DNA from: an uncultured Hyphomicrobiales bacterium
GTDB taxonomy: Bacteria > Pseudomonadota > Alphaproteobacteria > Rhizobiales > Devosiaceae
Reading direction: 5' to 3'
Assembly: GCA_903842455.1 (NCBI GenBank)
Contig: CAIMLX010000179.1
Coordinates: forward strand, 1 to 53,306
DNA: 53,306 bases
In this document: one piece after another, positions 1-53,306 of the stretch
Layout of the letters: each line of letters opens with the position of its first letter
Numbering within the stretch: position 1 is the first letter of the stretch
Notes under the pieces: generated by a model
Told to the model about the DNA's origin: nothing
Seen by the model: the letters and a program-made list of their open reading frames with translations, nothing else
Databases searched by the model: none
Position numbers and translations under genes: made by a program

Positions 1-684
1 CTCGGTGTAGGGCGGCACGGCGTAGATGCGTTTTTCGCGGCCGGCGCCGAACAGCTGCAGCGCTTCGGACATGTGCATCTTGGGGTTGTCGAATTTCGGC
101 GTCGGCGAGGGGTCCATGACGTAGCGGCCCTCGACCTTCACCGGGTAGGCATAGGTGGTGGCGATGCGACCGTGCCGCGCGATGTCCTCGTAGAGTTTCA
201 CATGCATCAGCCCGTATTCCTCGAGCGCATGCATTTTTCGCGTTTCGGTTTCCCGTGGTTCCAGGAAGCGCAGGGGTTCGGGGATCGGCACCTGGTAGAC
301 CAGCACCTGGCCCTCGTTGAGCTTGGCTTCCGGGATGCGGTGGCGGGTCTGGATGATGGTGGCTTCGGCAGTGTGCGTGGTGGTCGCGACATCCGCCACC
401 TTGGCGAAGAAGGCGCGGATCGAGACGGCATTGGTGGTGTCGTCGGCGCCCTGGTCGATCACCTTCAGCACATCATCGGGCCCGATGATCGAGGCGGTGA
501 CCTGCACGCCGCCGGTACCCCAGCCATAGGGCATGGGCATTTCGCGCGACGCAAACGGCACCTGATAGCCCGGAATGGCGATCGCCTTGAGGATGGCCCG
601 CCGGATCATCCGCTTCGTCTGCTCGTCGAGATAGGCGAAGTTGTAGGTGGCAATTACGCCGGAACCGGAACGTCTGGCGGTCAT
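1..684 (-). CDS. phnJ: PhnJ, alpha-D-ribose 1-methylphosphonate 5-phosphate C-P lyase (partial; 3' end outside window)
   Basis: Only residues 1-228 are present; the frame runs open off the left edge. The translation begins MTARRSGSGVIATYNFAY and contains the family stretches YLDEQTKRMIRRAILKAIAI, MPYGWGTGG and KMHMSEALQLFGAGREKRIY. In this family PhnJ is the radical-SAM enzyme that cleaves the carbon-phosphorus bond of ribose-methylphosphonate phosphate using a 4Fe-4S cluster; the cluster cysteines lie in the C-terminal part, which is outside the window, so catalytic integrity cannot be judged. It is the fourth gene of phnGHIJ, separated from phnI by 160 nt, unusually wide for this operon. 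The ATG at 684 is preceded by a purine-rich AGGGGGC. Confidence 0.95.
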   Translation of the reverse strand, partial: MTARRSGSGVIATYNFAYLDEQTKRMIRRAILKAIAIPGYQVPFASREMPMPYGWGTGGVQVTASIIGPDDVLKVIDQGADDTTNAVSIRAFFAKVADVATTTHTAEATIIQTRHRIPEAKLNEGQVLVYQVPIPEPLRFLEPRETETRKMHALEEYGLMHVKLYEDIARHGRIATTYAYPVKVEGRYVMDPSPTPKFDNPKMHMSEALQLFGAGREKRIYAVPPYTE

Positions 685-719
685 GGCGCATTGCCCCCTG
701 GTATACTGGAGTTGAAATA

Positions 720-839
720 ATGGATGTCGGCACATGTGCGCTGATTGCGATCGGCGCGGCGGCCGCAATATTCGTGTTCGTCGGCTATTACTGGTGGGAA
801 GTCCGGCCGGTCATCATCGCAGACCGCCGCAAGCCCTGA
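720..839 (+). CDS. Putative 39-residue single-pass membrane protein, antisense in the phnI-phnJ gap
   Basis: The ATG at 720 has a GGAG at 708-711 with 8 nt spacing and opens a 39-codon frame ending TGA at 837-839. The product starts MDVGTCALIAIGAAAAIFVF, followed by VGYYWWEVRPVIIADRRKP: one hydrophobic helix (about residues 6-23) with a basic C-terminal tail, the normal topology of bacterial micro-membrane proteins. It lies entirely in the gap between phnI and phnJ but on the opposite strand. I do not recognise a family. It could be a chance frame; the ribosome-binding site, the helix and the exact fit into the gap argue for a real gene. Confidence 0.45.
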   Translation: MDVGTCALIAIGAAAAIFVFVGYYWWEVRPVIIADRRKP

Positions 840-844
840 GCAAG

Positions 845-1927
845 TCATTCGGCTGCCTCCTGATCGGCGTCGTGCTCGGCGCGCATTTCACGCAGCAGGC
901 CTAGCTCACCCTGGAAGTCGACGTAGTGCGGCAGCTTCAGGTGCTCGACGAAGCCGGTGGACTGCACGTTGTCGGAATGCGCGATGACGAATTCTTCGTC
1001 CTGCGCCGGGTGGTTCACGTCCTCGCCCAGTTCGCGGGCACGCAGCGAGCGATCGACCAGCGACATGGCCATGGCCTTGCGCTCGGCCTGGCCGAAAACC
1101 AGGCCGTAGCCGCGGGTGAACTGCGGCGGAACCTTGGCATTGCCCTTGAACTTGTTGACCATCTGGCACTCGGTGACGCGGATGCGGCCGAGGTTCAGCG
1201 CAAAGCCAAGTTCGGGGATATCGAGCTCCACTTCCACTTCGCCGATGCGGATTTCGCCGACGAAGGGGTGGGAGCGGCCATAGCCCCGCTGGGTGGAGTA
1301 GCCGAGCGCGAGGAGGAAGCCCTCGTCGCCACGGGCCAGCGCCTGCAGCCGCAGGTCGCGGTTGAGCGGGAACTCGAGCGGCTCGCGGGTGAGGTCGCCG
1401 ACCGCGTCCTGGTCTTCGTTCACATCGGGCTCGATCAGGCCCTGGTGGCCCAGCATGTCGGTGACGCGGGGCGCCGCCTCGGGTGCGCTGTCGCGGGCCG
1501 CGGGCTCGTCGACGGGGCCTTCGCCCATCAGCGATGGGTCGAGCAGGCGGTGGGTGTAGTCGAAGGTGGGGCCGAGCAGCTGGCCGCCGGGTAAATCCTT
1601 GAAGGTGGCGGAGACGCGGCGCTCGATCAGCATGGCGCCGGTGTCGATGGGCCGCGAGTAGCCGAAGCGGGGCAGGGTGGTGCGGTAGGCGCGGACGAGG
1701 AAGATCGCCTCGATCAGGTCGCCGCGCGCCTGCACGATGGCGAGGGCGGCAAGTTCGCGATCGTAGAGCGAGCCCTCCCCCATCGTGCGGTCGACGGCGA
1801 GGCCGAGTTGCTCGACGATCTGGTCGAGGCGCAGCGCCGGGACATTGCGGTCGCCGCGGCGGCGGTCGGCGAGGAGTCGGTGGGCATTGGCGATGGCGGC
1901 CTCGCCGCCCTTTACGGCAACATACAT
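845..1927 (-). CDS. phnI: PhnI, C-P lyase complex subunit
   Basis: 360 residues, the usual PhnI length, starting MYVAVKGGEAAIANAHRLLA, with family stretches TFKDLPGGQLLGPTFDYTHR, GYGRSHPFVGEIRIGEVEV and NVQSTGFVEHLKLPHYVDFQ. PhnI is the nucleosidase/ribosyltransferase-like core subunit which, with PhnG, PhnH and PhnL, displaces adenine from a nucleoside triphosphate with methylphosphonate. The ATG at 1927 is one nucleotide past the phnH stop, indicating translational coupling. No frameshift or missing block is visible. Confidence 0.96.
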   Translation of the reverse strand: MYVAVKGGEAAIANAHRLLADRRRGDRNVPALRLDQIVEQLGLAVDRTMGEGSLYDRELAALAIVQARGDLIEAIFLVRAYRTTLPRFGYSRPIDTGAMLIERRVSATFKDLPGGQLLGPTFDYTHRLLDPSLMGEGPVDEPAARDSAPEAAPRVTDMLGHQGLIEPDVNEDQDAVGDLTREPLEFPLNRDLRLQALARGDEGFLLALGYSTQRGYGRSHPFVGEIRIGEVEVELDIPELGFALNLGRIRVTECQMVNKFKGNAKVPPQFTRGYGLVFGQAERKAMAMSLVDRSLRARELGEDVNHPAQDEEFVIAHSDNVQSTGFVEHLKLPHYVDFQGELGLLREMRAEHDADQEAAE

Positions 1928-1928
1928 G

Positions 1929-2519
1929 TCAGGCCTCCGAAATGCGGGTGGTGCGGGGCAGGCCGATCACCGTGCCGTTGCGCACCAGCAGCAGGTCGAC
2001 GCCGCGCGGGAAACGCGCGCGGTTGTCGGCCCACTGGGCGAGGAAATCGCCATTGGGCAGCGGCAGGATGGTGCGCAGTTCGCCTTTGATCCCCGGCCCT
2101 TTCAGCACCACCGCGGTTTCGGCGAAGCCGGCCGCCAGCACCACGGTTGTCGAGCGGTCGGGATACTGGTCGGTACCCTGTGCCATCGTGTCGAGACGCG
2201 GCAGCAGCGCGGCATCGGTCAGGAGGACGAAGGCGGCCTCGGCGATATCGTCGGTCAGCGGCGCGCCGCAATGGAAGGCAAGCCACGAGGTCACCGCTGC
2301 GGAGGCGCGGAGGTTCGGGTCGAGCCAGACCGGGGTGTCGTGGTCGCACAGCGTCAAAGCCATTGCGCCGAGTTCGGGCGTCATGGGGGCGGGGGGCGCG
2401 GCATCCGTGCCGATACCCTGCGGCTGGCCGGGTCGGGCGAGCGCCTCCATGGTGGCGCGGAACACGCTTTGCGCGCCCAGCACCAGATCGGAGAAGCCGC
2501 CTTCGATCGACAGGTCCAT
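1929..2519 (-). CDS. phnH: PhnH, C-P lyase complex subunit
   Basis: 196 residues, starting MDLSIEGGFSDLVLGAQSVF and containing FRATMEALARPGQPQ and GAPLTDDIAEAAFVLL, typical of PhnH, a PLP-transferase-fold subunit of the PhnGHIJ core complex that has lost the cofactor. The start codon overlaps the phnG stop by one base (TGATG at 2517-2521). The gene runs directly into phnI. Confidence 0.95.
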   Translation of the reverse strand: MDLSIEGGFSDLVLGAQSVFRATMEALARPGQPQGIGTDAAPPAPMTPELGAMALTLCDHDTPVWLDPNLRASAAVTSWLAFHCGAPLTDDIAEAAFVLLTDAALLPRLDTMAQGTDQYPDRSTTVVLAAGFAETAVVLKGPGIKGELRTILPLPNGDFLAQWADNRARFPRGVDLLLVRNGTVIGLPRTTRISEA

Positions 2520-2962
2520 CAGTCGTCTCCCCGCACCATGGTGAAGAAATCCACACGGGTGGCGGCGGTCTCGTCGCGGCGGAGCTTGTCGGCCTCCGCC
2601 TGCTCGGCACGGAGCGGTGCCAGCACCTGCGCCTCGACCGTTTCAGGGTCGCGCTGCCACAGGGCGTCGAACAGGGCGGCCTGCACCACCTTGTCGCCGT
2701 CGCGGCCGAGGCAATAGGCGTGCCCGACTTCGCCGGTATCGAGCCGGACGGTGGCGCGGGTGACGGTGGCTTCGCCGAGGTTGAACGGATTGCCGCCGCC
2801 ACCGGCGCGGCCCCGTACCATGACGAGGCCCGTCTCGGGTCCGCGGACGCGGTGGAACGCGGGCTTGTCGGCCCAGGCGCCCCAGAGCTTGCCGAGGTGG
2901 CCGGCGGTGGCGTTGCTCAACACTCCCATCGCCACTTGTCTCGCATTACCGGCATCGCTCAT
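2519..2962 (-). CDS. phnG: PhnG, C-P lyase complex subunit
   Basis: 147 residues, starting MSDAGNARQVAMGVLSNATA, with the conserved VMVRGRAGGGGNPFNLGEAT and TGEVGHAYCLGRDGDKVVQA blocks. First gene of the phosphonate operon; PhnG acts with PhnI in forming ribose-1-methylphosphonate triphosphate. The start is 81 nt from the divergent phnF start, and the gap holds a palindrome likely to be the PhnF operator. Confidence 0.95.
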   Translation of the reverse strand: MSDAGNARQVAMGVLSNATAGHLGKLWGAWADKPAFHRVRGPETGLVMVRGRAGGGGNPFNLGEATVTRATVRLDTGEVGHAYCLGRDGDKVVQAALFDALWQRDPETVEAQVLAPLRAEQAEADKLRRDETAATRVDFFTMVRGDD

Positions 2963-2975
2963 TCCGCTTGCTCCA

Positions 2976-2999
2976 ACTTGTCTATTTTACTATACAAGT
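2976..2999. promoter_or_regulatory. Candidate PhnF operator (inverted repeat)
   Basis: ACTTGT at 2976-2981 and ACAAGT at 2994-2999 are perfect reverse complements around a 12-nt AT-rich centre, in an otherwise GC-rich region. The inner bases (GTCTA on the left, CTATAC on the right) resemble half-sites of HutC/PhnF-type GntR regulators. It sits exactly between divergent phnG and phnF, so PhnF could control both genes from it. No Pho box was found in the gap. Confidence 0.6.
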
Positions 3000-3042
3000 G
3001 CTTCGACTTCGCGCTCCTCTACCGCGACTGGATGAATTTGCA

Positions 3043-3780
3043 ATGACATTGTTGAGCCGATCTTCGGACGCGCCGGCGGGCGGGGTGGCGCTGTGGCGGC
3101 AGATCGCCGACGCCATCCGGCTCGACATTGTCGGCGGCAAGCTGAACGAGGGTGACAAGCTCGACGGCGAACTGCCCCTCGCCGAGCGCTTCGGGGTCAA
3201 CCGTCACACGGTGCGCCGGGCGCTGGCGGTGCTGGCCGAGGAAGGGGTGGTGCGGGCCGAGCACGGACGCGGCACCTTCGTTGCCGAGGCGCGGCGGCTG
3301 AGCTACCGGGTCGGCAAGCGGACGCGGTTCAACGAGGGGCTCGCGGGACAGACGCGCGAGCGGACGCGCACGCTGCTGTCGCATCGGATCGAGCGAGCGA
3401 CGGCAAGGCTTGCCGAGGCGCTGGCGGTGAAACCGGGCACGCGGCTGGTGCGGCACGAGACCATCTCGTTCGCCGACGGGCGGCCGCTGGCGCGGGCCTC
3501 GGGGTGGCTGCCGGAAGAGAGGTTCCCCGACTTCACCGCGGTCTACATGGACTCTGTCTCGGTCACGGATGCGCTCAGGCACTTCGGCATCGAGGACTAT
3601 TCCAGGGCTGTAACGCGAATCTCGGCGCGGCATGCCACGACCGATGAGGCACAGGCGCTGAAACTGGCGCCGGGCTCGGTGGTGCTGGTGTCGGACGCGG
3701 TGGATGTGGATACGGCCGGTATCCCCATCCACGCAATGCTGACCCGCTTCCCGGCCGACCGGATGGAACTGGTGGTGTAG
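3043..3780 (+). CDS. phnF: PhnF, GntR/HutC-family transcriptional repressor of phosphonate genes
   Basis: 245 residues from the ATG at 3043. An upstream in-frame TTG at 2968 would run through the palindrome and add a non-homologous leader, so it is rejected. Residues about 10-80 form a GntR winged helix (ALWRQIADAIRLDIVGG, GELPLAERFGVNRHTVRRAL, EHGRGTFVAEA); the rest is a UTRA ligand-binding domain (KPGTRLVRHETISFADGRP, PIHAMLTRFPADRMELV). Divergent from phnGHIJ, so it probably represses the operon in the absence of a phosphonate-derived effector. Confidence 0.93.
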   Translation: MTLLSRSSDAPAGGVALWRQIADAIRLDIVGGKLNEGDKLDGELPLAERFGVNRHTVRRALAVLAEEGVVRAEHGRGTFVAEARRLSYRVGKRTRFNEGLAGQTRERTRTLLSHRIERATARLAEALAVKPGTRLVRHETISFADGRPLARASGWLPEERFPDFTAVYMDSVSVTDALRHFGIEDYSRAVTRISARHATTDEAQALKLAPGSVVLVSDAVDVDTAGIPIHAMLTRFPADRMELVV

Positions 3781-3785
3781 GGAGA

Positions 3786-4118
3786 CTACTCGCCGAGCAT
3801 ATCCAGCGCGTGCTCGAGGCGGGCGAGGGCGGCGCGGGTGTCGCCAATGCGGCCATCGGCCCGCAGCTTCTCGGGCATGTCGGCGACCGTGGCATCCAGC
3901 TCGGCGCGTGCCTCGGCCAGTTCATGCCGCTTGAGGGCGACTTCCGCCTGGTCCACGCGGTCGCCGGGCTGACGCAAGGCGCGAAGGTTGCGGGCGACAA
4001 GGAAGGCCACCCGCTCCTGCAGCACGCCGATCCTCAGCTGAACGGGGCGAAGCGCACGGGCGACCGGGCTGATCCGGCGGGTGGGACGCGGGGCTATGGA
4101 GGCGGTTTCGTCGAGCAT
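3786..4118 (-). CDS. Hypothetical alpha-helical protein, 110 residues
   Basis: Convergent with phnF, five bases beyond its stop. From the ATG at 4118 the product starts MLDETASIAPRPTRRISPVA and is then rich in Arg, Ala, Leu and Glu with heptad-like spacing (LKRHELAEARAELDATVADM, RAALARLEHALDMLGE), suggesting a helical or short coiled-coil cytoplasmic protein. No signal peptide, membrane segment or catalytic motif is visible. The reading frame stays open for more than 130 codons upstream, but that extension is proline-rich shadow sequence. I do not recognise the family, and its link to phosphonate metabolism is positional only. Confidence 0.55.
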   Translation of the reverse strand: MLDETASIAPRPTRRISPVARALRPVQLRIGVLQERVAFLVARNLRALRQPGDRVDQAEVALKRHELAEARAELDATVADMPEKLRADGRIGDTRAALARLEHALDMLGE

Positions 4119-4323
4119 CGGGTTCCAGTTCTTGTAGCGGCACCGGCGAGCGGGTGGACTGCCGGTGCCGCCGTAGCAGCGGGTCGGGTGCCCGCCTTGA
4201 GGGTTCCCCGCCCGCGGTTGCATGGGATGTGCGGGGACTTGCATCCCTAGCAAAAGCGCGCTGTGGGACCTCTGATGCAGCATCTCAGCGAATTTACAGC
4301 TTGGCTGGGCTACAGTGATCGCC

Positions 4324-4755
4324 ATGCGTTTCATTTCGAGAGTCCTGCTCGTCCTTGTCCTTGCCTTACAGCTCACCGTGCCGGCGCTTGCCCAGAACGG
4401 CGGCAACGGCAATGGCAACCAGGGCCGACCGGAAAACCCCGGCAATGGCAACGGCGGCAATAGCGGGAACAACGGCAACGGCGGTGGCGGCAAGGCCGAA
4501 GGGGCGCCTGACGGCATTATCGCCATCCCCGACGATCAGCAGGTTGTCCGCGATGCGGTGCGCGCCCGGTCCGCCCTATCGCTCGAGGCAATCACGGCGG
4601 TCGTGGCTGAAGACACCGATGGGCGCATCCTCGATCTCCAGCTGGTGACGTACAAGGGCACATACCTTTACGATGTCACCGTGCTCGAGCCCGATGGCGT
4701 GCTGCACAAGCTTTACTACAACGCCCGGTCCGGGGCGCGGGTGAGGACCGACTGA
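4324..4755 (+). CDS. Secreted PepSY-like protein with Gly/Asn-rich linker, first gene of a two-component operon
   Basis: 143 residues from the ATG at 4324 (an in-frame GTG lies 9 nt upstream). Signal peptide MRFISRVLLVLVLALQL...ALA is followed by a low-complexity segment of Gly-Asn repeats (about residues 24-58), then a compact domain (IIAIPDDQQVVRDAV, LEAITAVVAEDTDGRILDLQ, GTYLYDVTVLEPDGVLHKLY) with the alternating pattern of PepSY modules. It overlaps the response-regulator start (TGATG). In rhizobia a small periplasmic protein, FeuN, is encoded beside feuPQ and restrains the FeuQ kinase; this gene may be a functional counterpart, by inference from position and topology only. A -10-like TACAGT ends 7 nt before the ATG, so the transcript could be nearly leaderless. 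Confidence 0.75.
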   Translation: MRFISRVLLVLVLALQLTVPALAQNGGNGNGNQGRPENPGNGNGGNSGNNGNGGGGKAEGAPDGIIAIPDDQQVVRDAVRARSALSLEAITAVVAEDTDGRILDLQLVTYKGTYLYDVTVLEPDGVLHKLYYNARSGARVRTD

Positions 4756-5426
4756 TGCGCGTGCTCATCGCCGAGGACGATGAACGGATCTCGGGGCCGC
4801 TGCGGGTGACGCTGGAAAGCGCCGGCTTCGTCGTCGACACCGAAACCGACGGCGAAATCGCCTGGTATCGCGGGGACACCGAGAGCTTCGACACCATCAT
4901 TCTCGACCTCGGGCTGCCGACGCTCGACGGGCTCACCGTGCTGAAACGCTGGCGCGCGGCCGGACGCACGTCGCCGGTGCTGGTGCTCACTGCCCGCGGC
5001 CGCTGGGAGGAGAAGGTCGAGGCGATCGAGGCGGGCGCTGACGACTATGTGGTCAAGCCGTTCCGGATGGAAGAAGTGGTGGCGCGGGTCCGCGCCATCG
5101 TTCGCCGCGCCAATGGCCTTGCCTCGTCGCGCATCGGCTTTGCCGGCTACGTGTTCGACGCGCGGCAGATGCAGGTGACGCGGGACGGCGTACCGGTCGA
5201 ACTGACGCCGCTGGAATTCCGCCTCCTCGCCCAGCTGCTGCATCAACGCGGCAAGGTGATTTCGCAACTCGAGCTGACCGAGCACCTCTACCGGCAGGAC
5301 GCCGACCGCGATCCCAACTCGATCGAGCAGCTGGTCGGCAGGCTCCGGCGGCGGCTCGGTGCCGACGTGATCCAGACCCGCCGCGGCTTCGGCTATGTCG
5401 TGCCCGCCGAGGGCCAGGCATCTTGA
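4755..5426 (+). CDS. OmpR/PhoB-family response regulator (FeuP-like)
   Basis: 223 residues. Receiver domain (1-115) with acidic pair E7/D8/D9 and phosphoacceptor Asp51 in IILDLGLPTLDG; LTAR and DDYVVKPF follow in the expected order, with Lys in VVKP. C-terminal winged-helix domain (about 125-220) with VELTPLEFRLLAQLLHQRGK, DPNSIEQLVGRLRRRLG and IQTRRGFGYV. Start overlaps the upstream PepSY-like gene and the stop overlaps the kinase start, so the three form one operon. Closest named relatives by pattern are FeuP/PhoP/QseB; the regulon cannot be told from sequence. Confidence 0.92.
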   Translation: MRVLIAEDDERISGPLRVTLESAGFVVDTETDGEIAWYRGDTESFDTIILDLGLPTLDGLTVLKRWRAAGRTSPVLVLTARGRWEEKVEAIEAGADDYVVKPFRMEEVVARVRAIVRRANGLASSRIGFAGYVFDARQMQVTRDGVPVELTPLEFRLLAQLLHQRGKVISQLELTEHLYRQDADRDPNSIEQLVGRLRRRLGADVIQTRRGFGYVVPAEGQAS

Positions 5427-6778
5427 GCGGACATTCGTTGCGGCTGCTCCTTGGAGCGGGAGCCTGGATCGCGGTCGCGCTGCTGCTGGCAGGGACGGCG
5501 ATCGTCTTCATCTTCAGCGCCAGCGTTGCCCGTGACCGGCACGAGGACCTGCTGGTCCGGCTCGACCGGGTCCTGACCGGGGTATCGGCCGACGGGGCGC
5601 TCTTGGCGATCAGCCGCAGACTCGCCGATCCGCGCTACGACACGCCGGCCGGAGGGCTTTACTGGCAGGTGCTCGACCTGGCGAGCGGGGAGGCGGAGCG
5701 CTCGCGGTCGCTGTGGGACACCGGCCTCGAGGTGCCTGCGCCGCCGGCGCAATCGGCTCCGGCCTTCGCGACCGTCGCCGGTCCGGCAGGGCAACTGCTC
5801 GATGCACTGACCCAGGACGTGACACTGCCGGGGGCCGGAGAGCCGCGGCAACTGCGTGTCACCGTCGCCGAGGATTCGGCGATCCGCGGGCGCGACATCC
5901 GCAGCTTCACCCTCGATATCGGCATGGCGCTGGCGGCGCTGGGCGTGGCTTTGCTGCTGGCCGGCTGGCTGACGGTCCACCTCGGGCTGCGGCCGCTGGC
6001 CTCGCTACGCGGCGCGCTCGAGGCGGTGACGGCCGGCCGGTCGGGGACCCTCGAGGGGAGCTATCCCAAAGAGGTGCTGCCGCTGGTCGACGAGGTCAAC
6101 GCGCTGCTGGCCGGGCATGAGCGCTCGATCGGCTTCGCCCGGGCCAGGGCCGACGACCTGGCGCACGGCCTCAAGACGCCCCTTGCGGTGCTCAGCGCCA
6201 CGGCCGCAAGGCTGCGGGCCGCCGGCGATGTCGCCAATGCCGACGTGCTCGACATGCTGGGCGACGAGATGGTGCAGCGGGTCGACTACCAGTTGCGACT
6301 GGCGCAGCTCCGGGTCCGCTCGGGCGAGCATACGCTGTCGGCCTCGCTCGATGAGGCGCTGCTGCGCTCGGTGTCGGTGCTGCGCCGGACGGGCCGAGGC
6401 GAGGAGCTGTTCTTCACGCTCGACATCGATGCCAAGATGACCGTCGACATGGACCCGCACGACTTGATGGAACTGATCGGTGTGCTGCTCGAAAACAGCG
6501 CGCAATGGGCGAACAGCGAGGTCCGGATCAGCTGCCGCATCGACGGCGGGCTTGCGGTATTCGAGGTGTCCGATGACGGGCCGGGCATGACCGACGCCCA
6601 GATCGCCCTGCTCGGGGAGCGCGGCAAGCGGCTCGACGAGACCCGGTCCGGCACCGGCTTCGGCATCGCCATTGCCCGGGAGATTTTGAACCTCAACGGC
6701 GGAACGCTCGAGCTGGGCCGCGCCGAAGCGGGCGGCCTGGGCGTGAAAGTGCGGATACCGCTGGTGAAGGGTCACTAG
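5423..6778 (+). CDS. Membrane sensor histidine kinase (FeuQ-like)
   Basis: 451 residues with a TTG start overlapping the regulator stop by 4 nt. Two membrane segments (about residues 7-31 and 165-187) bracket a roughly 130-residue periplasmic sensor region; HAMP-like GLRPLASLRGALEAVTAG follows. The H-box is DDLAHGLKTPLAVLSA with phosphorylatable His248; N-box LLENSAQWANSEV and G-boxes SDDGPGM and GTGFGIAIAREI are all present, so the kinase looks intact. It pairs with the regulator upstream, and the secreted PepSY-like protein is a plausible partner of its periplasmic domain. Confidence 0.92.
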   Translation: MSGHSLRLLLGAGAWIAVALLLAGTAIVFIFSASVARDRHEDLLVRLDRVLTGVSADGALLAISRRLADPRYDTPAGGLYWQVLDLASGEAERSRSLWDTGLEVPAPPAQSAPAFATVAGPAGQLLDALTQDVTLPGAGEPRQLRVTVAEDSAIRGRDIRSFTLDIGMALAALGVALLLAGWLTVHLGLRPLASLRGALEAVTAGRSGTLEGSYPKEVLPLVDEVNALLAGHERSIGFARARADDLAHGLKTPLAVLSATAARLRAAGDVANADVLDMLGDEMVQRVDYQLRLAQLRVRSGEHTLSASLDEALLRSVSVLRRTGRGEELFFTLDIDAKMTVDMDPHDLMELIGVLLENSAQWANSEVRISCRIDGGLAVFEVSDDGPGMTDAQIALLGERGKRLDETRSGTGFGIAIAREILNLNGGTLELGRAEAGGLGVKVRIPLVKGH

Positions 6779-6831
6779 GCAGGCGGCGCGCATCGGCCTA
6801 GAACGGCCGCCCGCCTTCCGGACGACCGCCT

Positions 6832-7749
6832 GTGACCGACACCATTTCCCGCGACGTCGGGGCCTCCCAGCGCCGCCTCGCCCACCTTGGCATGCTGCTG
6901 TTCGCGGGGCTGATCGCCGGGTCGTTCACCTTCGGGGCGGCGGCAGTGCCCTATCTGGCGCCGGTGCCGCTGAACGCGCTGCGCTTCGTGATGGCGAGCC
7001 TGCTGATGGGGGCGTTCGCCTTTGGCGTGGCGCGGCAGAAGTTGGCATGGCCCAAGGCGCCGTGGCGGTTCGGGGTGACGGGGTTTCTCACCGCCGTCTA
7101 TTTCGTCACCATGTTCATCGCGCTCACCATGACGCTGCCGATAGCGACGAGCGCGGTCTATACACTGGTGCCGATGATGACGGCGCTGACCGGCTTGCTG
7201 ATCGTCGGGCAGCGCTCGGGGCCGCCGGTGCTGCTGAGCCTGCTGCTGGCGGGGATCGGCGCGGTGTGGGTGATCTTTCGCGGCGATCTCGACGCGCTGC
7301 TGCGCTTCGACATCGGGGCGGGCGAACTCATCTACTTTGTCGGCTGCATCGCCTACGCCATCTACACGCCGCTGCTGCGGCGCTACAACCGCGGCGAGAG
7401 CGCCCTGGTGCTGAGTTTCTGGACGCTGACCGGCACGGCACTGTGCATCGTGCTCTACGGGCTGCCCGAGATCCTGAGCACCGACTGGCTGAATTTGCCG
7501 CCAGTGGTCTGGTGGGTGGTGGTCTACCTGGCCGTGGGGCCGACAGCGATCTGCTTTTTCCTGATCCAGTTCGCCTCGGTGCACCTGCCGGCGGCCAAGG
7601 TGGTCGCCTATGGCTATATCGTGCCGGCCTTCGTCATCGTCTTCGAAGGATTTGTCGGCCACGGCTGGACCAGCCTGTCGGTCGCTGCCGGGGCGGCGAT
7701 CACGGTGCTGGGCCTCGCGGTGCTGGCGGCGCTGCCGGACAAGTCCTAG
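6832..7749 (+). CDS. EamA-domain drug/metabolite exporter (DMT superfamily)
   Basis: 305 residues with a GTG start; ten hydrophobic segments in two homologous halves, beginning LAHLGMLLFAGLIAGSFTFG. Family hallmarks include VPLNALRFVMASLLMGA in the first half and LPAAKVVAYGYIVPAFVIVF in the second. Members are inner-membrane exporters of amino acids, nucleosides or drugs; the substrate is not predictable. Its stop codon overlaps that of the small convergent membrane protein downstream. Confidence 0.9.
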   Translation: MTDTISRDVGASQRRLAHLGMLLFAGLIAGSFTFGAAAVPYLAPVPLNALRFVMASLLMGAFAFGVARQKLAWPKAPWRFGVTGFLTAVYFVTMFIALTMTLPIATSAVYTLVPMMTALTGLLIVGQRSGPPVLLSLLLAGIGAVWVIFRGDLDALLRFDIGAGELIYFVGCIAYAIYTPLLRRYNRGESALVLSFWTLTGTALCIVLYGLPEILSTDWLNLPPVVWWVVVYLAVGPTAICFFLIQFASVHLPAAKVVAYGYIVPAFVIVFEGFVGHGWTSLSVAAGAAITVLGLAVLAALPDKS

Positions 7750-7844
7750 CGCGCGGTACGGCGGTACGCCCAGGCGAGGGTGACGCCGAACGTTATGAAG
7801 GCGACGACGACCAGGGCGACAAAAAGTGTGGCTTCGGCAGGCAT
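7746..7844 (-). CDS. Small membrane protein, 32 residues
   Basis: ATG at 7844 preceded by GAGGAG with 7-nt spacing, a near-ideal ribosome-binding site. The product begins MPAEATLFVALVVVAFITFG and ends VTLAWAYRRTAR: one transmembrane helix (about residues 6-27) and an arginine-rich tail. Convergent with the EamA exporter, overlapping its stop by 4 nt. Too short for homology recognition; the strong ribosome-binding site and clean topology support it. Confidence 0.65.
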   Translation of the reverse strand: MPAEATLFVALVVVAFITFGVTLAWAYRRTAR

Positions 7845-7969
7845 TCGGCGGCTCCTCTGTTGATGGAGGAAGCGAACCATGTCCGGCGCGGCTCGAAATT
7901 GATCTGGGTCAACCCGGCTCAGCAGTCCGGCCGGCAGTCGATCGCGCCCGCTCGATCACTCGGCGCCCG

Positions 7970-9064
7970 TCACTCCGCGCCCGCCATGGGCACGGCAAAA
8001 TCGAGATCCTCGCGATAGGGTCTTGCCGTCGGCGGCAGCTGCTTTTTCAGGAAGACGTTCTCGCCTTTGAGCTGCCGAAGCCAGATCGGGACCATCTCGC
8101 GATAGCCGGCGAGGATCGACGGGGTGGGCGGTGGCAGGTCGTGCTTGATCGTCTCGTGCAGCCGCTCGAGCGCGTAATAGGGCACGACCGGGAACATGTG
8201 GTGCTCAACGTGATAGTTCATGTCGAGGTAGAGGAAGCGGCTGATTGGGTTCATCAGCACGGTGCGGGTGTTGAGGCGGTGGTCGGTGACGTCCTCGGCC
8301 AGCCCGCCGTGCTGCAGCAGGCCGACCAGCACCATGTGCCAGCAGCCATAGAGCCGGGGCAGGCCGATCAGCATGAAGGGCAGGATCGACTGCGTGGCGA
8401 CCGCGGTGACGGCGGTCGCGGCGTAGATCGCGATCCACACGCGCGGCACGAAGATCGCTTTCGGCCAGTCGCCCTTGGGGATGAAGCTCTTTTCGGCATC
8501 GCTGAGGTTGCCCGAGGCGTTGCGCACCATGGTGCCCAGCGAGTCCCAGGCATCGAGGATGCCGATGAAGGCCATGACGACCCGGAACAGTACCGGCGGC
8601 CGCATCACAGCGATCTCGACGTCGCGGCCGACGATGATGGTGTCGGAGTGGTGCCGGGCGTGGCTCCACTTCCAGGTCACCGGGTTGCGGATCAGCATGA
8701 AGCAGGCGATCTGGTAGATCACGCGGTTCATCCACGGCGTCTTGAAGGCAGTGCCGTGGCCGCATTCGTGCCAGCGGCTGTCGCTCGCCGACCCGTAGAG
8801 CACGCCGTAGACGATGAAGAACGGCACGCACCACCAGGTGCCCCAGAAGACGATACCGCCAATGCCGGTGGCCAGCAGCAGCCCCAGCCAGAGCAGGTTG
8901 TCGCGCAGCGGCGGCCCGTCGGAGCGCTGCATCAGCTCCTTCATTGTCGCCCGCGGCACCTCGGTATGGTACCACTCGGCGGCCGCCAGCCCGCGCTCGA
9001 CGGCGCGCTGCGATTCCGGACCGACGATGGAATAGTCGCGTTTGGGCAGGCTGGTCGTAGTCAT
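7970..9064 (-). CDS. Membrane fatty-acid desaturase/hydroxylase family protein (MocD-like)
   Basis: 364 residues. The di-iron histidine boxes are complete: HECGH at 99-103, HARHH at 135-139 and HVEHH at 285-289, plus the extra QHGG (251-254) and DHRLNTRTV typical of the MocD branch. Hydrophobic segments about 58-92, 112-125, 158-172 and 205-250 give the usual integral-membrane fold with a cytoplasmic metal site. MocD is named from rhizopine catabolism but many homologues act on other alkyl or acyl substrates. No ferredoxin or reductase gene is adjacent, so the electron donor must be encoded elsewhere. Confidence 0.88.
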   Translation of the reverse strand: MTTTSLPKRDYSIVGPESQRAVERGLAAAEWYHTEVPRATMKELMQRSDGPPLRDNLLWLGLLLATGIGGIVFWGTWWCVPFFIVYGVLYGSASDSRWHECGHGTAFKTPWMNRVIYQIACFMLIRNPVTWKWSHARHHSDTIIVGRDVEIAVMRPPVLFRVVMAFIGILDAWDSLGTMVRNASGNLSDAEKSFIPKGDWPKAIFVPRVWIAIYAATAVTAVATQSILPFMLIGLPRLYGCWHMVLVGLLQHGGLAEDVTDHRLNTRTVLMNPISRFLYLDMNYHVEHHMFPVVPYYALERLHETIKHDLPPPTPSILAGYREMVPIWLRQLKGENVFLKKQLPPTARPYREDLDFAVPMAGAE

Positions 9065-9181
9065 GCGGCGAAACGATCCCCCCTCGGTCGGCGCGCAATG
9101 GCAGCCTTGTCAGTAGAGGCTTGAACCGCCGCTTCGTCCAGTTCGACCTTAGCCCACCGCTGCAGCGTCCGGCCTGCCGAG

Positions 9182-9211
9182 AAAAACAAAAAGGCGCCCG
9201 AAGGCGCCTTT
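9182..9211 (-). terminator. Rho-independent terminator after tRNA-Gly
   Basis: Read on the minus strand, an 8-bp stem AAGGCGCC / GGCGCCTT (9203-9210 with 9191-9198) closed by a TTCG tetraloop is followed by a T-rich tract (TTTGTTTTT, 9182-9190). It lies about 30 nt past the tRNA 3' end, so it terminates the tRNA transcript and separates it from the desaturase gene. Confidence 0.85.
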
Positions 9212-9240
9212 GTCATCGACCCTTTGCGAAGGGAAGATAT

Positions 9241-9315
9241 TGGAGCGGGCGAAGGGATTCGAACCCTCGACCCTAACCTTGGCAAGGTTATGCTCTACCC
9301 CTGAGCTACACCCGC
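9241..9315 (-). tRNA. tRNA-Gly(GCC)
   Basis: 75 nt on the minus strand including an encoded CCA (TGG on the plus strand at 9241-9243). Acceptor GCGGG... pairs with ...CCCGC, D-arm GCTCAGGGGTAGAGC, anticodon loop with GCC flanked by a CCTT/AAGG stem, and T-loop GGTTCGAATCC. All arms fold normally. Confidence 0.97.
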
Positions 9316-9359
9316 ACTCCAGTCGCTTGCAGGTGCTTGGCACCGGCCCGACGGGCGCC

Positions 9360-9388
9360 TATATGCCCAATCGAAAGCATGATTGCAA
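9360..9388 (-). promoter_or_regulatory. Candidate sigma-70 promoter for tRNA-Gly
   Basis: On the minus strand TTGCAA (9383-9388) and CATATA (9360-9365) are separated by 17 nt and end about 45 nt upstream of the tRNA 5' end, a normal housekeeping arrangement. Confidence 0.5.
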
Positions 9389-9496
9389 CCCATAATTCGG
9401 CGCCGGGTGAAAGCGCGGTATAGCTTGCGCCAAACGCCCGAAAAGGCGCATGAAAACCGTCACAAAGCCCGCCTTTCCGCCTCAAGGACCTCGACG

Positions 9497-10444
9497 ATGG
9501 CACTCAACGACCTGAGCTCCACCCCCGCACAAAACGCCGCAGCGGCCACGGCGCTGATCAAGGATTCGTCCGATCGGGCCTTCAAGGCCGACGTGATCGA
9601 CGCCTCCCTCGAAGCGCCGGTGCTGGTGGATTTCTGGGCGCCCTGGTGCGGCCCGTGCCGCCAGCTGACCCCAAACCTTGAAAAAGTGATCGCCGAAAAG
9701 AAGGGCGCCATTCGACTGGTGAAGATCAACATCGACGAGAACCCCTCGATCGCCGGACAACTGGGCATCCAGTCGATTCCGGCGGTGTTCGCCTTCGCCG
9801 GCGGACGCCCGGTCGATGCCTTCATGGGGGCGCTGCCCGAGAGTGAAGTGCGCCGCTTTGCCGACAAGGTGATCGCCTCGGCCCCTGCCGGGGCGCCGAA
9901 GGCAGGCTCGCTCGAGGAAGAGATCAAGCGTGCCCTCGAGGCTGCCGCCGAGGCGGTGACCATGGGCGACCTCAACCAGGCGGCGCAGATCTACGGCATG
10001 ATCCTGCAGCAGAAGCCCGACCACGCCGAGGCGCTGATCGGCATCGCCAAGGTGTTCCTCACCGCCGGCCAGCCCGACCAGGCGCAGGCGGCACTCGACG
10101 ACGTGCCGGAGGCGGACCGCAAGGGCGCCGGCTACACCTCGCTCATCGCCTCGCTGAAGCTGCTGACCGAGGCGGCCCAACTCAGCGAGACCGACGAACT
10201 CGCGGCGCAGGTCGAGGCCAACCCCGACGATCACCAGGCGCGATTCGACCTCGCGGTGAAATACAACGCCGAAGGCAAGCGGGTCGAAGCGGCAGAAACG
10301 CTGGTAGCGCTAATGAAGCGCGACCGCACCTGGAATGAGGACGGCGCGCGCAAGAAGCTGCTCGAGCTGTTCGACGCGTGGGGTGGCAAGGACCCCGCTA
10401 CTCTCAAGGGCCGGCGGATGCTCTCCGCCGTGCTGTTCTCGTAA
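9497..10444 (+). CDS. Thioredoxin-TPR co-chaperone (YbbN/CnoX-like)
   Basis: 315 residues from the ATG at 9497, with AAGGA 8 nt upstream; longer in-frame starts are not supported. The N-terminal thioredoxin fold carries a complete CGPC redox motif (residues 51-54 in WAPWCGPCRQ) and the cis-Pro region SIPAVFAF. The C-terminal half is TPR-like (AAQIYGMILQQKPDHAEALI, DQAQAALDDVPEADRK). The E. coli homologue is a holdase that hands clients to GroEL/DnaK and protects thiols from oxidation. E. coli YbbN lacks the full redox pair; this version keeps it, so oxidoreductase activity is likely. Confidence 0.9.
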   Translation: MALNDLSSTPAQNAAAATALIKDSSDRAFKADVIDASLEAPVLVDFWAPWCGPCRQLTPNLEKVIAEKKGAIRLVKINIDENPSIAGQLGIQSIPAVFAFAGGRPVDAFMGALPESEVRRFADKVIASAPAGAPKAGSLEEEIKRALEAAAEAVTMGDLNQAAQIYGMILQQKPDHAEALIGIAKVFLTAGQPDQAQAALDDVPEADRKGAGYTSLIASLKLLTEAAQLSETDELAAQVEANPDDHQARFDLAVKYNAEGKRVEAAETLVALMKRDRTWNEDGARKKLLELFDAWGGKDPATLKGRRMLSAVLFS

Positions 10445-10467
10445 CGGTACTTCGCAAGGCAAGCGCA

Positions 10468-11136
10468 ATGCTGAAACGTCCACAATCGTCCGCCGATATC
10501 CCGGCCTCCCTCCCGATCTTCCCACTCTCGGGCGCGTTGCTGCTGCCCTATGCCCGGCGGCCGCTCAACATCTTCGAGCCGCGCTACCTCGAGATGATCG
10601 ACCATGCGCTCAAGGGCGACCGGCTGATCGGCCTGATCCAGCCGAGGGACACTTCGGAGGAGAGCCCGCAGGGCGCGGTGCCGGTGCAGAAGGTCGGCAC
10701 CATCGGCCGCATCGCGCAGTTCGAGGAAGTCGAGGACGGACGCTACTTCGTCATCCTCGAAGGGGTCTGCCGCTTCGAATACCTGAAGGAAATGCCGACC
10801 ATGTCGCCGTTCCGGCGCGCCATGGTCTCGACCGAAGCCTTCGCCTCGGATTTCAACCGGGAGTTCGGCGAGGAGGGTGTGGATCGTTCGCGCTTCCTCA
10901 AGATGATGCGCGACTATGCCGAGTTCGGCAATTTCGACCTCAACTGGGACGAGATCGAAAAGACCGGCACGGCGGATCTCGTCAATTTCTGCTGCATGGT
11001 CTCGCCCTATGGCGCCGCCGAAAAGCAGGCGCTGCTCGAGGCCAATACGCTCGAAGCGCGCGCCGAAACGCTGATCGCCATGGCCGAGTTCGAGATGGCC
11101 AAGGGGGACGGCGACCGGGCTTCGTCGCTCAATTGA
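10468..11136 (+). CDS. LON substrate-binding-domain protein
   Basis: 222 residues from the ATG at 10468. It matches the isolated N-terminal domain of Lon (ASLPIFPLSGALLLPYARRP, NIFEPRYLEMIDHALKGDRL, GRIAQFEEVEDGRYFVILEG) with no ATPase or protease domain, which is the normal form of this stand-alone family. Role in bacteria is poorly defined, presumably substrate or partner binding. 24 nt after the thioredoxin-TPR gene and overlapping the Trm112-like gene, so the three genes probably form one proteostasis-related operon. Confidence 0.9.
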   Translation: MLKRPQSSADIPASLPIFPLSGALLLPYARRPLNIFEPRYLEMIDHALKGDRLIGLIQPRDTSEESPQGAVPVQKVGTIGRIAQFEEVEDGRYFVILEGVCRFEYLKEMPTMSPFRRAMVSTEAFASDFNREFGEEGVDRSRFLKMMRDYAEFGNFDLNWDEIEKTGTADLVNFCCMVSPYGAAEKQALLEANTLEARAETLIAMAEFEMAKGDGDRASSLN

Positions 11137-11384
11137 GCGAGCCAAAGCCGCCAGTCGCCGAGCCGCGTCATCTGGTCGATCCGAGGACGCTCGAAATGCT
11201 GGTGTGTCCGCTGACCAAGACCCGGCTGTCGCTCTCCGCCGACCGGGCCGAACTGGTGTCGGTCGCGGCCCACCTGGCGTTTCCGATCCGGCTCGGCGTG
11301 CCGATGCTGAGCCTCGACGAGGCCCGCGAGATCGACCCCGACGCGATGAAGGTGTTCACGCTGGGCGGCGAGCACAGCGACTGA
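11133..11384 (+). CDS. Trm112/UPF0434 family small protein
   Basis: 83 residues from a TTG overlapping the LON-domain stop by 4 nt; no ATG exists near the expected start. The core DPRTLEMLVCPLTKTRLSL followed by AHLAFPIRLGVPMLSLDEAR is the UPF0434/Trm112 signature. Only the CP pair of the first zinc knuckle remains, as in many bacterial members, so metal binding is doubtful. Family members act as stabilising partners of methyltransferases in eukaryotes; the bacterial function is not established. Confidence 0.82.
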   Translation: MSEPKPPVAEPRHLVDPRTLEMLVCPLTKTRLSLSADRAELVSVAAHLAFPIRLGVPMLSLDEAREIDPDAMKVFTLGGEHSD

Positions 11385-11393
11385 AGGGCGGGT

Positions 11394-11516
11394 CTACTCC
11401 GCCGGCGTATGGTGATGGCGGTCCTGCCGGCGCTTCTCGAGGTAGCCGCCGAGAAAAGCAACGGCTGCGATGCCGAGGGGCAGAACGAACAAGGCGAAAA
11501 CCTGAAGCTCTGTCAT
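11394..11516 (-). CDS. Small membrane protein, 40 residues (cassette gene 3)
   Basis: ATG at 11516 with AGGAGAG immediately upstream. The product starts MTELQVFALFVLPLGIAAVA and continues FLGGYLEKRRQDRHHHTPAE: one transmembrane helix, then a charged cytoplasmic tail with three consecutive histidines. It follows the 34-residue gene by 9 nt on the same strand. No family recognised; its topology recalls small subunits of respiratory complexes, but that is only analogy. Confidence 0.65.
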   Translation of the reverse strand: MTELQVFALFVLPLGIAAVAFLGGYLEKRRQDRHHHTPAE

Positions 11517-11525
11517 GTTGCTCTC

Positions 11526-11630
11526 CTAAAGGTCGAGCGCGCGCAGAGTGCGCACTGCATACCAATGTAGTCCATAGCCCGCCAGAATCCAACACGGGAC
11601 GCTCAAGGCGTAAATCCACCAAGCGCTCAT
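11526..11630 (-). CDS. Small membrane protein, 34 residues (cassette gene 2)
   Basis: ATG at 11630 overlaps the stop of the preceding small gene in an ATGA arrangement, a strong sign of translational coupling. The product begins MSAWWIYALSVPCWILAGYG and ends LHWYAVRTLRALDL: a Trp/Tyr-rich single transmembrane helix and a short basic tail. Function unknown. Confidence 0.6.
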   Translation of the reverse strand: MSAWWIYALSVPCWILAGYGLHWYAVRTLRALDL

Positions 11631-11755
11631 ATGTTGCGGCGCGCGTAGATAGCGGCGGCGAGCGGCGCAAACACACCTAGCGTGAGTACCGTAGTTGACG
11701 CCCGATCGAGGGCGCTGGCGCGGAGCTTGATCCGCTCTATTTCCCCGGATGTCAC
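11627..11755 (-). CDS. Small membrane protein, 42 residues (cassette gene 1)
   Basis: GTG start at 11755 with GGGAGA about 10 nt upstream, 45 nt after the UbiH-like gene on the same strand. The product begins VTSGEIERIKLRASALDRAS and then carries one helix, TTVLTLGVFAPLAAAIYARR. It ends in an ATGA overlap with the next small gene, so the three tiny genes look like one coupled unit. Function unknown. Confidence 0.55.
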   Translation of the reverse strand: MTSGEIERIKLRASALDRASTTVLTLGVFAPLAAAIYARRNI

Positions 11756-11799
11756 GTCGGCAGGTCTCCCGCGATCGCCGTATTATTGGCGTGTGCGGG

Positions 11800-13032
11800 T
11801 CAGATTTCCAGTCCCCGCAGCAGCCTCGGGCCGCCGCGGTCGACGCCGGCTGCCTGGGCGATCATGAAGCCCTTGAGCGGGCCGAGGCGATCGACCAGGC
11901 CGAGGCCGAAGTCACGGGCCGCGCGGACCGGGGCGAGGTCGTTGGAGAAGAGGCGGGTCATGCCGTCCGACACCATCGCCATCAGCGTGGTATCGAAGCG
12001 GCGCCAGCGCTGGTAGCGCACGAGGATATCGGCGGCGCCGTGATCCTGGCCAAGCCGCATGGCGTCGATCACCACCTCGGCCAGCGCCGCCACGTCCTTG
12101 AGCCCGAGGTTCAGCCCCTGGCCGGCGACGGGGTGGATGACGTGGGCGGCATCGCCGATCAGCGCGAGGCGCGCGCCGACGAAGCTGTTGGCGATCTGCA
12201 GGCGCAGCGGGTAGGCCTGCACCGCGCGCTCCTCGAGGGTCACTTCGCCGAGGCTGTAGCCCATGGTCTCGGCGATCTCGGTGGCGATGGCGTCGGGTGT
12301 GCTGGCCTTGATCCGCGCCGCATCGGCGGTGGTTTCGGCCCAGACCAGCGACGAGCGGTGGCGATCGCCGATGCTTGGCAGCGGCAGGCTGGCGAACGGT
12401 CCATGCGGCCGGAAATGCTCGTAGGCGGTGCCCTCGTGCGGCAGGGTGTGGGCGATGGTGGTGACGATGGCCGACTGGCCGTAGTGGTGGCCGAACGTTC
12501 CGATGCCGGCGAAGCCGCGCATCGCCGACATCGCGCCGTCGGAGGCGACCACCAAGGGCGCGACCAGCGTGCGGCCGTCCGCGAGGCTGACCCGGCCGCT
12601 GAGGCCATCGCCGGAGAACCCGGTGATGTCGGCAGGCGCGATCAGGTCGACCCGGCCGTCGAGCTGCCGCATCAGCGCGGCGGCGAGCGCCGTATTGGGC
12701 ACCATGTGGGCAAAGGGTTCGCCAGGCTTCACGTCGCCTTCGAAGCTGAGGAACAGCGGGCGCGAGATATCGCCGTTGCCCGAATCGGTGATCTTCATCC
12801 GGCGGATCGGCTCGGAGTGGGGGGCCACGTCGGACCAGGCGTCGAGCTGCTCGAACACACGGCGGACGCCGGCGGCGACGGCCGAAGCGCGCTGGTCCTT
12901 AGGCACGCTGAACGGTCGGCGGTCGACGAGCGCCAGTTTCAGGCCTGCCATCGCGCGGGTGAGCGCCAGGGCCAGGGTGAGGCCGGTGGGGCCGCCGCCG
13001 ACGATGACGATGTCGTAGTGATGCTCGCTCAT
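11800..13032 (-). CDS. UbiH/UbiF-family FAD-dependent hydroxylase, probable ubiquinone biosynthesis
   Basis: 410 residues from the ATG at 13032 (MSEHHYDIVIVGGGPTGLTL). Rossmann FAD motif VGGGPTG at the N-terminus, the DG motif in VASDGAMSAMRGFAGI, and the second flavin motif GDAAHVIHPVAGQGLNLGLK are intact. Such enzymes hydroxylate the polyprenyl-phenol ring during ubiquinone synthesis; which ring carbon this one modifies is not predictable because alphaproteobacteria carry variable sets (UbiL, UbiH, UbiF). It is followed by three micro-membrane proteins on the same strand. Confidence 0.88.
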   Translation of the reverse strand: MSEHHYDIVIVGGGPTGLTLALALTRAMAGLKLALVDRRPFSVPKDQRASAVAAGVRRVFEQLDAWSDVAPHSEPIRRMKITDSGNGDISRPLFLSFEGDVKPGEPFAHMVPNTALAAALMRQLDGRVDLIAPADITGFSGDGLSGRVSLADGRTLVAPLVVASDGAMSAMRGFAGIGTFGHHYGQSAIVTTIAHTLPHEGTAYEHFRPHGPFASLPLPSIGDRHRSSLVWAETTADAARIKASTPDAIATEIAETMGYSLGEVTLEERAVQAYPLRLQIANSFVGARLALIGDAAHVIHPVAGQGLNLGLKDVAALAEVVIDAMRLGQDHGAADILVRYQRWRRFDTTLMAMVSDGMTRLFSNDLAPVRAARDFGLGLVDRLGPLKGFMIAQAAGVDRGGPRLLRGLEI

Positions 13033-13127
13033 ATGCCGCCCTCTCACGTTCCGGACCGCGGGTTCTGCCTGCTATTTGGCCCTTTGGCGGGGAGGCCGCA
13101 AGCGTTGGTGGCGTCGCAGTCAAGCAG

Positions 13128-13174
13128 TGCTCAAACATTAAGCAAAAACTACAAATCTGCTCAGAACGAGGGCA
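13128..13174 (+). promoter_or_regulatory. Two candidate NtrC-binding dyads
   Basis: TGCTCA-N5-TAAGCA at 13128-13144 and TGCTCA-N5-AGGGCA at 13158-13174 each have the 17-bp geometry of the NtrC site TGCACC-N5-GGTGCA, though the inner bases are degenerate. They are 30 bp apart, about three helical turns, which suits paired NtrC dimers, and lie roughly 100-140 bp upstream of the sigma-54 element. Confidence 0.5.
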
Positions 13175-13271
13175 CGGATTGGGCAGTCACGCTGTCTGAA
13201 TCATGGCGATATGACAAATACGTCCGAAATTCAGCAACGAAATCAGTGTCTTGATGAATGTGGCCAGAGTC

Positions 13272-13287
13272 TGGCACGGCACTTGAA
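13272..13287 (+). promoter_or_regulatory. Sigma-54 (RpoN) promoter of glnK-amtB
   Basis: TGGCACGGCACTTGAA at 13272-13287 matches TGGCACG-N4-TTGC(A/T) except for A in place of the C of the -12 GC. Expected transcription start about 13298, giving a leader of about 40 nt to the glnK ATG. Confidence 0.75.
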
Positions 13288-13338
13288 GCTGTTGATGTGA
13301 TTGGAGACCGTCCAAACAAATTCTCGAAAGGGGCATCC

Positions 13339-13677
13339 ATGAAGCTGGTGATTGCAATCATCAAACCGTCGCGCCTGGAGGAGGTCCGCCAGGCCCTCAA
13401 CTCGCTCGACGTCCACGGCATGACCGTGACTGAAGTCAAAGGGTATGGGCGCCAGAAGGGGCACTCCGAGATTTACCGCGGCACAGAGTATGCCGTGCAC
13501 TTCCTGCCGAAGCTCAAGATCGAGATCGCGGTGGACGACGCTCAGTCGGACGCCATTGTCTCGGCCATCCGCGAGAGCGCCCAGACGGGCCGGATCGGCG
13601 ATGGCAAGATCTTCGTGCTCGATCTGTTGGCCGTCACCCGCATCCGCACCGGCGAGACCGGCGCGGCCGCGCTTTGA
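13339..13677 (+). CDS. glnK: PII nitrogen regulatory protein GlnK
   Basis: 112 residues, standard PII length. T-loop GRQKGHSEIYRGTEYAV contains the uridylylation target Tyr51. B-loop and C-loop blocks (SAQTGRIGDGKIFVLDL, RIRTGETGAAAL) are intact. PII binds ATP/ADP and 2-oxoglutarate; when de-uridylylated, GlnK plugs the AmtB channel. The ATG at 13339 follows GAAAGGGG. AmtB follows 26 nt downstream, the conserved glnK-amtB pair. Confidence 0.96.
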   Translation: MKLVIAIIKPSRLEEVRQALNSLDVHGMTVTEVKGYGRQKGHSEIYRGTEYAVHFLPKLKIEIAVDDAQSDAIVSAIRESAQTGRIGDGKIFVLDLLAVTRIRTGETGAAAL

Positions 13678-13703
13678 TGCCGCTCATACTGGGGATTTAG
13701 ACA

Positions 13704-15068
13704 ATGACAGATTTCAAGAAAGTCCTGGGGGTGGCGGCACTGGCGTCGCTGGCTCTCACGCTGCCCGCCTGGGCGCAGGAAGCAGCCACCGAGGTTGCCG
13801 AGGCCGTCGCCGAAGTGGTGCCGGTCATCGACAAGGGTGACACGGCCTGGATGCTGGTCTCGACGATGGTCGTCATCGTGATGACCATCCCGGGCCTGGC
13901 GCTGTTCTATGGCGGCCTCGTCCGCGCCAAGAACATCCTCTCGGTCCTCAGCCAGGTGATGGCCGCCTTCTGCATGATCTCGCTGCTGTGGGTCATCTAC
14001 GGCTACACGCTCGCCTTCGGCGGCACCGAGGGTGGTCTCAGCCCGATCATCGGCGACTTCTCCAAGCTGTTCCTCACCGGCATCACCATCGAGTCGACTG
14101 CCGCCACCTTCTCGGCGGGCTTCCAGTTGCCCGAACTGGTCTTTGTGGCGTTCCAGCTGACCTTCGCCTGCATCACCGCCACGCTCATCATCGGCGGTAT
14201 CGCCGAGCGCATGAAGTTTGGCGCCGTCATGCTGTTCCTGGCGCTCTGGTTCACCTTCTCCTACCTGCCGATCGCGCACATGGTATGGGCCGGCACGGGC
14301 TACCTGTTCACCCTCGGGGCCTATGACTTCGCCGGCGGTACCGTGGTGCACATCAACTCGGGTGTGGCTGCCCTCGTCGCCGCCATCGTCCTCGGGCCGC
14401 GCGCCTGCTTCCTCAAGGAGCCGATCCCGCCGCATAACCTCGTGCTCGTCTATATCGGCACGGGCCTTCTCTGGTTCGGCTGGTTCGGCTTCAATGCCGG
14501 CTCCAACCTCGAGGCAAACGGTTTGACCGCTCAGGCCTTCCTCAACACCATCATCGCCCCGGCAGCTGCTGCCCTGGCGTGGGGTGTCGCCGAGAAGTTC
14601 AGCCGTGGCCATGCCAGCATGCTCGGCTTCGCCTCGGGTGCCGTCGCCGGCCTCGTGGCCATCACCCCGGCCGCCGGCTTCGCCGGGACCATGGGTGCCA
14701 TGGTCCTCGGTGCGATCGCCGGTGTGGTCTGTCTGTGGGCCGTCGTGACGCTGAAGCCGATGTTCAAGTACGACGACTCGCTCGACGTGTTCGGCATCCA
14801 CGGCGTCGGCGGCATCATCGGTGCGCTCGGTACGGCCTTCGTCGCCAATCCGAGCTTCGGTGGCTACCCGCTGGCCGACTACGAGATGTGGGGTCAGTTC
14901 ATCAAGCAGCTGACCGGCGTCGGTATCGCCATCGCCTGGTCGGGCGTGGTTGCACTGATCGCCATCCTGATCGTCAAGGCCGTGTTCGGTGGCGCCCGCG
15001 TGACGGAATCGGCCGAGAGCGATGGCCTCGACCTGTCGAGCCACGGCGAGCGCGCCTACAACAGCTAA
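13704..15068 (+). CDS. amtB: Ammonium transporter AmtB
   Basis: 454 residues. An N-terminal signal peptide (MTDFKKVLGVAALASLALTL, cleaved near AWAQ) precedes about 11 membrane helices. Pore twin histidines are His192 (YLPIAHMVWAG) and His366 (FGIHGVGGIIGALGTA), and the signature FYGGLVRAKNILSVL is present. Inner-membrane trimeric channel for ammonium, gated by GlnK and co-transcribed with it from the sigma-54 promoter. Confidence 0.97.
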   Translation: MTDFKKVLGVAALASLALTLPAWAQEAATEVAEAVAEVVPVIDKGDTAWMLVSTMVVIVMTIPGLALFYGGLVRAKNILSVLSQVMAAFCMISLLWVIYGYTLAFGGTEGGLSPIIGDFSKLFLTGITIESTAATFSAGFQLPELVFVAFQLTFACITATLIIGGIAERMKFGAVMLFLALWFTFSYLPIAHMVWAGTGYLFTLGAYDFAGGTVVHINSGVAALVAAIVLGPRACFLKEPIPPHNLVLVYIGTGLLWFGWFGFNAGSNLEANGLTAQAFLNTIIAPAAAALAWGVAEKFSRGHASMLGFASGAVAGLVAITPAAGFAGTMGAMVLGAIAGVVCLWAVVTLKPMFKYDDSLDVFGIHGVGGIIGALGTAFVANPSFGGYPLADYEMWGQFIKQLTGVGIAIAWSGVVALIAILIVKAVFGGARVTESAESDGLDLSSHGERAYNS

Positions 15069-15122
15069 GTCTCGATCCGCGCGGGGAGACCTCCTCCCTC
15101 ACCCCGCGTGGGTCCGACTGCC

Positions 15123-15150
15123 GGAGGGCCGGGTTTCTGCCCGGCCCTCC
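15123..15150 (+). terminator. Strong stem-loop after amtB, probable transcription end
   Basis: GGAGGGCCGGG (15123-15133) and CCCGGCCCTCC (15140-15150) form an 11-bp perfect GC stem with a 6-nt loop, 55 nt past the amtB stop. No T-tract follows, so it may be a processing/stability hairpin or a Rho-assisted terminator rather than a classical intrinsic one. Confidence 0.55.
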
Positions 15151-15248
15151 GACTACCGAAGTTCCCGCTGACCGCGGCGTGCAGCTCACGTACCTCTTGG
15201 CCCGCCACAGAGGCTTCCCACTCGCAAACCGCGTGGGCTGCACACCCC

Positions 15249-15309
15249 GGTCAACGGTTCAGGGCCAGACCAGCCCGTACCCACCCCGCCAGGTGGGCTG
15301 CCGTTGACC
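15249..15309. repeat. Long-range inverted repeat with nested stem in the amtB-SDHAF4 gap
   Basis: GGTCAACGG (15249-15257) and CCGTTGACC (15301-15309) are perfect 9-bp complements enclosing 43 nt in which CAGCCC can pair with GGGCTG. With the hairpin at 15123-15150, most of the 251-nt gap between amtB and the next gene is foldable. Possibly a terminator for the minus-strand SDHAF4 gene or a small RNA; not recognised. Confidence 0.45.
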
Positions 15310-15319
15310 GACCAACTCC

Positions 15320-15514
15320 TCAGAAATCCGCCGTCAGGCCCTTGATCTCCCAGTCGCCGTAGCGGGCAGGGTCGAGGCCGCCGCGGCCGCCTTTTTCGTC
15401 CTTGCCTTCGGCAGCCTTGCGGTCGATCTCGGCGCGGCGGGCCGCTGCTTCGGCGAGGGCGCGTTCGGCGGCCGGCGCCAGCGTGCGGGGCGGAGTGGTG
15501 ATTTCGTCGCTCAT
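15320..15514 (-). CDS. DUF1674 protein, succinate dehydrogenase assembly factor 4 homologue
   Basis: 64 residues from the ATG at 15514 ([20 protein letters not shown]). The diagnostic C-terminus [20 protein letters not shown] is complete. Mitochondrial SDHAF4 and its alphaproteobacterial relatives bind flavinylated SdhA and promote assembly of succinate dehydrogenase. Divergent from htpX; no sdh gene is nearby. Earlier in-frame starts would add 17 non-conserved residues. Confidence 0.85.
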
Positions 15515-15611
15515 GACATTACCCTTCGGACAGGGTCCCTTGCGGGGAACCTCGAGCCGTCCCATCTATTTGGGCGGACGCACACCAAACGAGGTACAAG
15601 ACTTACGGCTC

Positions 15612-16604
15612 ATGCTCAACTTTCTCCGCACAACGGTACTGCTCGCAGCACTCACTGCCCTGTTCATGGGGGTGGGCTATCTCGTCGGCGGCCAGAGCGG
15701 CATGTTGATCGCCTTCGTCGTTGCCGCGCTCACCAACGTGTTCGCCTACTGGAACTCGGACAAGATGGTGCTGCGCATGCAGAACGCCCGCGCCGTGGAT
15801 CCGCGCCAGCAGCCCGACCTGTATCGCACCGTCGAGGCGCTGAGCCAGCGCGCCGGCATCCCGACGCCGAAGATCTACGTCATCGACACCGAGCAGCCGA
15901 ACGCCTTCGCCACCGGGCGCGACCCGCAGAATGCCGCTGTCGCGGTCAGTGCGGGCCTCTTGCGCTATCTCGGGCCGCGCGAAGTGGCGGCGGTGATCGC
16001 GCACGAACTGGCGCATATCAAGAACCGCGACACCCTCACCATGACGATCACCGCGACGTTCGCCGGTGCGATCTCCATGCTGGCGCAGTTCGGCCTGTTT
16101 TTCGGTGGCGGCAACAACCGCGACAACCCGCTTGGCCCGATCGGTGCGCTGCTCGCCGTGTTCATCGCCCCGGTCGCCGCCATGCTGGTGCAGATGGCCG
16201 TGAGCCGGACCCGCGAATACGTGGCCGACAAGGATGGCGGCGAGATCCTGGGCGATCCGCTGGCGCTGGCCTCGGCGCTCAACAAGATCAGCCAGCTGGC
16301 GCAGCGGACGGTGAACGTGGCGGCCGAGCGCAATCCGGCGCAGGCGCACATGTACATCTTCAACCCGCTCAACGGGCAGCGGATGGACAATCTGTTCTCG
16401 ACCCATCCCAACGTGCACAACCGCATCGCGGCGCTGCAGAAGCAGGCCGGCGACCTGCGGGTGGACAGCACCGGCCGTCGCACCGCGCCGCGGTTCGCAC
16501 AGCAGCGGCAGGCGGCGCCGCCCACAAATAGCGGCGGGTGGCGCGTGCCCTCGACCGGTGGTACTGAGGCCGACAACACAACCCGCCGTGGACCCTGGGG
16601 CTAG
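15612..16604 (+). CDS. htpX: HtpX membrane zinc metalloprotease
   Basis: 330 residues from the ATG at 15612 ([20 protein letters not shown]). Two N-terminal helices (about 5-22 and 30-46), M48 motif HELAH at residues 131-135 with third ligand Glu202 in [12 protein letters not shown], and two further helices between them. HtpX degrades misfolded inner-membrane proteins with FtsH. A Gln/Pro/Gly-rich tail of about 50 residues follows the protease domain. The in-frame region upstream of 15612 is a shadow of the SDHAF4 gene. Confidence 0.94.
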
Positions 16605-16636
16605 CCCCCCGCCGGGTCGGCCTGGAAGGTCGAAGT

Positions 16637-17944
16637 TTGAAGAAGCAGAAGAATCCGCCGGGGCTGGCGCTCCGGCTTGTCGCCGCCCAGCGGCTGGGCG
16701 AGGTGCTCCAGGGGGCGAACTTCGCCCCCTTTTCGTTGTCCGAGATTGCCGAGGGGCGGGATCGCTCCCTCGCCAACCGGCTGGTGACCACGGCGCTGCG
16801 CCGGCACGGCCAGATCAACCTGATGCTGGCGAAGTATCTCGACAAGGGTATCCCGAAGAAATCCGGACCGCTCGAAGCGATCCTGCGGCTGTCGCTGGCG
16901 CATCTCGTATTTCTGCCGGAGCTCGGCGACCACTCGGCCATCTTCCTCGCTGTCGAGGCGGCCCGCAAGGATACCCGCTCGCAGCCCTTCGCCAAGCTGG
17001 TGAACGCCGTGCTGCGCCGGGCCCAAGGCGAGGCGCACCAGCTGCGCCACCTGCCGCATCAGGCGCTGTTCCCCGAAACGCTCGGTCCGTTGTGGCGCGA
17101 CACCTATGGTGCGGACGCCATCGAGGACTTCGCCGCCGCTCTGGTCGACGGCGCACCGCTCGACCTGACGCTCAAGGACAGCGATCCGGCGCTGATCGAG
17201 GCGCTGGGCGCCACGCCGATCCTTGCCGATACGGTTCGCATCGAAACCCGCGACCGCCCGGTCGAAGCGCTGCCCGGTTACGCCGACGGCCGCTGGTGGG
17301 TGCAGGATGCTGCCGCTGCCATCCCGGCGCGACTGATCAACCTCAAGCCCGGCGCCCGGGTGCTCGACCTCTGCGCGGCGCCCGGCGGCAAGACGGCGCA
17401 ACTGATCAAGGCCGGTTACAAGGTCACGGCGCTCGACAGCGACGCCGACCGCATGGTGCGGCTCGGCGAAAACCTCGCGCGCCTCGACTACACGGCCGAT
17501 CTGGTCACTGCCGATGTGCTCGAGTGGCAGCCGGAGCAGAAGTTCGACGCCATCCTGCTCGACGCGCCCTGTTCCGCCACCGGCACCTTCCGCCGCCACC
17601 CCGAAGTCATCTGGCACCGCTCGATCGCCGATATCGCCGGGCGCGCGGCGTTGCAGAAGCGGTTCATCAGCCGTTCATTGGCGTGGCTGGAGCAGGGCGG
17701 CGTGCTGATCTACTGCGTCTGCTCGCTGGAGCCGCAGGAGGGCGAGGCCCATCTGGGCTGGCTCGGCGAACGCGACGATGTGGTGCTCGACCCCATCCTC
17801 CCCACCGAACTGCCGGGGCTCGAAGCCGCTGTCAGTCCGGATGGAACAGTGCGCACGCGCCCGGGCCTGCCGGTGCCTTCCGCACTTCCTGGGGAAAGCG
17901 GCACGCTCGACGGGTTCTTCATTGCGCGGCTGGTTCGCCGCTGA
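16637..17944 (+). CDS. rsmB: RsmB/NOP-family rRNA cytosine-C5 methyltransferase
   Basis: 435 residues with a TTG start. The N-terminal NusB-like domain (about 1-140, LANRLVTTALRRHGQINLML) is followed by a SAM-dependent methyltransferase with VLDLCAAPGGKTAQLI, the Cys312 motif DAPCSATGTFRRHPEV and catalytic Cys362 in YCVCSLEPQEGE. RsmB methylates C967 of 16S rRNA (E. coli numbering). The two cysteines and the NusB domain are all present, so RsmB is preferred over RsmF. Confidence 0.92.
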   Translation: MKKQKNPPGLALRLVAAQRLGEVLQGANFAPFSLSEIAEGRDRSLANRLVTTALRRHGQINLMLAKYLDKGIPKKSGPLEAILRLSLAHLVFLPELGDHSAIFLAVEAARKDTRSQPFAKLVNAVLRRAQGEAHQLRHLPHQALFPETLGPLWRDTYGADAIEDFAAALVDGAPLDLTLKDSDPALIEALGATPILADTVRIETRDRPVEALPGYADGRWWVQDAAAAIPARLINLKPGARVLDLCAAPGGKTAQLIKAGYKVTALDSDADRMVRLGENLARLDYTADLVTADVLEWQPEQKFDAILLDAPCSATGTFRRHPEVIWHRSIADIAGRAALQKRFISRSLAWLEQGGVLIYCVCSLEPQEGEAHLGWLGERDDVVLDPILPTELPGLEAAVSPDGTVRTRPGLPVPSALPGESGTLDGFFIARLVRR

Positions 17945-18050
17945 CTACTCTTGCGGCGGGCATCTATCGAGGGTTTGCGCCGAGGCTTGGCAAGCGGGCG
18001 GCCGGGGCCTATCAAGCGCAGCCGGTTGTCGGAAACTGAGGGCGTAAGGC

Positions 18051-19685
18051 TTGGCTCATTCGCTGCGATTCGTCGCTCGCCGGACGCTATGGTCGATGGC
18101 CGATCGTTTCGTCACCAATCCGGCCATCCGCTGGACCTGGACGGGGCCGTCGAGCGACGAGATCCAGGGCGGGTTGCCGGAGTTCCGGCCGACCGACCGC
18201 GAAACCGTTCTGGAGATGATGCAGGGCCGCTACCTGCTGAGTTCCAGGCTGGTCGATACGCATGGCGTCTCGCCGTTTTCGGTCGAGGTCGAGCACGCTG
18301 ACTGGCAGGATGACCTGCAGGCCTTCGCCTGGCTCCGCCACTTCCGTGACGCACGCACCGACGAGGAGCGCCGTTTCGCCCGCACCCTGGCGCTCGACTG
18401 GATCGGGCGCGAGGGGAGTTTCGATCGCAGCACCTGGGCGCTGTCGCTGACGGCCCGGCGCGTGCTGAACTGGCTGCGGCACTACAATATCCTGATGGAA
18501 GGGGCGTCGCTGGAGCAGTCCCAGCAGATCTCCCGCTCGCTCTCGACCCAGATTTCGTCGCTGAAACTCAGGGCCTCACTCGCGACCGACCCCGTCGACG
18601 CGCTGCTGGTGGCGCTGGCGCTGACCGGGGTGGCGCTGTGCGCCGACCGGCCCGCCGCCGAGGTGATCGGTCGCATCCGCCGCTCCGAGCGGCTGATCGA
18701 GCAGCAGATCGACGAAGATGGCCTGCACCGGACCCGATCGGCCAAGGTACAGATCCAGATCCTCATCGAGCTGATCACCATCCGCCAGGCGCTGCGTCGC
18801 GACTACGAGCAGTACTCAAACGAGTTCAACGACATGGCGGAGTCGATGCAGCGGTCGCTCGACGCCATCTCGCTGGGCACCGGGGAGCCGGGCTACTTCA
18901 ACGGCACCGGCCAGATGCCGCACGACCTGATCGTCGCCGTGCAGGCGCAGAGCCCGGCCCGCGCCCGGCAGACCGGCACGCTCGGCGGCTACGGCCGGCT
19001 GATCGCCGGGCGATCAATCGTGGTGGCGGATTCCGGCCTCGTGCCCGACCCCGAATATGCCCAGCACGCCCATGCCAGCGCGCTTGCCTTCGAGTTCAGC
19101 CATGGGCGCGACCTGGTGGTCGGCAATTGCGGCCCGGCCCCGTCCGGCTATGCGGATGGGATGCTGTTCCGCCAGGGCATTGCGCACTCGGCCCCGACCA
19201 TCAACGCGCTGTCCTCGGCGGCCATCCCGACTTCGGGCGCCATGGCCGGCCGGCTGATGCGGATCGGCAAGCCGAACGAAATCGAAGCGCACCCCTCCGA
19301 TGACAGCCTGATCCTGAGCTGTCACGGCTATGTCGAGCGCTTCGGCGTTTCGATCGAGCGGCACCTGACGCTGTTGCCCGAAGGCATGAGCCTTGTGGGG
19401 CAGGACCGGTTCGTGCGGCACCGGCCCCGCGTCTCGGGCGGCGCGGCCATCCGCTTTCATCTGGCGCACCAGACCGACGTGCAGGTGACGGACGACCTGA
19501 TCCGGCTGCGGCTCAACTCAGGGGCGATCTGGACCTTCCTTTGGGAGGGGGCCGAGCTTCGCATTGAGGACAGCGTCCGGCAGTCGTCGTATTTCGGCTT
19601 CCACCGCACCAAGCAGCTGGTGCTCGAAACGCTGGTGGCCGATGCCAGCGAGGTCAGCTGGATCTTCACTCTCGAATCGACCTGA
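18051..19685 (+). CDS. Heparinase II/III-family protein
   Basis: 544 residues with a TTG start. An all-alpha N-terminal half (FAWLRHFRDARTDEERRFAR, SLTARRVLNWLRHYNILMEG) is followed by a beta-rich C-terminal half (YGRLIAGRSIVVADSG, ALAFEFSHGRDLVVGNCG) as in heparinase II/III-like lyases. No signal peptide is visible, so it is probably cytoplasmic and may not be a classical polysaccharide lyase. It sits between rsmB and purH, an arrangement I recall as common in Hyphomicrobiales; the substrate is unknown. Confidence 0.85.
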   Translation: MAHSLRFVARRTLWSMADRFVTNPAIRWTWTGPSSDEIQGGLPEFRPTDRETVLEMMQGRYLLSSRLVDTHGVSPFSVEVEHADWQDDLQAFAWLRHFRDARTDEERRFARTLALDWIGREGSFDRSTWALSLTARRVLNWLRHYNILMEGASLEQSQQISRSLSTQISSLKLRASLATDPVDALLVALALTGVALCADRPAAEVIGRIRRSERLIEQQIDEDGLHRTRSAKVQIQILIELITIRQALRRDYEQYSNEFNDMAESMQRSLDAISLGTGEPGYFNGTGQMPHDLIVAVQAQSPARARQTGTLGGYGRLIAGRSIVVADSGLVPDPEYAQHAHASALAFEFSHGRDLVVGNCGPAPSGYADGMLFRQGIAHSAPTINALSSAAIPTSGAMAGRLMRIGKPNEIEAHPSDDSLILSCHGYVERFGVSIERHLTLLPEGMSLVGQDRFVRHRPRVSGGAAIRFHLAHQTDVQVTDDLIRLRLNSGAIWTFLWEGAELRIEDSVRQSSYFGFHRTKQLVLETLVADASEVSWIFTLEST

Positions 19686-19757
19686 CCGGGTTCACATCGC
19701 CGCCGCCAAGTGGTAGCGGAACGCGCAACAACTCAACACACCGCGAGGAATTCTGGC

Positions 19758-21347
19758 ATGTCCGACGGCAAGGTGGTTCGGGTCAAGCGCGCGCTATTGT
19801 CCGTTTTCGACAAGACCGGCATCGCCGATTTTGCCAAGGCATTGGCGGGGCTGGGCGTCGACCTGGTCTCGACCGGCGGGACAGCCAAGCTGATCGCCGC
19901 GACCGGCGCGGCGGTGCGCGACATCTCGGACCTCACCGGCTTTCCCGAAATGATGGATGGCCGGGTGAAGACGCTGCATCCCAAGGTGCACGGCGGCCTC
20001 CTCGCAGTACGCGACAACCCGACCCATGCCGCGTCGATGGCCGAGCACGAGATCGGCGCGATCGACCTCGTGGTAGTGAATCTCTACCGATTCGAGGACA
20101 CCATCGCCAAGGGCGCCTCCTACGACGAGACGATCGAGAACATCGATATCGGCGGGCCGGCGATGATCCGCTCGGCGGCCAAGAACCACGCCTATACAAC
20201 TGTGATCGTCGACCCCAACGACTACGATCAGGTGCTGGAGCATATCTGGCAGTCGGGCGGCGTGCCGTACGAGCTGCGCCAGAAGCTGGCCGCAAAGGCC
20301 TATGCCCGCACCGCCGCCTACGACTCGGTGATTTCCGGCTGGTTCGCCAAGACGCTCGGCTACGAGGACATGCCTTACCGCTCGTTTGCCGGCCGGCTCA
20401 AGGAAGTGATGCGCTACGGCGAAAACCCGCACCAGTGGGCCGCTTTCTACGCCACCGGCGAGGCGCGCCCCGGCGTGGCTACGGCCCGGCAGGTGCAGGG
20501 CAAGTCGCTGAGCTACAACAACCTCAACGATACCGATGCGGCGTTCGAACTGGTCAGTGAGTTTGCGGCGGAGACGCCGGCCGTCGCCATCATCAAGCAC
20601 GCCAACCCGTGCGGCTTTGCGGTCGGCACGTCGCTGATCGAGGCCTACCGGCTGGCGCTCCGCACCGACCCGGTCTCGGCCTTCGGCGGCATCGTGGCGC
20701 TCAACGGGGTGATCGACGAAGCCACGGCGGTCGAGATCGTGAAGGTGTTCACCGAGGTGATCGTGGCGCCCGACGCCACCGATGCGGCGATCAAGATCAT
20801 CGCATCGAAGAAAAACCTGCGGCTCCTGCTCACCGGCGCGCTCGCCGACCCCAAGGCCGATGGCCTCACCGTCAAGTCACTGGCCGGCGGGCTCCTGGTA
20901 CAGGGCCGCGACAACCGCAATGTCGACGACACCGAGTTCAAGGTGGTGACGAAGAAGGCCCCGACCGAGGCCGAACTGCGCGACCTGAAGCTGGCGATGA
21001 AGATCGCCAAGCACGTCAAGTCGAACGCCATCGTCTACGTCAAGGACGGCGCCACCGTCGGCATTGGCGCGGGGCAGATGAGCCGGCTCGATTCAAGCCG
21101 TGTCGCGCACCGCAAGGCCATCGACGCCGCCGAGGCTGCAGGCATCGAAGGGGCGCTGACCAGGGGGTCGGTGGTCGCGTCGGACGCGTTCTTCCCGTTC
21201 CCCGACGGCATGCTGGCCGCGGTGGAAGCCGGCGCCACCGCCGTCATCCAGCCGGGTGGCTCGATGAACGACCAAGCGGTGATCGACGCGGCGGATGCCG
21301 CCGGGATCGCCATGGTGATGACGGGGATGCGGCATTTCCGGCATTAG
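19758..21347 (+). CDS. purH: PurH, bifunctional AICAR transformylase/IMP cyclohydrolase
   Basis: 529 residues from the ATG at 19758 with GAGGA upstream. N-terminal MGS-like cyclohydrolase domain ([49 protein letters not shown]) and C-terminal transformylase domain ([26 protein letters not shown]). Catalyses the last two steps of IMP synthesis in the cytoplasm. The stop overlaps the convergent vapC stop by 3 nt. Confidence 0.97.
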
Positions 21348-21742
21348 TGGTGGCGGTAGACCTTGAGGTCGAGCAGCTTTTCGAAGTGATCGAAGTCGTG
21401 GTCCTGATGCAGCAGGTTGTGCCCGTGCACCATGCAGAAGGTCGCGATGATCAGGCCGGTGGTCTTTCGGACAGTAACTCCGCGGCGACGTAGCTCGCGG
21501 AAGTTGCGCGCTGCGGCCAGTGCAACGTCATTGTCGAGCATGGCGACCATCCCATAGTCGAGGAACCCCGCTTCGTAGCTGGCGGCCTCACGTTCGTTGC
21601 GAACGCCCTGAAGGATCTCAAGGACGATCAGGTCGCCCACCAACAGATCATTGTCGAGCTGTAGGGCGCGAAGGAAACGGGTGTGGGCGGTGTCTTCGCC
21701 GCGTAAGTTTGCGATCCAGACCGAGCTGTCGGCAACGATCAT
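21344..21742 (-). CDS. vapC: VapC toxin, PIN-domain ribonuclease
   Basis: 132 residues. Acidic active-site residues of the PIN fold are visible: Asp5 ([15 protein letters not shown]), Glu42 region ([14 protein letters not shown]), a central Asp in [12 protein letters not shown] and C-terminal acidic residues in [13 protein letters not shown]. VapC toxins cleave tRNA or rRNA and are held inactive by VapB. It overlaps vapB by 4 nt and converges on purH, so the module appears inserted between purH and the GDH gene. Confidence 0.92.
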
Positions 21743-21951
21743 TTGGTGTGGATGATCGAAGGACCGCCCCGCATCTCATCGAGGTCGCCGTCCCAGCCGC
21801 TTCCATGCATCTCGTTGATCATCTTGCGCAGCCGATAGGTCTTGGCGACGCGAAGCAGGGCCTCTTCGACAGCGGCCTTCTTCGTGGTGGTGCCGGTGAC
21901 TTTCATCACCTCGGCGATCAGCTCGTCATCGATGTCGATATTGGTGCGCAT
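21739..21951 (-). CDS. vapB: VapB-type antitoxin
   Basis: 70 residues from the ATG at 21951 (MRTNIDIDDELIAEVMKVTG). The N-terminal block with TTTKKAAVEEALLRVAKTYR is the MetJ/Arc-type VapB family that binds DNA as a dimer; the C-terminus (GSGWDGDLDEMRGG) is the toxin-binding tail. An upstream in-frame start at 21999 would run through the palindromic operator and is rejected. Stop overlaps the vapC start. Confidence 0.92.
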   Translation of the reverse strand: MRTNIDIDDELIAEVMKVTGTTTKKAAVEEALLRVAKTYRLRKMINEMHGSGWDGDLDEMRGGPSIIHTK

Positions 21952-21960
21952 CGCTGCCTC

Positions 21961-21992
21961 GATGTGTATAGATCGACGCAAATATACACATC
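21961..21992. promoter_or_regulatory. vapBC autoregulatory operator (perfect 10-bp inverted repeat)
   Basis: GATGTGTATA at 21961-21970 and TATACACATC at 21983-21992 are perfect reverse complements separated by 12 nt, starting 9 nt upstream of the vapB ATG. Such palindromes overlapping the promoter are the normal VapB-VapC repressor target. Confidence 0.8.
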
Positions 21993-22005
21993 GGCACACT
22001 TCATC

Positions 22006-25000
22006 TCAAGCACTCCGCGCCAGGTCGCTGAGCAACCCTGCGGCCACGCTGAGCCGTGAGACGGTCATGTCGCCTTCGGTGAGGTCGCGTACCGCTGCGG
22101 CGGCGCGGGTGATGGCTTCGGGGCGGCTGTTGCGCCAGCTGTCGAGACGGCCAGCGATGTCGCCGTCGCCGATGGCGAGCACGTCGATGGTCAGGTCGCG
22201 CTGGGCGCGGGTGAGGTTGGCGAGCGCGCGGTCGAGCGCCATCCGGTCGAACCGGTCGGAAAGCACGATGGCGTTGCCTTCCTCGATGACACGGCCGAGG
22301 CCGAAGACCTCGAGCACGCCGAAGAAGGCGGTGGCGGCTTCAGGCACGGTGACGCCGGTCTTTTCGGCCACCAGCACGATGTCGGTAGCGAGCGCCAGCA
22401 CCGGCAGTTCGGCGAAGCGGCGGGCAAGCTTGCGCTCGACGCGGGCGGCTACGAGCCGGTCGCCGCGGTCGGCGATGTAGCGCTCGAGCCAGGGGCCGAC
22501 GAGGCTGCCGAGCAGCAGCGTCACATCGGCGACACCGGCGCTGTAGCGCTCGACCAGCGGCGCGAGCCCGCCCTCGAAGCTGGTATTGCGCAGGAACCAC
22601 AGGGATTGCCGGCGCAGCAGGGCCTGTACTTCGGTGTAGAGCATCAGCTGGGTCCGGCCGGGCACGAGGCCATCGAGCGCGTCGATCTCCTTGTTGAGGT
22701 TGGGCGTGCCGTAGACATCGCGGGCGGCCGCGTAGGCCGCGGCGATCTGGCCGGCATCGGCGCTGGTTGCCGCGGAGAGCTCGTTGACAAAAGCCGGCCC
22801 GCCGCGGTTCAGCATGGCGTTGCTGAGCACGGTGGCGATCACCTCGCGCCGCAGGCGATGGCCGGTGACGGTGTCGGGGAAGGTTTCGGTCAGCCGGTCG
22901 GGGAAGTAGCGGTAAAGCTCCTTGCCGAGGTACGGGTCGTCAGGCACGCCGGTGTCGAGAAGCTGGGCATTGATGCTGTTCTTGGCATAGGCGAGCAGCA
23001 CGGCCAGTTCGGGCCGGGTGAGGCCCTTGCCGCCCTGAATGCGGGTTCGCAAGGCCGCGTCGTCGGGCAGGAACTCGACCGGCCGGCTCAGTTCGCCCGC
23101 CTGCTCCAGCGCCTCGATCAGGCTCTGATGTTCGGGGAAGGCGCTGAGCCCGCGATGCTCTTCTACCGAGAGCGCGAGCGTCTGCAGGTAGTTGTTGCGC
23201 AGGCAGAGTGCCGCCACCTCGCTGGTCATCGAGGCGAGGAACTCGTTGCGGGTCTGGGTGGTCAGCTGGCCGGTGCGGGTCAGGGCGCCCAGCGCGATCT
23301 TGATGTTGACCTCGAGATCGGAGGAGTTGACGCCGGCCGAGTTGTCGATGGCGTCGGTGTTGAGCCGCCCACCTTTGCGCGCATATTCGACGCGGCCGAG
23401 CTGGGTCATGGCGAGGTTGGCGCCTTCGCCCACCACCATTACGCGGATGTCGGCGCCGTTGATGCGGGTGGCGTCATTGGCCTTGTCGCCGGCCTGTGCG
23501 TCGGTCTCGGCGGTGGCCTTCACATAGGTGCCGATGCCGCCGAACCACAGGAGGTCGACCTCAGCCTTGAGGATGGCGCGGATGACGTCGCTGGGCGAGA
23601 GCTGCTCGTTGCCTAGCCCGAGGGCCTTCCGCGCCTCGGCGAACAGCGGCACCACCTTCTGGGTGCGCGGGTAGGCACCGCCGCCCTTCGAGATCAGCTC
23701 GGGATTGTAGTCCTGCCAGCTGGAGCGCGGCAGCTGGAACAGCCGCGAGCGCTCGGCAAGGCTCAATTCGGGGTTCGGATCGGGGTCTATGAAGATATCC
23801 CGGTGGTCGAAGGCGGCGATCAGCCGGGTCTGCGGCGACAGCAGCATGGCGTTGCCGAACACATCGCCACTCATGTCGCCGACACCCACAGCCGTGAAGG
23901 GCGAGGTCTGGATGTCGCGGTCGAGCTCGCGAAAATGCCGCTTCACCGCCTCCCAGCCGCCGCGGGCGGTGATGCCCATCTTCTTGTGGTCGTAGCCGGC
24001 CGAGCCGCCCGAGGCGAAGGCGTCGCCGAGCCAGAAGTCGCGGCCGGTGGCGATAGCGTTGGCGGTGTCGGAGAAGCTCGCCGTGCCCTTGTCGGCGGCG
24101 ACCACCAGATACGGATCGTCGCCGTCGCGGCGCAGCACGTCGGGCGGCGGCACGACTTCGTCGAGCTCGAGGTTGTCGGTGACGTCGAGCAGGGTGGAGA
24201 CGAAGATCTTGTAGCAGATGGTGCCTTCGCGCAGCACCGTCTCACGATCGGCGCCGGCCGGGGTCTGCCTCGGCACGAAGGCGCCCTTGGCGCCTACCGG
24301 CACGATGATGGCGTTCTTCACCTGCTGGGCCTTCACCAGTCCCAGGACCTCGGTGCGGAAATCCTCGGGCCGGTCGGACCAGCGGAGGCCGCCCCGGGCG
24401 ATGGGGCCGAAGCGCAGGTGCAGGCCTTCGACGCGCGGCGAGTAGACGAAGATCTCGCGGTACGGCCTCGGCTCGGGGAGGGCATCCACCTTCGAGCAGT
24501 CGAACTTGAGCGCCAGGGCAGGCCGGCGTGCGCCGGACTGGTCGCGCTGGTAGGCATTGGTGCGCACCACGGCCTCGGCGAGGTTGATGGTGCGGCGCAG
24601 GATGCGGTCTTCGTCGATCGAGGTGGTGGCCTCGATGGCGGCGGCGATGGTGTCGCGCGCTTCACGCGTGGCGCGCTCGCGATGGCCGGCATAGTGCGGA
24701 TCGTTCTCGGCGTGGAACAGCGTCACCAGGGCTTCGGCGACGCCGCCGTGGCGGGCGAGAACCGCGTTGAGATAGTCGCGGGAATAGGGGATGCCGACCT
24801 GCTTGAGGTAGCGGGTGAGGGCGCGCAGCACTTCCACGTCGTCCCAGCTCAGGCCGCGCAGCGTGGTCAGGGCGTTGAGCGCGTCGCTTTCGGCGTCGCC
24901 ACGCCAGACGGCGAGGATGCCGTTCTCGATCTTTTCGGCCAGCAGACGGTCGGCGAGATCGACTGGTCCATTGGCCTCGAGCAGCATGTCGTGGATGAAG

Positions 25001-26766
25001 GTGACGCTGCCATGCGCCGGGGTAACGGTCGAAGTGTCCTCGTCGATGACGCGGAAGCCGAAATTCTCCAGCATCGGCACGCGGTCGGACAGCGGGATCG
25101 GGCTGCCGCGATGGTAGACCTTCAGCCCGATCGGGCCCTCGCGCCCTTCGCGGATGCAGAGCCGCAATGCGATGGCCCGCTCGTCGGGCAGCAGCTTGAT
25201 GGTCTCGATGTCGGCGAGCGCCTCTACGGCCGTGTTGTTGACCTGGTAGTCGGCGGGGAACGCCTCGAGGAAGTCGACCACCGTGGCGGCATTGCCCGAG
25301 GCGGCCTTGAGCCGGTCGCCGAAGGTGAGGATGAGGCGGGCGACGCCGGCCTCGAGTTCGTCGCGGCTGGGGTTCGGGGTCTTGCCGCCATCGCGGCCGA
25401 TGATGAACTGCACCCGCACCAGGTCGCCTTCGGGGAAGTGCGGGTAGAAGGCCGAGATGCGGCCGTCATATTCCGTCGCCAGATAGGCTCCGATGCGCGC
25501 GCGAACGCCGGAATCGTAGCGGTCGCGCGGCACATAGACGAGCACCGAGGCGAAATTGTCGAACCGGTCGATGCGCGACAGCACCCGCACGCGGGGCCTG
25601 TCGGAGAGCTGGGCGATGATGGTGGCGAACTCGACCAGCAGGTCGTCGGAGATCTGGAACAGTTCCTCGCGCGGGAAAGTGTCGAGCGCGTTCATCAGCG
25701 CCTTGCCGGCATGGCCCCGGGGGTCGTGGCCGGCGCGCTTGAGCACCTCGCCGACCTTCTTGCGGATCAGCGGCACATCGATGTTCGGGGTGGCGTAGCT
25801 CATCGAGGTGAAGAGCCCGAGGATGCGCAGTTCGCCCGAGGGCTCGCCGGCGGCGTCGTAGAGCTTGACGCCGATATAGTCCATGTAGCCGCGGCGGTGG
25901 ACGCGCGACTTGATGTTGGCCTTGGTAACAAGCAGCGGCGATGCCTCGGCGAGGAAAGTCGCGTGCTGCTCGGTCATCTCGACATAGTTCCGACCCGAGC
26001 GGAGGAACAGCACGTTGGGGTCTTCGAGGATGCCCAGTTCGCTGTCGTGCACGGGCACCAGCCGCTTGGCCCCGGCGTCGCCATCGAGGCGGTATTCGCG
26101 CATGCCAAGGAAGGTGAAGTTGTGCTCGGCCAGCCAGCCGAGGAAATGCATGCCCTCGGCGATCAGGGCCGGCGGGGCCTTGGGCGGGTGATCGTGCCAG
26201 TCCTGCACCGCCTTTTTCACCCGCTCCAGCATCGGGCGCCAGCCGGCGACGGCGCGGCCGACATCGGTCAGCGTCGCTTCGATTTCGCCCTTCATCGCCT
26301 CGCGCACCACCACGTCGGGCAAGCGATCGATCTCGACATGGAGGAAGCTCTCGAGCCGGCTGCCCGGGGTGGGCTGGTCGAGGACGCGATAAGTCGCAGG
26401 GTCGAACTGCAGCACCGGATGGGTGATGGCCCGGACGACGCCGCCATAGACGCGGATTGCCGCCAGTACGCTGTCGACGATGAACGGCATGTCGGCGCAG
26501 AACACCTCGACGATGTCGCGACCATCCGGCCGGTCCGCCGGCACGACATAGACGTTGAAGCTGGCGAGCTCGCGCTTGCCCAATCGCCCGTAGGACTTGC
26601 GGAACCGCTCCTCCAGCACTTCGGCGGTATAGGGGCGCAGATCCTCGGGGTCGGTGGCCTGGGCGACGGCGCGCAGGAAGCGCGCGAAACTCGGCTCGGT
26701 CGACACATAGCCCTGGGCCCGCGCGATCAAGGCCGCCCGTGCATCGATGACCGTCAACTCGTTCAC
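22006..26766 (-). CDS. NAD-specific glutamate dehydrogenase, 180-kDa class
   Basis: 1,586 residues, typical of the large bacterial NAD-GDH (GdhB/GdhZ type). The GTG at 26766 is preceded by a G-rich ribosome-binding site and gives the family N-terminus [20 protein letters not shown]; the frame is open upstream but non-conserved. The long N-terminal region carries ACT-like regulatory modules; the catalytic core shows [20 protein letters not shown] and [14 protein letters not shown], then [14 protein letters not shown] and the NAD-domain [20 protein letters not shown]. It deaminates glutamate to 2-oxoglutarate and ammonium. No break is visible over 4.7 kb. Confidence 0.96.
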   Translation of the reverse strand: [1586 protein letters not shown]

Positions 26767-26884
26767 GCCAAATCCCCCCGGCTTGCGCCCGTCACACTGC
26801 GTCCCGTCCGCCCTCGTTGTCGAGTGGTAAGACCTTGTCAGCCCCTGGGTGCCATAGTCCTCCGAATTCCTTGTGACGGACCTA

Positions 26885-28243
26885 ATGCCGGCCATTCCCA
26901 CCGATCTTCGTGCGCTGCTGCGCCTCGGCCTCAACCGCTCGCTGGTGTCGCTGCTCATCAAGGTGGGCACGGCTGGCCTGACCTACGCCATGTACGTGGT
27001 GCTGAGCCGCACGATGGGCGCGACCGAGTACGGCTATTTCGCCTTCGGCCTCAGCCTTGCGACCCTGCTGTCGATCGGCGGCTCGATGGGGCAGCAAACC
27101 GCGATCCTTCGCTACTGGCCGGAAGAGGACGTCGCCGGCCGTCGCGACAAGGCGGTTGCAGCGGTGCGGGCCGGCGGAGCGCTGGTGCTAGTGGCGAGCC
27201 TCGGGCTTTCGGCGCTGGTGATCGCGGCCGCCATCGTGCTCAGCCTGATGACGACAGGACCGGTAGCGCACATCTTCGCCGCGGCGGCCCTGGTGCTGCC
27301 GATGGCGTTTGCCGAATACTGGAGTTCGGCGCTGCGGGCGCAAGGCTCGGTGTGGAGCGCGCTGACACCGCGCGACATCGTGTGGCGGCTGGTCGTGCCG
27401 CTCCTGGTGGTCGCGCTGTTTGCGCTAGGGGTGGCGCTGACCGGCTGGGGCGCGCTGCTGATGACGGCCGTTATTCTGGCGCTGGCACTGGGACTGCAGT
27501 ACCTGCTGGCCCGGCGGCGGGGCTACGATATCGCCTGGGGGTTCGGGCCGCTGCGGGCCTACTGGCGCGAGCATGGCGGCGCGACGCGCTGGTTTCTTAT
27601 CGGCACGGTGATCGATTCGGCGGCGCTGAATGCCGATACCATCTTCATCGGCCTGATGGTCGATGCCGAAAGCGCCGGCGTCTACTTCAACGCCTTCCGC
27701 ACCGCCGGGCTGCTGACGCTGTTCATGTTCGCCATCACGCTGGTGGTCGCGCCGATGGTGTCGCGGCACTACCATGCCGGCGAGATGCGGAGCGCGCAGG
27801 CGATCACCGCGCTCTGCGCCTGGGCGGGGTTCGTGTTTTCGTTGGCCGTGTTCGGCGGGTACGTGGTGTTCGGGTCGACCGTGCTCGGCCTGTTCGGCAC
27901 GCAGACCGAGACGGGGTACTGGGTGCTGATCCTGCTGTTGGTCGGCCTGCTCTTTGACGCCGCCACCGGCCCCTCGCGCATCGTCATGATGATGACCGGG
28001 CACGAGCGCGACTATGTCCGCATCTTCGGCAGCATCATGCTGGTGGGACTGATCGTCGAGATCGCGGTCATCCCGTTTTGGGGACTGATCGGAGCGGCGG
28101 CGGTCAATGCCGGGTCGCGGGCCGTAGCCACGATCTTCATCGCCTCGTGGAACAAGCGGCACATCGGCATCGACACCAGCCTGTTCGGCGCATTTGCGGT
28201 CAATCGTCTGCGAGACGACCGCCGCGACGTCCGGCCAGCTTGA
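26885..28243 (+). CDS. Polysaccharide/lipid flippase (Wzx/MOP superfamily)
   Basis: 452 residues from the ATG at 26885 (a GTG 12 nt upstream is equally possible). About 12-14 hydrophobic segments with the family start LVSLLIKVGTAGLTYAMYVV and the early EYGYFAFGLSLATLLS block shared by O-antigen/teichoic flippases. Inner-membrane export of lipid-linked saccharides is the likely role. It stands alone, with no glycosyltransferases nearby, so its substrate is open. Divergent from the GDH gene. Confidence 0.85.
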   Translation: MPAIPTDLRALLRLGLNRSLVSLLIKVGTAGLTYAMYVVLSRTMGATEYGYFAFGLSLATLLSIGGSMGQQTAILRYWPEEDVAGRRDKAVAAVRAGGALVLVASLGLSALVIAAAIVLSLMTTGPVAHIFAAAALVLPMAFAEYWSSALRAQGSVWSALTPRDIVWRLVVPLLVVALFALGVALTGWGALLMTAVILALALGLQYLLARRRGYDIAWGFGPLRAYWREHGGATRWFLIGTVIDSAALNADTIFIGLMVDAESAGVYFNAFRTAGLLTLFMFAITLVVAPMVSRHYHAGEMRSAQAITALCAWAGFVFSLAVFGGYVVFGSTVLGLFGTQTETGYWVLILLLVGLLFDAATGPSRIVMMMTGHERDYVRIFGSIMLVGLIVEIAVIPFWGLIGAAAVNAGSRAVATIFIASWNKRHIGIDTSLFGAFAVNRLRDDRRDVRPA

Positions 28244-28269
28244 CCCGACCTTCTCCGGGACTTAAGTAC

Positions 28270-28286
28270 CGGGGGTTACACCCCCG
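28270..28286 (+). terminator. Short GC stem-loop between the flippase and leuC
   Basis: CGGGGGT (28270-28276) pairs perfectly with ACCCCCG (28280-28286) around a 3-nt loop, 27 nt after the flippase stop. No T-tract follows; it could end the flippase transcript or sit in the leuC leader. No leucine-rich leader peptide precedes leuC. Confidence 0.4.
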
Positions 28287-28308
28287 ACCCTAGTTGGACC
28301 TCAGGAAA

Positions 28309-29712
28309 ATGGCCGGCAAAACGCTGTATGATAAGATCTGGGACGACCACCTTGTTCAGAACAACGAGGACGGGACCAGCCTTATCTACATTGACCGCCA
28401 CCTCGTCCACGAGGTGACGAGCCCGCAGGCCTTCGAAGGCCTGCGCCTGGCCAAGCGCCAGGTCCGCGCCCCTGAGCGCACGCTCGCGGTGGTCGATCAC
28501 AACGTCCCCACCACCGACCGCTCGCTGCCCAATCCGGATCCGGAAAGCGCCATCCAGATCGAGACGCTGGCCGAAAACACCCGCGATTTCGGCATCGAAT
28601 ACTACGACCCCTTCGACAAGCGGCAGGGCATCGTCCACATCGTCGGGCCGGAGCAGGGGTTCACGCTCCCCGGCATGACCATTGTCTGCGGTGACAGCCA
28701 TACGTCGACGCATGGTGCGTTCGGTGCGCTGGCGCACGGCATCGGCACCTCGGAAGTCGAGCATGTGCTCGCGACCCAGACGCTGATCCAGCAGAAGGCC
28801 AAGAACATGCTGGTGCGTGTCGATGGCCAGCTGCCGCCGGGCGTTACCGCCAAGGACATCATCCTTGCCATCATCGGCGAGATCGGCACCGCCGGCGGCA
28901 CCGGCCACGTCATCGAGTTCGCCGGCGAGGCGATCCGCGCGCTGTCCATGGAAGGCCGCATGACGGTCTGCAACATGACCATCGAAGGCGGCGCCCGCGC
29001 CGGCCTGATCGCCCCCGACGAAAAGACCTTCGAATACGTCAAGGGTCGCCCGCGCGCGCCGAAGGGCGCCGCCTACGACCACGCCGTCGAATACTGGAAG
29101 ACGCTCTATTCGGACGAGGACGCGGTCTACGACAAGGTGGTGATCCTCGATGCCGCCAAGCTGCCGCCTATCGTCTCCTGGGGCTCGTCGCCCGAAGACG
29201 TGATCTCTGTGCAGGGCGTCGTGCCCAATCCCGACGACATCGCCGACGAGAACAAGCGTGCCTCCAAGATCCGGGCGCTCGAATACATGGGCCTGACCCC
29301 CGGCACGAAGATCACCGACATCTCGATCGAGCGCGTGTTCATCGGCTCGTGCACCAATGGGCGCATCGAGGACCTGCGCGCTGCCGCCAAGATCGTCGGC
29401 GGCAAGAAGGTCGCGAGCCATGTCAACGCCATGGTCGTGCCGGGTTCGGGCCTCGTGAAGGAGCAGGCCGAGGCCGAAGGCCTCGACGTGATCTTCAAGG
29501 ATGCCGGTTTCGAGTGGCGCGAGCCGGGCTGCTCGATGTGCCTCGCCATGAACCCCGACAAGCTGAAGCCGCAGGAGCGTTGCGCGTCGACCTCGAACCG
29601 CAACTTCGAGGGCCGCCAGGGCTTCAAGGGCCGCACCCACCTCGTCTCGCCGCAGATGGCCGCCGCCGCCGCCATCGCTGGCCACTTCGTCGATATCCGC
29701 GAGTGGCAGTAG
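28309..29712 (+). CDS. leuC: LeuC, 3-isopropylmalate dehydratase large subunit
   Basis: 467 residues from the ATG at 28309 ([20 protein letters not shown]). The three 4Fe-4S cysteines are Cys348 (IGSCTNGR) and Cys408/Cys411 ([11 protein letters not shown]); [20 protein letters not shown] is intact. With LeuD it isomerises 2- to 3-isopropylmalate in leucine synthesis. Unlike compact leuCD operons, leuD lies 6.9 kb downstream on the same strand with unrelated genes between. Confidence 0.97.
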
Positions 29713-29761
29713 GCCGCGGTTGGGCAAGCGAGCCCTTCAGGGATCGCTTGGACAGAGCAAC

Positions 29762-30190
29762 ATGACGACAATCAACCAGTGGACGGAGCGCACGGCTCCG
29801 TCCCTCGACGACTTCGAGCAGATTGCGGCCGCTGCCTTCGCCGCGCTGCCTGAGGAATTCCGGGCGCTGGCGGGCAATGTGCCCTGCCTGGTGCAGGAAT
29901 TTCCCGACGAAGAGACCATCCGCGAGATGGAGCTCGAGAGCGAGTTCGATATCCTCGGGCTGTTTCGCGGCGTCGGGCTGCCGCAGGGGGGAATGACCGG
30001 ATTTACCGGCCAGTTGCCCAATCAGGTATGGCTGTATCGCCGCCCGATCCTCGACTACTGGGCCGAAAGCGAGGACGGCGAGACGCTGGGCGAGATCATC
30101 ACCCATGTCCTCGTCCACGAGATCGGGCACCATTTCGGCTTTTCCGACGAGGACATGGAAGCCATCGAGGCGGCGGCGGAGCGGGAGTGA
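29762..30190 (+). CDS. Zinicin-like metallopeptidase family protein
   Basis: 142 residues from the ATG at 29762. The minimal zinc motif HEIGHHFGFSDEDMEAIE and the upstream FPDEETIREMELESEFDILG and ITHVLVHE define this small cytoplasmic metallopeptidase family (formerly DUF1025). The third ligand would be the acidic residue shortly after HEIGHH. Natural substrate unknown. Followed 2 nt later by a small gene on the same strand. Confidence 0.88.
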   Translation: MTTINQWTERTAPSLDDFEQIAAAAFAALPEEFRALAGNVPCLVQEFPDEETIREMELESEFDILGLFRGVGLPQGGMTGFTGQLPNQVWLYRRPILDYWAESEDGETLGEIITHVLVHEIGHHFGFSDEDMEAIEAAAERE

Positions 30191-30192
30191 GC

Positions 30193-30429
30193 ATGGACGA
30201 CGATCCACTGGTCCTCGTCTTCGATCCGCCGCTCGTCGACGTGCTGCGGGCACTTGAGGGCTCGCTTGGCCGGCCGCTGACCGAGCCCGAAGTGCTGGCG
30301 GCGCGCGATGGCGCCACCTGCATGGCCGTGCCGTACTCGACAGCGCTGAAGCTGGACCAGTCGCGGCCCTATCACGACATCGATGCCGAGCACGCCTGGG
30401 ACGAGTGGGTGCGGCTCCGCCCCCACTAG
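30193..30429 (+). CDS. Hypothetical protein, 78 residues
   Basis: ATG at 30193, two bases after the metallopeptidase stop, so probably co-translated. The product begins MDDDPLVLVFDPPLVDVLRA and contains GRPLTEPEVLAARDGATCMA; overall acidic, no signal peptide or membrane segment. I do not recognise it. Positional association suggests it could be a partner of the metallopeptidase. Confidence 0.6.
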   Translation: MDDDPLVLVFDPPLVDVLRALEGSLGRPLTEPEVLAARDGATCMAVPYSTALKLDQSRPYHDIDAEHAWDEWVRLRPH

Positions 30430-30440
30430 CCCCAGCCTTG

Positions 30441-30743
30441 TTAGCCCTGCTGATCGCCGTCGCGGGGGACGAACTCGAAATAGTCGTCGAGTACGCCCGG
30501 GCGCTCATCCTCGACCCGCAGCCCGAATTTCTCCCTGTCGAATACCTCGAACCATTCATCCCAGCTGACCAGATCGATGCCGCCGGGGCGGTCGCCGTAC
30601 TGGTTCTCGCCGGCATTGAGCGCCATCTGGTCGAACAGGATGCGCAGCACCGGAGTGCCGGGGTTGTCGTCCATCGCGGGGTTGCCGGAGCGGGCAGTCG
30701 CCCACAGCCGGATTGCCTCGTGATCGGTCAGCACCTGGGTCAT
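30441..30743 (-). CDS. Small conserved protein, 100 residues (paralogue A)
   Basis: From the ATG at 30743 the product begins MTQVLTDHEAIRLWATARSG and contains IDLVSWDEWFEVFDREKFGL and YFEFVPRDGDQQG. The pattern (H..IR.W...R.G.PA, then VSW..W....D....LRV, ending FEFV.R) recurs in the gene at 32144-32446, so the two are divergent paralogues. Similar small proteins are widespread and sometimes mis-annotated as glucan branching enzyme fragments. No catalytic motif is seen; function unknown. Confidence 0.7.
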   Translation of the reverse strand: MTQVLTDHEAIRLWATARSGNPAMDDNPGTPVLRILFDQMALNAGENQYGDRPGGIDLVSWDEWFEVFDREKFGLRVEDERPGVLDDYFEFVPRDGDQQG

Positions 30744-30922
30744 TGCATTCGCCTCTCTCGTTATGACGCTCGGGCAGCAGAGCCCGTTCGAGTGCAAGGC
30801 TTAAGTGCCTCCACCCCCAAGAGTTCCGCGGCTGGCCGCATCCCTCTTCATGTTGGCGCCATTAACCTCTTCTTCTACTCCAAACCCTTACATTTTGCGC
30901 TGGATCAAGGACGCAGAATCTC

Positions 30923-32140
30923 ATGGCCGGCGCGAGCTTCATTCTCGCCATAAACCTGTTCATCGCAGCGCTGTTTGCGCTCGCGTTCTTTCTGGTCGCC
31001 GCCACCAATCGCACCGACGGCACGCCGCGCTGGTTCGCACTCGCCTATTGCTGCGGCCTGCTCTACATCGGGGCCGAACTGATCCTCCCCGTGCAGGTCA
31101 ACGCACAGCTTACCTACACGGCCGGCTTCGCCTTTTTCCTCGGCGCCATGAGTTGCATCACCATTGGCATCGCTGCCCGCTATCGCCAGCCAATCCCCTG
31201 GCTCGCGGTGGGGGTAATCGCCGTGCTGTCGATAGTCGCCAACTGGCTTGCCTACGATTTCGGTCGCGACTCGCTCGTCCGCATGCTGGCCTATCAAGCC
31301 CCGTATGCGCTGCTGCAGGGGATCGCGGCGTTGCATGTCTGGCGCTCGCGCCGCCGACAGCCGATGGATATGGCGCTGTTGGTGCTATTCTGCCTCAGCG
31401 TGGCGCAGTTCATCACCAAGCCGCTGGTGGCACAGTGGACCGGCGGCGTGGGTGACTTTGCGCAAAGCTACATTGCCACCACCTACGCGCTCTATTCTCA
31501 ATCGCTCGGCGCCATCCTGCAGGTGGCGCTGGGGTTGCTGACGCTGCTGATGCTGGTGCGCGACATGCTGGTCGAGGCGACCGCCCGGTCGGAAACCGAC
31601 CCGCTGTCGTCGCTGCTCAACCGTCGTGGTTTCGAGGACCGGGCTGCGACCGCCCTGAATGCAGCGACGCTCAGCGGTATGCCGCTGACCCTGATTGCGA
31701 GCGACCTCGACAGCTTCAAGGCGATCAACGACAATTTCGGGCACGACACCGGCGACCAGGTGATCATTGCCTTTGCCAGTCTGCTGGCCAGTCATCCGCC
31801 GCCCAACGCCATCGTCAGTAGGATGGGTGGGGAAGAGTTCGCCGTGCTGCTGCCGGGCACCAGTCTGGCTGCGGGGCGGCTTTATGCCGAGACGCTGCGT
31901 TCCAGTTTCGCCAGCCAGCCGATCGGGGCGCTGCCCGGACATGTGCGGGTGACGGCGAGCTTCGGGGTCGCGGAGTTCAACGGCACCGAGAGCCTGTCCG
32001 ACCTGCGGCGCCGGGCAGATGCCGCGCTCTATGTCAGCAAGCGCAACGGGCGCGACCGGGTCAGCGTGGCCGCCAGCCCCGATCACGATCATATGCCGCA
32101 GCACCCGTTGTCCGGGACCACGGCGTTGCACCGAGCCTGA
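30923..32140 (+). CDS. Membrane-bound diguanylate cyclase (GGDEF)
   Basis: 405 residues. About six hydrophobic segments (residues 5-200, starting MAGASFILAINLFIAALFAL) form a membrane sensor, followed by a GGDEF domain with DPLSSLLNRRGFEDRA, SDLDSFKAINDNFGHDTGD and active-site MGGEEF. The residues where the inhibitory RxxD I-site should be read PPNA, so product inhibition is probably absent. It should make cyclic di-GMP. Both flanking genes are minus-strand small paralogues. Confidence 0.92.
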   Translation: MAGASFILAINLFIAALFALAFFLVAATNRTDGTPRWFALAYCCGLLYIGAELILPVQVNAQLTYTAGFAFFLGAMSCITIGIAARYRQPIPWLAVGVIAVLSIVANWLAYDFGRDSLVRMLAYQAPYALLQGIAALHVWRSRRRQPMDMALLVLFCLSVAQFITKPLVAQWTGGVGDFAQSYIATTYALYSQSLGAILQVALGLLTLLMLVRDMLVEATARSETDPLSSLLNRRGFEDRAATALNAATLSGMPLTLIASDLDSFKAINDNFGHDTGDQVIIAFASLLASHPPPNAIVSRMGGEEFAVLLPGTSLAAGRLYAETLRSSFASQPIGALPGHVRVTASFGVAEFNGTESLSDLRRRADAALYVSKRNGRDRVSVAASPDHDHMPQHPLSGTTALHRA

Positions 32141-32143
32141 CGG

Positions 32144-32446
32144 TCAGTTCAGGCCACGGCGCTCAACGAACTCGAAGTTCGGCTGTTTTTCGCCCGAAAC
32201 ACGCAGCGCGAGGTTCTGCCGATCGAGTTCGGCCAGCCACGCGCTCCACGATACCGGGCTCATGCCGTCGTCCTGGGTCGGAGTTTCCGTCGGTGAGTGG
32301 TGATGGAGCGCAAAGCTCAGCGTCAGCCGGCTCTTCACCGTCCCCGTCGGGTCGGGAATACGACTGATGGCGGGCTGTCCTCGACGGGCGCTCACCCATC
32401 TCTGGATGTCGGTATGCCGTACTAGCGTATGCGAATCGGTGTTCAT
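32144..32446 (-). CDS. Small conserved protein, 100 residues (paralogue B)
   Basis: From the ATG at 32446 the product begins MNTDSHTLVRHTDIQRWVSA and includes GMSPVSWSAWLAELDRQNLA and NFEFVERRGLN. It matches paralogue A at 30441-30743 in the H-I-W-R-G-PA start, the VSWxxW centre and the FEFVxR end, but the middle is diverged, so this is an old duplication. Convergent with the diguanylate cyclase, ending 3 nt from its stop. Function unknown. Confidence 0.65.
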   Translation of the reverse strand: MNTDSHTLVRHTDIQRWVSARRGQPAISRIPDPTGTVKSRLTLSFALHHHSPTETPTQDDGMSPVSWSAWLAELDRQNLALRVSGEKQPNFEFVERRGLN

Positions 32447-32545
32447 GGTTTGGCCTCCCCTCACCCTACAACGAACGACAGGCGGCCGGGTTCCGTTGCG
32501 CCCCGACTATCCGTCGCCAAAGGTCTCAAGTCGGAGCCTGCCTGA

Positions 32546-33334
32546 CTAATCGGTGAAGCGCGTGACAAGCCGGTATTCGGTCAACTCGTCGCGGGACAGG
32601 TAATAGAGCTGCGTCGGTGGCGTTTCGAGCGCATGCAGCCACATGGCCGGATCGACCGCGGTCGTATTTAGATAACGTGTTATGATAGCAGTTGTCTGCT
32701 GAGCTTCGGACATGGCGTTTCCGACCCCCGACAGCCCCGCAGGCAGATCGCCCGCGGTGGCCATGGCGTAAATCTGGTGCACACCGATGGCCGACTGCAG
32801 CGAGGCCAGCCGCTGTTTGCCGCCGGCGAAGATCAGCGGGCAGCTCGAGGCGCAGAGCGCGCCCGGCGCCACCGAGGTGGTGTATTCACCGACGACCATC
32901 AATGCCCCGATCTTCACCGCGTCGATCACCGAGCCGCCGGGTGAGTTCAGGTCCACCTGCTTGATGTACTCGCCGCGCGCTTCGATCTCCGCCTGCACCC
33001 GCTCGAAGCTGCCGGGGTCGATGCTGCCCGTCAGCGACAGCACGCCGCCGGGGCCAAGCGCAATGCTGAGCGGCTGGCGGAGGAGTTCGGGGTCGGTGGT
33101 GACCACTGGCCCGCCGGGCAGCATGGGATTGTCGGGATTGAAGGCCGGCAGCACCGGGATGCTGGGCATCGCGACGCCAGCGACGTCGGCCGCGGTCAGT
33201 TCACCGTAGTCGAGGTAGAGCACCGCCGCGGTGCCCGCCAGCATGGCGAAGAAGGCGGCCCGGATGATCGTCCCATCCTCGATCGCGGCGAGTCCGGTGA
33301 AGATGCCGCGTCGCTTCGGCGCTGCCGTGCTCAT
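32546..33334 (-). CDS. Membrane-anchored ClpP-like serine protease (COG3904-like)
   Basis: 262 residues from the ATG at 33334. One transmembrane helix (about 23-42) anchors a periplasmic domain with the ClpP/crotonase-fold signature NSPGGSVIDAVKIG (130-143), nucleophile Ser163 within CASSC (161-165, two cysteines that may form a disulfide) and His186 in AIGVHQIYA. This is the pattern of predicted periplasmic ClpP-like proteins; substrates are unknown. It follows the 446-residue membrane protein by 10 nt, so the two probably work together. Confidence 0.82.
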   Translation of the reverse strand: MSTAAPKRRGIFTGLAAIEDGTIIRAAFFAMLAGTAAVLYLDYGELTAADVAGVAMPSIPVLPAFNPDNPMLPGGPVVTTDPELLRQPLSIALGPGGVLSLTGSIDPGSFERVQAEIEARGEYIKQVDLNSPGGSVIDAVKIGALMVVGEYTTSVAPGALCASSCPLIFAGGKQRLASLQSAIGVHQIYAMATAGDLPAGLSGVGNAMSEAQQTTAIITRYLNTTAVDPAMWLHALETPPTQLYYLSRDELTEYRLVTRFTD

Positions 33335-33344
33335 GCTTGCTTCC

Positions 33345-34685
33345 TCATGCGCGCGATGGTCCGTCGCCACGCTTGCGCACGCTTTCGAGCGGCGTCACGG
33401 TCGCGTCGGTGGCGGTCTCGCGCTCCGCCGGTGTCGGTTCGGTCCCGGGAGTCAGTGCCGTCTCGGCAGCCTGCAACTCTTCCTGGCTCGGCTGAGGACC
33501 GGCAGCCATCTGGCGGTAGAGCGCCATGGCCCGCAGCATTTCGGCGGCGCTCATGGTTTCGGCCATCTCCAGCGAGCCGCTCTCACGCCGCATCGCGTCG
33601 TTGACGATCATCAGCACCAGCACCAGCACCACTGGCAGCAGGTCGATGGAGATCGCACCTGCCCAGGACGGGATGAAGTCGCTCCAGTAGCGCAGCACGG
33701 CATCGGCCGAACTCAGTGCAGTGAAGCGCCGCGGCTCGACCTTTGGCTCGGCGAGGATCTCGTCCGCCGCCTGACTCAGCGCCGCCGACTGCGACTCGAC
33801 CGAGATGCGCACATTACCCATCACCTGGTCCTGCCGGCTGACGAGGCCGGCATCGCCGCCGTCGGCCACCGGGGCGATGAAACCGAGCGACAGGTCCTGC
33901 GCGGCGCGCTTTACCGAGGGGGCGACGCCGGTCTCCTGCAGTGCGGCGATCACTGCGTTGAGTTCCACCACTTCGGCGGCGAACTGATCAGCGCGCGGCG
34001 CCACTTCGCCGGGAGCGGACACAAGTTCACGCATTCTGGCGAGGTGCTCGGACCCCTGGGTGAACAGTGCCTGCACCTCGTCGCGGGACGAGGAGATCGA
34101 GTTGCCGAGCTCTGCCATCTGCGCCGCCATCTGCGTCAGTAACTGCACGACCGAGCCAGAACCCGTCGTGCCGGTCAGGGCGCCGGACGAGCGTTCGTCC
34201 TCGGCCAGCCGGCTGAAACGCTCGGCAGCGCGTTGCACGTCGGGCAGCAGCGACTGGGCGGCGAGGCCGTTGCCATGCGCCGCGTCGAGATCGGCGACAT
34301 ACCCCTCGAGCGTCACCGCGAGGTGCTGCTCGGTCGCTGCCGAGCCCGCCAGCGCCGCCGCGTTCAGCCAGCTCGACATGGCGATGATCATCACGCAGCC
34401 GAAGGCCATGGTGACGAACAGCGCCGCCCGCTGCGTACCCGAAATCACCAGCGGCACGAAGCGGAGCATGAAGCTCCAGAATGCGTAGATCGCGACCGAC
34501 ACGGCGGCCGAATAGATGATGGCAGCGAAGAACACGAAGGTCGCCGAGCCATCGAGGATGCCGCGCACCCCCAGGTAGGTGTAGACACCAGACGCCAGCG
34601 CCAGCACCGCCAGCGCAAACCGGGTCATCGTCTCGACGCCCCGGATGGTTTCCTGCAGCCGCGCCGCGTTGTGCTTTCCAAGCAT
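33345..34685 (-). CDS. Large membrane protein of unknown function, partner of the ClpP-like protease
   Basis: 446 residues from the ATG at 34685. Three N-terminal membrane helices (in LALASGVYTYLGVRGI, FFAAIIYSAAVSVAIYAFWS and LFVTMAFGCVMIIAMSSWLN), about 200 residues of mainly helical extracytoplasmic sequence (AQMAELGNSISSSRDEVQAL), a fourth helix near SIDLLPVVLVLVLMIVNDAM, then a charged cytoplasmic tail. The shape resembles chemoreceptor-like or bundle-forming membrane proteins, but no MCP signalling or enzymatic motif is present. First gene of a two-gene operon with the protease. Confidence 0.75.
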   Translation of the reverse strand: MLGKHNAARLQETIRGVETMTRFALAVLALASGVYTYLGVRGILDGSATFVFFAAIIYSAAVSVAIYAFWSFMLRFVPLVISGTQRAALFVTMAFGCVMIIAMSSWLNAAALAGSAATEQHLAVTLEGYVADLDAAHGNGLAAQSLLPDVQRAAERFSRLAEDERSSGALTGTTGSGSVVQLLTQMAAQMAELGNSISSSRDEVQALFTQGSEHLARMRELVSAPGEVAPRADQFAAEVVELNAVIAALQETGVAPSVKRAAQDLSLGFIAPVADGGDAGLVSRQDQVMGNVRISVESQSAALSQAADEILAEPKVEPRRFTALSSADAVLRYWSDFIPSWAGAISIDLLPVVLVLVLMIVNDAMRRESGSLEMAETMSAAEMLRAMALYRQMAAGPQPSQEELQAAETALTPGTEPTPAERETATDATVTPLESVRKRGDGPSRA

Positions 34686-34746
34686 GAACTCATCGTCCCC
34701 TGTTAAGCTGAGCTTAACCCAAGGATCGCGGCGCAAAAGCGGCGGT

Positions 34747-35460
34747 TCAGTCTCCTACGGCCACGTCCAACGAGAGCGTGATCATCTCGCGCAGCGAACT
34801 CTGCCGCTCGTCGGCTGAAAGCTCGGCATGGGTGATGAGGCAATCGGTCATGGTGCAGATGGCGAGCGCCTTTCGCTCGAAGCGCGCGGCGAGCGTGTAG
34901 AGCGCCGCAGCTTCCATCTCGACCCCGAGGATGCCGTGCGCCGGCAGGCGGCCATAGCCGGCAAGGCCGGGCTCGATGTGGTAGAAGATGTCCGACGAGA
35001 GCATGTTGCCCACATGGTAGCGCATGCCGGCCTTTTCGGCGCGCTCGACGCTGTCGCGCAAGAGGCCGAAATCGGCGATCGGGGCAAAGTTGAACGGCGC
35101 GAATGCGTCGCGCACGATGGCGCTGTCGGTGGTGGCGCCCTGGGCGATGATCAGGTCGCGCACTTTCACCTTGGCGTTGAGCCCCCCGGCGGTGCCGACG
35201 CGGATCAGTTTCTGCACGCCATAGACGTTGATCAGTTCATGCACATAGATCGACAGCGAGGCCTGGCCCATGCCGGTCGCCTGCACCGAAACCGGCTTGC
35301 CCTTCCAGGTGCCGGTGAAGCCGAGGCAGTTGCGCACCGAGTTCACCTGGCGCGCGTCCTCGAAGAAATTTTCGGCGATCCATTTAGCGCGCAGCGGGTC
35401 GCCGGGCAGCAGCACGGCTTCGGCATAGTCGCCGGGCTTTGCGTGGTTATGCGGGGTCAT
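34747..35460 (-). CDS. deoD: DeoD-type purine nucleoside phosphorylase
   Basis: 237 residues, the length of hexameric DeoD, from the ATG at 35460. Phosphate/ribose-site blocks VLLPGDPLRAKWIAENFF, LIRVGTAGGLNAKVKVRDLI and GVEMEAAALYTLAARFERKA are intact. It phosphorolyses purine (deoxy)nucleosides to base and (deoxy)ribose-1-phosphate in salvage. Divergent from argC. Confidence 0.96.
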   Translation of the reverse strand: MTPHNHAKPGDYAEAVLLPGDPLRAKWIAENFFEDARQVNSVRNCLGFTGTWKGKPVSVQATGMGQASLSIYVHELINVYGVQKLIRVGTAGGLNAKVKVRDLIIAQGATTDSAIVRDAFAPFNFAPIADFGLLRDSVERAEKAGMRYHVGNMLSSDIFYHIEPGLAGYGRLPAHGILGVEMEAAALYTLAARFERKALAICTMTDCLITHAELSADERQSSLREMITLSLDVAVGD

Positions 35461-35537
35461 GGGCAGCCTCCTGTTTTGCTCAAGGCGTAGCGGCAGGCGC
35501 CGCGCCGGGCAAGCCGCCTCGACAACCCGATTTTGTT

Positions 35538-35565
35538 TTGCAGGCGGCCGCGCAACTCCTATATG
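35538..35565 (+). promoter_or_regulatory. Candidate sigma-70 promoter of argC
   Basis: TTGCAG (35538-35543) and TATATG (35560-35565) are separated by 16 nt, ending 39 nt upstream of the argC ATG. Confidence 0.45.
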
Positions 35566-35604
35566 TGCGCCGCATTCAACTCCTCTACCTTGAGGGAGAC
35601 AGTC

Positions 35605-36555
35605 ATGGTCGCGAAGATCTTCATCGATGGCGAAGCCGGCACCACCGGGCTGCAGATCCGCGAGCGCCTCGAAGGCCGCCGCGACCTCGAGATCATCTCG
35701 ATCGCCCACGACAAGCGCAAGGATCAGGACGAGCGGAAGCGCCTGCTCAACCTCGCCGATGTCGCCATCCTGTGCCTGCCCGACGACGCGGCGAAGGAAA
35801 GCGTGTCGCTGATCGAGAACGACACCACTCGTGTCATCGATGCCTCGACGGCCTACCGGGTCGCCGAAGGCTGGGCGTATGGCTTTGCCGAAATGGACAA
35901 GGCGCAGCCGGGCAAGATCGCCGCGGCTAAGCGCGTTTCCAATCCCGGCTGCTACCCGCAGGGCCCGATCGCCACCGTCCGGCCGCTGATCGAGGCGGGC
36001 CTGCTGCCGGCCAATTTCCCGATCACCGTCAACGCCGTCTCCGGCTATTCGGGTGGCGGGCGGCAGATGATCGAGGCGTACGAGGGCGAGGGTACAGTCC
36101 AGAGCCGTTACGCCCCCTATGCGCTCGGCTTCAACCACAAGCACCTGCCGGAAATGCGTACCTACGCCAAACTGGCGCATGATCCGCTGTTCCAGCCGGC
36201 GGTGATCAACGTCAGGCAGGGTATGGCGACCTATGTGCCGCTGCAACTGTGGAGCCTCGACAAGGTGCCCACCGGGGCTCAGCTGCACGAGGCGATCCGC
36301 GCGCATTTCGCCGCGATCCCCAACAGCGCCGTCGAAGTCGCGCCGCTCGAAGCGCTCGAGAAGTCGCCGGAGCTCGACCCGACCGTCTATAACGACACCA
36401 ACCGGATGAAGCTGCACGTGTTCGCCAACGACAAGCGCGCGCAGGCCCTGCTGGTCGCCGTCTACGACAACCTCGGCAAGGGTGCCTCGGGCGCAGCGGT
36501 GCAGAACCTCAACCTGATGCTGGGGCTGGAGTCGAAAGACAGCCTCGCAGCCTGA
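35605..36555 (+). CDS. argC: ArgC, N-acetyl-gamma-glutamyl-phosphate reductase (type 2)
   Basis: 316 residues from the ATG at 35605, with the short type-2 ArgC architecture: [20 protein letters not shown], catalytic Cys116 in SNPGCYPQG and [15 protein letters not shown]. Catalyses the NADPH-dependent third step of arginine synthesis. An upstream in-frame ATG at 35533 overlaps the promoter and is rejected. No other arg gene is adjacent. Confidence 0.96.
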
Positions 36556-36631
36556 GCGTACGCCTCACGTTCGGCTTGACCGCGGCCGTCGCCTTGCGTC
36601 ATTACACCGGCACCTGAAGGGGGTATCTGCG

Positions 36632-37237
36632 ATGGACAAGTTCACTAACCTCACCGGCGTTGCCGCGTCGTTGCCGATCATCAACATCGACACCGACATG
36701 ATCATTCCCAAGCAGTACCTGAAGACGATCAAGCGGACCGGGCTCGGCACCGCGCTTTTTTCGGAGATGCGCTACAACGAGGACGGCACCGAGAACCCGG
36801 ATTTCGTGCTGAACAAGCCGGCCTACCGGAATGCGAAGATCATCGTTGCGGGTGACAATTTCGGCTGCGGCTCATCGCGGGAACATGCGCCGTGGGCGCT
36901 GCTGGACTTCGGCATCCGCTGCGTGATCTCGACCGGATTCGCCGATATTTTCTACAATAACTGCTTCAAGAACGGCATCCTGCCGATCGTCGTCACCCCC
37001 GAACAGCTAGCGCTGCTGCAGGACGATGCCGAGCGCGGCTCCAACGCCACGCTGACCGTCGACCTGCAGGCGCAGACGATCTCGGGCCCCGATGGCGGCA
37101 CCGTGCATTTCGACATCGACCCGTCGCGCAAGCAGATCCTGCTCGAAGGGCTCGACGACATTGCCGGCACGCTGAAGTCAGACCCGGCGATCACCGGTTT
37201 CGAAGGCAAGATGGCGCAGAACCGCCCCTGGCTCTGA
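36632..37237 (+). CDS. leuD: LeuD, 3-isopropylmalate dehydratase small subunit
   Basis: 201 residues with the swivel-domain blocks [20 protein letters not shown] and [20 protein letters not shown]. Partner of LeuC (28309-29712). Followed 7 nt later by a RidA-family gene and, 0.9 kb further, by leuB. Confidence 0.97.
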
Positions 37238-37244
37238 GGCCGTA

Positions 37245-37634
37245 ATGGTCCGCCACATCTCGTCGGGATCACCGTTCGAAGCCAGGATCGGCTATTCGCG
37301 CGCCGTGGTCGATGGCGACATGGTCTATGTCTCCGGCACCACCGGCTATGACTACGCGACGATGACCATGCCCGAGGATGCCGCGGCGCAGGCGCGCAAC
37401 GCGCTCGGCACCATCGCCCGCGCGCTCGAGGAAGCCGGCGCCTCGCTCAGGGACACGCTGCGGGTCCGCTACTACATCACCGACATGGCCTGGTATGACG
37501 CGCTGGTCGGAGTGGCCGGCGAGACCTTCGGCGACATCCGGCCGGCCGCCACCATGGTGGTATGCGGGCTGACGACGCCCGAGATGAAACTCGAAATCGA
37601 AGTCACCGCCCGGATTGGAGCGGGCGGCGACTGA
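37245..37634 (+). CDS. RidA/YjgF-family protein
   Basis: 129 residues starting MVRHISSGSPFEARIGYSRA, with the Rid barrel blocks YVSGTTGYDYATMTMPEDAA and VRYYITDMAWYDALVGVAGE. The Arg of canonical RidA imine deaminases near the C-terminus is not clearly conserved, so it may belong to a Rid subfamily with other activity. In leucine gene context it may remove reactive enamine/imine intermediates; that is inference. Confidence 0.88.
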   Translation: MVRHISSGSPFEARIGYSRAVVDGDMVYVSGTTGYDYATMTMPEDAAAQARNALGTIARALEEAGASLRDTLRVRYYITDMAWYDALVGVAGETFGDIRPAATMVVCGLTTPEMKLEIEVTARIGAGGD

Positions 37635-37639
37635 AGCAG

Positions 37640-37661
37640 GGGGCTGCTTTCGCGGAGCCCC
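37640..37661. terminator. Candidate bidirectional terminator
   Basis: GGGGCT (37640-37645) pairs with AGCCCC (37656-37661) around a 10-nt loop, placed between the convergent ridA-like gene and the small secreted protein. No long T-tract on either side. Confidence 0.4.
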
Positions 37662-37669
37662 GACGGGGT

Positions 37670-37900
37670 TCAGCGGCGGGCGGCGAAGCCCTGTAGGTGC
37701 TTCTGTACGAACGGCGTCGGGTGGATCTCGTCGCACTGGTCCATGCCGTTCTCGGCACAGCTCTGGGCGTGGTTGCCCTTGTTGCACGACGCGATGACGC
37801 GGTCATAGCACTTGGCGAGGTCGCCGGCCGCCGCCTGTGCCTGGGCGATGCCGAGGGCGGAAAGACCGGCGAAGGTCACCATGATGATCAGAGACTTCAT
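37670..37900 (-). CDS. Small secreted four-cysteine protein, 76 residues
   Basis: A signal peptide (MKSLIIMVTFAGLSALGIAQ, cleavage near AQA) is followed by a mature part of about 53 residues with four cysteines (CYDRVIASCNKGNHAQSC, then DQCDEIHP). Even cysteine number and export suggest two disulfides in the periplasm. I do not recognise the family. Monocistronic, between ridA-like and leuB. Confidence 0.65.
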   Translation of the reverse strand: MKSLIIMVTFAGLSALGIAQAQAAAGDLAKCYDRVIASCNKGNHAQSCAENGMDQCDEIHPTPFVQKHLQGFAARR

Positions 37901-38090
37901 TTTCAGTTCCTCGTGTTTGAAGCCGGCTCCCTGCCGGCGTTGTTGAGCTGTTTCTAGCGGCGACCGCTTGAAGCGCCCCTGAGCGCGGCATTCAGTGGAC
38001 GTTCACGCCTTTGGTGCGGCTGGACAGCGTGGCCGCCATGGCGCTATGCACCGGCTCGGACAACGGCACGAACAAGCGGAACCGCAGGAA

Positions 38091-39188
38091 ATGGCCCAGA
38101 AACTCTTCCTCCTCCCCGGCGACGGCATCGGCACCGAAATCATGGCGGAGGTCGGGAAGGTGGTCGCCTGGCTCAACAGCCAGGGCGAGACCGACTTCAC
38201 GCTCGATACCGGCCTCGTCGGCGGCTGCGCCTACGACAAGCATGGCGTCGCCATCTCCGAAGAGGACATGGCAAAGGCGAAAGCCGCCGATGCGGTGATC
38301 TTCGGCGCCGTCGGCGGTCCGAAGTGGGACAAGGTGCCCTACGAGCACCGCCCGGAAGCCGGGCTGCTCCGCCTCCGCAAGGATCTCGGCCTGTTCGCCA
38401 ACCTGCGGCCGGCCATATGCTACCCGGCGCTGGCCGATGCCTCCTCGCTGAAGCGCGAGCTGATCGAGGGCCTCGACATTCTGATCGTCCGCGAGCTGAC
38501 GGGCGGCGTGTATTTCGGCGAGCCCAAGGAAATCACCGATCTCGGCGACGGGCAGAAGCGCGCCGTCGATACCCAGGTCTACGAGACCTACGAGATCGAC
38601 CGCATCGTCCGTGTCGCCTTCGACCTAGCCCGCACCCGCTCCAACAAGGTGCACTCGGCCGACAAGAAGAACGTCATGAAGTCGGGCGTGCTGTGGGACG
38701 AAGTCGCCCACGCCGTCGCCAAGGACTATGCGGACGTCGAATTCCACCACATCCTTGCCGACAACGCGGCGATGCAGCTGGTGCGCAATCCCAAGCAGTT
38801 CGACGTGATGGTGACCGATAACCTGTTTGGCGACATCCTGTCGGACGCGGCGGCGATGCTTACCGGTTCGCTCGGCATGCTGCCCTCGGCCTCGCTCGGC
38901 GCGCCAGACCCGGTCACCGGCAAGCGCAAGGCGCTGTACGAGCCCGTACACGGCTCGGCTCCCGACATTGCCGGCAAGGGCATCGCCAACCCGATCGCCA
39001 TGCTGGCTAGCTTCGCCATGGCGCTGCGCTACTCATTCAACATGGTGGTGCTGGCCGACCGGCTCGAAGCCGCCATCTCCGGCGTGCTGGCAGATGGCCT
39101 CCGCACCGGCGACATCGCGCAGCAGAACCGCCGCACCGTCGGTACCGAGGAAATGGGCGCCGCCATCCTGAAGCGCCTGCAGGCCTGA
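38091..39188 (+). CDS. leuB: LeuB, 3-isopropylmalate dehydrogenase
   Basis: 365 residues from the ATG at 38091 (MAQKLFLLPGDGIGTEIMAE). Substrate and metal sites ANLRPAICYPAL, RELTGGVYFGEPKEI and DNLFGDILSDAAAMLTGSLG, with NAD motif EPVHGSAPDIAGKGIANPIA. Third enzyme-coding leu gene of the window. The AGGAA directly before the ATG is unusually close, so an upstream in-frame start (ATG 38046) cannot be fully excluded, but it adds non-homologous sequence. Confidence 0.95.
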   Translation: MAQKLFLLPGDGIGTEIMAEVGKVVAWLNSQGETDFTLDTGLVGGCAYDKHGVAISEEDMAKAKAADAVIFGAVGGPKWDKVPYEHRPEAGLLRLRKDLGLFANLRPAICYPALADASSLKRELIEGLDILIVRELTGGVYFGEPKEITDLGDGQKRAVDTQVYETYEIDRIVRVAFDLARTRSNKVHSADKKNVMKSGVLWDEVAHAVAKDYADVEFHHILADNAAMQLVRNPKQFDVMVTDNLFGDILSDAAAMLTGSLGMLPSASLGAPDPVTGKRKALYEPVHGSAPDIAGKGIANPIAMLASFAMALRYSFNMVVLADRLEAAISGVLADGLRTGDIAQQNRRTVGTEEMGAAILKRLQA

Positions 39189-39255
39189 GCCTGCTGCCGC
39201 CGCAGCTTTTGTTGGTCCGCGTCTTGCCAAACCTAGTGCACTTCCGCACGCTGGC

Positions 39256-41442
39256 TTGGCGGAGGACCGGCAGATTTTTCAGCGTGCGCTTGCTATTGTC
39301 GTTTGCGGCTTCCTCTGCGGGCTGATGTCGGTGGCATTGGCGCTGGGCAATACCGCCTTGCTCGCCCGTGGCGAACTGCTGCCGCTGCTCACCCCCATCG
39401 GCAGCGCGATACTGTTCGCCTCCGCGATCCTGCCGATTGCCGGCTCGCTGCTTAGCACCATGGCCGGGCAGGTAACCACCACGCAGGAAATCGCCGTCGT
39501 GGCGCTCGCTGCCGTCACCGGCGCGACCGTCGCCGCCTTGGGCGCCGACCCAGCCGCGCTGCTGCCCACCATTCTGGTCACCGTCGGCCTGACAACAACA
39601 CTATCGGGCGCGACCATGTTCGCGCTCGGCGCGTTCCGGCTGGGCCGCATCACGCGCTACGTGCCGTATCCGGTGTTCGCCGGTTTTCTCGCCATCACCG
39701 GCTGGTACCTCATCACCGGCGGCATGGAGACCATCATCGGCGGGCACCTGGGGCTCCACCGGCTGCCCGAATTGGCCGACCCCAACACGTCGCTGAAGGT
39801 CGGTCTCGCCTTTGGTTTCGTGGCGGTCGTCGTGCTCGCCAACTGGCGCTGGCGATCCGGCGTTGCCCTGCCGGTCGCAGCGCTCGTTGCCATCGTCGTC
39901 TTCAACGTCGTCACCGCCGCGGCGGGACTATCGCAGCCTGAGCTGGAAGCGTTGGGATGGCTGGCGGTCGTTCCGCCCACTGGCCTCGGCTGGCCTCCGG
40001 TCGGCATCGACCAGCTTGCTGTGGTCGACTGGACCGCCGTCGGCGCAGGACTGGTGTTTGCGCCGTTCGCGGTGATCATCACCACTGCCGGTGCGATGAT
40101 GAATGTCAGCGGCATCGAACTCGACACGCGCTCCGACGTCGACCTCAATCTCGAACTGCGTTCGATGGGCACCGGCAACATCCTCGCTGGACTGGTCGGC
40201 GGTATCCCAGGGTTTCCGGCCGTCTCAACGTCGTTGCTTGCCGAGCGGCTCGGTGCATGGCACCGGGCTACCGGCGTCATTGCCGGCCTTGTGGCGTTCG
40301 CCGCGCTGGTCTTCGCGCCGCTGATCTTCTCGCGCGTGCCGGTGCCTATGTTGGGGGCGCTACTGCTCTGGATCGGGGTGTCTCTCACCATGGACTGGCT
40401 GCTGCGCCCCGTCAGCACTATGCGCCGCTCCGAATACGCCATCATCCTCGTCATCCTTGGCGTCAGCATCGCCGCCGGATTGCCGGCCGGCATCGGTATT
40501 GGGCTGCTGGCGGCGCTGGTGCTGTTCGCGGTCGAGTATGCCCGCGTCGACGGCGTCCGCTTCATTGCCTCGGGCCGCGACTATCATTCCCGCGCAGTGA
40601 CCCAGCAGCGGCGATCAGAGCTGGCCGGACTTGGCGACGCGATCGCCGTCATCAAACTCGCCGGCTTTATCTTCTTCGGCACGTCCGACCGCATCGTGCA
40701 GCGCATCGTCGCCCAATCGAGGACCGCGGACGGCGACAAGTGGTACGCCATCGTCGACTTCAGTCGCGTCACCGGTTTCGATTCATCGACCGTGCTGAGC
40801 TTTGAGCGGCTGCGCCGGGTCGCCGAGCGCGACGGCTTTCGCGTCGTGTTCGCCAGCCTCGGACCACTAGCCGATCGCCTCAGCGATGGCGGGCTTGATA
40901 TCCGAAGCGCCCCGTTGCATTTCGCCGACGATCTTGAGGCCGCGCTCCGCTGGGCCGAAAACGACCTGATCGGCGCCGCCGAGGAGGTGAGGACGGAAAT
41001 TGTACCGGCCGCGACGTCTCTGGGCGAGTTGCTCTGCGACCGCGTCCTGGCCGACGCCATGTTGCCTTACCTGGAGCGGCACGAATACCGCGCCGGCGAG
41101 CGGCTGATCCTGCAGGGAACGGAGGCCAACGATATCTTGGTCGTCGAGGCCGGCAGCGGCGAAGTCATGCTCGAGGCGCGGGATGGCTCGCCTGTTGTGG
41201 TGCTGATGGGATTCGCGTCTGGCACCATCCTGGGTGAGGTCGCATTTTATGGCCACGAGCCTCGGTCGGCTTCGGTACTGGCTAGGACCGACGTGGTCGC
41301 GTTCAAGCTGAGCCGTGACGCGCTGGCGCGCATCGAGCGTGACCGCCCCGAGGCGGCGTCGGCGTTCCACCGCGCCCTCGCCCGGGTTCTGGCGCAGAGG
41401 CTGCAAAGCGCCAACCGGCTGATCAACGTGCTCGCCGGCTGA
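39256..41442 (+). CDS. SulP-family transporter fused to STAS and cyclic-nucleotide-binding domains
   Basis: 728 residues with a TTG start. About 10-14 membrane helices (residues 8-440) form a SulP anion transporter core (GRITRYVPYPVFAGFLAITG, GGIPGFPAVSTSLLAERLGA); a STAS domain follows (about 455-565, WYAIVDFSRVTGFDSSTVLS), then a Crp-type cNMP domain (about 590-715) whose phosphate-binding cassette keeps Glu661 and Arg670 (LGEVAFYGHEPRSASVLA). Probably an inner-membrane sulfate, bicarbonate or dicarboxylate transporter gated by a cyclic nucleotide; the substrate cannot be read from sequence. Confidence 0.88.
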   Translation: MAEDRQIFQRALAIVVCGFLCGLMSVALALGNTALLARGELLPLLTPIGSAILFASAILPIAGSLLSTMAGQVTTTQEIAVVALAAVTGATVAALGADPAALLPTILVTVGLTTTLSGATMFALGAFRLGRITRYVPYPVFAGFLAITGWYLITGGMETIIGGHLGLHRLPELADPNTSLKVGLAFGFVAVVVLANWRWRSGVALPVAALVAIVVFNVVTAAAGLSQPELEALGWLAVVPPTGLGWPPVGIDQLAVVDWTAVGAGLVFAPFAVIITTAGAMMNVSGIELDTRSDVDLNLELRSMGTGNILAGLVGGIPGFPAVSTSLLAERLGAWHRATGVIAGLVAFAALVFAPLIFSRVPVPMLGALLLWIGVSLTMDWLLRPVSTMRRSEYAIILVILGVSIAAGLPAGIGIGLLAALVLFAVEYARVDGVRFIASGRDYHSRAVTQQRRSELAGLGDAIAVIKLAGFIFFGTSDRIVQRIVAQSRTADGDKWYAIVDFSRVTGFDSSTVLSFERLRRVAERDGFRVVFASLGPLADRLSDGGLDIRSAPLHFADDLEAALRWAENDLIGAAEEVRTEIVPAATSLGELLCDRVLADAMLPYLERHEYRAGERLILQGTEANDILVVEAGSGEVMLEARDGSPVVVLMGFASGTILGEVAFYGHEPRSASVLARTDVVAFKLSRDALARIERDRPEAASAFHRALARVLAQRLQSANRLINVLAG

Positions 41443-41502
41443 CAGGTGGCGTTCGGCGTGGCAGGTGGCGCATTTTTGCTTTCCAACCTCTGAGGGCGCG
41501 GT

Positions 41503-42507
41503 TCAGGCGGCCTGAAGCCCGAACGCCTCGGCCAGCAGCCGGTAAGAACGCAGCCGCATGTCGTAGTCCCACGCGGTGGTGGTCACCATCACCTCGTCAG
41601 CGCCCGACTCGGCGACCTTTGCCTCGATCTCGCGCTTCACCGTCTCCGGCGATCCGACGATCCAGAGCTTGCTCTGGTTCTCGATGATCCGTCTCTGGTG
41701 GTCGGTATAGACATGCCGAGAGGCCTCTTCGGGCGACACCAGCTTGCGGATTTCGCCCGACATGAACAACGCCCACATCAGCTGCTGCGACTGCGCGAGG
41801 AACTGCGCCTCCTCGTCGGTCGGCGCCACCAGCGCCGACAGCGCGATGATCGCATGCGGCTTTGGAAACGCGTCGGTCGGGGTGTGCGCGGCGCGATAGG
41901 CGGCGAAGGCCGGTGCGGACGGCGTGGCGGAAAAATGCGCTGCGAACGAATAGCCGACGCCGAGCTGACCCGCCGCCTGCGCGCTCGCGCCCGATGAGCC
42001 GAGCAGCCAGATCGGCGGCAACGCCACCCGCTCCGGCGCTACCGTGACCGCCGCAAAGGGATGGTCGGGGGCGAAATTGCCTTCCTCGAAGGCGAGCATC
42101 TCGGCCAACTCCTGCGCGAAATACTCGCCGCCGACCGAACGCAGCGCCGACAGCGTCCGCCCATCACTGCCACCGGCCCGGCCGATACCGAGATCGATGC
42201 GGCCGGGGTTCAGCCCGTTGAGCGTGCGATACGTCTCGACCACGCGCAGCGGCACATGGTTGGGCAGCATGACGCCACCCGAGCCGACGCGGATGCGCTT
42301 GGTGTTGGCGGCGGAGGTGGCAATCAGCACCTCGGGCGAACTCGATGCGATCGACGGCATGCCGTGATGCTCGGCATACCAGACGCGAGTGTATCCCAGA
42401 TCATCGCCCAACCGGGCGAGGCGCGTGATCTGCTTCAGCGCATCAGGGGTGGAGGTGCCTTCCGACACCGGGGCGAGGTCGAGGATCGAAATGGGGAGGT
42501 TGGCCAT
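41503..42507 (-). CDS. Luciferase-like monooxygenase (LLM) family flavin oxidoreductase
   Basis: 334 residues starting MANLPISILDLAPVSEGTST. The TIM-barrel LLM signatures YTRVWYAEHHGMPSIASSSP, RIRVGSGGVMLPNHVPLRVV and RIDLGIGRAGGSDGRT are complete, typical of the FMN-dependent subgroup. Natural substrate unknown. The ABC exporter gene lies 50 nt upstream on the same strand and may be co-transcribed. Confidence 0.9.
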   Translation of the reverse strand: MANLPISILDLAPVSEGTSTPDALKQITRLARLGDDLGYTRVWYAEHHGMPSIASSSPEVLIATSAANTKRIRVGSGGVMLPNHVPLRVVETYRTLNGLNPGRIDLGIGRAGGSDGRTLSALRSVGGEYFAQELAEMLAFEEGNFAPDHPFAAVTVAPERVALPPIWLLGSSGASAQAAGQLGVGYSFAAHFSATPSAPAFAAYRAAHTPTDAFPKPHAIIALSALVAPTDEEAQFLAQSQQLMWALFMSGEIRKLVSPEEASRHVYTDHQRRIIENQSKLWIVGSPETVKREIEAKVAESGADEVMVTTTAWDYDMRLRSYRLLAEAFGLQAA

Positions 42508-42557
42508 AGGGCCTTATATCGGCATTTACCGATGGAATGGAAGGGAAGCGGGGCAGA

Positions 42558-44369
42558 TTACTCCGCCGCCGCCAGCCCCTTCACCAGTTCCCCGGCCTGC
42601 CGCTCGAACAGCCGGCGGTAGATGCCGCCGTCGAGCTTCACCAGTTGCGCGTGCGTGCCTTCCTCGACCACCTTGCCCGCATCGAACACCAGCAGCCGAT
42701 CGAGCGAGCGCACCGTCGACAACCGATGGGCGATCACCAGCGTGGTGCGGCCGACCATCAGCCGGTCCATCGCCTGCTGGATCAGCGCCTCGCTCTCGGA
42801 ATCGAGGCTGGACGTCGCTTCGTCGAGGATCAGCACCCGGGCGTTCGACAGGAACGCGCGGGCAATCGCCACCCGCTGCCGCTCGCCGCCACTGAGCTTG
42901 ATGCCGCGCTCGCCCACCAGCGTCTCGTAGCCCTTGGGCAGCCGCTCAATGAACTCATGCGCGTTGGCGAGCTTCGCCGACTCGATGATCTCGTCGCGGG
43001 TCGCTTCCGGCCGGCCATAGGCGATGTTTTCGGCCAGAGAGCGGTGGAACAGCACCGGGTCCTGCTGCACGATGGCGATCTGCCGCCGCAGCGACGCCTG
43101 CTCGACATCGCGAATGTCCACACCATCGACCGTCACCCGGCCGCCCGACACGTCGTAGAGCCGCTGGATCAGCTTGACGAACGTCGTCTTGCCCGAGCCC
43201 GAATGACCGACCAGGCCGACCCGCTCGCCGGGCCGAATGGTGACGTTCAGGTCCTTATAGAGCGGCCGTGTGTGCGCGCCGTAGTGGAAGTCGACATGCT
43301 CGAACGCGATGCCGCCCGCCGCAATGGCGATCGGCGCCGCGCCCTGCCGGTCGTCGATGCCGAGCGGCTCGTCGTCCAGCCGCACCAGCTCTTCCATGTC
43401 GTTCACCGAGCGCTGCAGATTGCGCACGTGCTGGCCGATATCGCGCAGGTAGCCCTGCAGCACGAGGAAGCTGGTGATGACGAAGGTGATGTCGCCCGCT
43501 GACGCTGCTCCAGCCTGCCAGAGGTAGAGCCCGGCGCCGATGATCGAGATGCGCATCAGCCACAGCAGCGTGTTCTGCACCGTGCCGTTGAAGGTACCGC
43601 GGTGCCAGGTGCGATCGGTGCGGGAGCGCCACTTGTCGAGCACCAGCTTCAGCCGCGATTCCTCGCGCGTTTCGGCGCCAAAGCCCTTCACCACGGCGTT
43701 GCACGAGATGGCATCGGCGAGCGCGCCGCCCATGCGGGTATCCCACATGTTGGCGAGGCTCGCCGCCGGGGCGACCCAGGCGGTCGAGAGCGTCACCGTC
43801 ACGGCGATGTAGATCAGCGAACCGACGCCGACGATCAGCCCCATCAGCGGCCAGAACAGGCCGAGCAGGATGGTCGAGCCGATCAGCATCGCGATCGACG
43901 GCAGAAGCGCGATCAGCACTGTGTCGTTGAGGACGTCGAGGGCCCACATGCCGCGGGTGATCTTGCGAACCGTCGAGCCGGCAAAGGCATTGGCATGCCA
44001 GTCGGACGAAAAGCGCTGCACCCGCTTGAAGGCGTGGGTCACCACGTCGCTCATCATCCGCAGCGTCAGGCGGATGATCAGCATAAAGATGGCCTGGCGC
44101 AGCAGCACCGCCATCAGACCCAGCCCGGCAAGAAACAGAAAGGCGGTCACCGCGCTGTTCCAGGCGATCTCGCTGGTGGCCGCGCCGCTGGCCACGGCCT
44201 CAACGAGGCGGCCGGCAAAGAAGGGCGTCAGCAGGTCGGTGCTGATTTCGCCGAGCACGCAGAGCATGATCACTGCAATGCGGATGGGCTGCTTTTGCCA
44301 GTGCCTGAAGGCGAAGCCAAGAACCTTGGAAAAGGCCTCGGCACGGAAGTCGATCTTGAAACGAGCCAT
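42558..44369 (-). CDS. ABC exporter, fused permease-ATPase (MsbA/LmrA type)
   Basis: 603 residues, half-transporter size. Six membrane helices (about residues 30-310) and an ATPase with Walker A GHSGSGKT (388-395), Q-loop QQDPVLF, signature LSGGE (492-496), Walker B VLILDE (512-517) and H-loop His548, so catalytically intact. It likely exports a lipid or drug as a homodimer. The start at 44369 has a weak ribosome-binding site and is preceded by a 110-nt structured leader and an upstream small reading frame, suggesting expression control at the leader. Confidence 0.94.
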   Translation of the reverse strand: MARFKIDFRAEAFSKVLGFAFRHWQKQPIRIAVIMLCVLGEISTDLLTPFFAGRLVEAVASGAATSEIAWNSAVTAFLFLAGLGLMAVLLRQAIFMLIIRLTLRMMSDVVTHAFKRVQRFSSDWHANAFAGSTVRKITRGMWALDVLNDTVLIALLPSIAMLIGSTILLGLFWPLMGLIVGVGSLIYIAVTVTLSTAWVAPAASLANMWDTRMGGALADAISCNAVVKGFGAETREESRLKLVLDKWRSRTDRTWHRGTFNGTVQNTLLWLMRISIIGAGLYLWQAGAASAGDITFVITSFLVLQGYLRDIGQHVRNLQRSVNDMEELVRLDDEPLGIDDRQGAAPIAIAAGGIAFEHVDFHYGAHTRPLYKDLNVTIRPGERVGLVGHSGSGKTTFVKLIQRLYDVSGGRVTVDGVDIRDVEQASLRRQIAIVQQDPVLFHRSLAENIAYGRPEATRDEIIESAKLANAHEFIERLPKGYETLVGERGIKLSGGERQRVAIARAFLSNARVLILDEATSSLDSESEALIQQAMDRLMVGRTTLVIAHRLSTVRSLDRLLVFDAGKVVEEGTHAQLVKLDGGIYRRLFERQAGELVKGLAAAE

Positions 44370-44478
44370 TGTCTAATGTCCGGACGCGCAGATGACGCAG
44401 CGAACCGGTCCCGATTTAGCGAGGGTGGGAGCCGCAGAAGCGGCAGTCGGGGGACCGCGGAGCAGTCCGGCGCGCGAC
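44370..44478 (-). promoter_or_regulatory. Structured leader RNA of the ABC exporter
   Basis: On the minus strand several complementary segments nest between the upstream reading frame and the ABC start: outer stem CCGGAC/GTCCGG (44465-44470 with 44380-44385); middle stem of 9 pairs with a 2-base bulge (44447-44457 with 44406-44414); inner hairpin GCCGC-TTCT-GCGGC (44431-44444). A further GCGCGC/GCGCGC pairing (44487-44492 with 44470-44475) would enclose the small frame's stop codon and compete with the outer stem. This looks like a cis-regulatory RNA. I vaguely associate its stems with the alphaproteobacterial speF leader family, but cannot verify that. Confidence 0.6.
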
Positions 44479-44532
44479 CTAAAGGAGCGCGCAATCCCCG
44501 AAGGGACGAAGTCGCTTGGTGATATGCATCAT
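44479..44532 (-). CDS. Putative leader peptide, 17 residues, upstream of the ABC exporter
   Basis: ATG-ATG at 44532/44529 preceded by GGGAGGGG at 5-nt distance, one of the strongest ribosome-binding sites in the window. Product MMHITKRLRPFGDCALL, stop TAG at 44479-44481. Its stop codon lies in a potential hairpin loop, and the ABC gene starts 110 nt further on. It is too short to be functional as a protein and is best read as a regulatory upstream frame. Confidence 0.5.
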   Translation of the reverse strand: MMHITKRLRPFGDCALL

Positions 44533-44567
44533 GCCGCCCCTCCCTGGTTCGATCGGACGAGGCAGGT

Positions 44568-44596
44568 CTAATATGCGACAATCCGTTCGGCTGCAA
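44568..44596 (-). promoter_or_regulatory. Sigma-70 promoter for the leader peptide and ABC exporter
   Basis: Read on the minus strand: TTGCAG (44591-44596), 17-nt spacer, TATTAG (44568-44573). The expected start point is about 30 nt before the leader ATG. Confidence 0.6.
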
Positions 44597-44680
44597 CCAC
44601 CGAGCGGTGGGTGACAAGCACATGGCAAGGTTGCCTCCCGACAGCTTGCGCCGGCCGGGAGGCGCTCGTTCAAGTTCGCC

Positions 44681-45103
44681 TCAGGCGACCGGAGCGGGTG
44701 CCCCGCCGCCGAACAGGCCGATGACGAGGCCCTGCACCAGCAGCACCGCCAGCATGTGGCCGCCATCGATGAGCGACAGCTGCCACGGCATGTTCTGGTA
44801 GCGGTGGTTCAGGATCATGGGCGGCAGGACAAAGCCCAGCCACATCACGGCACCGGTCAGCAGGCCGTTCGCCACGTTGACTTCGCCGAAGATCGACCGG
44901 ATCGCCACGGCGAGGACGACCGCCATCACCAGCTCGACGGCGATGCCGATGACATAAGGCACCGGACCAGCGTCGAGCTGGTCCCGGGTCTTGCCGATGG
45001 CAGCCTGCCACTGCCTGGAGAGGCTCGTATACCAGGCTGCGCCTACCGCGAAGCCGGCGATTGTGGCGACTATGGCCGCCACCCAGTTGACGTCGAAAAC
45101 CAT
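44681..45103 (-). CDS. DUF1761-family membrane protein
   Basis: 140 residues from the ATG at 45103. Four hydrophobic helices; VNWVAAIVATIAGFAVGAAW near the start and WLGFVLPPMILNHRYQNMPW in the middle are the DUF1761 pattern. Function unknown. The gap 44370-44680 between this gene and the ABC exporter holds the promoter, leader peptide and structured RNA listed separately. Confidence 0.85.
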   Translation of the reverse strand: MVFDVNWVAAIVATIAGFAVGAAWYTSLSRQWQAAIGKTRDQLDAGPVPYVIGIAVELVMAVVLAVAIRSIFGEVNVANGLLTGAVMWLGFVLPPMILNHRYQNMPWQLSLIDGGHMLAVLLVQGLVIGLFGGGAPAPVA

Positions 45104-45195
45104 GAGAAATCCCCCTCATGCCCTGACGCGGGCGGGGAGAATGCTACGCCGATTTCCGGGAGGCCGGAAGCAGGAGCCGGGCAGGGCCTCGGCCG

Positions 45196-45621
45196 CTACA
45201 ACCCGCCCATCTCGCAGATCAGCTGCCACTCGGCTTCGGTGACCTTCGACACCGACAAGCGCGACAGCTTCACCAGTTCCATGTTGGCGAGCTCCGGCCT
45301 TGCCTTGATCGTCGCCAGCGTCACGGGCCTGGGCAGCGGCTTAACCGGCAGCATGTCGACGCATTCCCAGACGATCTTGCCCTTGTCGTTCGGCTCGGCG
45401 GTGGAATCGGGGTGCGCCAGCGCCACCACCTTCATGATGCCGACGATCTCCTTGCCGATATTGGAGTGGTAGAAGAACGCCTCGTCGCCCAGCTGCATTG
45501 CCTGCATGTTGTTGCGCGCCGTGTAGTTGCGCACGCCATGCCACTCCTCGGGCGTGCCGCGACCGACGACGTCGTCCCACGAGTTGACGTCGGGCTCGGA
45601 TTTCATCAGCCAGTAAGCCAT
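45196..45621 (-). CDS. EVE-domain protein (PUA-like fold)
   Basis: 141 residues starting MAYWLMKSEPDVNSWDDVVG. The EVE/YTH-like pocket residues in WHGVRNYTARNNMQAMQLGD and EAFFYHSNIGKEIVGI are well conserved. Such domains bind modified bases in DNA or RNA; the specific ligand here is unknown. Last gene of the minus-strand tsaD-gpsA-YCII-EVE run. Confidence 0.9.
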   Translation of the reverse strand: MAYWLMKSEPDVNSWDDVVGRGTPEEWHGVRNYTARNNMQAMQLGDEAFFYHSNIGKEIVGIMKVVALAHPDSTAEPNDKGKIVWECVDMLPVKPLPRPVTLATIKARPELANMELVKLSRLSVSKVTEAEWQLICEMGGL

Positions 45622-45631
45622 GGCCTCAACC

Positions 45632-45919
45632 TCACTTCTTGGTGTTGTTGATCCCGAGGTGCCAGCGCTTGATGGTGACGGAATCGAACACGCCCTGCAG
45701 CACGAACGGGTCGCGGTCGAAATCGGCCTTGGCGGCGTCGTAGCTTTCGGCCTCGATCACTACGATGGAGCCGGTCATGTCGCCGTTGTCGTCGAGGAAA
45801 GGGCCGGCGAGGATCAGGCGGTCGCCCAGCGTCTCGAGGTGCTTGAGGTGCTCGGGGCGCACGGCCTGGCGCCTAGCGAGTCCATTGGGCTTGTCGTGGG
45901 CAATCAGGGCATAAAGCAA
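45632..45919 (-). CDS. YCII-family protein
   Basis: 95 residues from a TTG at 45919 (LLYALIAHDKPNGLARRQAV), 2 nt after the gpsA stop. Conserved His/Asp of the YciI fold are seen in RPEHLKHLETLGDRLILAGP and RDPFVLQGVFDSVTIKRWHL. Members are possible small enzymes or ligand binders; role not established. The TTG is chosen because no ATG is available and the homologous region begins here. Confidence 0.85.
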   Translation of the reverse strand: MLYALIAHDKPNGLARRQAVRPEHLKHLETLGDRLILAGPFLDDNGDMTGSIVVIEAESYDAAKADFDRDPFVLQGVFDSVTIKRWHLGINNTKK

Positions 45920-45921
45920 CG

Positions 45922-46890
45922 TCAGTCCTCCCGCTTGAGCGGCCTCGACATCAGGCCGGCGACGATTTCGTTGATGGTGACACGGCCACCCAGCAGCAGG
46001 TTTACTGCATCGACGAGCGGCGCGTCGATACCGAGACCGTCGGCCAGCGCCTTCGCCACCGGGGCGGTGGTGACGCCTTCGGCGAGGCCGATGCCGGCGA
46101 TGCTGTCGCCGCGGCCGAGCGCCATGCCGGTCTGGTAGTTGCGCGACTGGGTGGAGGTGCAGCTCAGCGTCAGGTCGCCGAGTCCGGCGAGGCCGGTGAG
46201 GGTATGGGCGCTGCCACCCATCCTGACCACCAGCCGGGTCAGTTCGGCGAAGGCGCGGGCGATCATCGCCGAGCGGGCCGAGGCGCCGAGCCCGGCGCCT
46301 TCGACGGCGCCGCATCCGAGCGCGAAGACGTTCTTCAGGGCACCGGCCAGTTCGACACCCACCAGGTCATCGGTGGCGTAGAGCCGGAAGGTGAGGCCGG
46401 CGAGCGCCGCAGCGATATCGGAGGTTGCCTCGGCATCGTCGCCTGCAAGCGTCACCGCCGTCGGCCGGCCGGCCGCGACGTCGACGGCAAAGCTCGGGCC
46501 GGAGAGCACGAAGGCTTCCGCATCGGGAACGGTGTCCGCTAGGATCTCGCTCTGCCGCTTCAGGCTGCCATGCTCGAGTCCCTTGGCGGTCAGCACTACC
46601 GGCTTGCCGCGCAGGGCAGTGGCGTGCTGGGTGAGCGCTGCACGGCTTGCCTGCGCCGGGACGGCGAGGACGAAGATGTCGGCCTCGGGAAGGTCGACCG
46701 ACGCGTTGATCCAGGGCGACAATTGCTGGTCGCCGAGGTGGGTCGCGTTCGACCGTTGGGTGTTGATCTCGTGGATCACCTGCGGGTCGCGGCCGACAAT
46801 GGTCACTTCGCGCCCGGCGATGGCGGCGGCCTGCGCCAGGGCGGTGCCCCAGGCGCCGGCGCCGATGACGGCGACGCGCTCAAGTGCCAT
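45922..46890 (-). CDS. gpsA: GpsA, NAD(P)-dependent glycerol-3-phosphate dehydrogenase
   Basis: 322 residues from the ATG at 46890 ([20 protein letters not shown]). Rossmann GAGAWG, catalytic Lys in [16 protein letters not shown] and [18 protein letters not shown] are intact. Makes glycerol-3-phosphate for phospholipid synthesis. Its start lies inside the 3' end of tsaD (11-nt overlap), showing co-translation. Confidence 0.96.
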
Positions 46891-47941
46891 GGTGCGATAA
46901 CCCCATGTCGGCGCTGTCGAGCGGCCAGCGCGCCCGGGCGGAAAAATCGAGCGGATCGGCGGCGCCGAGGGCGAGCCGTTCGGCTCCGGCCCAGGCGACC
47001 ATGGCGCCATTGTCGGTGCAGAGCGGGATGGGTGGCACCACGAGGCGGGCGCCTGCCGCCTGCACCGCCTCATTAAGCGCCGCGCCGATGGTCATGTTGG
47101 CCGCAACGCCGCCGGCCACCACCAGCACCGGTGGATGTTCCGGCAGTTCGGCGCGATATCTCAGCAGCGCCGAACGCGCGCGGGTCGAAACGATCTCGGC
47201 CACGGTGCGCTGGAAGCTGGCGCAGATGTCGGCGACGGTCTGGTCATCGAGGGGCGCATGCTGTTCGGCCATCAGCCGCACGGCGGTCTTGAGGCCCGAG
47301 AATGAGAAATCGAGGCGGTCTTCCTTGAGCAGCGGCCTCGGGAAGCGGAAGCGCTTGGGATCGCCGAGCCGCGCCATTTTTTCGACCTGCGGGCCGCCCG
47401 GGCTGCCCAGCCCCAGCAGTTTCGCCACCTTGTCGAAGGCCTCGCCGAGCGCGTCGTCAATGGTGGTGCCCCAGCGCTCGTAGTCGCCGACGCCTCGCAC
47501 CAGCACGAACTGGCTATGCCCGCCCGATACCAGCAGCATCAGGTACGGGAACGCCACCCGGTCGGTCAGCCGCGCCGTCAGTGCATGGGCTTCGAGGTGA
47601 TTGACCGCCACCAGTGGCTTCTGCAGCGCTGCCGACAGCGCCTTGGCGGTAGTCAGCCCCACCAGCACCCCGCCGATCAGGCCGGGGCCGGCCGTCGCCG
47701 CGATCGCATCGAGCTCCGAGAGCGGCACGCCAGCCTCGCTGCAGGCCTGCGCGATGATGTGGTCGAGCCAGGTGACATGGGCCCGCGCCGCCAGTTCCGG
47801 CACGACTCCGCCGAAGGCCGCGTGTTCGTCCAGCTGGCTGCGGACCACGTTGGAGAGGATCGTTCCACAGCCTTCCGCATCGCGCTCGACGATCGAGGCG
47901 GCGGTTTCGTCGCAGCTGGTTTCGATCCCGAGAACTCTCAT
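46880..47941 (-). CDS. tsaD: TsaD, tRNA threonylcarbamoyladenosine transferase subunit
   Basis: 353 residues from the ATG at 47941 ([20 protein letters not shown]). Metal-binding [12 protein letters not shown]-site [12 protein letters not shown] and C-terminal [16 protein letters not shown] are intact. Transfers threonylcarbamoyl to A37 of ANN-decoding tRNAs with TsaB/E. Divergent from hemC with a 68-nt gap, an arrangement I associate with alphaproteobacteria. Confidence 0.97.
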
Positions 47942-48009
47942 CAACCTTGTCCGGCACGGCGGGGAGGGGTAAGCCGACGACGCTCTGGCCTATATAGGTA
48001 CGGTTTGAA

Positions 48010-48945
48010 ATGCAATCGGCCCCCTTTCTCACCATCGGCACGCGCGGCTCGATGCTGGCGCTCTACCAGGCGCATCTCGTGCAGCGGCTGCTCGCTGAAG
48101 CGCACGGCGTGGCCCTCAGCGACATCGCCATTCGCAGCTTCACCACGACGGGCGACAGGCTGACCGACCGGCCGCTCAGCGAGGCGGGTGGCAAGGGGCT
48201 GTTCTCCAAGGAGATCGAGGCGGCACTCGTCGCCGGTGAAATCGACCTCGGCGTTCACTCCTCCAAGGACATGGCCTCGGTGCTTCCGGACGGCCTCATC
48301 CTCGCCTCGTTCCTCGAGCGCGAAGACATCCGCGATGCCTTCGTATCACTGAAGCATGCTTCGCTCGACGCCTTGCCACAGGGGGCGAGGCTGGGTTCGA
48401 GCTCCATCCGCCGGGCGGCGCAGATGCTCCGCGCCCGGCCCGACCTGCAGATCGTGCCGTTCCGCGGCAATGTCGGCACCCGACTGCAGAAGCTGGCCGA
48501 TGGCGTTGCCGACGCCACCCTGCTTGCCGCCGCCGGGCTCAACCGGCTCGACCAGTCCGACAAGATCACCGCGCTTCTTGATCCGCGCCAGTTCCTGCCG
48601 GCCCCGGCGCAGGGCGCCATCTGCGTCGAAATCCGCGCAGGCGATGCCCGCACCGCCGAGCTCGTCGCGCCGCTCGACCACCAGCCCACCTCCACCGCCA
48701 TCGCTGCCGAACGATCGCTGCTGCGTACGCTCGACGGATCGTGTCGCACGCCGATCGGCGCGTTTACGGAACTGAACGATTTATCGTGCAGTTTGACCGC
48801 GGAGATCCTGAGCCGCGACGGAAGCGAGTACTATCGCGACACGCTTTCGGGGCGTCCCGACGAGGCCCTGCAGATTGGCGCCGAACTCGGACGCCGGCTG
48901 CTGGCCGCCGCCGGTCCGGATTTCGCGCGTCAGTTCAAGGGGTAG
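48010..48945 (+). CDS. hemC: HemC, hydroxymethylbilane synthase
   Basis: 311 residues. Cofactor-attachment Cys245 in TLDGSCRTPIGAF; substrate-binding arginines in LGSSSIRRAAQML and FRGNVGTRLQKL; catalytic Asp in VHSSKDMASVLPDG. Builds the linear tetrapyrrole from four porphobilinogens. First gene of hemC-hemD-Mic60-hemY. Confidence 0.97.
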   Translation: MQSAPFLTIGTRGSMLALYQAHLVQRLLAEAHGVALSDIAIRSFTTTGDRLTDRPLSEAGGKGLFSKEIEAALVAGEIDLGVHSSKDMASVLPDGLILASFLEREDIRDAFVSLKHASLDALPQGARLGSSSIRRAAQMLRARPDLQIVPFRGNVGTRLQKLADGVADATLLAAAGLNRLDQSDKITALLDPRQFLPAPAQGAICVEIRAGDARTAELVAPLDHQPTSTAIAAERSLLRTLDGSCRTPIGAFTELNDLSCSLTAEILSRDGSEYYRDTLSGRPDEALQIGAELGRRLLAAAGPDFARQFKG

Positions 48946-48951
48946 TTCCAT

Positions 48952-49683
48952 TTGCGTATGCTCGTGACCCGGCCAGAACCCGACGCGAGCGAAACCGCAG
49001 CCCGGCTGGGCGCTCTCGGCATCGAGGGCATGGCCTGCCCGCTGCTGGTGCACCAGACGCTGCAGGGGAGCCTGCCCGAGGCCACGGGGTTCGCCGCCAT
49101 CGCCGTCACCAGCACCAATGCGCTGCGCGCCCTGCGCGAGCGCGGCATGCTGGAACGCTACCTCAAGCTGCCGCTCTACGCGGTGGGCGGCCGCACTGCC
49201 TCTGCCGCCAAGGCGCTCGGTTTCAAAACTGTTACCCATGCCGACGGTGGCTTTGCCGCGCTGGCCGAACTGCTCGCGCACACGCCGCTGAGTGGGCCGA
49301 TCTTCTACCCCGCGGCGCGCGAGCTGGCGGGCGACCTGGCCAAGTCGCTGGCCCCGTTCGGTCGCATGGTGATCACCGCGGAGGTCTACGCCATGACCGC
49401 CCTCGAGAGCCTGCCGCTTACCGCGGCGGGGGGCTTTGCCGAGAACTCCATCGACGCAGTGTTGCTCTATTCGAGGCGTACCGCCGAGACCTTCGTGCGC
49501 CTCGCCGAGCCGCATATCGACCGGCTCGAACGCCGGCAGCTCGGCATGCTCTGTCTCAGCGAGGCGGTTGCCGAGCCGCTGGTCGATGCCCATTTCATCA
49601 GGGTGAGTCTCGCCGAACAGCCGAGCGAACAGGCGATGATGGGGCTTGCCTTGTCGTTTTCGCGCGACCACAACGCATCATGA
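48952..49683 (+). CDS. hemD: HemD, uroporphyrinogen-III synthase
   Basis: 243 residues from a TTG at 48952 that has AAGGGG 9 nt upstream; the ATG two codons later is too far from it. The fold is recognised from MLVTRPEPDASETAARLGAL, FAAIAVTSTNALRALRERGM and DAVLLYSRRTAETFVRLAEP, since this family is poorly conserved. Cyclises hydroxymethylbilane with D-ring inversion. Confidence 0.9.
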   Translation: MRMLVTRPEPDASETAARLGALGIEGMACPLLVHQTLQGSLPEATGFAAIAVTSTNALRALRERGMLERYLKLPLYAVGGRTASAAKALGFKTVTHADGGFAALAELLAHTPLSGPIFYPAARELAGDLAKSLAPFGRMVITAEVYAMTALESLPLTAAGGFAENSIDAVLLYSRRTAETFVRLAEPHIDRLERRQLGMLCLSEAVAEPLVDAHFIRVSLAEQPSEQAMMGLALSFSRDHNAS

Positions 49684-49719
49684 GCCAAATGAGGGGCTTT
49701 CCAGTGGAGTACGTGCCGC

Positions 49720-51093
49720 ATGGCTGAGCGCAAGTCCGGCCCCGTCCGGCCGCCGGTGATCGACCTCACCGCCAAGCCCGCGACGCGTCCGCGCCCTACC
49801 GACGACAGCACACAGACTGATGCGGACGCCGGCCTGGCTGCCGGTGCGTCTGCCGCTGCGGATGCATCGGAGAGCCAGCCCGACGCCCCGCGCGCCCCGC
49901 GACCCATGGCCCGCCTCGCCATGCCGTGGAGTGCCATCAGCATCGCCACCGTGGCCGGGGCGCTGCTCGGCACGATCCTGACCTATCTTGCGGTCAACTT
50001 CATCGCACTGCCGGACAATCGACCGGCGATCGCCGACCCGTCGGCTCGCCTTGCCGCCCAGGACGAGGCCATCGCCGGCCTTACCGCCCGCCTCGCCGCT
50101 GCCGAGGCAGCGGCCGAGGCGACATCAACGAGCGCGACGGAGGCCGCCGCGGCAACTGCCAGCGACCTCGAAGCCCTGCGCCAGCAGATCGCCGCCATCC
50201 CGGCACCCGCCGCCGTCGACCTCGCGCCGCTTGAAGCGCAGGTGGCGAGCCTCGAAGACCGGATCGTGGCCATTGGCGCCGGGGCCTCGGGGGCCGACGC
50301 CACGGCGCTTGCCGACACCATTACGGCGGTCGAAGCCGGGATTGGCGAGGTCCGTGCGTCGCTCGCAGCGCTCAGCCAGCGCACCAGCAACGCCGAGCAG
50401 TCGGTCGCGAGCCTCCGCGGCGAAGTGGATGCCACCAAGTCCGCCGTCGCTGCCCAGACCAGCATGATCGGCTCGAGCGATATTGGCCCGGCCGTGCGTT
50501 TGCCGCTGATGGTTTCGGGCATCGAAAGCGCGTTCGCCAACGGTCGGGCCTTCGACACCGAGCTCACGGGACTCACCACGCTGCTGCCCGACCTCGTGGT
50601 CCCCGATACCATTCGTGCCGCCTCCCCCTTGGGCCTGCCGCGTCCCGACGAAGTCGCCATGGCGTTCACCGTAGCGGTGCCGGCCATCCTGGCCGGCCGC
50701 CCCGCCGGCGGCAGTGGCGATCTTACGCAGGATGCGATCGAGTGGGCCAAGGGCATGCTGGCGCTGCGGCCGATGGAGGAAACCGAGGGCGACGCGCCCG
50801 AGGCCGTCGTCTCGCGGCTCGAAGCGGCGATCGGCCGTCGCGACTTTGCCGGCGCAACCGTGCTGCTCGACCAACTGCCCCAGCCGATGCAGGCCGCCGC
50901 CGGCTCGACCGCCACCGATATCCGCACCCTCGCCGCCGCCGACGGTTTCATTGCCACGCTGCGAGCGCAGGCCCTCGAAGCCCCGGTCCTTGAAACGCCA
51001 GTGCCCGAAGCAACTGCACCTGAGGCACCTCTGGCCGAACAGCCTGTGCCCGAGCAACCGTCCACCGAACAGCCAGCGGAGGCGACACCGTGA
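49720..51093 (+). CDS. Alphaproteobacterial Mic60/mitofilin-like inner-membrane protein
   Basis: 457 residues: a disordered, Ala/Pro/Asp-rich N-terminus (1-68), one membrane helix (about 71-97), a long Ala-rich coiled coil (about 105-250, SLEDRIVAIGAGASGADATA) and a C-terminal mitofilin-type domain (about 265-390, MVSGIESAFANGRAFDTELT). The last 35 residues are a Pro/Glu repeat tail. Alphaproteobacterial Mic60 homologues sit beside haem genes and shape the inner membrane. It overlaps the hemY-like gene by 4 nt. Confidence 0.88.
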   Translation: MAERKSGPVRPPVIDLTAKPATRPRPTDDSTQTDADAGLAAGASAAADASESQPDAPRAPRPMARLAMPWSAISIATVAGALLGTILTYLAVNFIALPDNRPAIADPSARLAAQDEAIAGLTARLAAAEAAAEATSTSATEAAAATASDLEALRQQIAAIPAPAAVDLAPLEAQVASLEDRIVAIGAGASGADATALADTITAVEAGIGEVRASLAALSQRTSNAEQSVASLRGEVDATKSAVAAQTSMIGSSDIGPAVRLPLMVSGIESAFANGRAFDTELTGLTTLLPDLVVPDTIRAASPLGLPRPDEVAMAFTVAVPAILAGRPAGGSGDLTQDAIEWAKGMLALRPMEETEGDAPEAVVSRLEAAIGRRDFAGATVLLDQLPQPMQAAAGSTATDIRTLAAADGFIATLRAQALEAPVLETPVPEATAPEAPLAEQPVPEQPSTEQPAEATP

Positions 51094-52499
51094 TCCGGCT
51101 CGCCTCCTGGCTGGTCATCAGCCTTCTCGTCACCGCCGGCATCGCCTGGCTCATCGGCTTGCCTGGTGTCCTCACCATCGAGATGTTGGGCATGCGGATG
51201 CAGCCGCGGCTCGGGGTTGCGGCTCTCGCTGCCATCATCGCGGTGTTCGTCATCATCGTTGCCTGGGGCATCGTCCGCCGGGTCGTTGCTGCGCCATTCT
51301 ACCTGGCGCGCCGGTCCCGCGAGCGACGCAAGGACCTCGGCTTCACCGCGCTCTCGGATGGCTTTATCGCGCTGCAGGCCGGTGACGCGCTGCGGGCCCG
51401 CTCGCTGGCTCGCGAGGCGCGAGGCAACCTGCCGCGCAACGCCGCCGCGCAACTGCTCGAAGCCCGGGCCGATCTGGCCCTTGGCGACATGCACTCGGCC
51501 CGCGAGCACTACCGGGCGCTGATTTCCAACCGTAAGACGGCGCTCGCCGCGCTCTCCGGGCTCTACGACCAGGCCCGGCAGCAGGGCCGCATCGATGCGG
51601 CGCTGACCTTCGCGCAGAAGGCGCTCGACATTTCTCCGCAGGCACCATGGGCGCGCGACGCGGTGTTCGACGACATGACTCGCCAATCCCGCTGGGACGA
51701 AGCGGCCCGCATGGTGGCCGAGGAACAGGCCGTTTCCCGCGAGGAGAAGATGCGCAAGCGCCGCCGTCTCGCCGTGGTCGAGGCAGCTCGCGCCCAGCTC
51801 GCCGAAGGCAGCGAGCCGAACGCCGCGCTCGAACACGCGCTGTCGGCGCTGAAGCTGGTGCCCGATTTCGCCCCCGCCGCGCTCATTGCCGCCCGCATCT
51901 ACGCCAATCGTGGCGAGGCCCGCCGGGCGATGAGCCTGCTGCGCCGCGTCTGGCGTGCCACCTCGCACCCCGATATCGGCACGCTCTACGCCAATGCGGT
52001 GCCCGGCGCCTCAGCCGTCGACCGGCTGAAACGGGTGCGCGAACTGATCGAGCTGCCGCCCTCCAACAAGGCCGGGGCCCTGGTACTGGCCCGCGCCGCC
52101 ATCGACGCCTTCGACTGGGTGCTGGCCCGCCAGGCCCTCGCCAACTACTCCTCGGCCAACCCCTCGCAGGCCGTCTGCCTGATGATGGCCGAGATCGAGG
52201 AAGGCGACACCGGGGACAAGGGCAAGGCGCGCGACTGGGTCAACCGCGCCGTCCGCGCCCCACGCGAGCCGCTATGGACCGCCGACGGCATCACGGCCGA
52301 GGAGTGGGAGCCACTGTCGCCGGTTTCGGGCAGGCTCGACGCCTTCGAGTGGCGCGTCCCGACCAGCGCTGTCGCCACGCGCACAAATGGGGCCAGCCCT
52401 GCTCCGGTGTCGAGGCCCGAGCCGTCGACTGCCATGGTTCCCGCTACCGTCGAGGCAGCCCGGCCGGCGTCCGATCCGCCAGCCCTGCCGATCGGCTGA
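51090..52499 (+). CDS. hemY: HemY-like TPR membrane protein
   Basis: 469 residues with a GTG start overlapping the Mic60 stop. Two N-terminal helices (about 1-24 and 42-66, LASWLVISLLVTAGIAWLIG) match the HemY_N domain; TPR-like helices follow (EARADLALGDMHSAREHYRA, EHALSALKLVPDFAPAALIA). HemY of proteobacteria is a membrane protein of the hem operon with unclear role, distinct from the Bacillus oxidase of the same name. The C-terminus is a low-complexity Pro/Ala tail. Confidence 0.88.
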   Translation: MIRLASWLVISLLVTAGIAWLIGLPGVLTIEMLGMRMQPRLGVAALAAIIAVFVIIVAWGIVRRVVAAPFYLARRSRERRKDLGFTALSDGFIALQAGDALRARSLAREARGNLPRNAAAQLLEARADLALGDMHSAREHYRALISNRKTALAALSGLYDQARQQGRIDAALTFAQKALDISPQAPWARDAVFDDMTRQSRWDEAARMVAEEQAVSREEKMRKRRRLAVVEAARAQLAEGSEPNAALEHALSALKLVPDFAPAALIAARIYANRGEARRAMSLLRRVWRATSHPDIGTLYANAVPGASAVDRLKRVRELIELPPSNKAGALVLARAAIDAFDWVLARQALANYSSANPSQAVCLMMAEIEEGDTGDKGKARDWVNRAVRAPREPLWTADGITAEEWEPLSPVSGRLDAFEWRVPTSAVATRTNGASPAPVSRPEPSTAMVPATVEAARPASDPPALPIG

Positions 52500-52519
52500 A
52501 TTCGGTCGCGCGAGTACCC

Positions 52520-52548
52520 TTGCATCGATCGGCCGGCTCACGTATTAG
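52520..52548 (+). promoter_or_regulatory. Sigma-70 promoter of tRNA-Thr
   Basis: TTGCAT (52520-52525) and TATTAG (52543-52548) with a 17-nt spacer; the expected start is only about 5 nt before the tRNA. Confidence 0.65.
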
Positions 52549-52559
52549 CTCGGCTCGAC

Positions 52560-52635
52560 GCCGCATTAGCTCAGTCGGTAGAGCATCTCATTCGTAATGA
52601 GGGGGTCGCTGGTTCGATTCCGGCATGCGGCACCA
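52560..52635 (+). tRNA. tRNA-Thr(CGT)
   Basis: 76 nt with encoded CCA. Acceptor GCCGCAT/ATGCGGC perfect 7 bp; D-arm GCTCAGTCGGTAGAGC; anticodon loop TTCGTAA giving CGT; T-arm GCTGG-TTCGATT-CCGGC. Its 3' half is the probable integration site of the element encoded downstream. Confidence 0.96.
52611..52635 (+). other. Putative attachment site (attL) in the 3' end of tRNA-Thr
   Basis: A tyrosine integrase starts 78 nt after the tRNA on the same strand, the usual layout when an element integrates into a tRNA 3' end and restores it. The core would be the T-arm and acceptor end; the matching attR repeat is outside the window, so the boundaries are inferred. Confidence 0.5.
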
Positions 52636-52712
52636 CCCACTTTGGGTTCAATCCAATAAGCTGCTGATTTTCCTTCAAATTCTGTTCGCAACAGGCTTTG
52701 GAGTAGACCAAA

Positions 52713-53306
52713 TTGGCAACCAAAAATGTGCCCTTCACCTTCCTGAAGGACGGCATCTTCTATTTCTCCAGGAGGGTGCCTTTCGATCTTAGGGGCCATT
52801 ACCAGACGGACCGCATCTCGTTTTCGCTGCGTACGAGAAATCCCTACCAGGCAACACCACGGGCTTTGTCACAGGCAGCGAAGCTAGATAGTTTCTGGTT
52901 TCAGCTCCGAATGTCCGATATCGACCTGCCCGGTAAGCACAGGCTGCTCTCGTCTGATCAGGTGGGGAAAGACCTTGGGCCTAAAGCAACGGAAGCCCTA
53001 GCCACATACCTGCGTCTAAAGGGTGGGGGGCGATCTGCCACATTCGAGACAGCTGCAACCAGAGCAATCGAGTATCTGGTGGGCTCCAAAAGCGATCGGC
53101 CACTTCTCGCCTATACGAAGTCCGATGCAACAACCTTCCGGGATGAGCTTTTTGCCAAGGGCCTATCCAGTAGTAGTGTCGTCCGTATTTTCACGAGCCT
53201 GAGGGCTGTAAGCAGCTTTGCGCTAGTCGAACATGGCCTAAGCACCCCAAGCCCGTTCACCGGAATATACCTCGATAGGGGAGTTTCCGGACCTTCTAGA
53301 ACGAGC
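52713..53306 (+). CDS. Tyrosine recombinase/integrase (partial; continues beyond window)
   Basis: TTG at 52713 with GGAG about 10 nt upstream; 198 codons to the window edge, still open. N-terminal block MATKNVPFTFLKDGIFYFSR, then RVPFDLRGHYQTDRISFSLR, and a core-binding region (TKSDATTFRDELFAKGLSSS, SVVRIFTSLRAVSSFALVEH) identify a phage/island tyrosine recombinase; the catalytic domain is out of view. Base composition is clearly more AT-rich than the neighbouring genes, and codon use differs, consistent with horizontal transfer. Confidence 0.85.
   Translation, partial: MATKNVPFTFLKDGIFYFSRRVPFDLRGHYQTDRISFSLRTRNPYQATPRALSQAAKLDSFWFQLRMSDIDLPGKHRLLSSDQVGKDLGPKATEALATYLRLKGGGRSATFETAATRAIEYLVGSKSDRPLLAYTKSDATTFRDELFAKGLSSSSVVRIFTSLRAVSSFALVEHGLSTPSPFTGIYLDRGVSGPSRTS

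Follow-up and report, generated by a model that had tools for sequence, protein, structure and literature searches.

Comparison across relatives indicates that the ABC exporter gene of this stretch is preceded by a real and conserved leader frame, and that what recurs upstream of the gene is the RNA structure around the frame, more than the peptide it encodes. The recurrence spans Devosiaceae, Rhodobacterales, Sphingomonadales, Bradyrhizobium, Achromobacter and Steroidobacter. On an evenly balanced judgement, the region 44596-44370 may well be the regulatory leader of the exporter transcript, sensing translation in the manner of toiL or bmrB. The aligned sequences show conservation of the frame, its ribosome-binding site and the hairpins, with weak conservation of the peptide.

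The window, by which we mean the whole stretch of 53,306 nucleotides that was analysed, carries leader and exporter on its minus strand (Table 1). An earlier note on this DNA had described a 17-codon frame with one of the best ribosome-binding sites of the window, and this is borne out. When the starts of all window frames with 10 or more codons are ranked by strength (n=3517), only 6 are as good as the Shine-Dalgarno (SD):anti-SD duplex of the leader (-11.6 kcal/mol), the leader's own two ATGs counted. Upstream of this start the frame stays open, giving a 95-codon frame (44479-44766, minus strand); the strong-SD start is preferred because the upstream DNA cannot be aligned with that of the nearest relative. 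In its own genome the leader DNA matches only itself.

Table 1. Features of the putative leader and the exporter gene in the window (positions as in the forward strand).
Feature	Positions	Strand	Remarks and basis
Promoter-like site TTGCAG-N17-TATTAG, weak consensus match	44568..44596	minus	TTGCAG 44596-44591, 17 nt, TATTAG 44573-44568; direct reading
Leader SD GGAGG, within AGGGAGGGG	44539..44543	minus	duplex -11.6; invariant in alignments A1 and A3
Leader frame MMHITKRLRPFGDCALL	44479..44532	minus	17 codons; ATG starts at 44532, TAG stop 44481-44479
Stretch CGTCCCTTCGGGG, in frame, candidate anti-SD pairing with leader SD (AGGGA:UCCCU, predicted)	44496..44508	minus	
Hairpin GCGCGC...UCC-UUUA-GGU...GCGCGC around leader stop codon	44470..44492	minus	direct reading and fold
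Two further small hairpins, C-rich stretch between leader and exporter	44431..44468	minus	minimum-energy fold
Hairpin CCGG...CCGG between exporter GGGA (44412-44409) and AUG	44380..44408	minus	direct reading; recurs in orthologues
ABC exporter of 603 aa; single chain with ABC_membrane and ABC_tran domains (ABCB type)	42558..44369	minus	ATG starts at 44369; domain matches

The sigma-70-like promoter of the same note stands in part. Its letters are present, and the nearest relative (a D. equisanguinis MAG, exporter 98% identical, leader MMHITKRPRPFGDCALR) keeps TTGCAG and the 17-nt spacer, with TAAGAG as its -10; however, only 7 of 12 consensus bases are matched and a sigma-70 consensus scan of 44200-44750 found no promoter. 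We regard the site as promoter-like, an assignment based on its being kept in that relative; the transcript would then be expected to start near 44561. Compared over this upstream region, the two DNAs are about 0.5 identical beyond -250 and 0.65 identical between -250 and -200. Nearer to the exporter start, from -200 onwards, identity is 0.82 to 0.94, and it exceeds 0.9 at about -200. Identity rises there, and the conserved block thus starts near the promoter-like site. In the Devosiaceae genus g5 (L039, L033 and others) a near-perfect inverted repeat, CGAACGGTTTG-GCTA-CAAACCGTTCG, lies upstream of the leader over the likely promoter -10 and is possibly an operator; the window's counterpart of this site is not an inverted repeat.

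The best solved sequence relatives of the exporter are ABCB transporters, Sav1866, Atm1 and MsbA (among the best 60 of 262 matches), and drug export by this protein is possible. Among the NCBIfam matches listed (25 of 187), all fall below the cut-offs. The claim that the exporter follows 110 nt downstream with a poor ribosome-binding site needs some refinement: the ATG lies 109 nt past the leader stop and its start scores -3.2 in the SD duplex measure, but a GGGA is present, set apart from the AUG by an intervening hairpin. This arrangement recurs across clades.

Exporter orthologues are found in 17 of the 19 genomes of the genus (the window's own counted). Of the 136 family genomes, 103 have one with an E-value no higher than 1e-150; with the limit at 1e-120, one is present in 61 of the 297 order genomes, some of which belong to the family. 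The comparison in relatives that had been proposed for the leader was carried out on their upstream regions, and the relatives keep start, stop and frame. Under a rule asking for GGAGG or AGGAG 4-11 nt before the start, a length of 10-32 codons and a start 90-320 nt upstream, 169 of the 219 distinct upstreams of exporter orthologues contain a strong-SD frame (93/101 in Devosiaceae, 76/118 in others), counts that are not independent as the 219 include many close relatives. The same rule is satisfied by 150 of 4380 shuffles (3.4%), by 142 of 6000 random windows of real sequence (2.4%) and by none of the seven best-scoring paralogues of the same genome, and a chance frame is ruled out by these three controls. 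With a short conserved frame, start, stop and SD before the same gene at such a rate (169/219 against 2.4-3.4%), the element has the conserved frame expected of a ribosome-sensing regulatory uORF. Of the 50 upstreams that fail the rule, a weaker SD precedes such a frame in 32, leaving 18 of 219 with none either way. One genus member (L018 in genome G018, exporter 72% identical) is without a leader frame by either rule and has a hairpin predicted before the AUG.

How much of the peptide is kept can be read from close pairs of leaders. The 295 substitutions counted over 49 independent close pairs include 102 synonymous changes against 85.7 expected, with no excess in the other two frames (61 against 71.6 and 72 against 79.4). 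By codon position the leader substitutions number 81/90/124, against 96/99/100 expected. Indels, counted on condition that the frame is present (in both pair members for the stricter count), follow the frame: in the 39 closest pairs all 4 indels within it are of 3 nt, against 5 of 25 that are multiples of three in the flanking leader, and in 62 pairs the multiples of three amount to 5/7 within the frame and 12/79 in the flanking leader. An earlier count that included distant pairs gave 13/44 in frame and 28/181 outside, and was blurred by alignment noise. By the weak synonymous excess, a purifying signal specific to this frame, and by the indel pattern, the frame is kept and the peptide only weakly constrained; both are no more than indirect hints that the leader may be translated. 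Within the genus, eight more members have RPRLAG or RPCLAG leader peptides and others differ, with the same GGAGG-ATG.

The exporter start is structured: a hairpin ending 6-12 nt before the exporter AUG is found in 157 of 206 orthologues, against 25-29% of the controls (1025 of 4120 shuffles; 1144 of 4000 random genomic ATGs), and an SD-like sequence often lies 5' of it. A hairpin in the spacer between SD and AUG is known from T4 gene 38 type starts. The exporter start resembles these in having a hairpin between an SD-like sequence and the AUG, and differs in that its hairpin spans several bacterial orders with changing sequence. In Rhodobacterales, 6 of its 7 pairs have changed on both sides, with 93.8% of cells paired.

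Covariation was counted in three alignments: A1 (the window's genus, 10 sequences), A2 (14 Rhodobacterales) and A3 (49 of the 65 g5 leaders). Cells changed on both sides number 32 in A2 (13.1 in shuffles) and 103 in A3 (40.1), above all 500 shuffles in either case, for a subset of RNAalifold helices whose structures come from the same alignments, which favours them, and with shuffles that ignore relatedness. In A2 two of five measures are not clearly above the shuffles, of which 10/500 and 155/500 score as high. For A1 the covariation is slight (7 against 3.4; 5 of 500 shuffles reach it). Hairpins also lie at the leader stop. That of the window is formed in the nearest relative too, where its loop reads GUUA and a U-A pair is restored; hairpins around the stop in Devosiaceae correspond to A3 helices 2-4 (76-85% paired), and Rhodobacterales have a hairpin after the stop (77.8% paired). 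The stop itself is TAG in 124 of 169 leaders, most commonly in the context TAGGTC (28/99).

From these elements a course of events can be proposed, in which transcription, translation, stalling, the direction of regulation, a part for Rho and drug export would all be suppositions of the model. The promoter would give rise to an RNA on which the first event would be translation of the 17-codon frame with its very strong ribosome-binding site. This frame would sit among hairpins over its own start, at its stop and between the exporter SD and AUG. Freely moving ribosomes would complete the leader and the exporter would stay low, whereas translation inhibitors would slow or halt ribosomes within the leader, where these would keep hairpins open, so that more exporter is made. 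The increase would be brought about through translation of the exporter and possibly, in addition, through exclusion of Rho from the C-rich stretch past the leader stop. The quantity sensed would be ribosome movement, not one nascent peptide; such sensing fits because the frame is kept, the peptide is nearly free, hairpins lie at start and stop and the exporter start is structured. Sensing of translation inhibitors by this putative leader is plausible. More tentatively, and with some doubt on our part, the locus could represent an undescribed, widespread kind of sensory leader, in which ribosome movement on a short frame, its sequence nearly free, would be linked to output of an ABC exporter. 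The AUG of the exporter would be reached across the conserved SD-AUG hairpin, and it would be the folding of this hairpin, not its unfolding, that makes the start usable.

Folding under ribosome footprints was applied to 51 leaders hand-picked from the 169, of which 49 were scored. Accessibility of the exporter SD shows no consistent change over these 49 sequences (means 0.217 free, 0.236 with the footprint at the start, 0.261 in the middle and 0.215 at the stop), and L224 is the only one with a clear switch. For the window's sequence a mid-leader footprint raises the expected pairs of the exporter hairpin from 0.4 to 9.6; in the nearest relative no footprint effect on this hairpin is seen (5.7-5.8 expected pairs in all states). 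A four-segment erm-like switch was considered and rejected: it looked clear in five Rhodobacterales leaders, its 5' segment is absent in the other nine of 14, and the footprints have no consistent effect. The in silico footprint test thus does not support a general switch, and function, trigger and direction of regulation are inferences.

Rho may take part because the stretch past the leader stop is C-rich, with means of 37% C, 25% G and 14% A over 99 leaders and C above G in 96 of them. It might be argued that leader translation does nothing else than gate Rho-dependent termination in this stretch, with translation of the exporter itself unswitched, and a terminator-like hairpin with a U-run, seen by eye in the post-stop stretch of g5, would agree with this. 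Nonetheless, C also exceeds G in the first 60 nt of the exporter (83/99) and upstream of the leader (75/99), and we consider gating by Rho as the whole explanation unlikely.

The earlier note had pointed to Lys-Arg-Leu-Arg-Pro and Cys-Ala-Leu-Leu-stop as a candidate stall or sensing element. As an element common to these leaders it is not supported: the nearest relative has KRPRP and Cys-Ala-Leu-Arg-stop instead, peptides differ in other genera, and those of the 49 close pairs are only weakly constrained. A degenerate DNA search for HITKRLRP in the 136 family genomes returned the window and a single match in G024 (L025, 1501-1523). What could still operate is peptide-specific arrest, in which Lys-Arg-Leu-Arg stalls ribosomes carrying a bound macrolide or ketolide as in ErmDL and thereby frees the exporter start. 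Arg-Leu-Arg is an instance of the Arg/Lys-X-Arg/Lys arrest motif of ErmDL and other macrolide leaders (PMC8298421); in the nearest relative the pattern survives as RPR, and it is present in 12 of the 16 leaders of the window's genus. Outside the genus the pattern thins out, to 16 of 65 leaders in genus g5 and 33 of 99 in a diverse set; over all leaders it occurs in 60 of 169. It is thus common in the genus and not among diverse relatives, which sets the leader apart from the ErmDL type. A macrolide-type motif was rejected as conserved core on these counts, and arrest by a specific peptide appears improbable. Nor did the leader peptides that were compared by eye share a run of any single residue, as would be expected of an amino-acid biosynthesis attenuator.

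A further structural element would occlude the start of the leader. The SD:anti-SD helix is 98.8% paired in the 14 Rhodobacterales, and in g5 the leader SD is paired by the 5' UTR in 92.6% of cells; these SD-occluding helices covary little because they are nearly invariant. Within the frame an anti-SD motif is found in 54 of 99 leaders against 28.2 expected, 47 of the 54 at codons 6-9, with its start in reading frames 0/1/2 in 12/19/23 cases. Outside the frame it occurs in 16/99 over the 40 nt upstream and in 25/99 over the 40 nt past the stop. This count is a sharper test than the energy of a stem from SD to frame, for which all 169 leaders together differ only weakly from shuffles (mean z 0.92, in favour of the stem; 21% of the leaders reach P at or below 0.05). 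Support for occlusion is weaker in the window itself, where CGTCCCTTCGGGG has mismatches in the common register of the genus alignment.

Covarying hairpins, and a 5' UTR that occludes the SD in g5, would also be expected of a ligand- or temperature-sensing RNA (a riboswitch or thermometer) in which the short frame is incidental or a mere translation enhancer. Frame, start and stop are kept despite sequence divergence, however, and at gathering score Rfam yields tRNAs only in the window and 20 relatives, so that we give such a reading little weight. Action of the leader RNA in trans through its anti-SD segment, for which the CCTCC-type motif in 54 of 99 leaders and the precedent of rnTrpL in Sinorhizobium (PMC10117765) could be quoted, is most improbable, as there is no sign of a processed small RNA and pairing with the leader's own SD accounts for the motif.

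The preferred reading, a leader that senses ribosome movement, has precedents in two known systems. The uORF toiL of E. coli, ahead of topAI-yjhQ, is responsive to ribosome-targeting antibiotics of at least five classes; structure changes at the downstream ribosome-binding site and Rho termination follows (PMC12121999). In either case a short frame lies in a structured leader, and general sensing of translation stress would fit the weak peptide conservation seen here. The main gene of toiL is a toxin-antitoxin system whereas ours is an ABC exporter, and in the leaders folded here the frame does not consistently pair with the ribosome-binding site of the main gene. The bmrB leader of bmrCD in Bacillus subtilis likewise combines stem-loops and a leader frame in front of an ABC exporter (PMC4191407). 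It works via an intrinsic terminator, whereas a terminator scan of 44200-44750 found no terminator-like site, and in this the leader differs from a bmrB-type ribosome-mediated transcription attenuator; in addition, bmrCD comprises two exporter genes against one here. The open-access PMC titles and abstracts searched contain no description of this leader, although supplements of related surveys (e.g. PMC8632094, PMC10117765, PMC11109978, PMC6429828) could list it, and sORFs in ABC-transporter operons are mentioned in PMC10117765.

A regulatory uORF is a well-known kind of element; new would be that across several orders it occurs together with an exporter start bridged by a hairpin. Most known drug-sensing leader frames before ABC exporters, bmrB among them, come from Gram-positive bacteria. 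If the reading is correct, the locus would offer a testable Gram-negative counterpart that recurs widely in Alphaproteobacteria and whose peptide is under weak constraint, with a hairpin bridging the exporter start. It would also provide a handle on the inducer and the cargo of this exporter family.

Some observations concern the genomic surroundings. Efflux-pump neighbours of the exporter occur at 2 of the 10 loci examined, in Bradyrhizobium (EmrB-type and MATE) and Sphingopyxis (EmrB-type); at the other 8 none was recognised among the neighbours scanned, so that the surroundings give only a partial hint of efflux. In Bradyrhizobium (L199, 917-6275) exporter and leader lie between the EmrB-type MFS pump and the MATE pump. 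In the window, a gene for an MsnO8-type luciferase-like oxidoreductase (41503-42507, minus strand) follows the exporter after 50 nt with the same orientation, and the two may form one operon; it is equally near the exporter in the nearest relative (L173) and farther away in L174. Beyond it, on the plus strand (39256-41439), a SulP-type permease carries, within a single protein, a STAS domain and, at its C terminus, a domain for cyclic-nucleotide binding.
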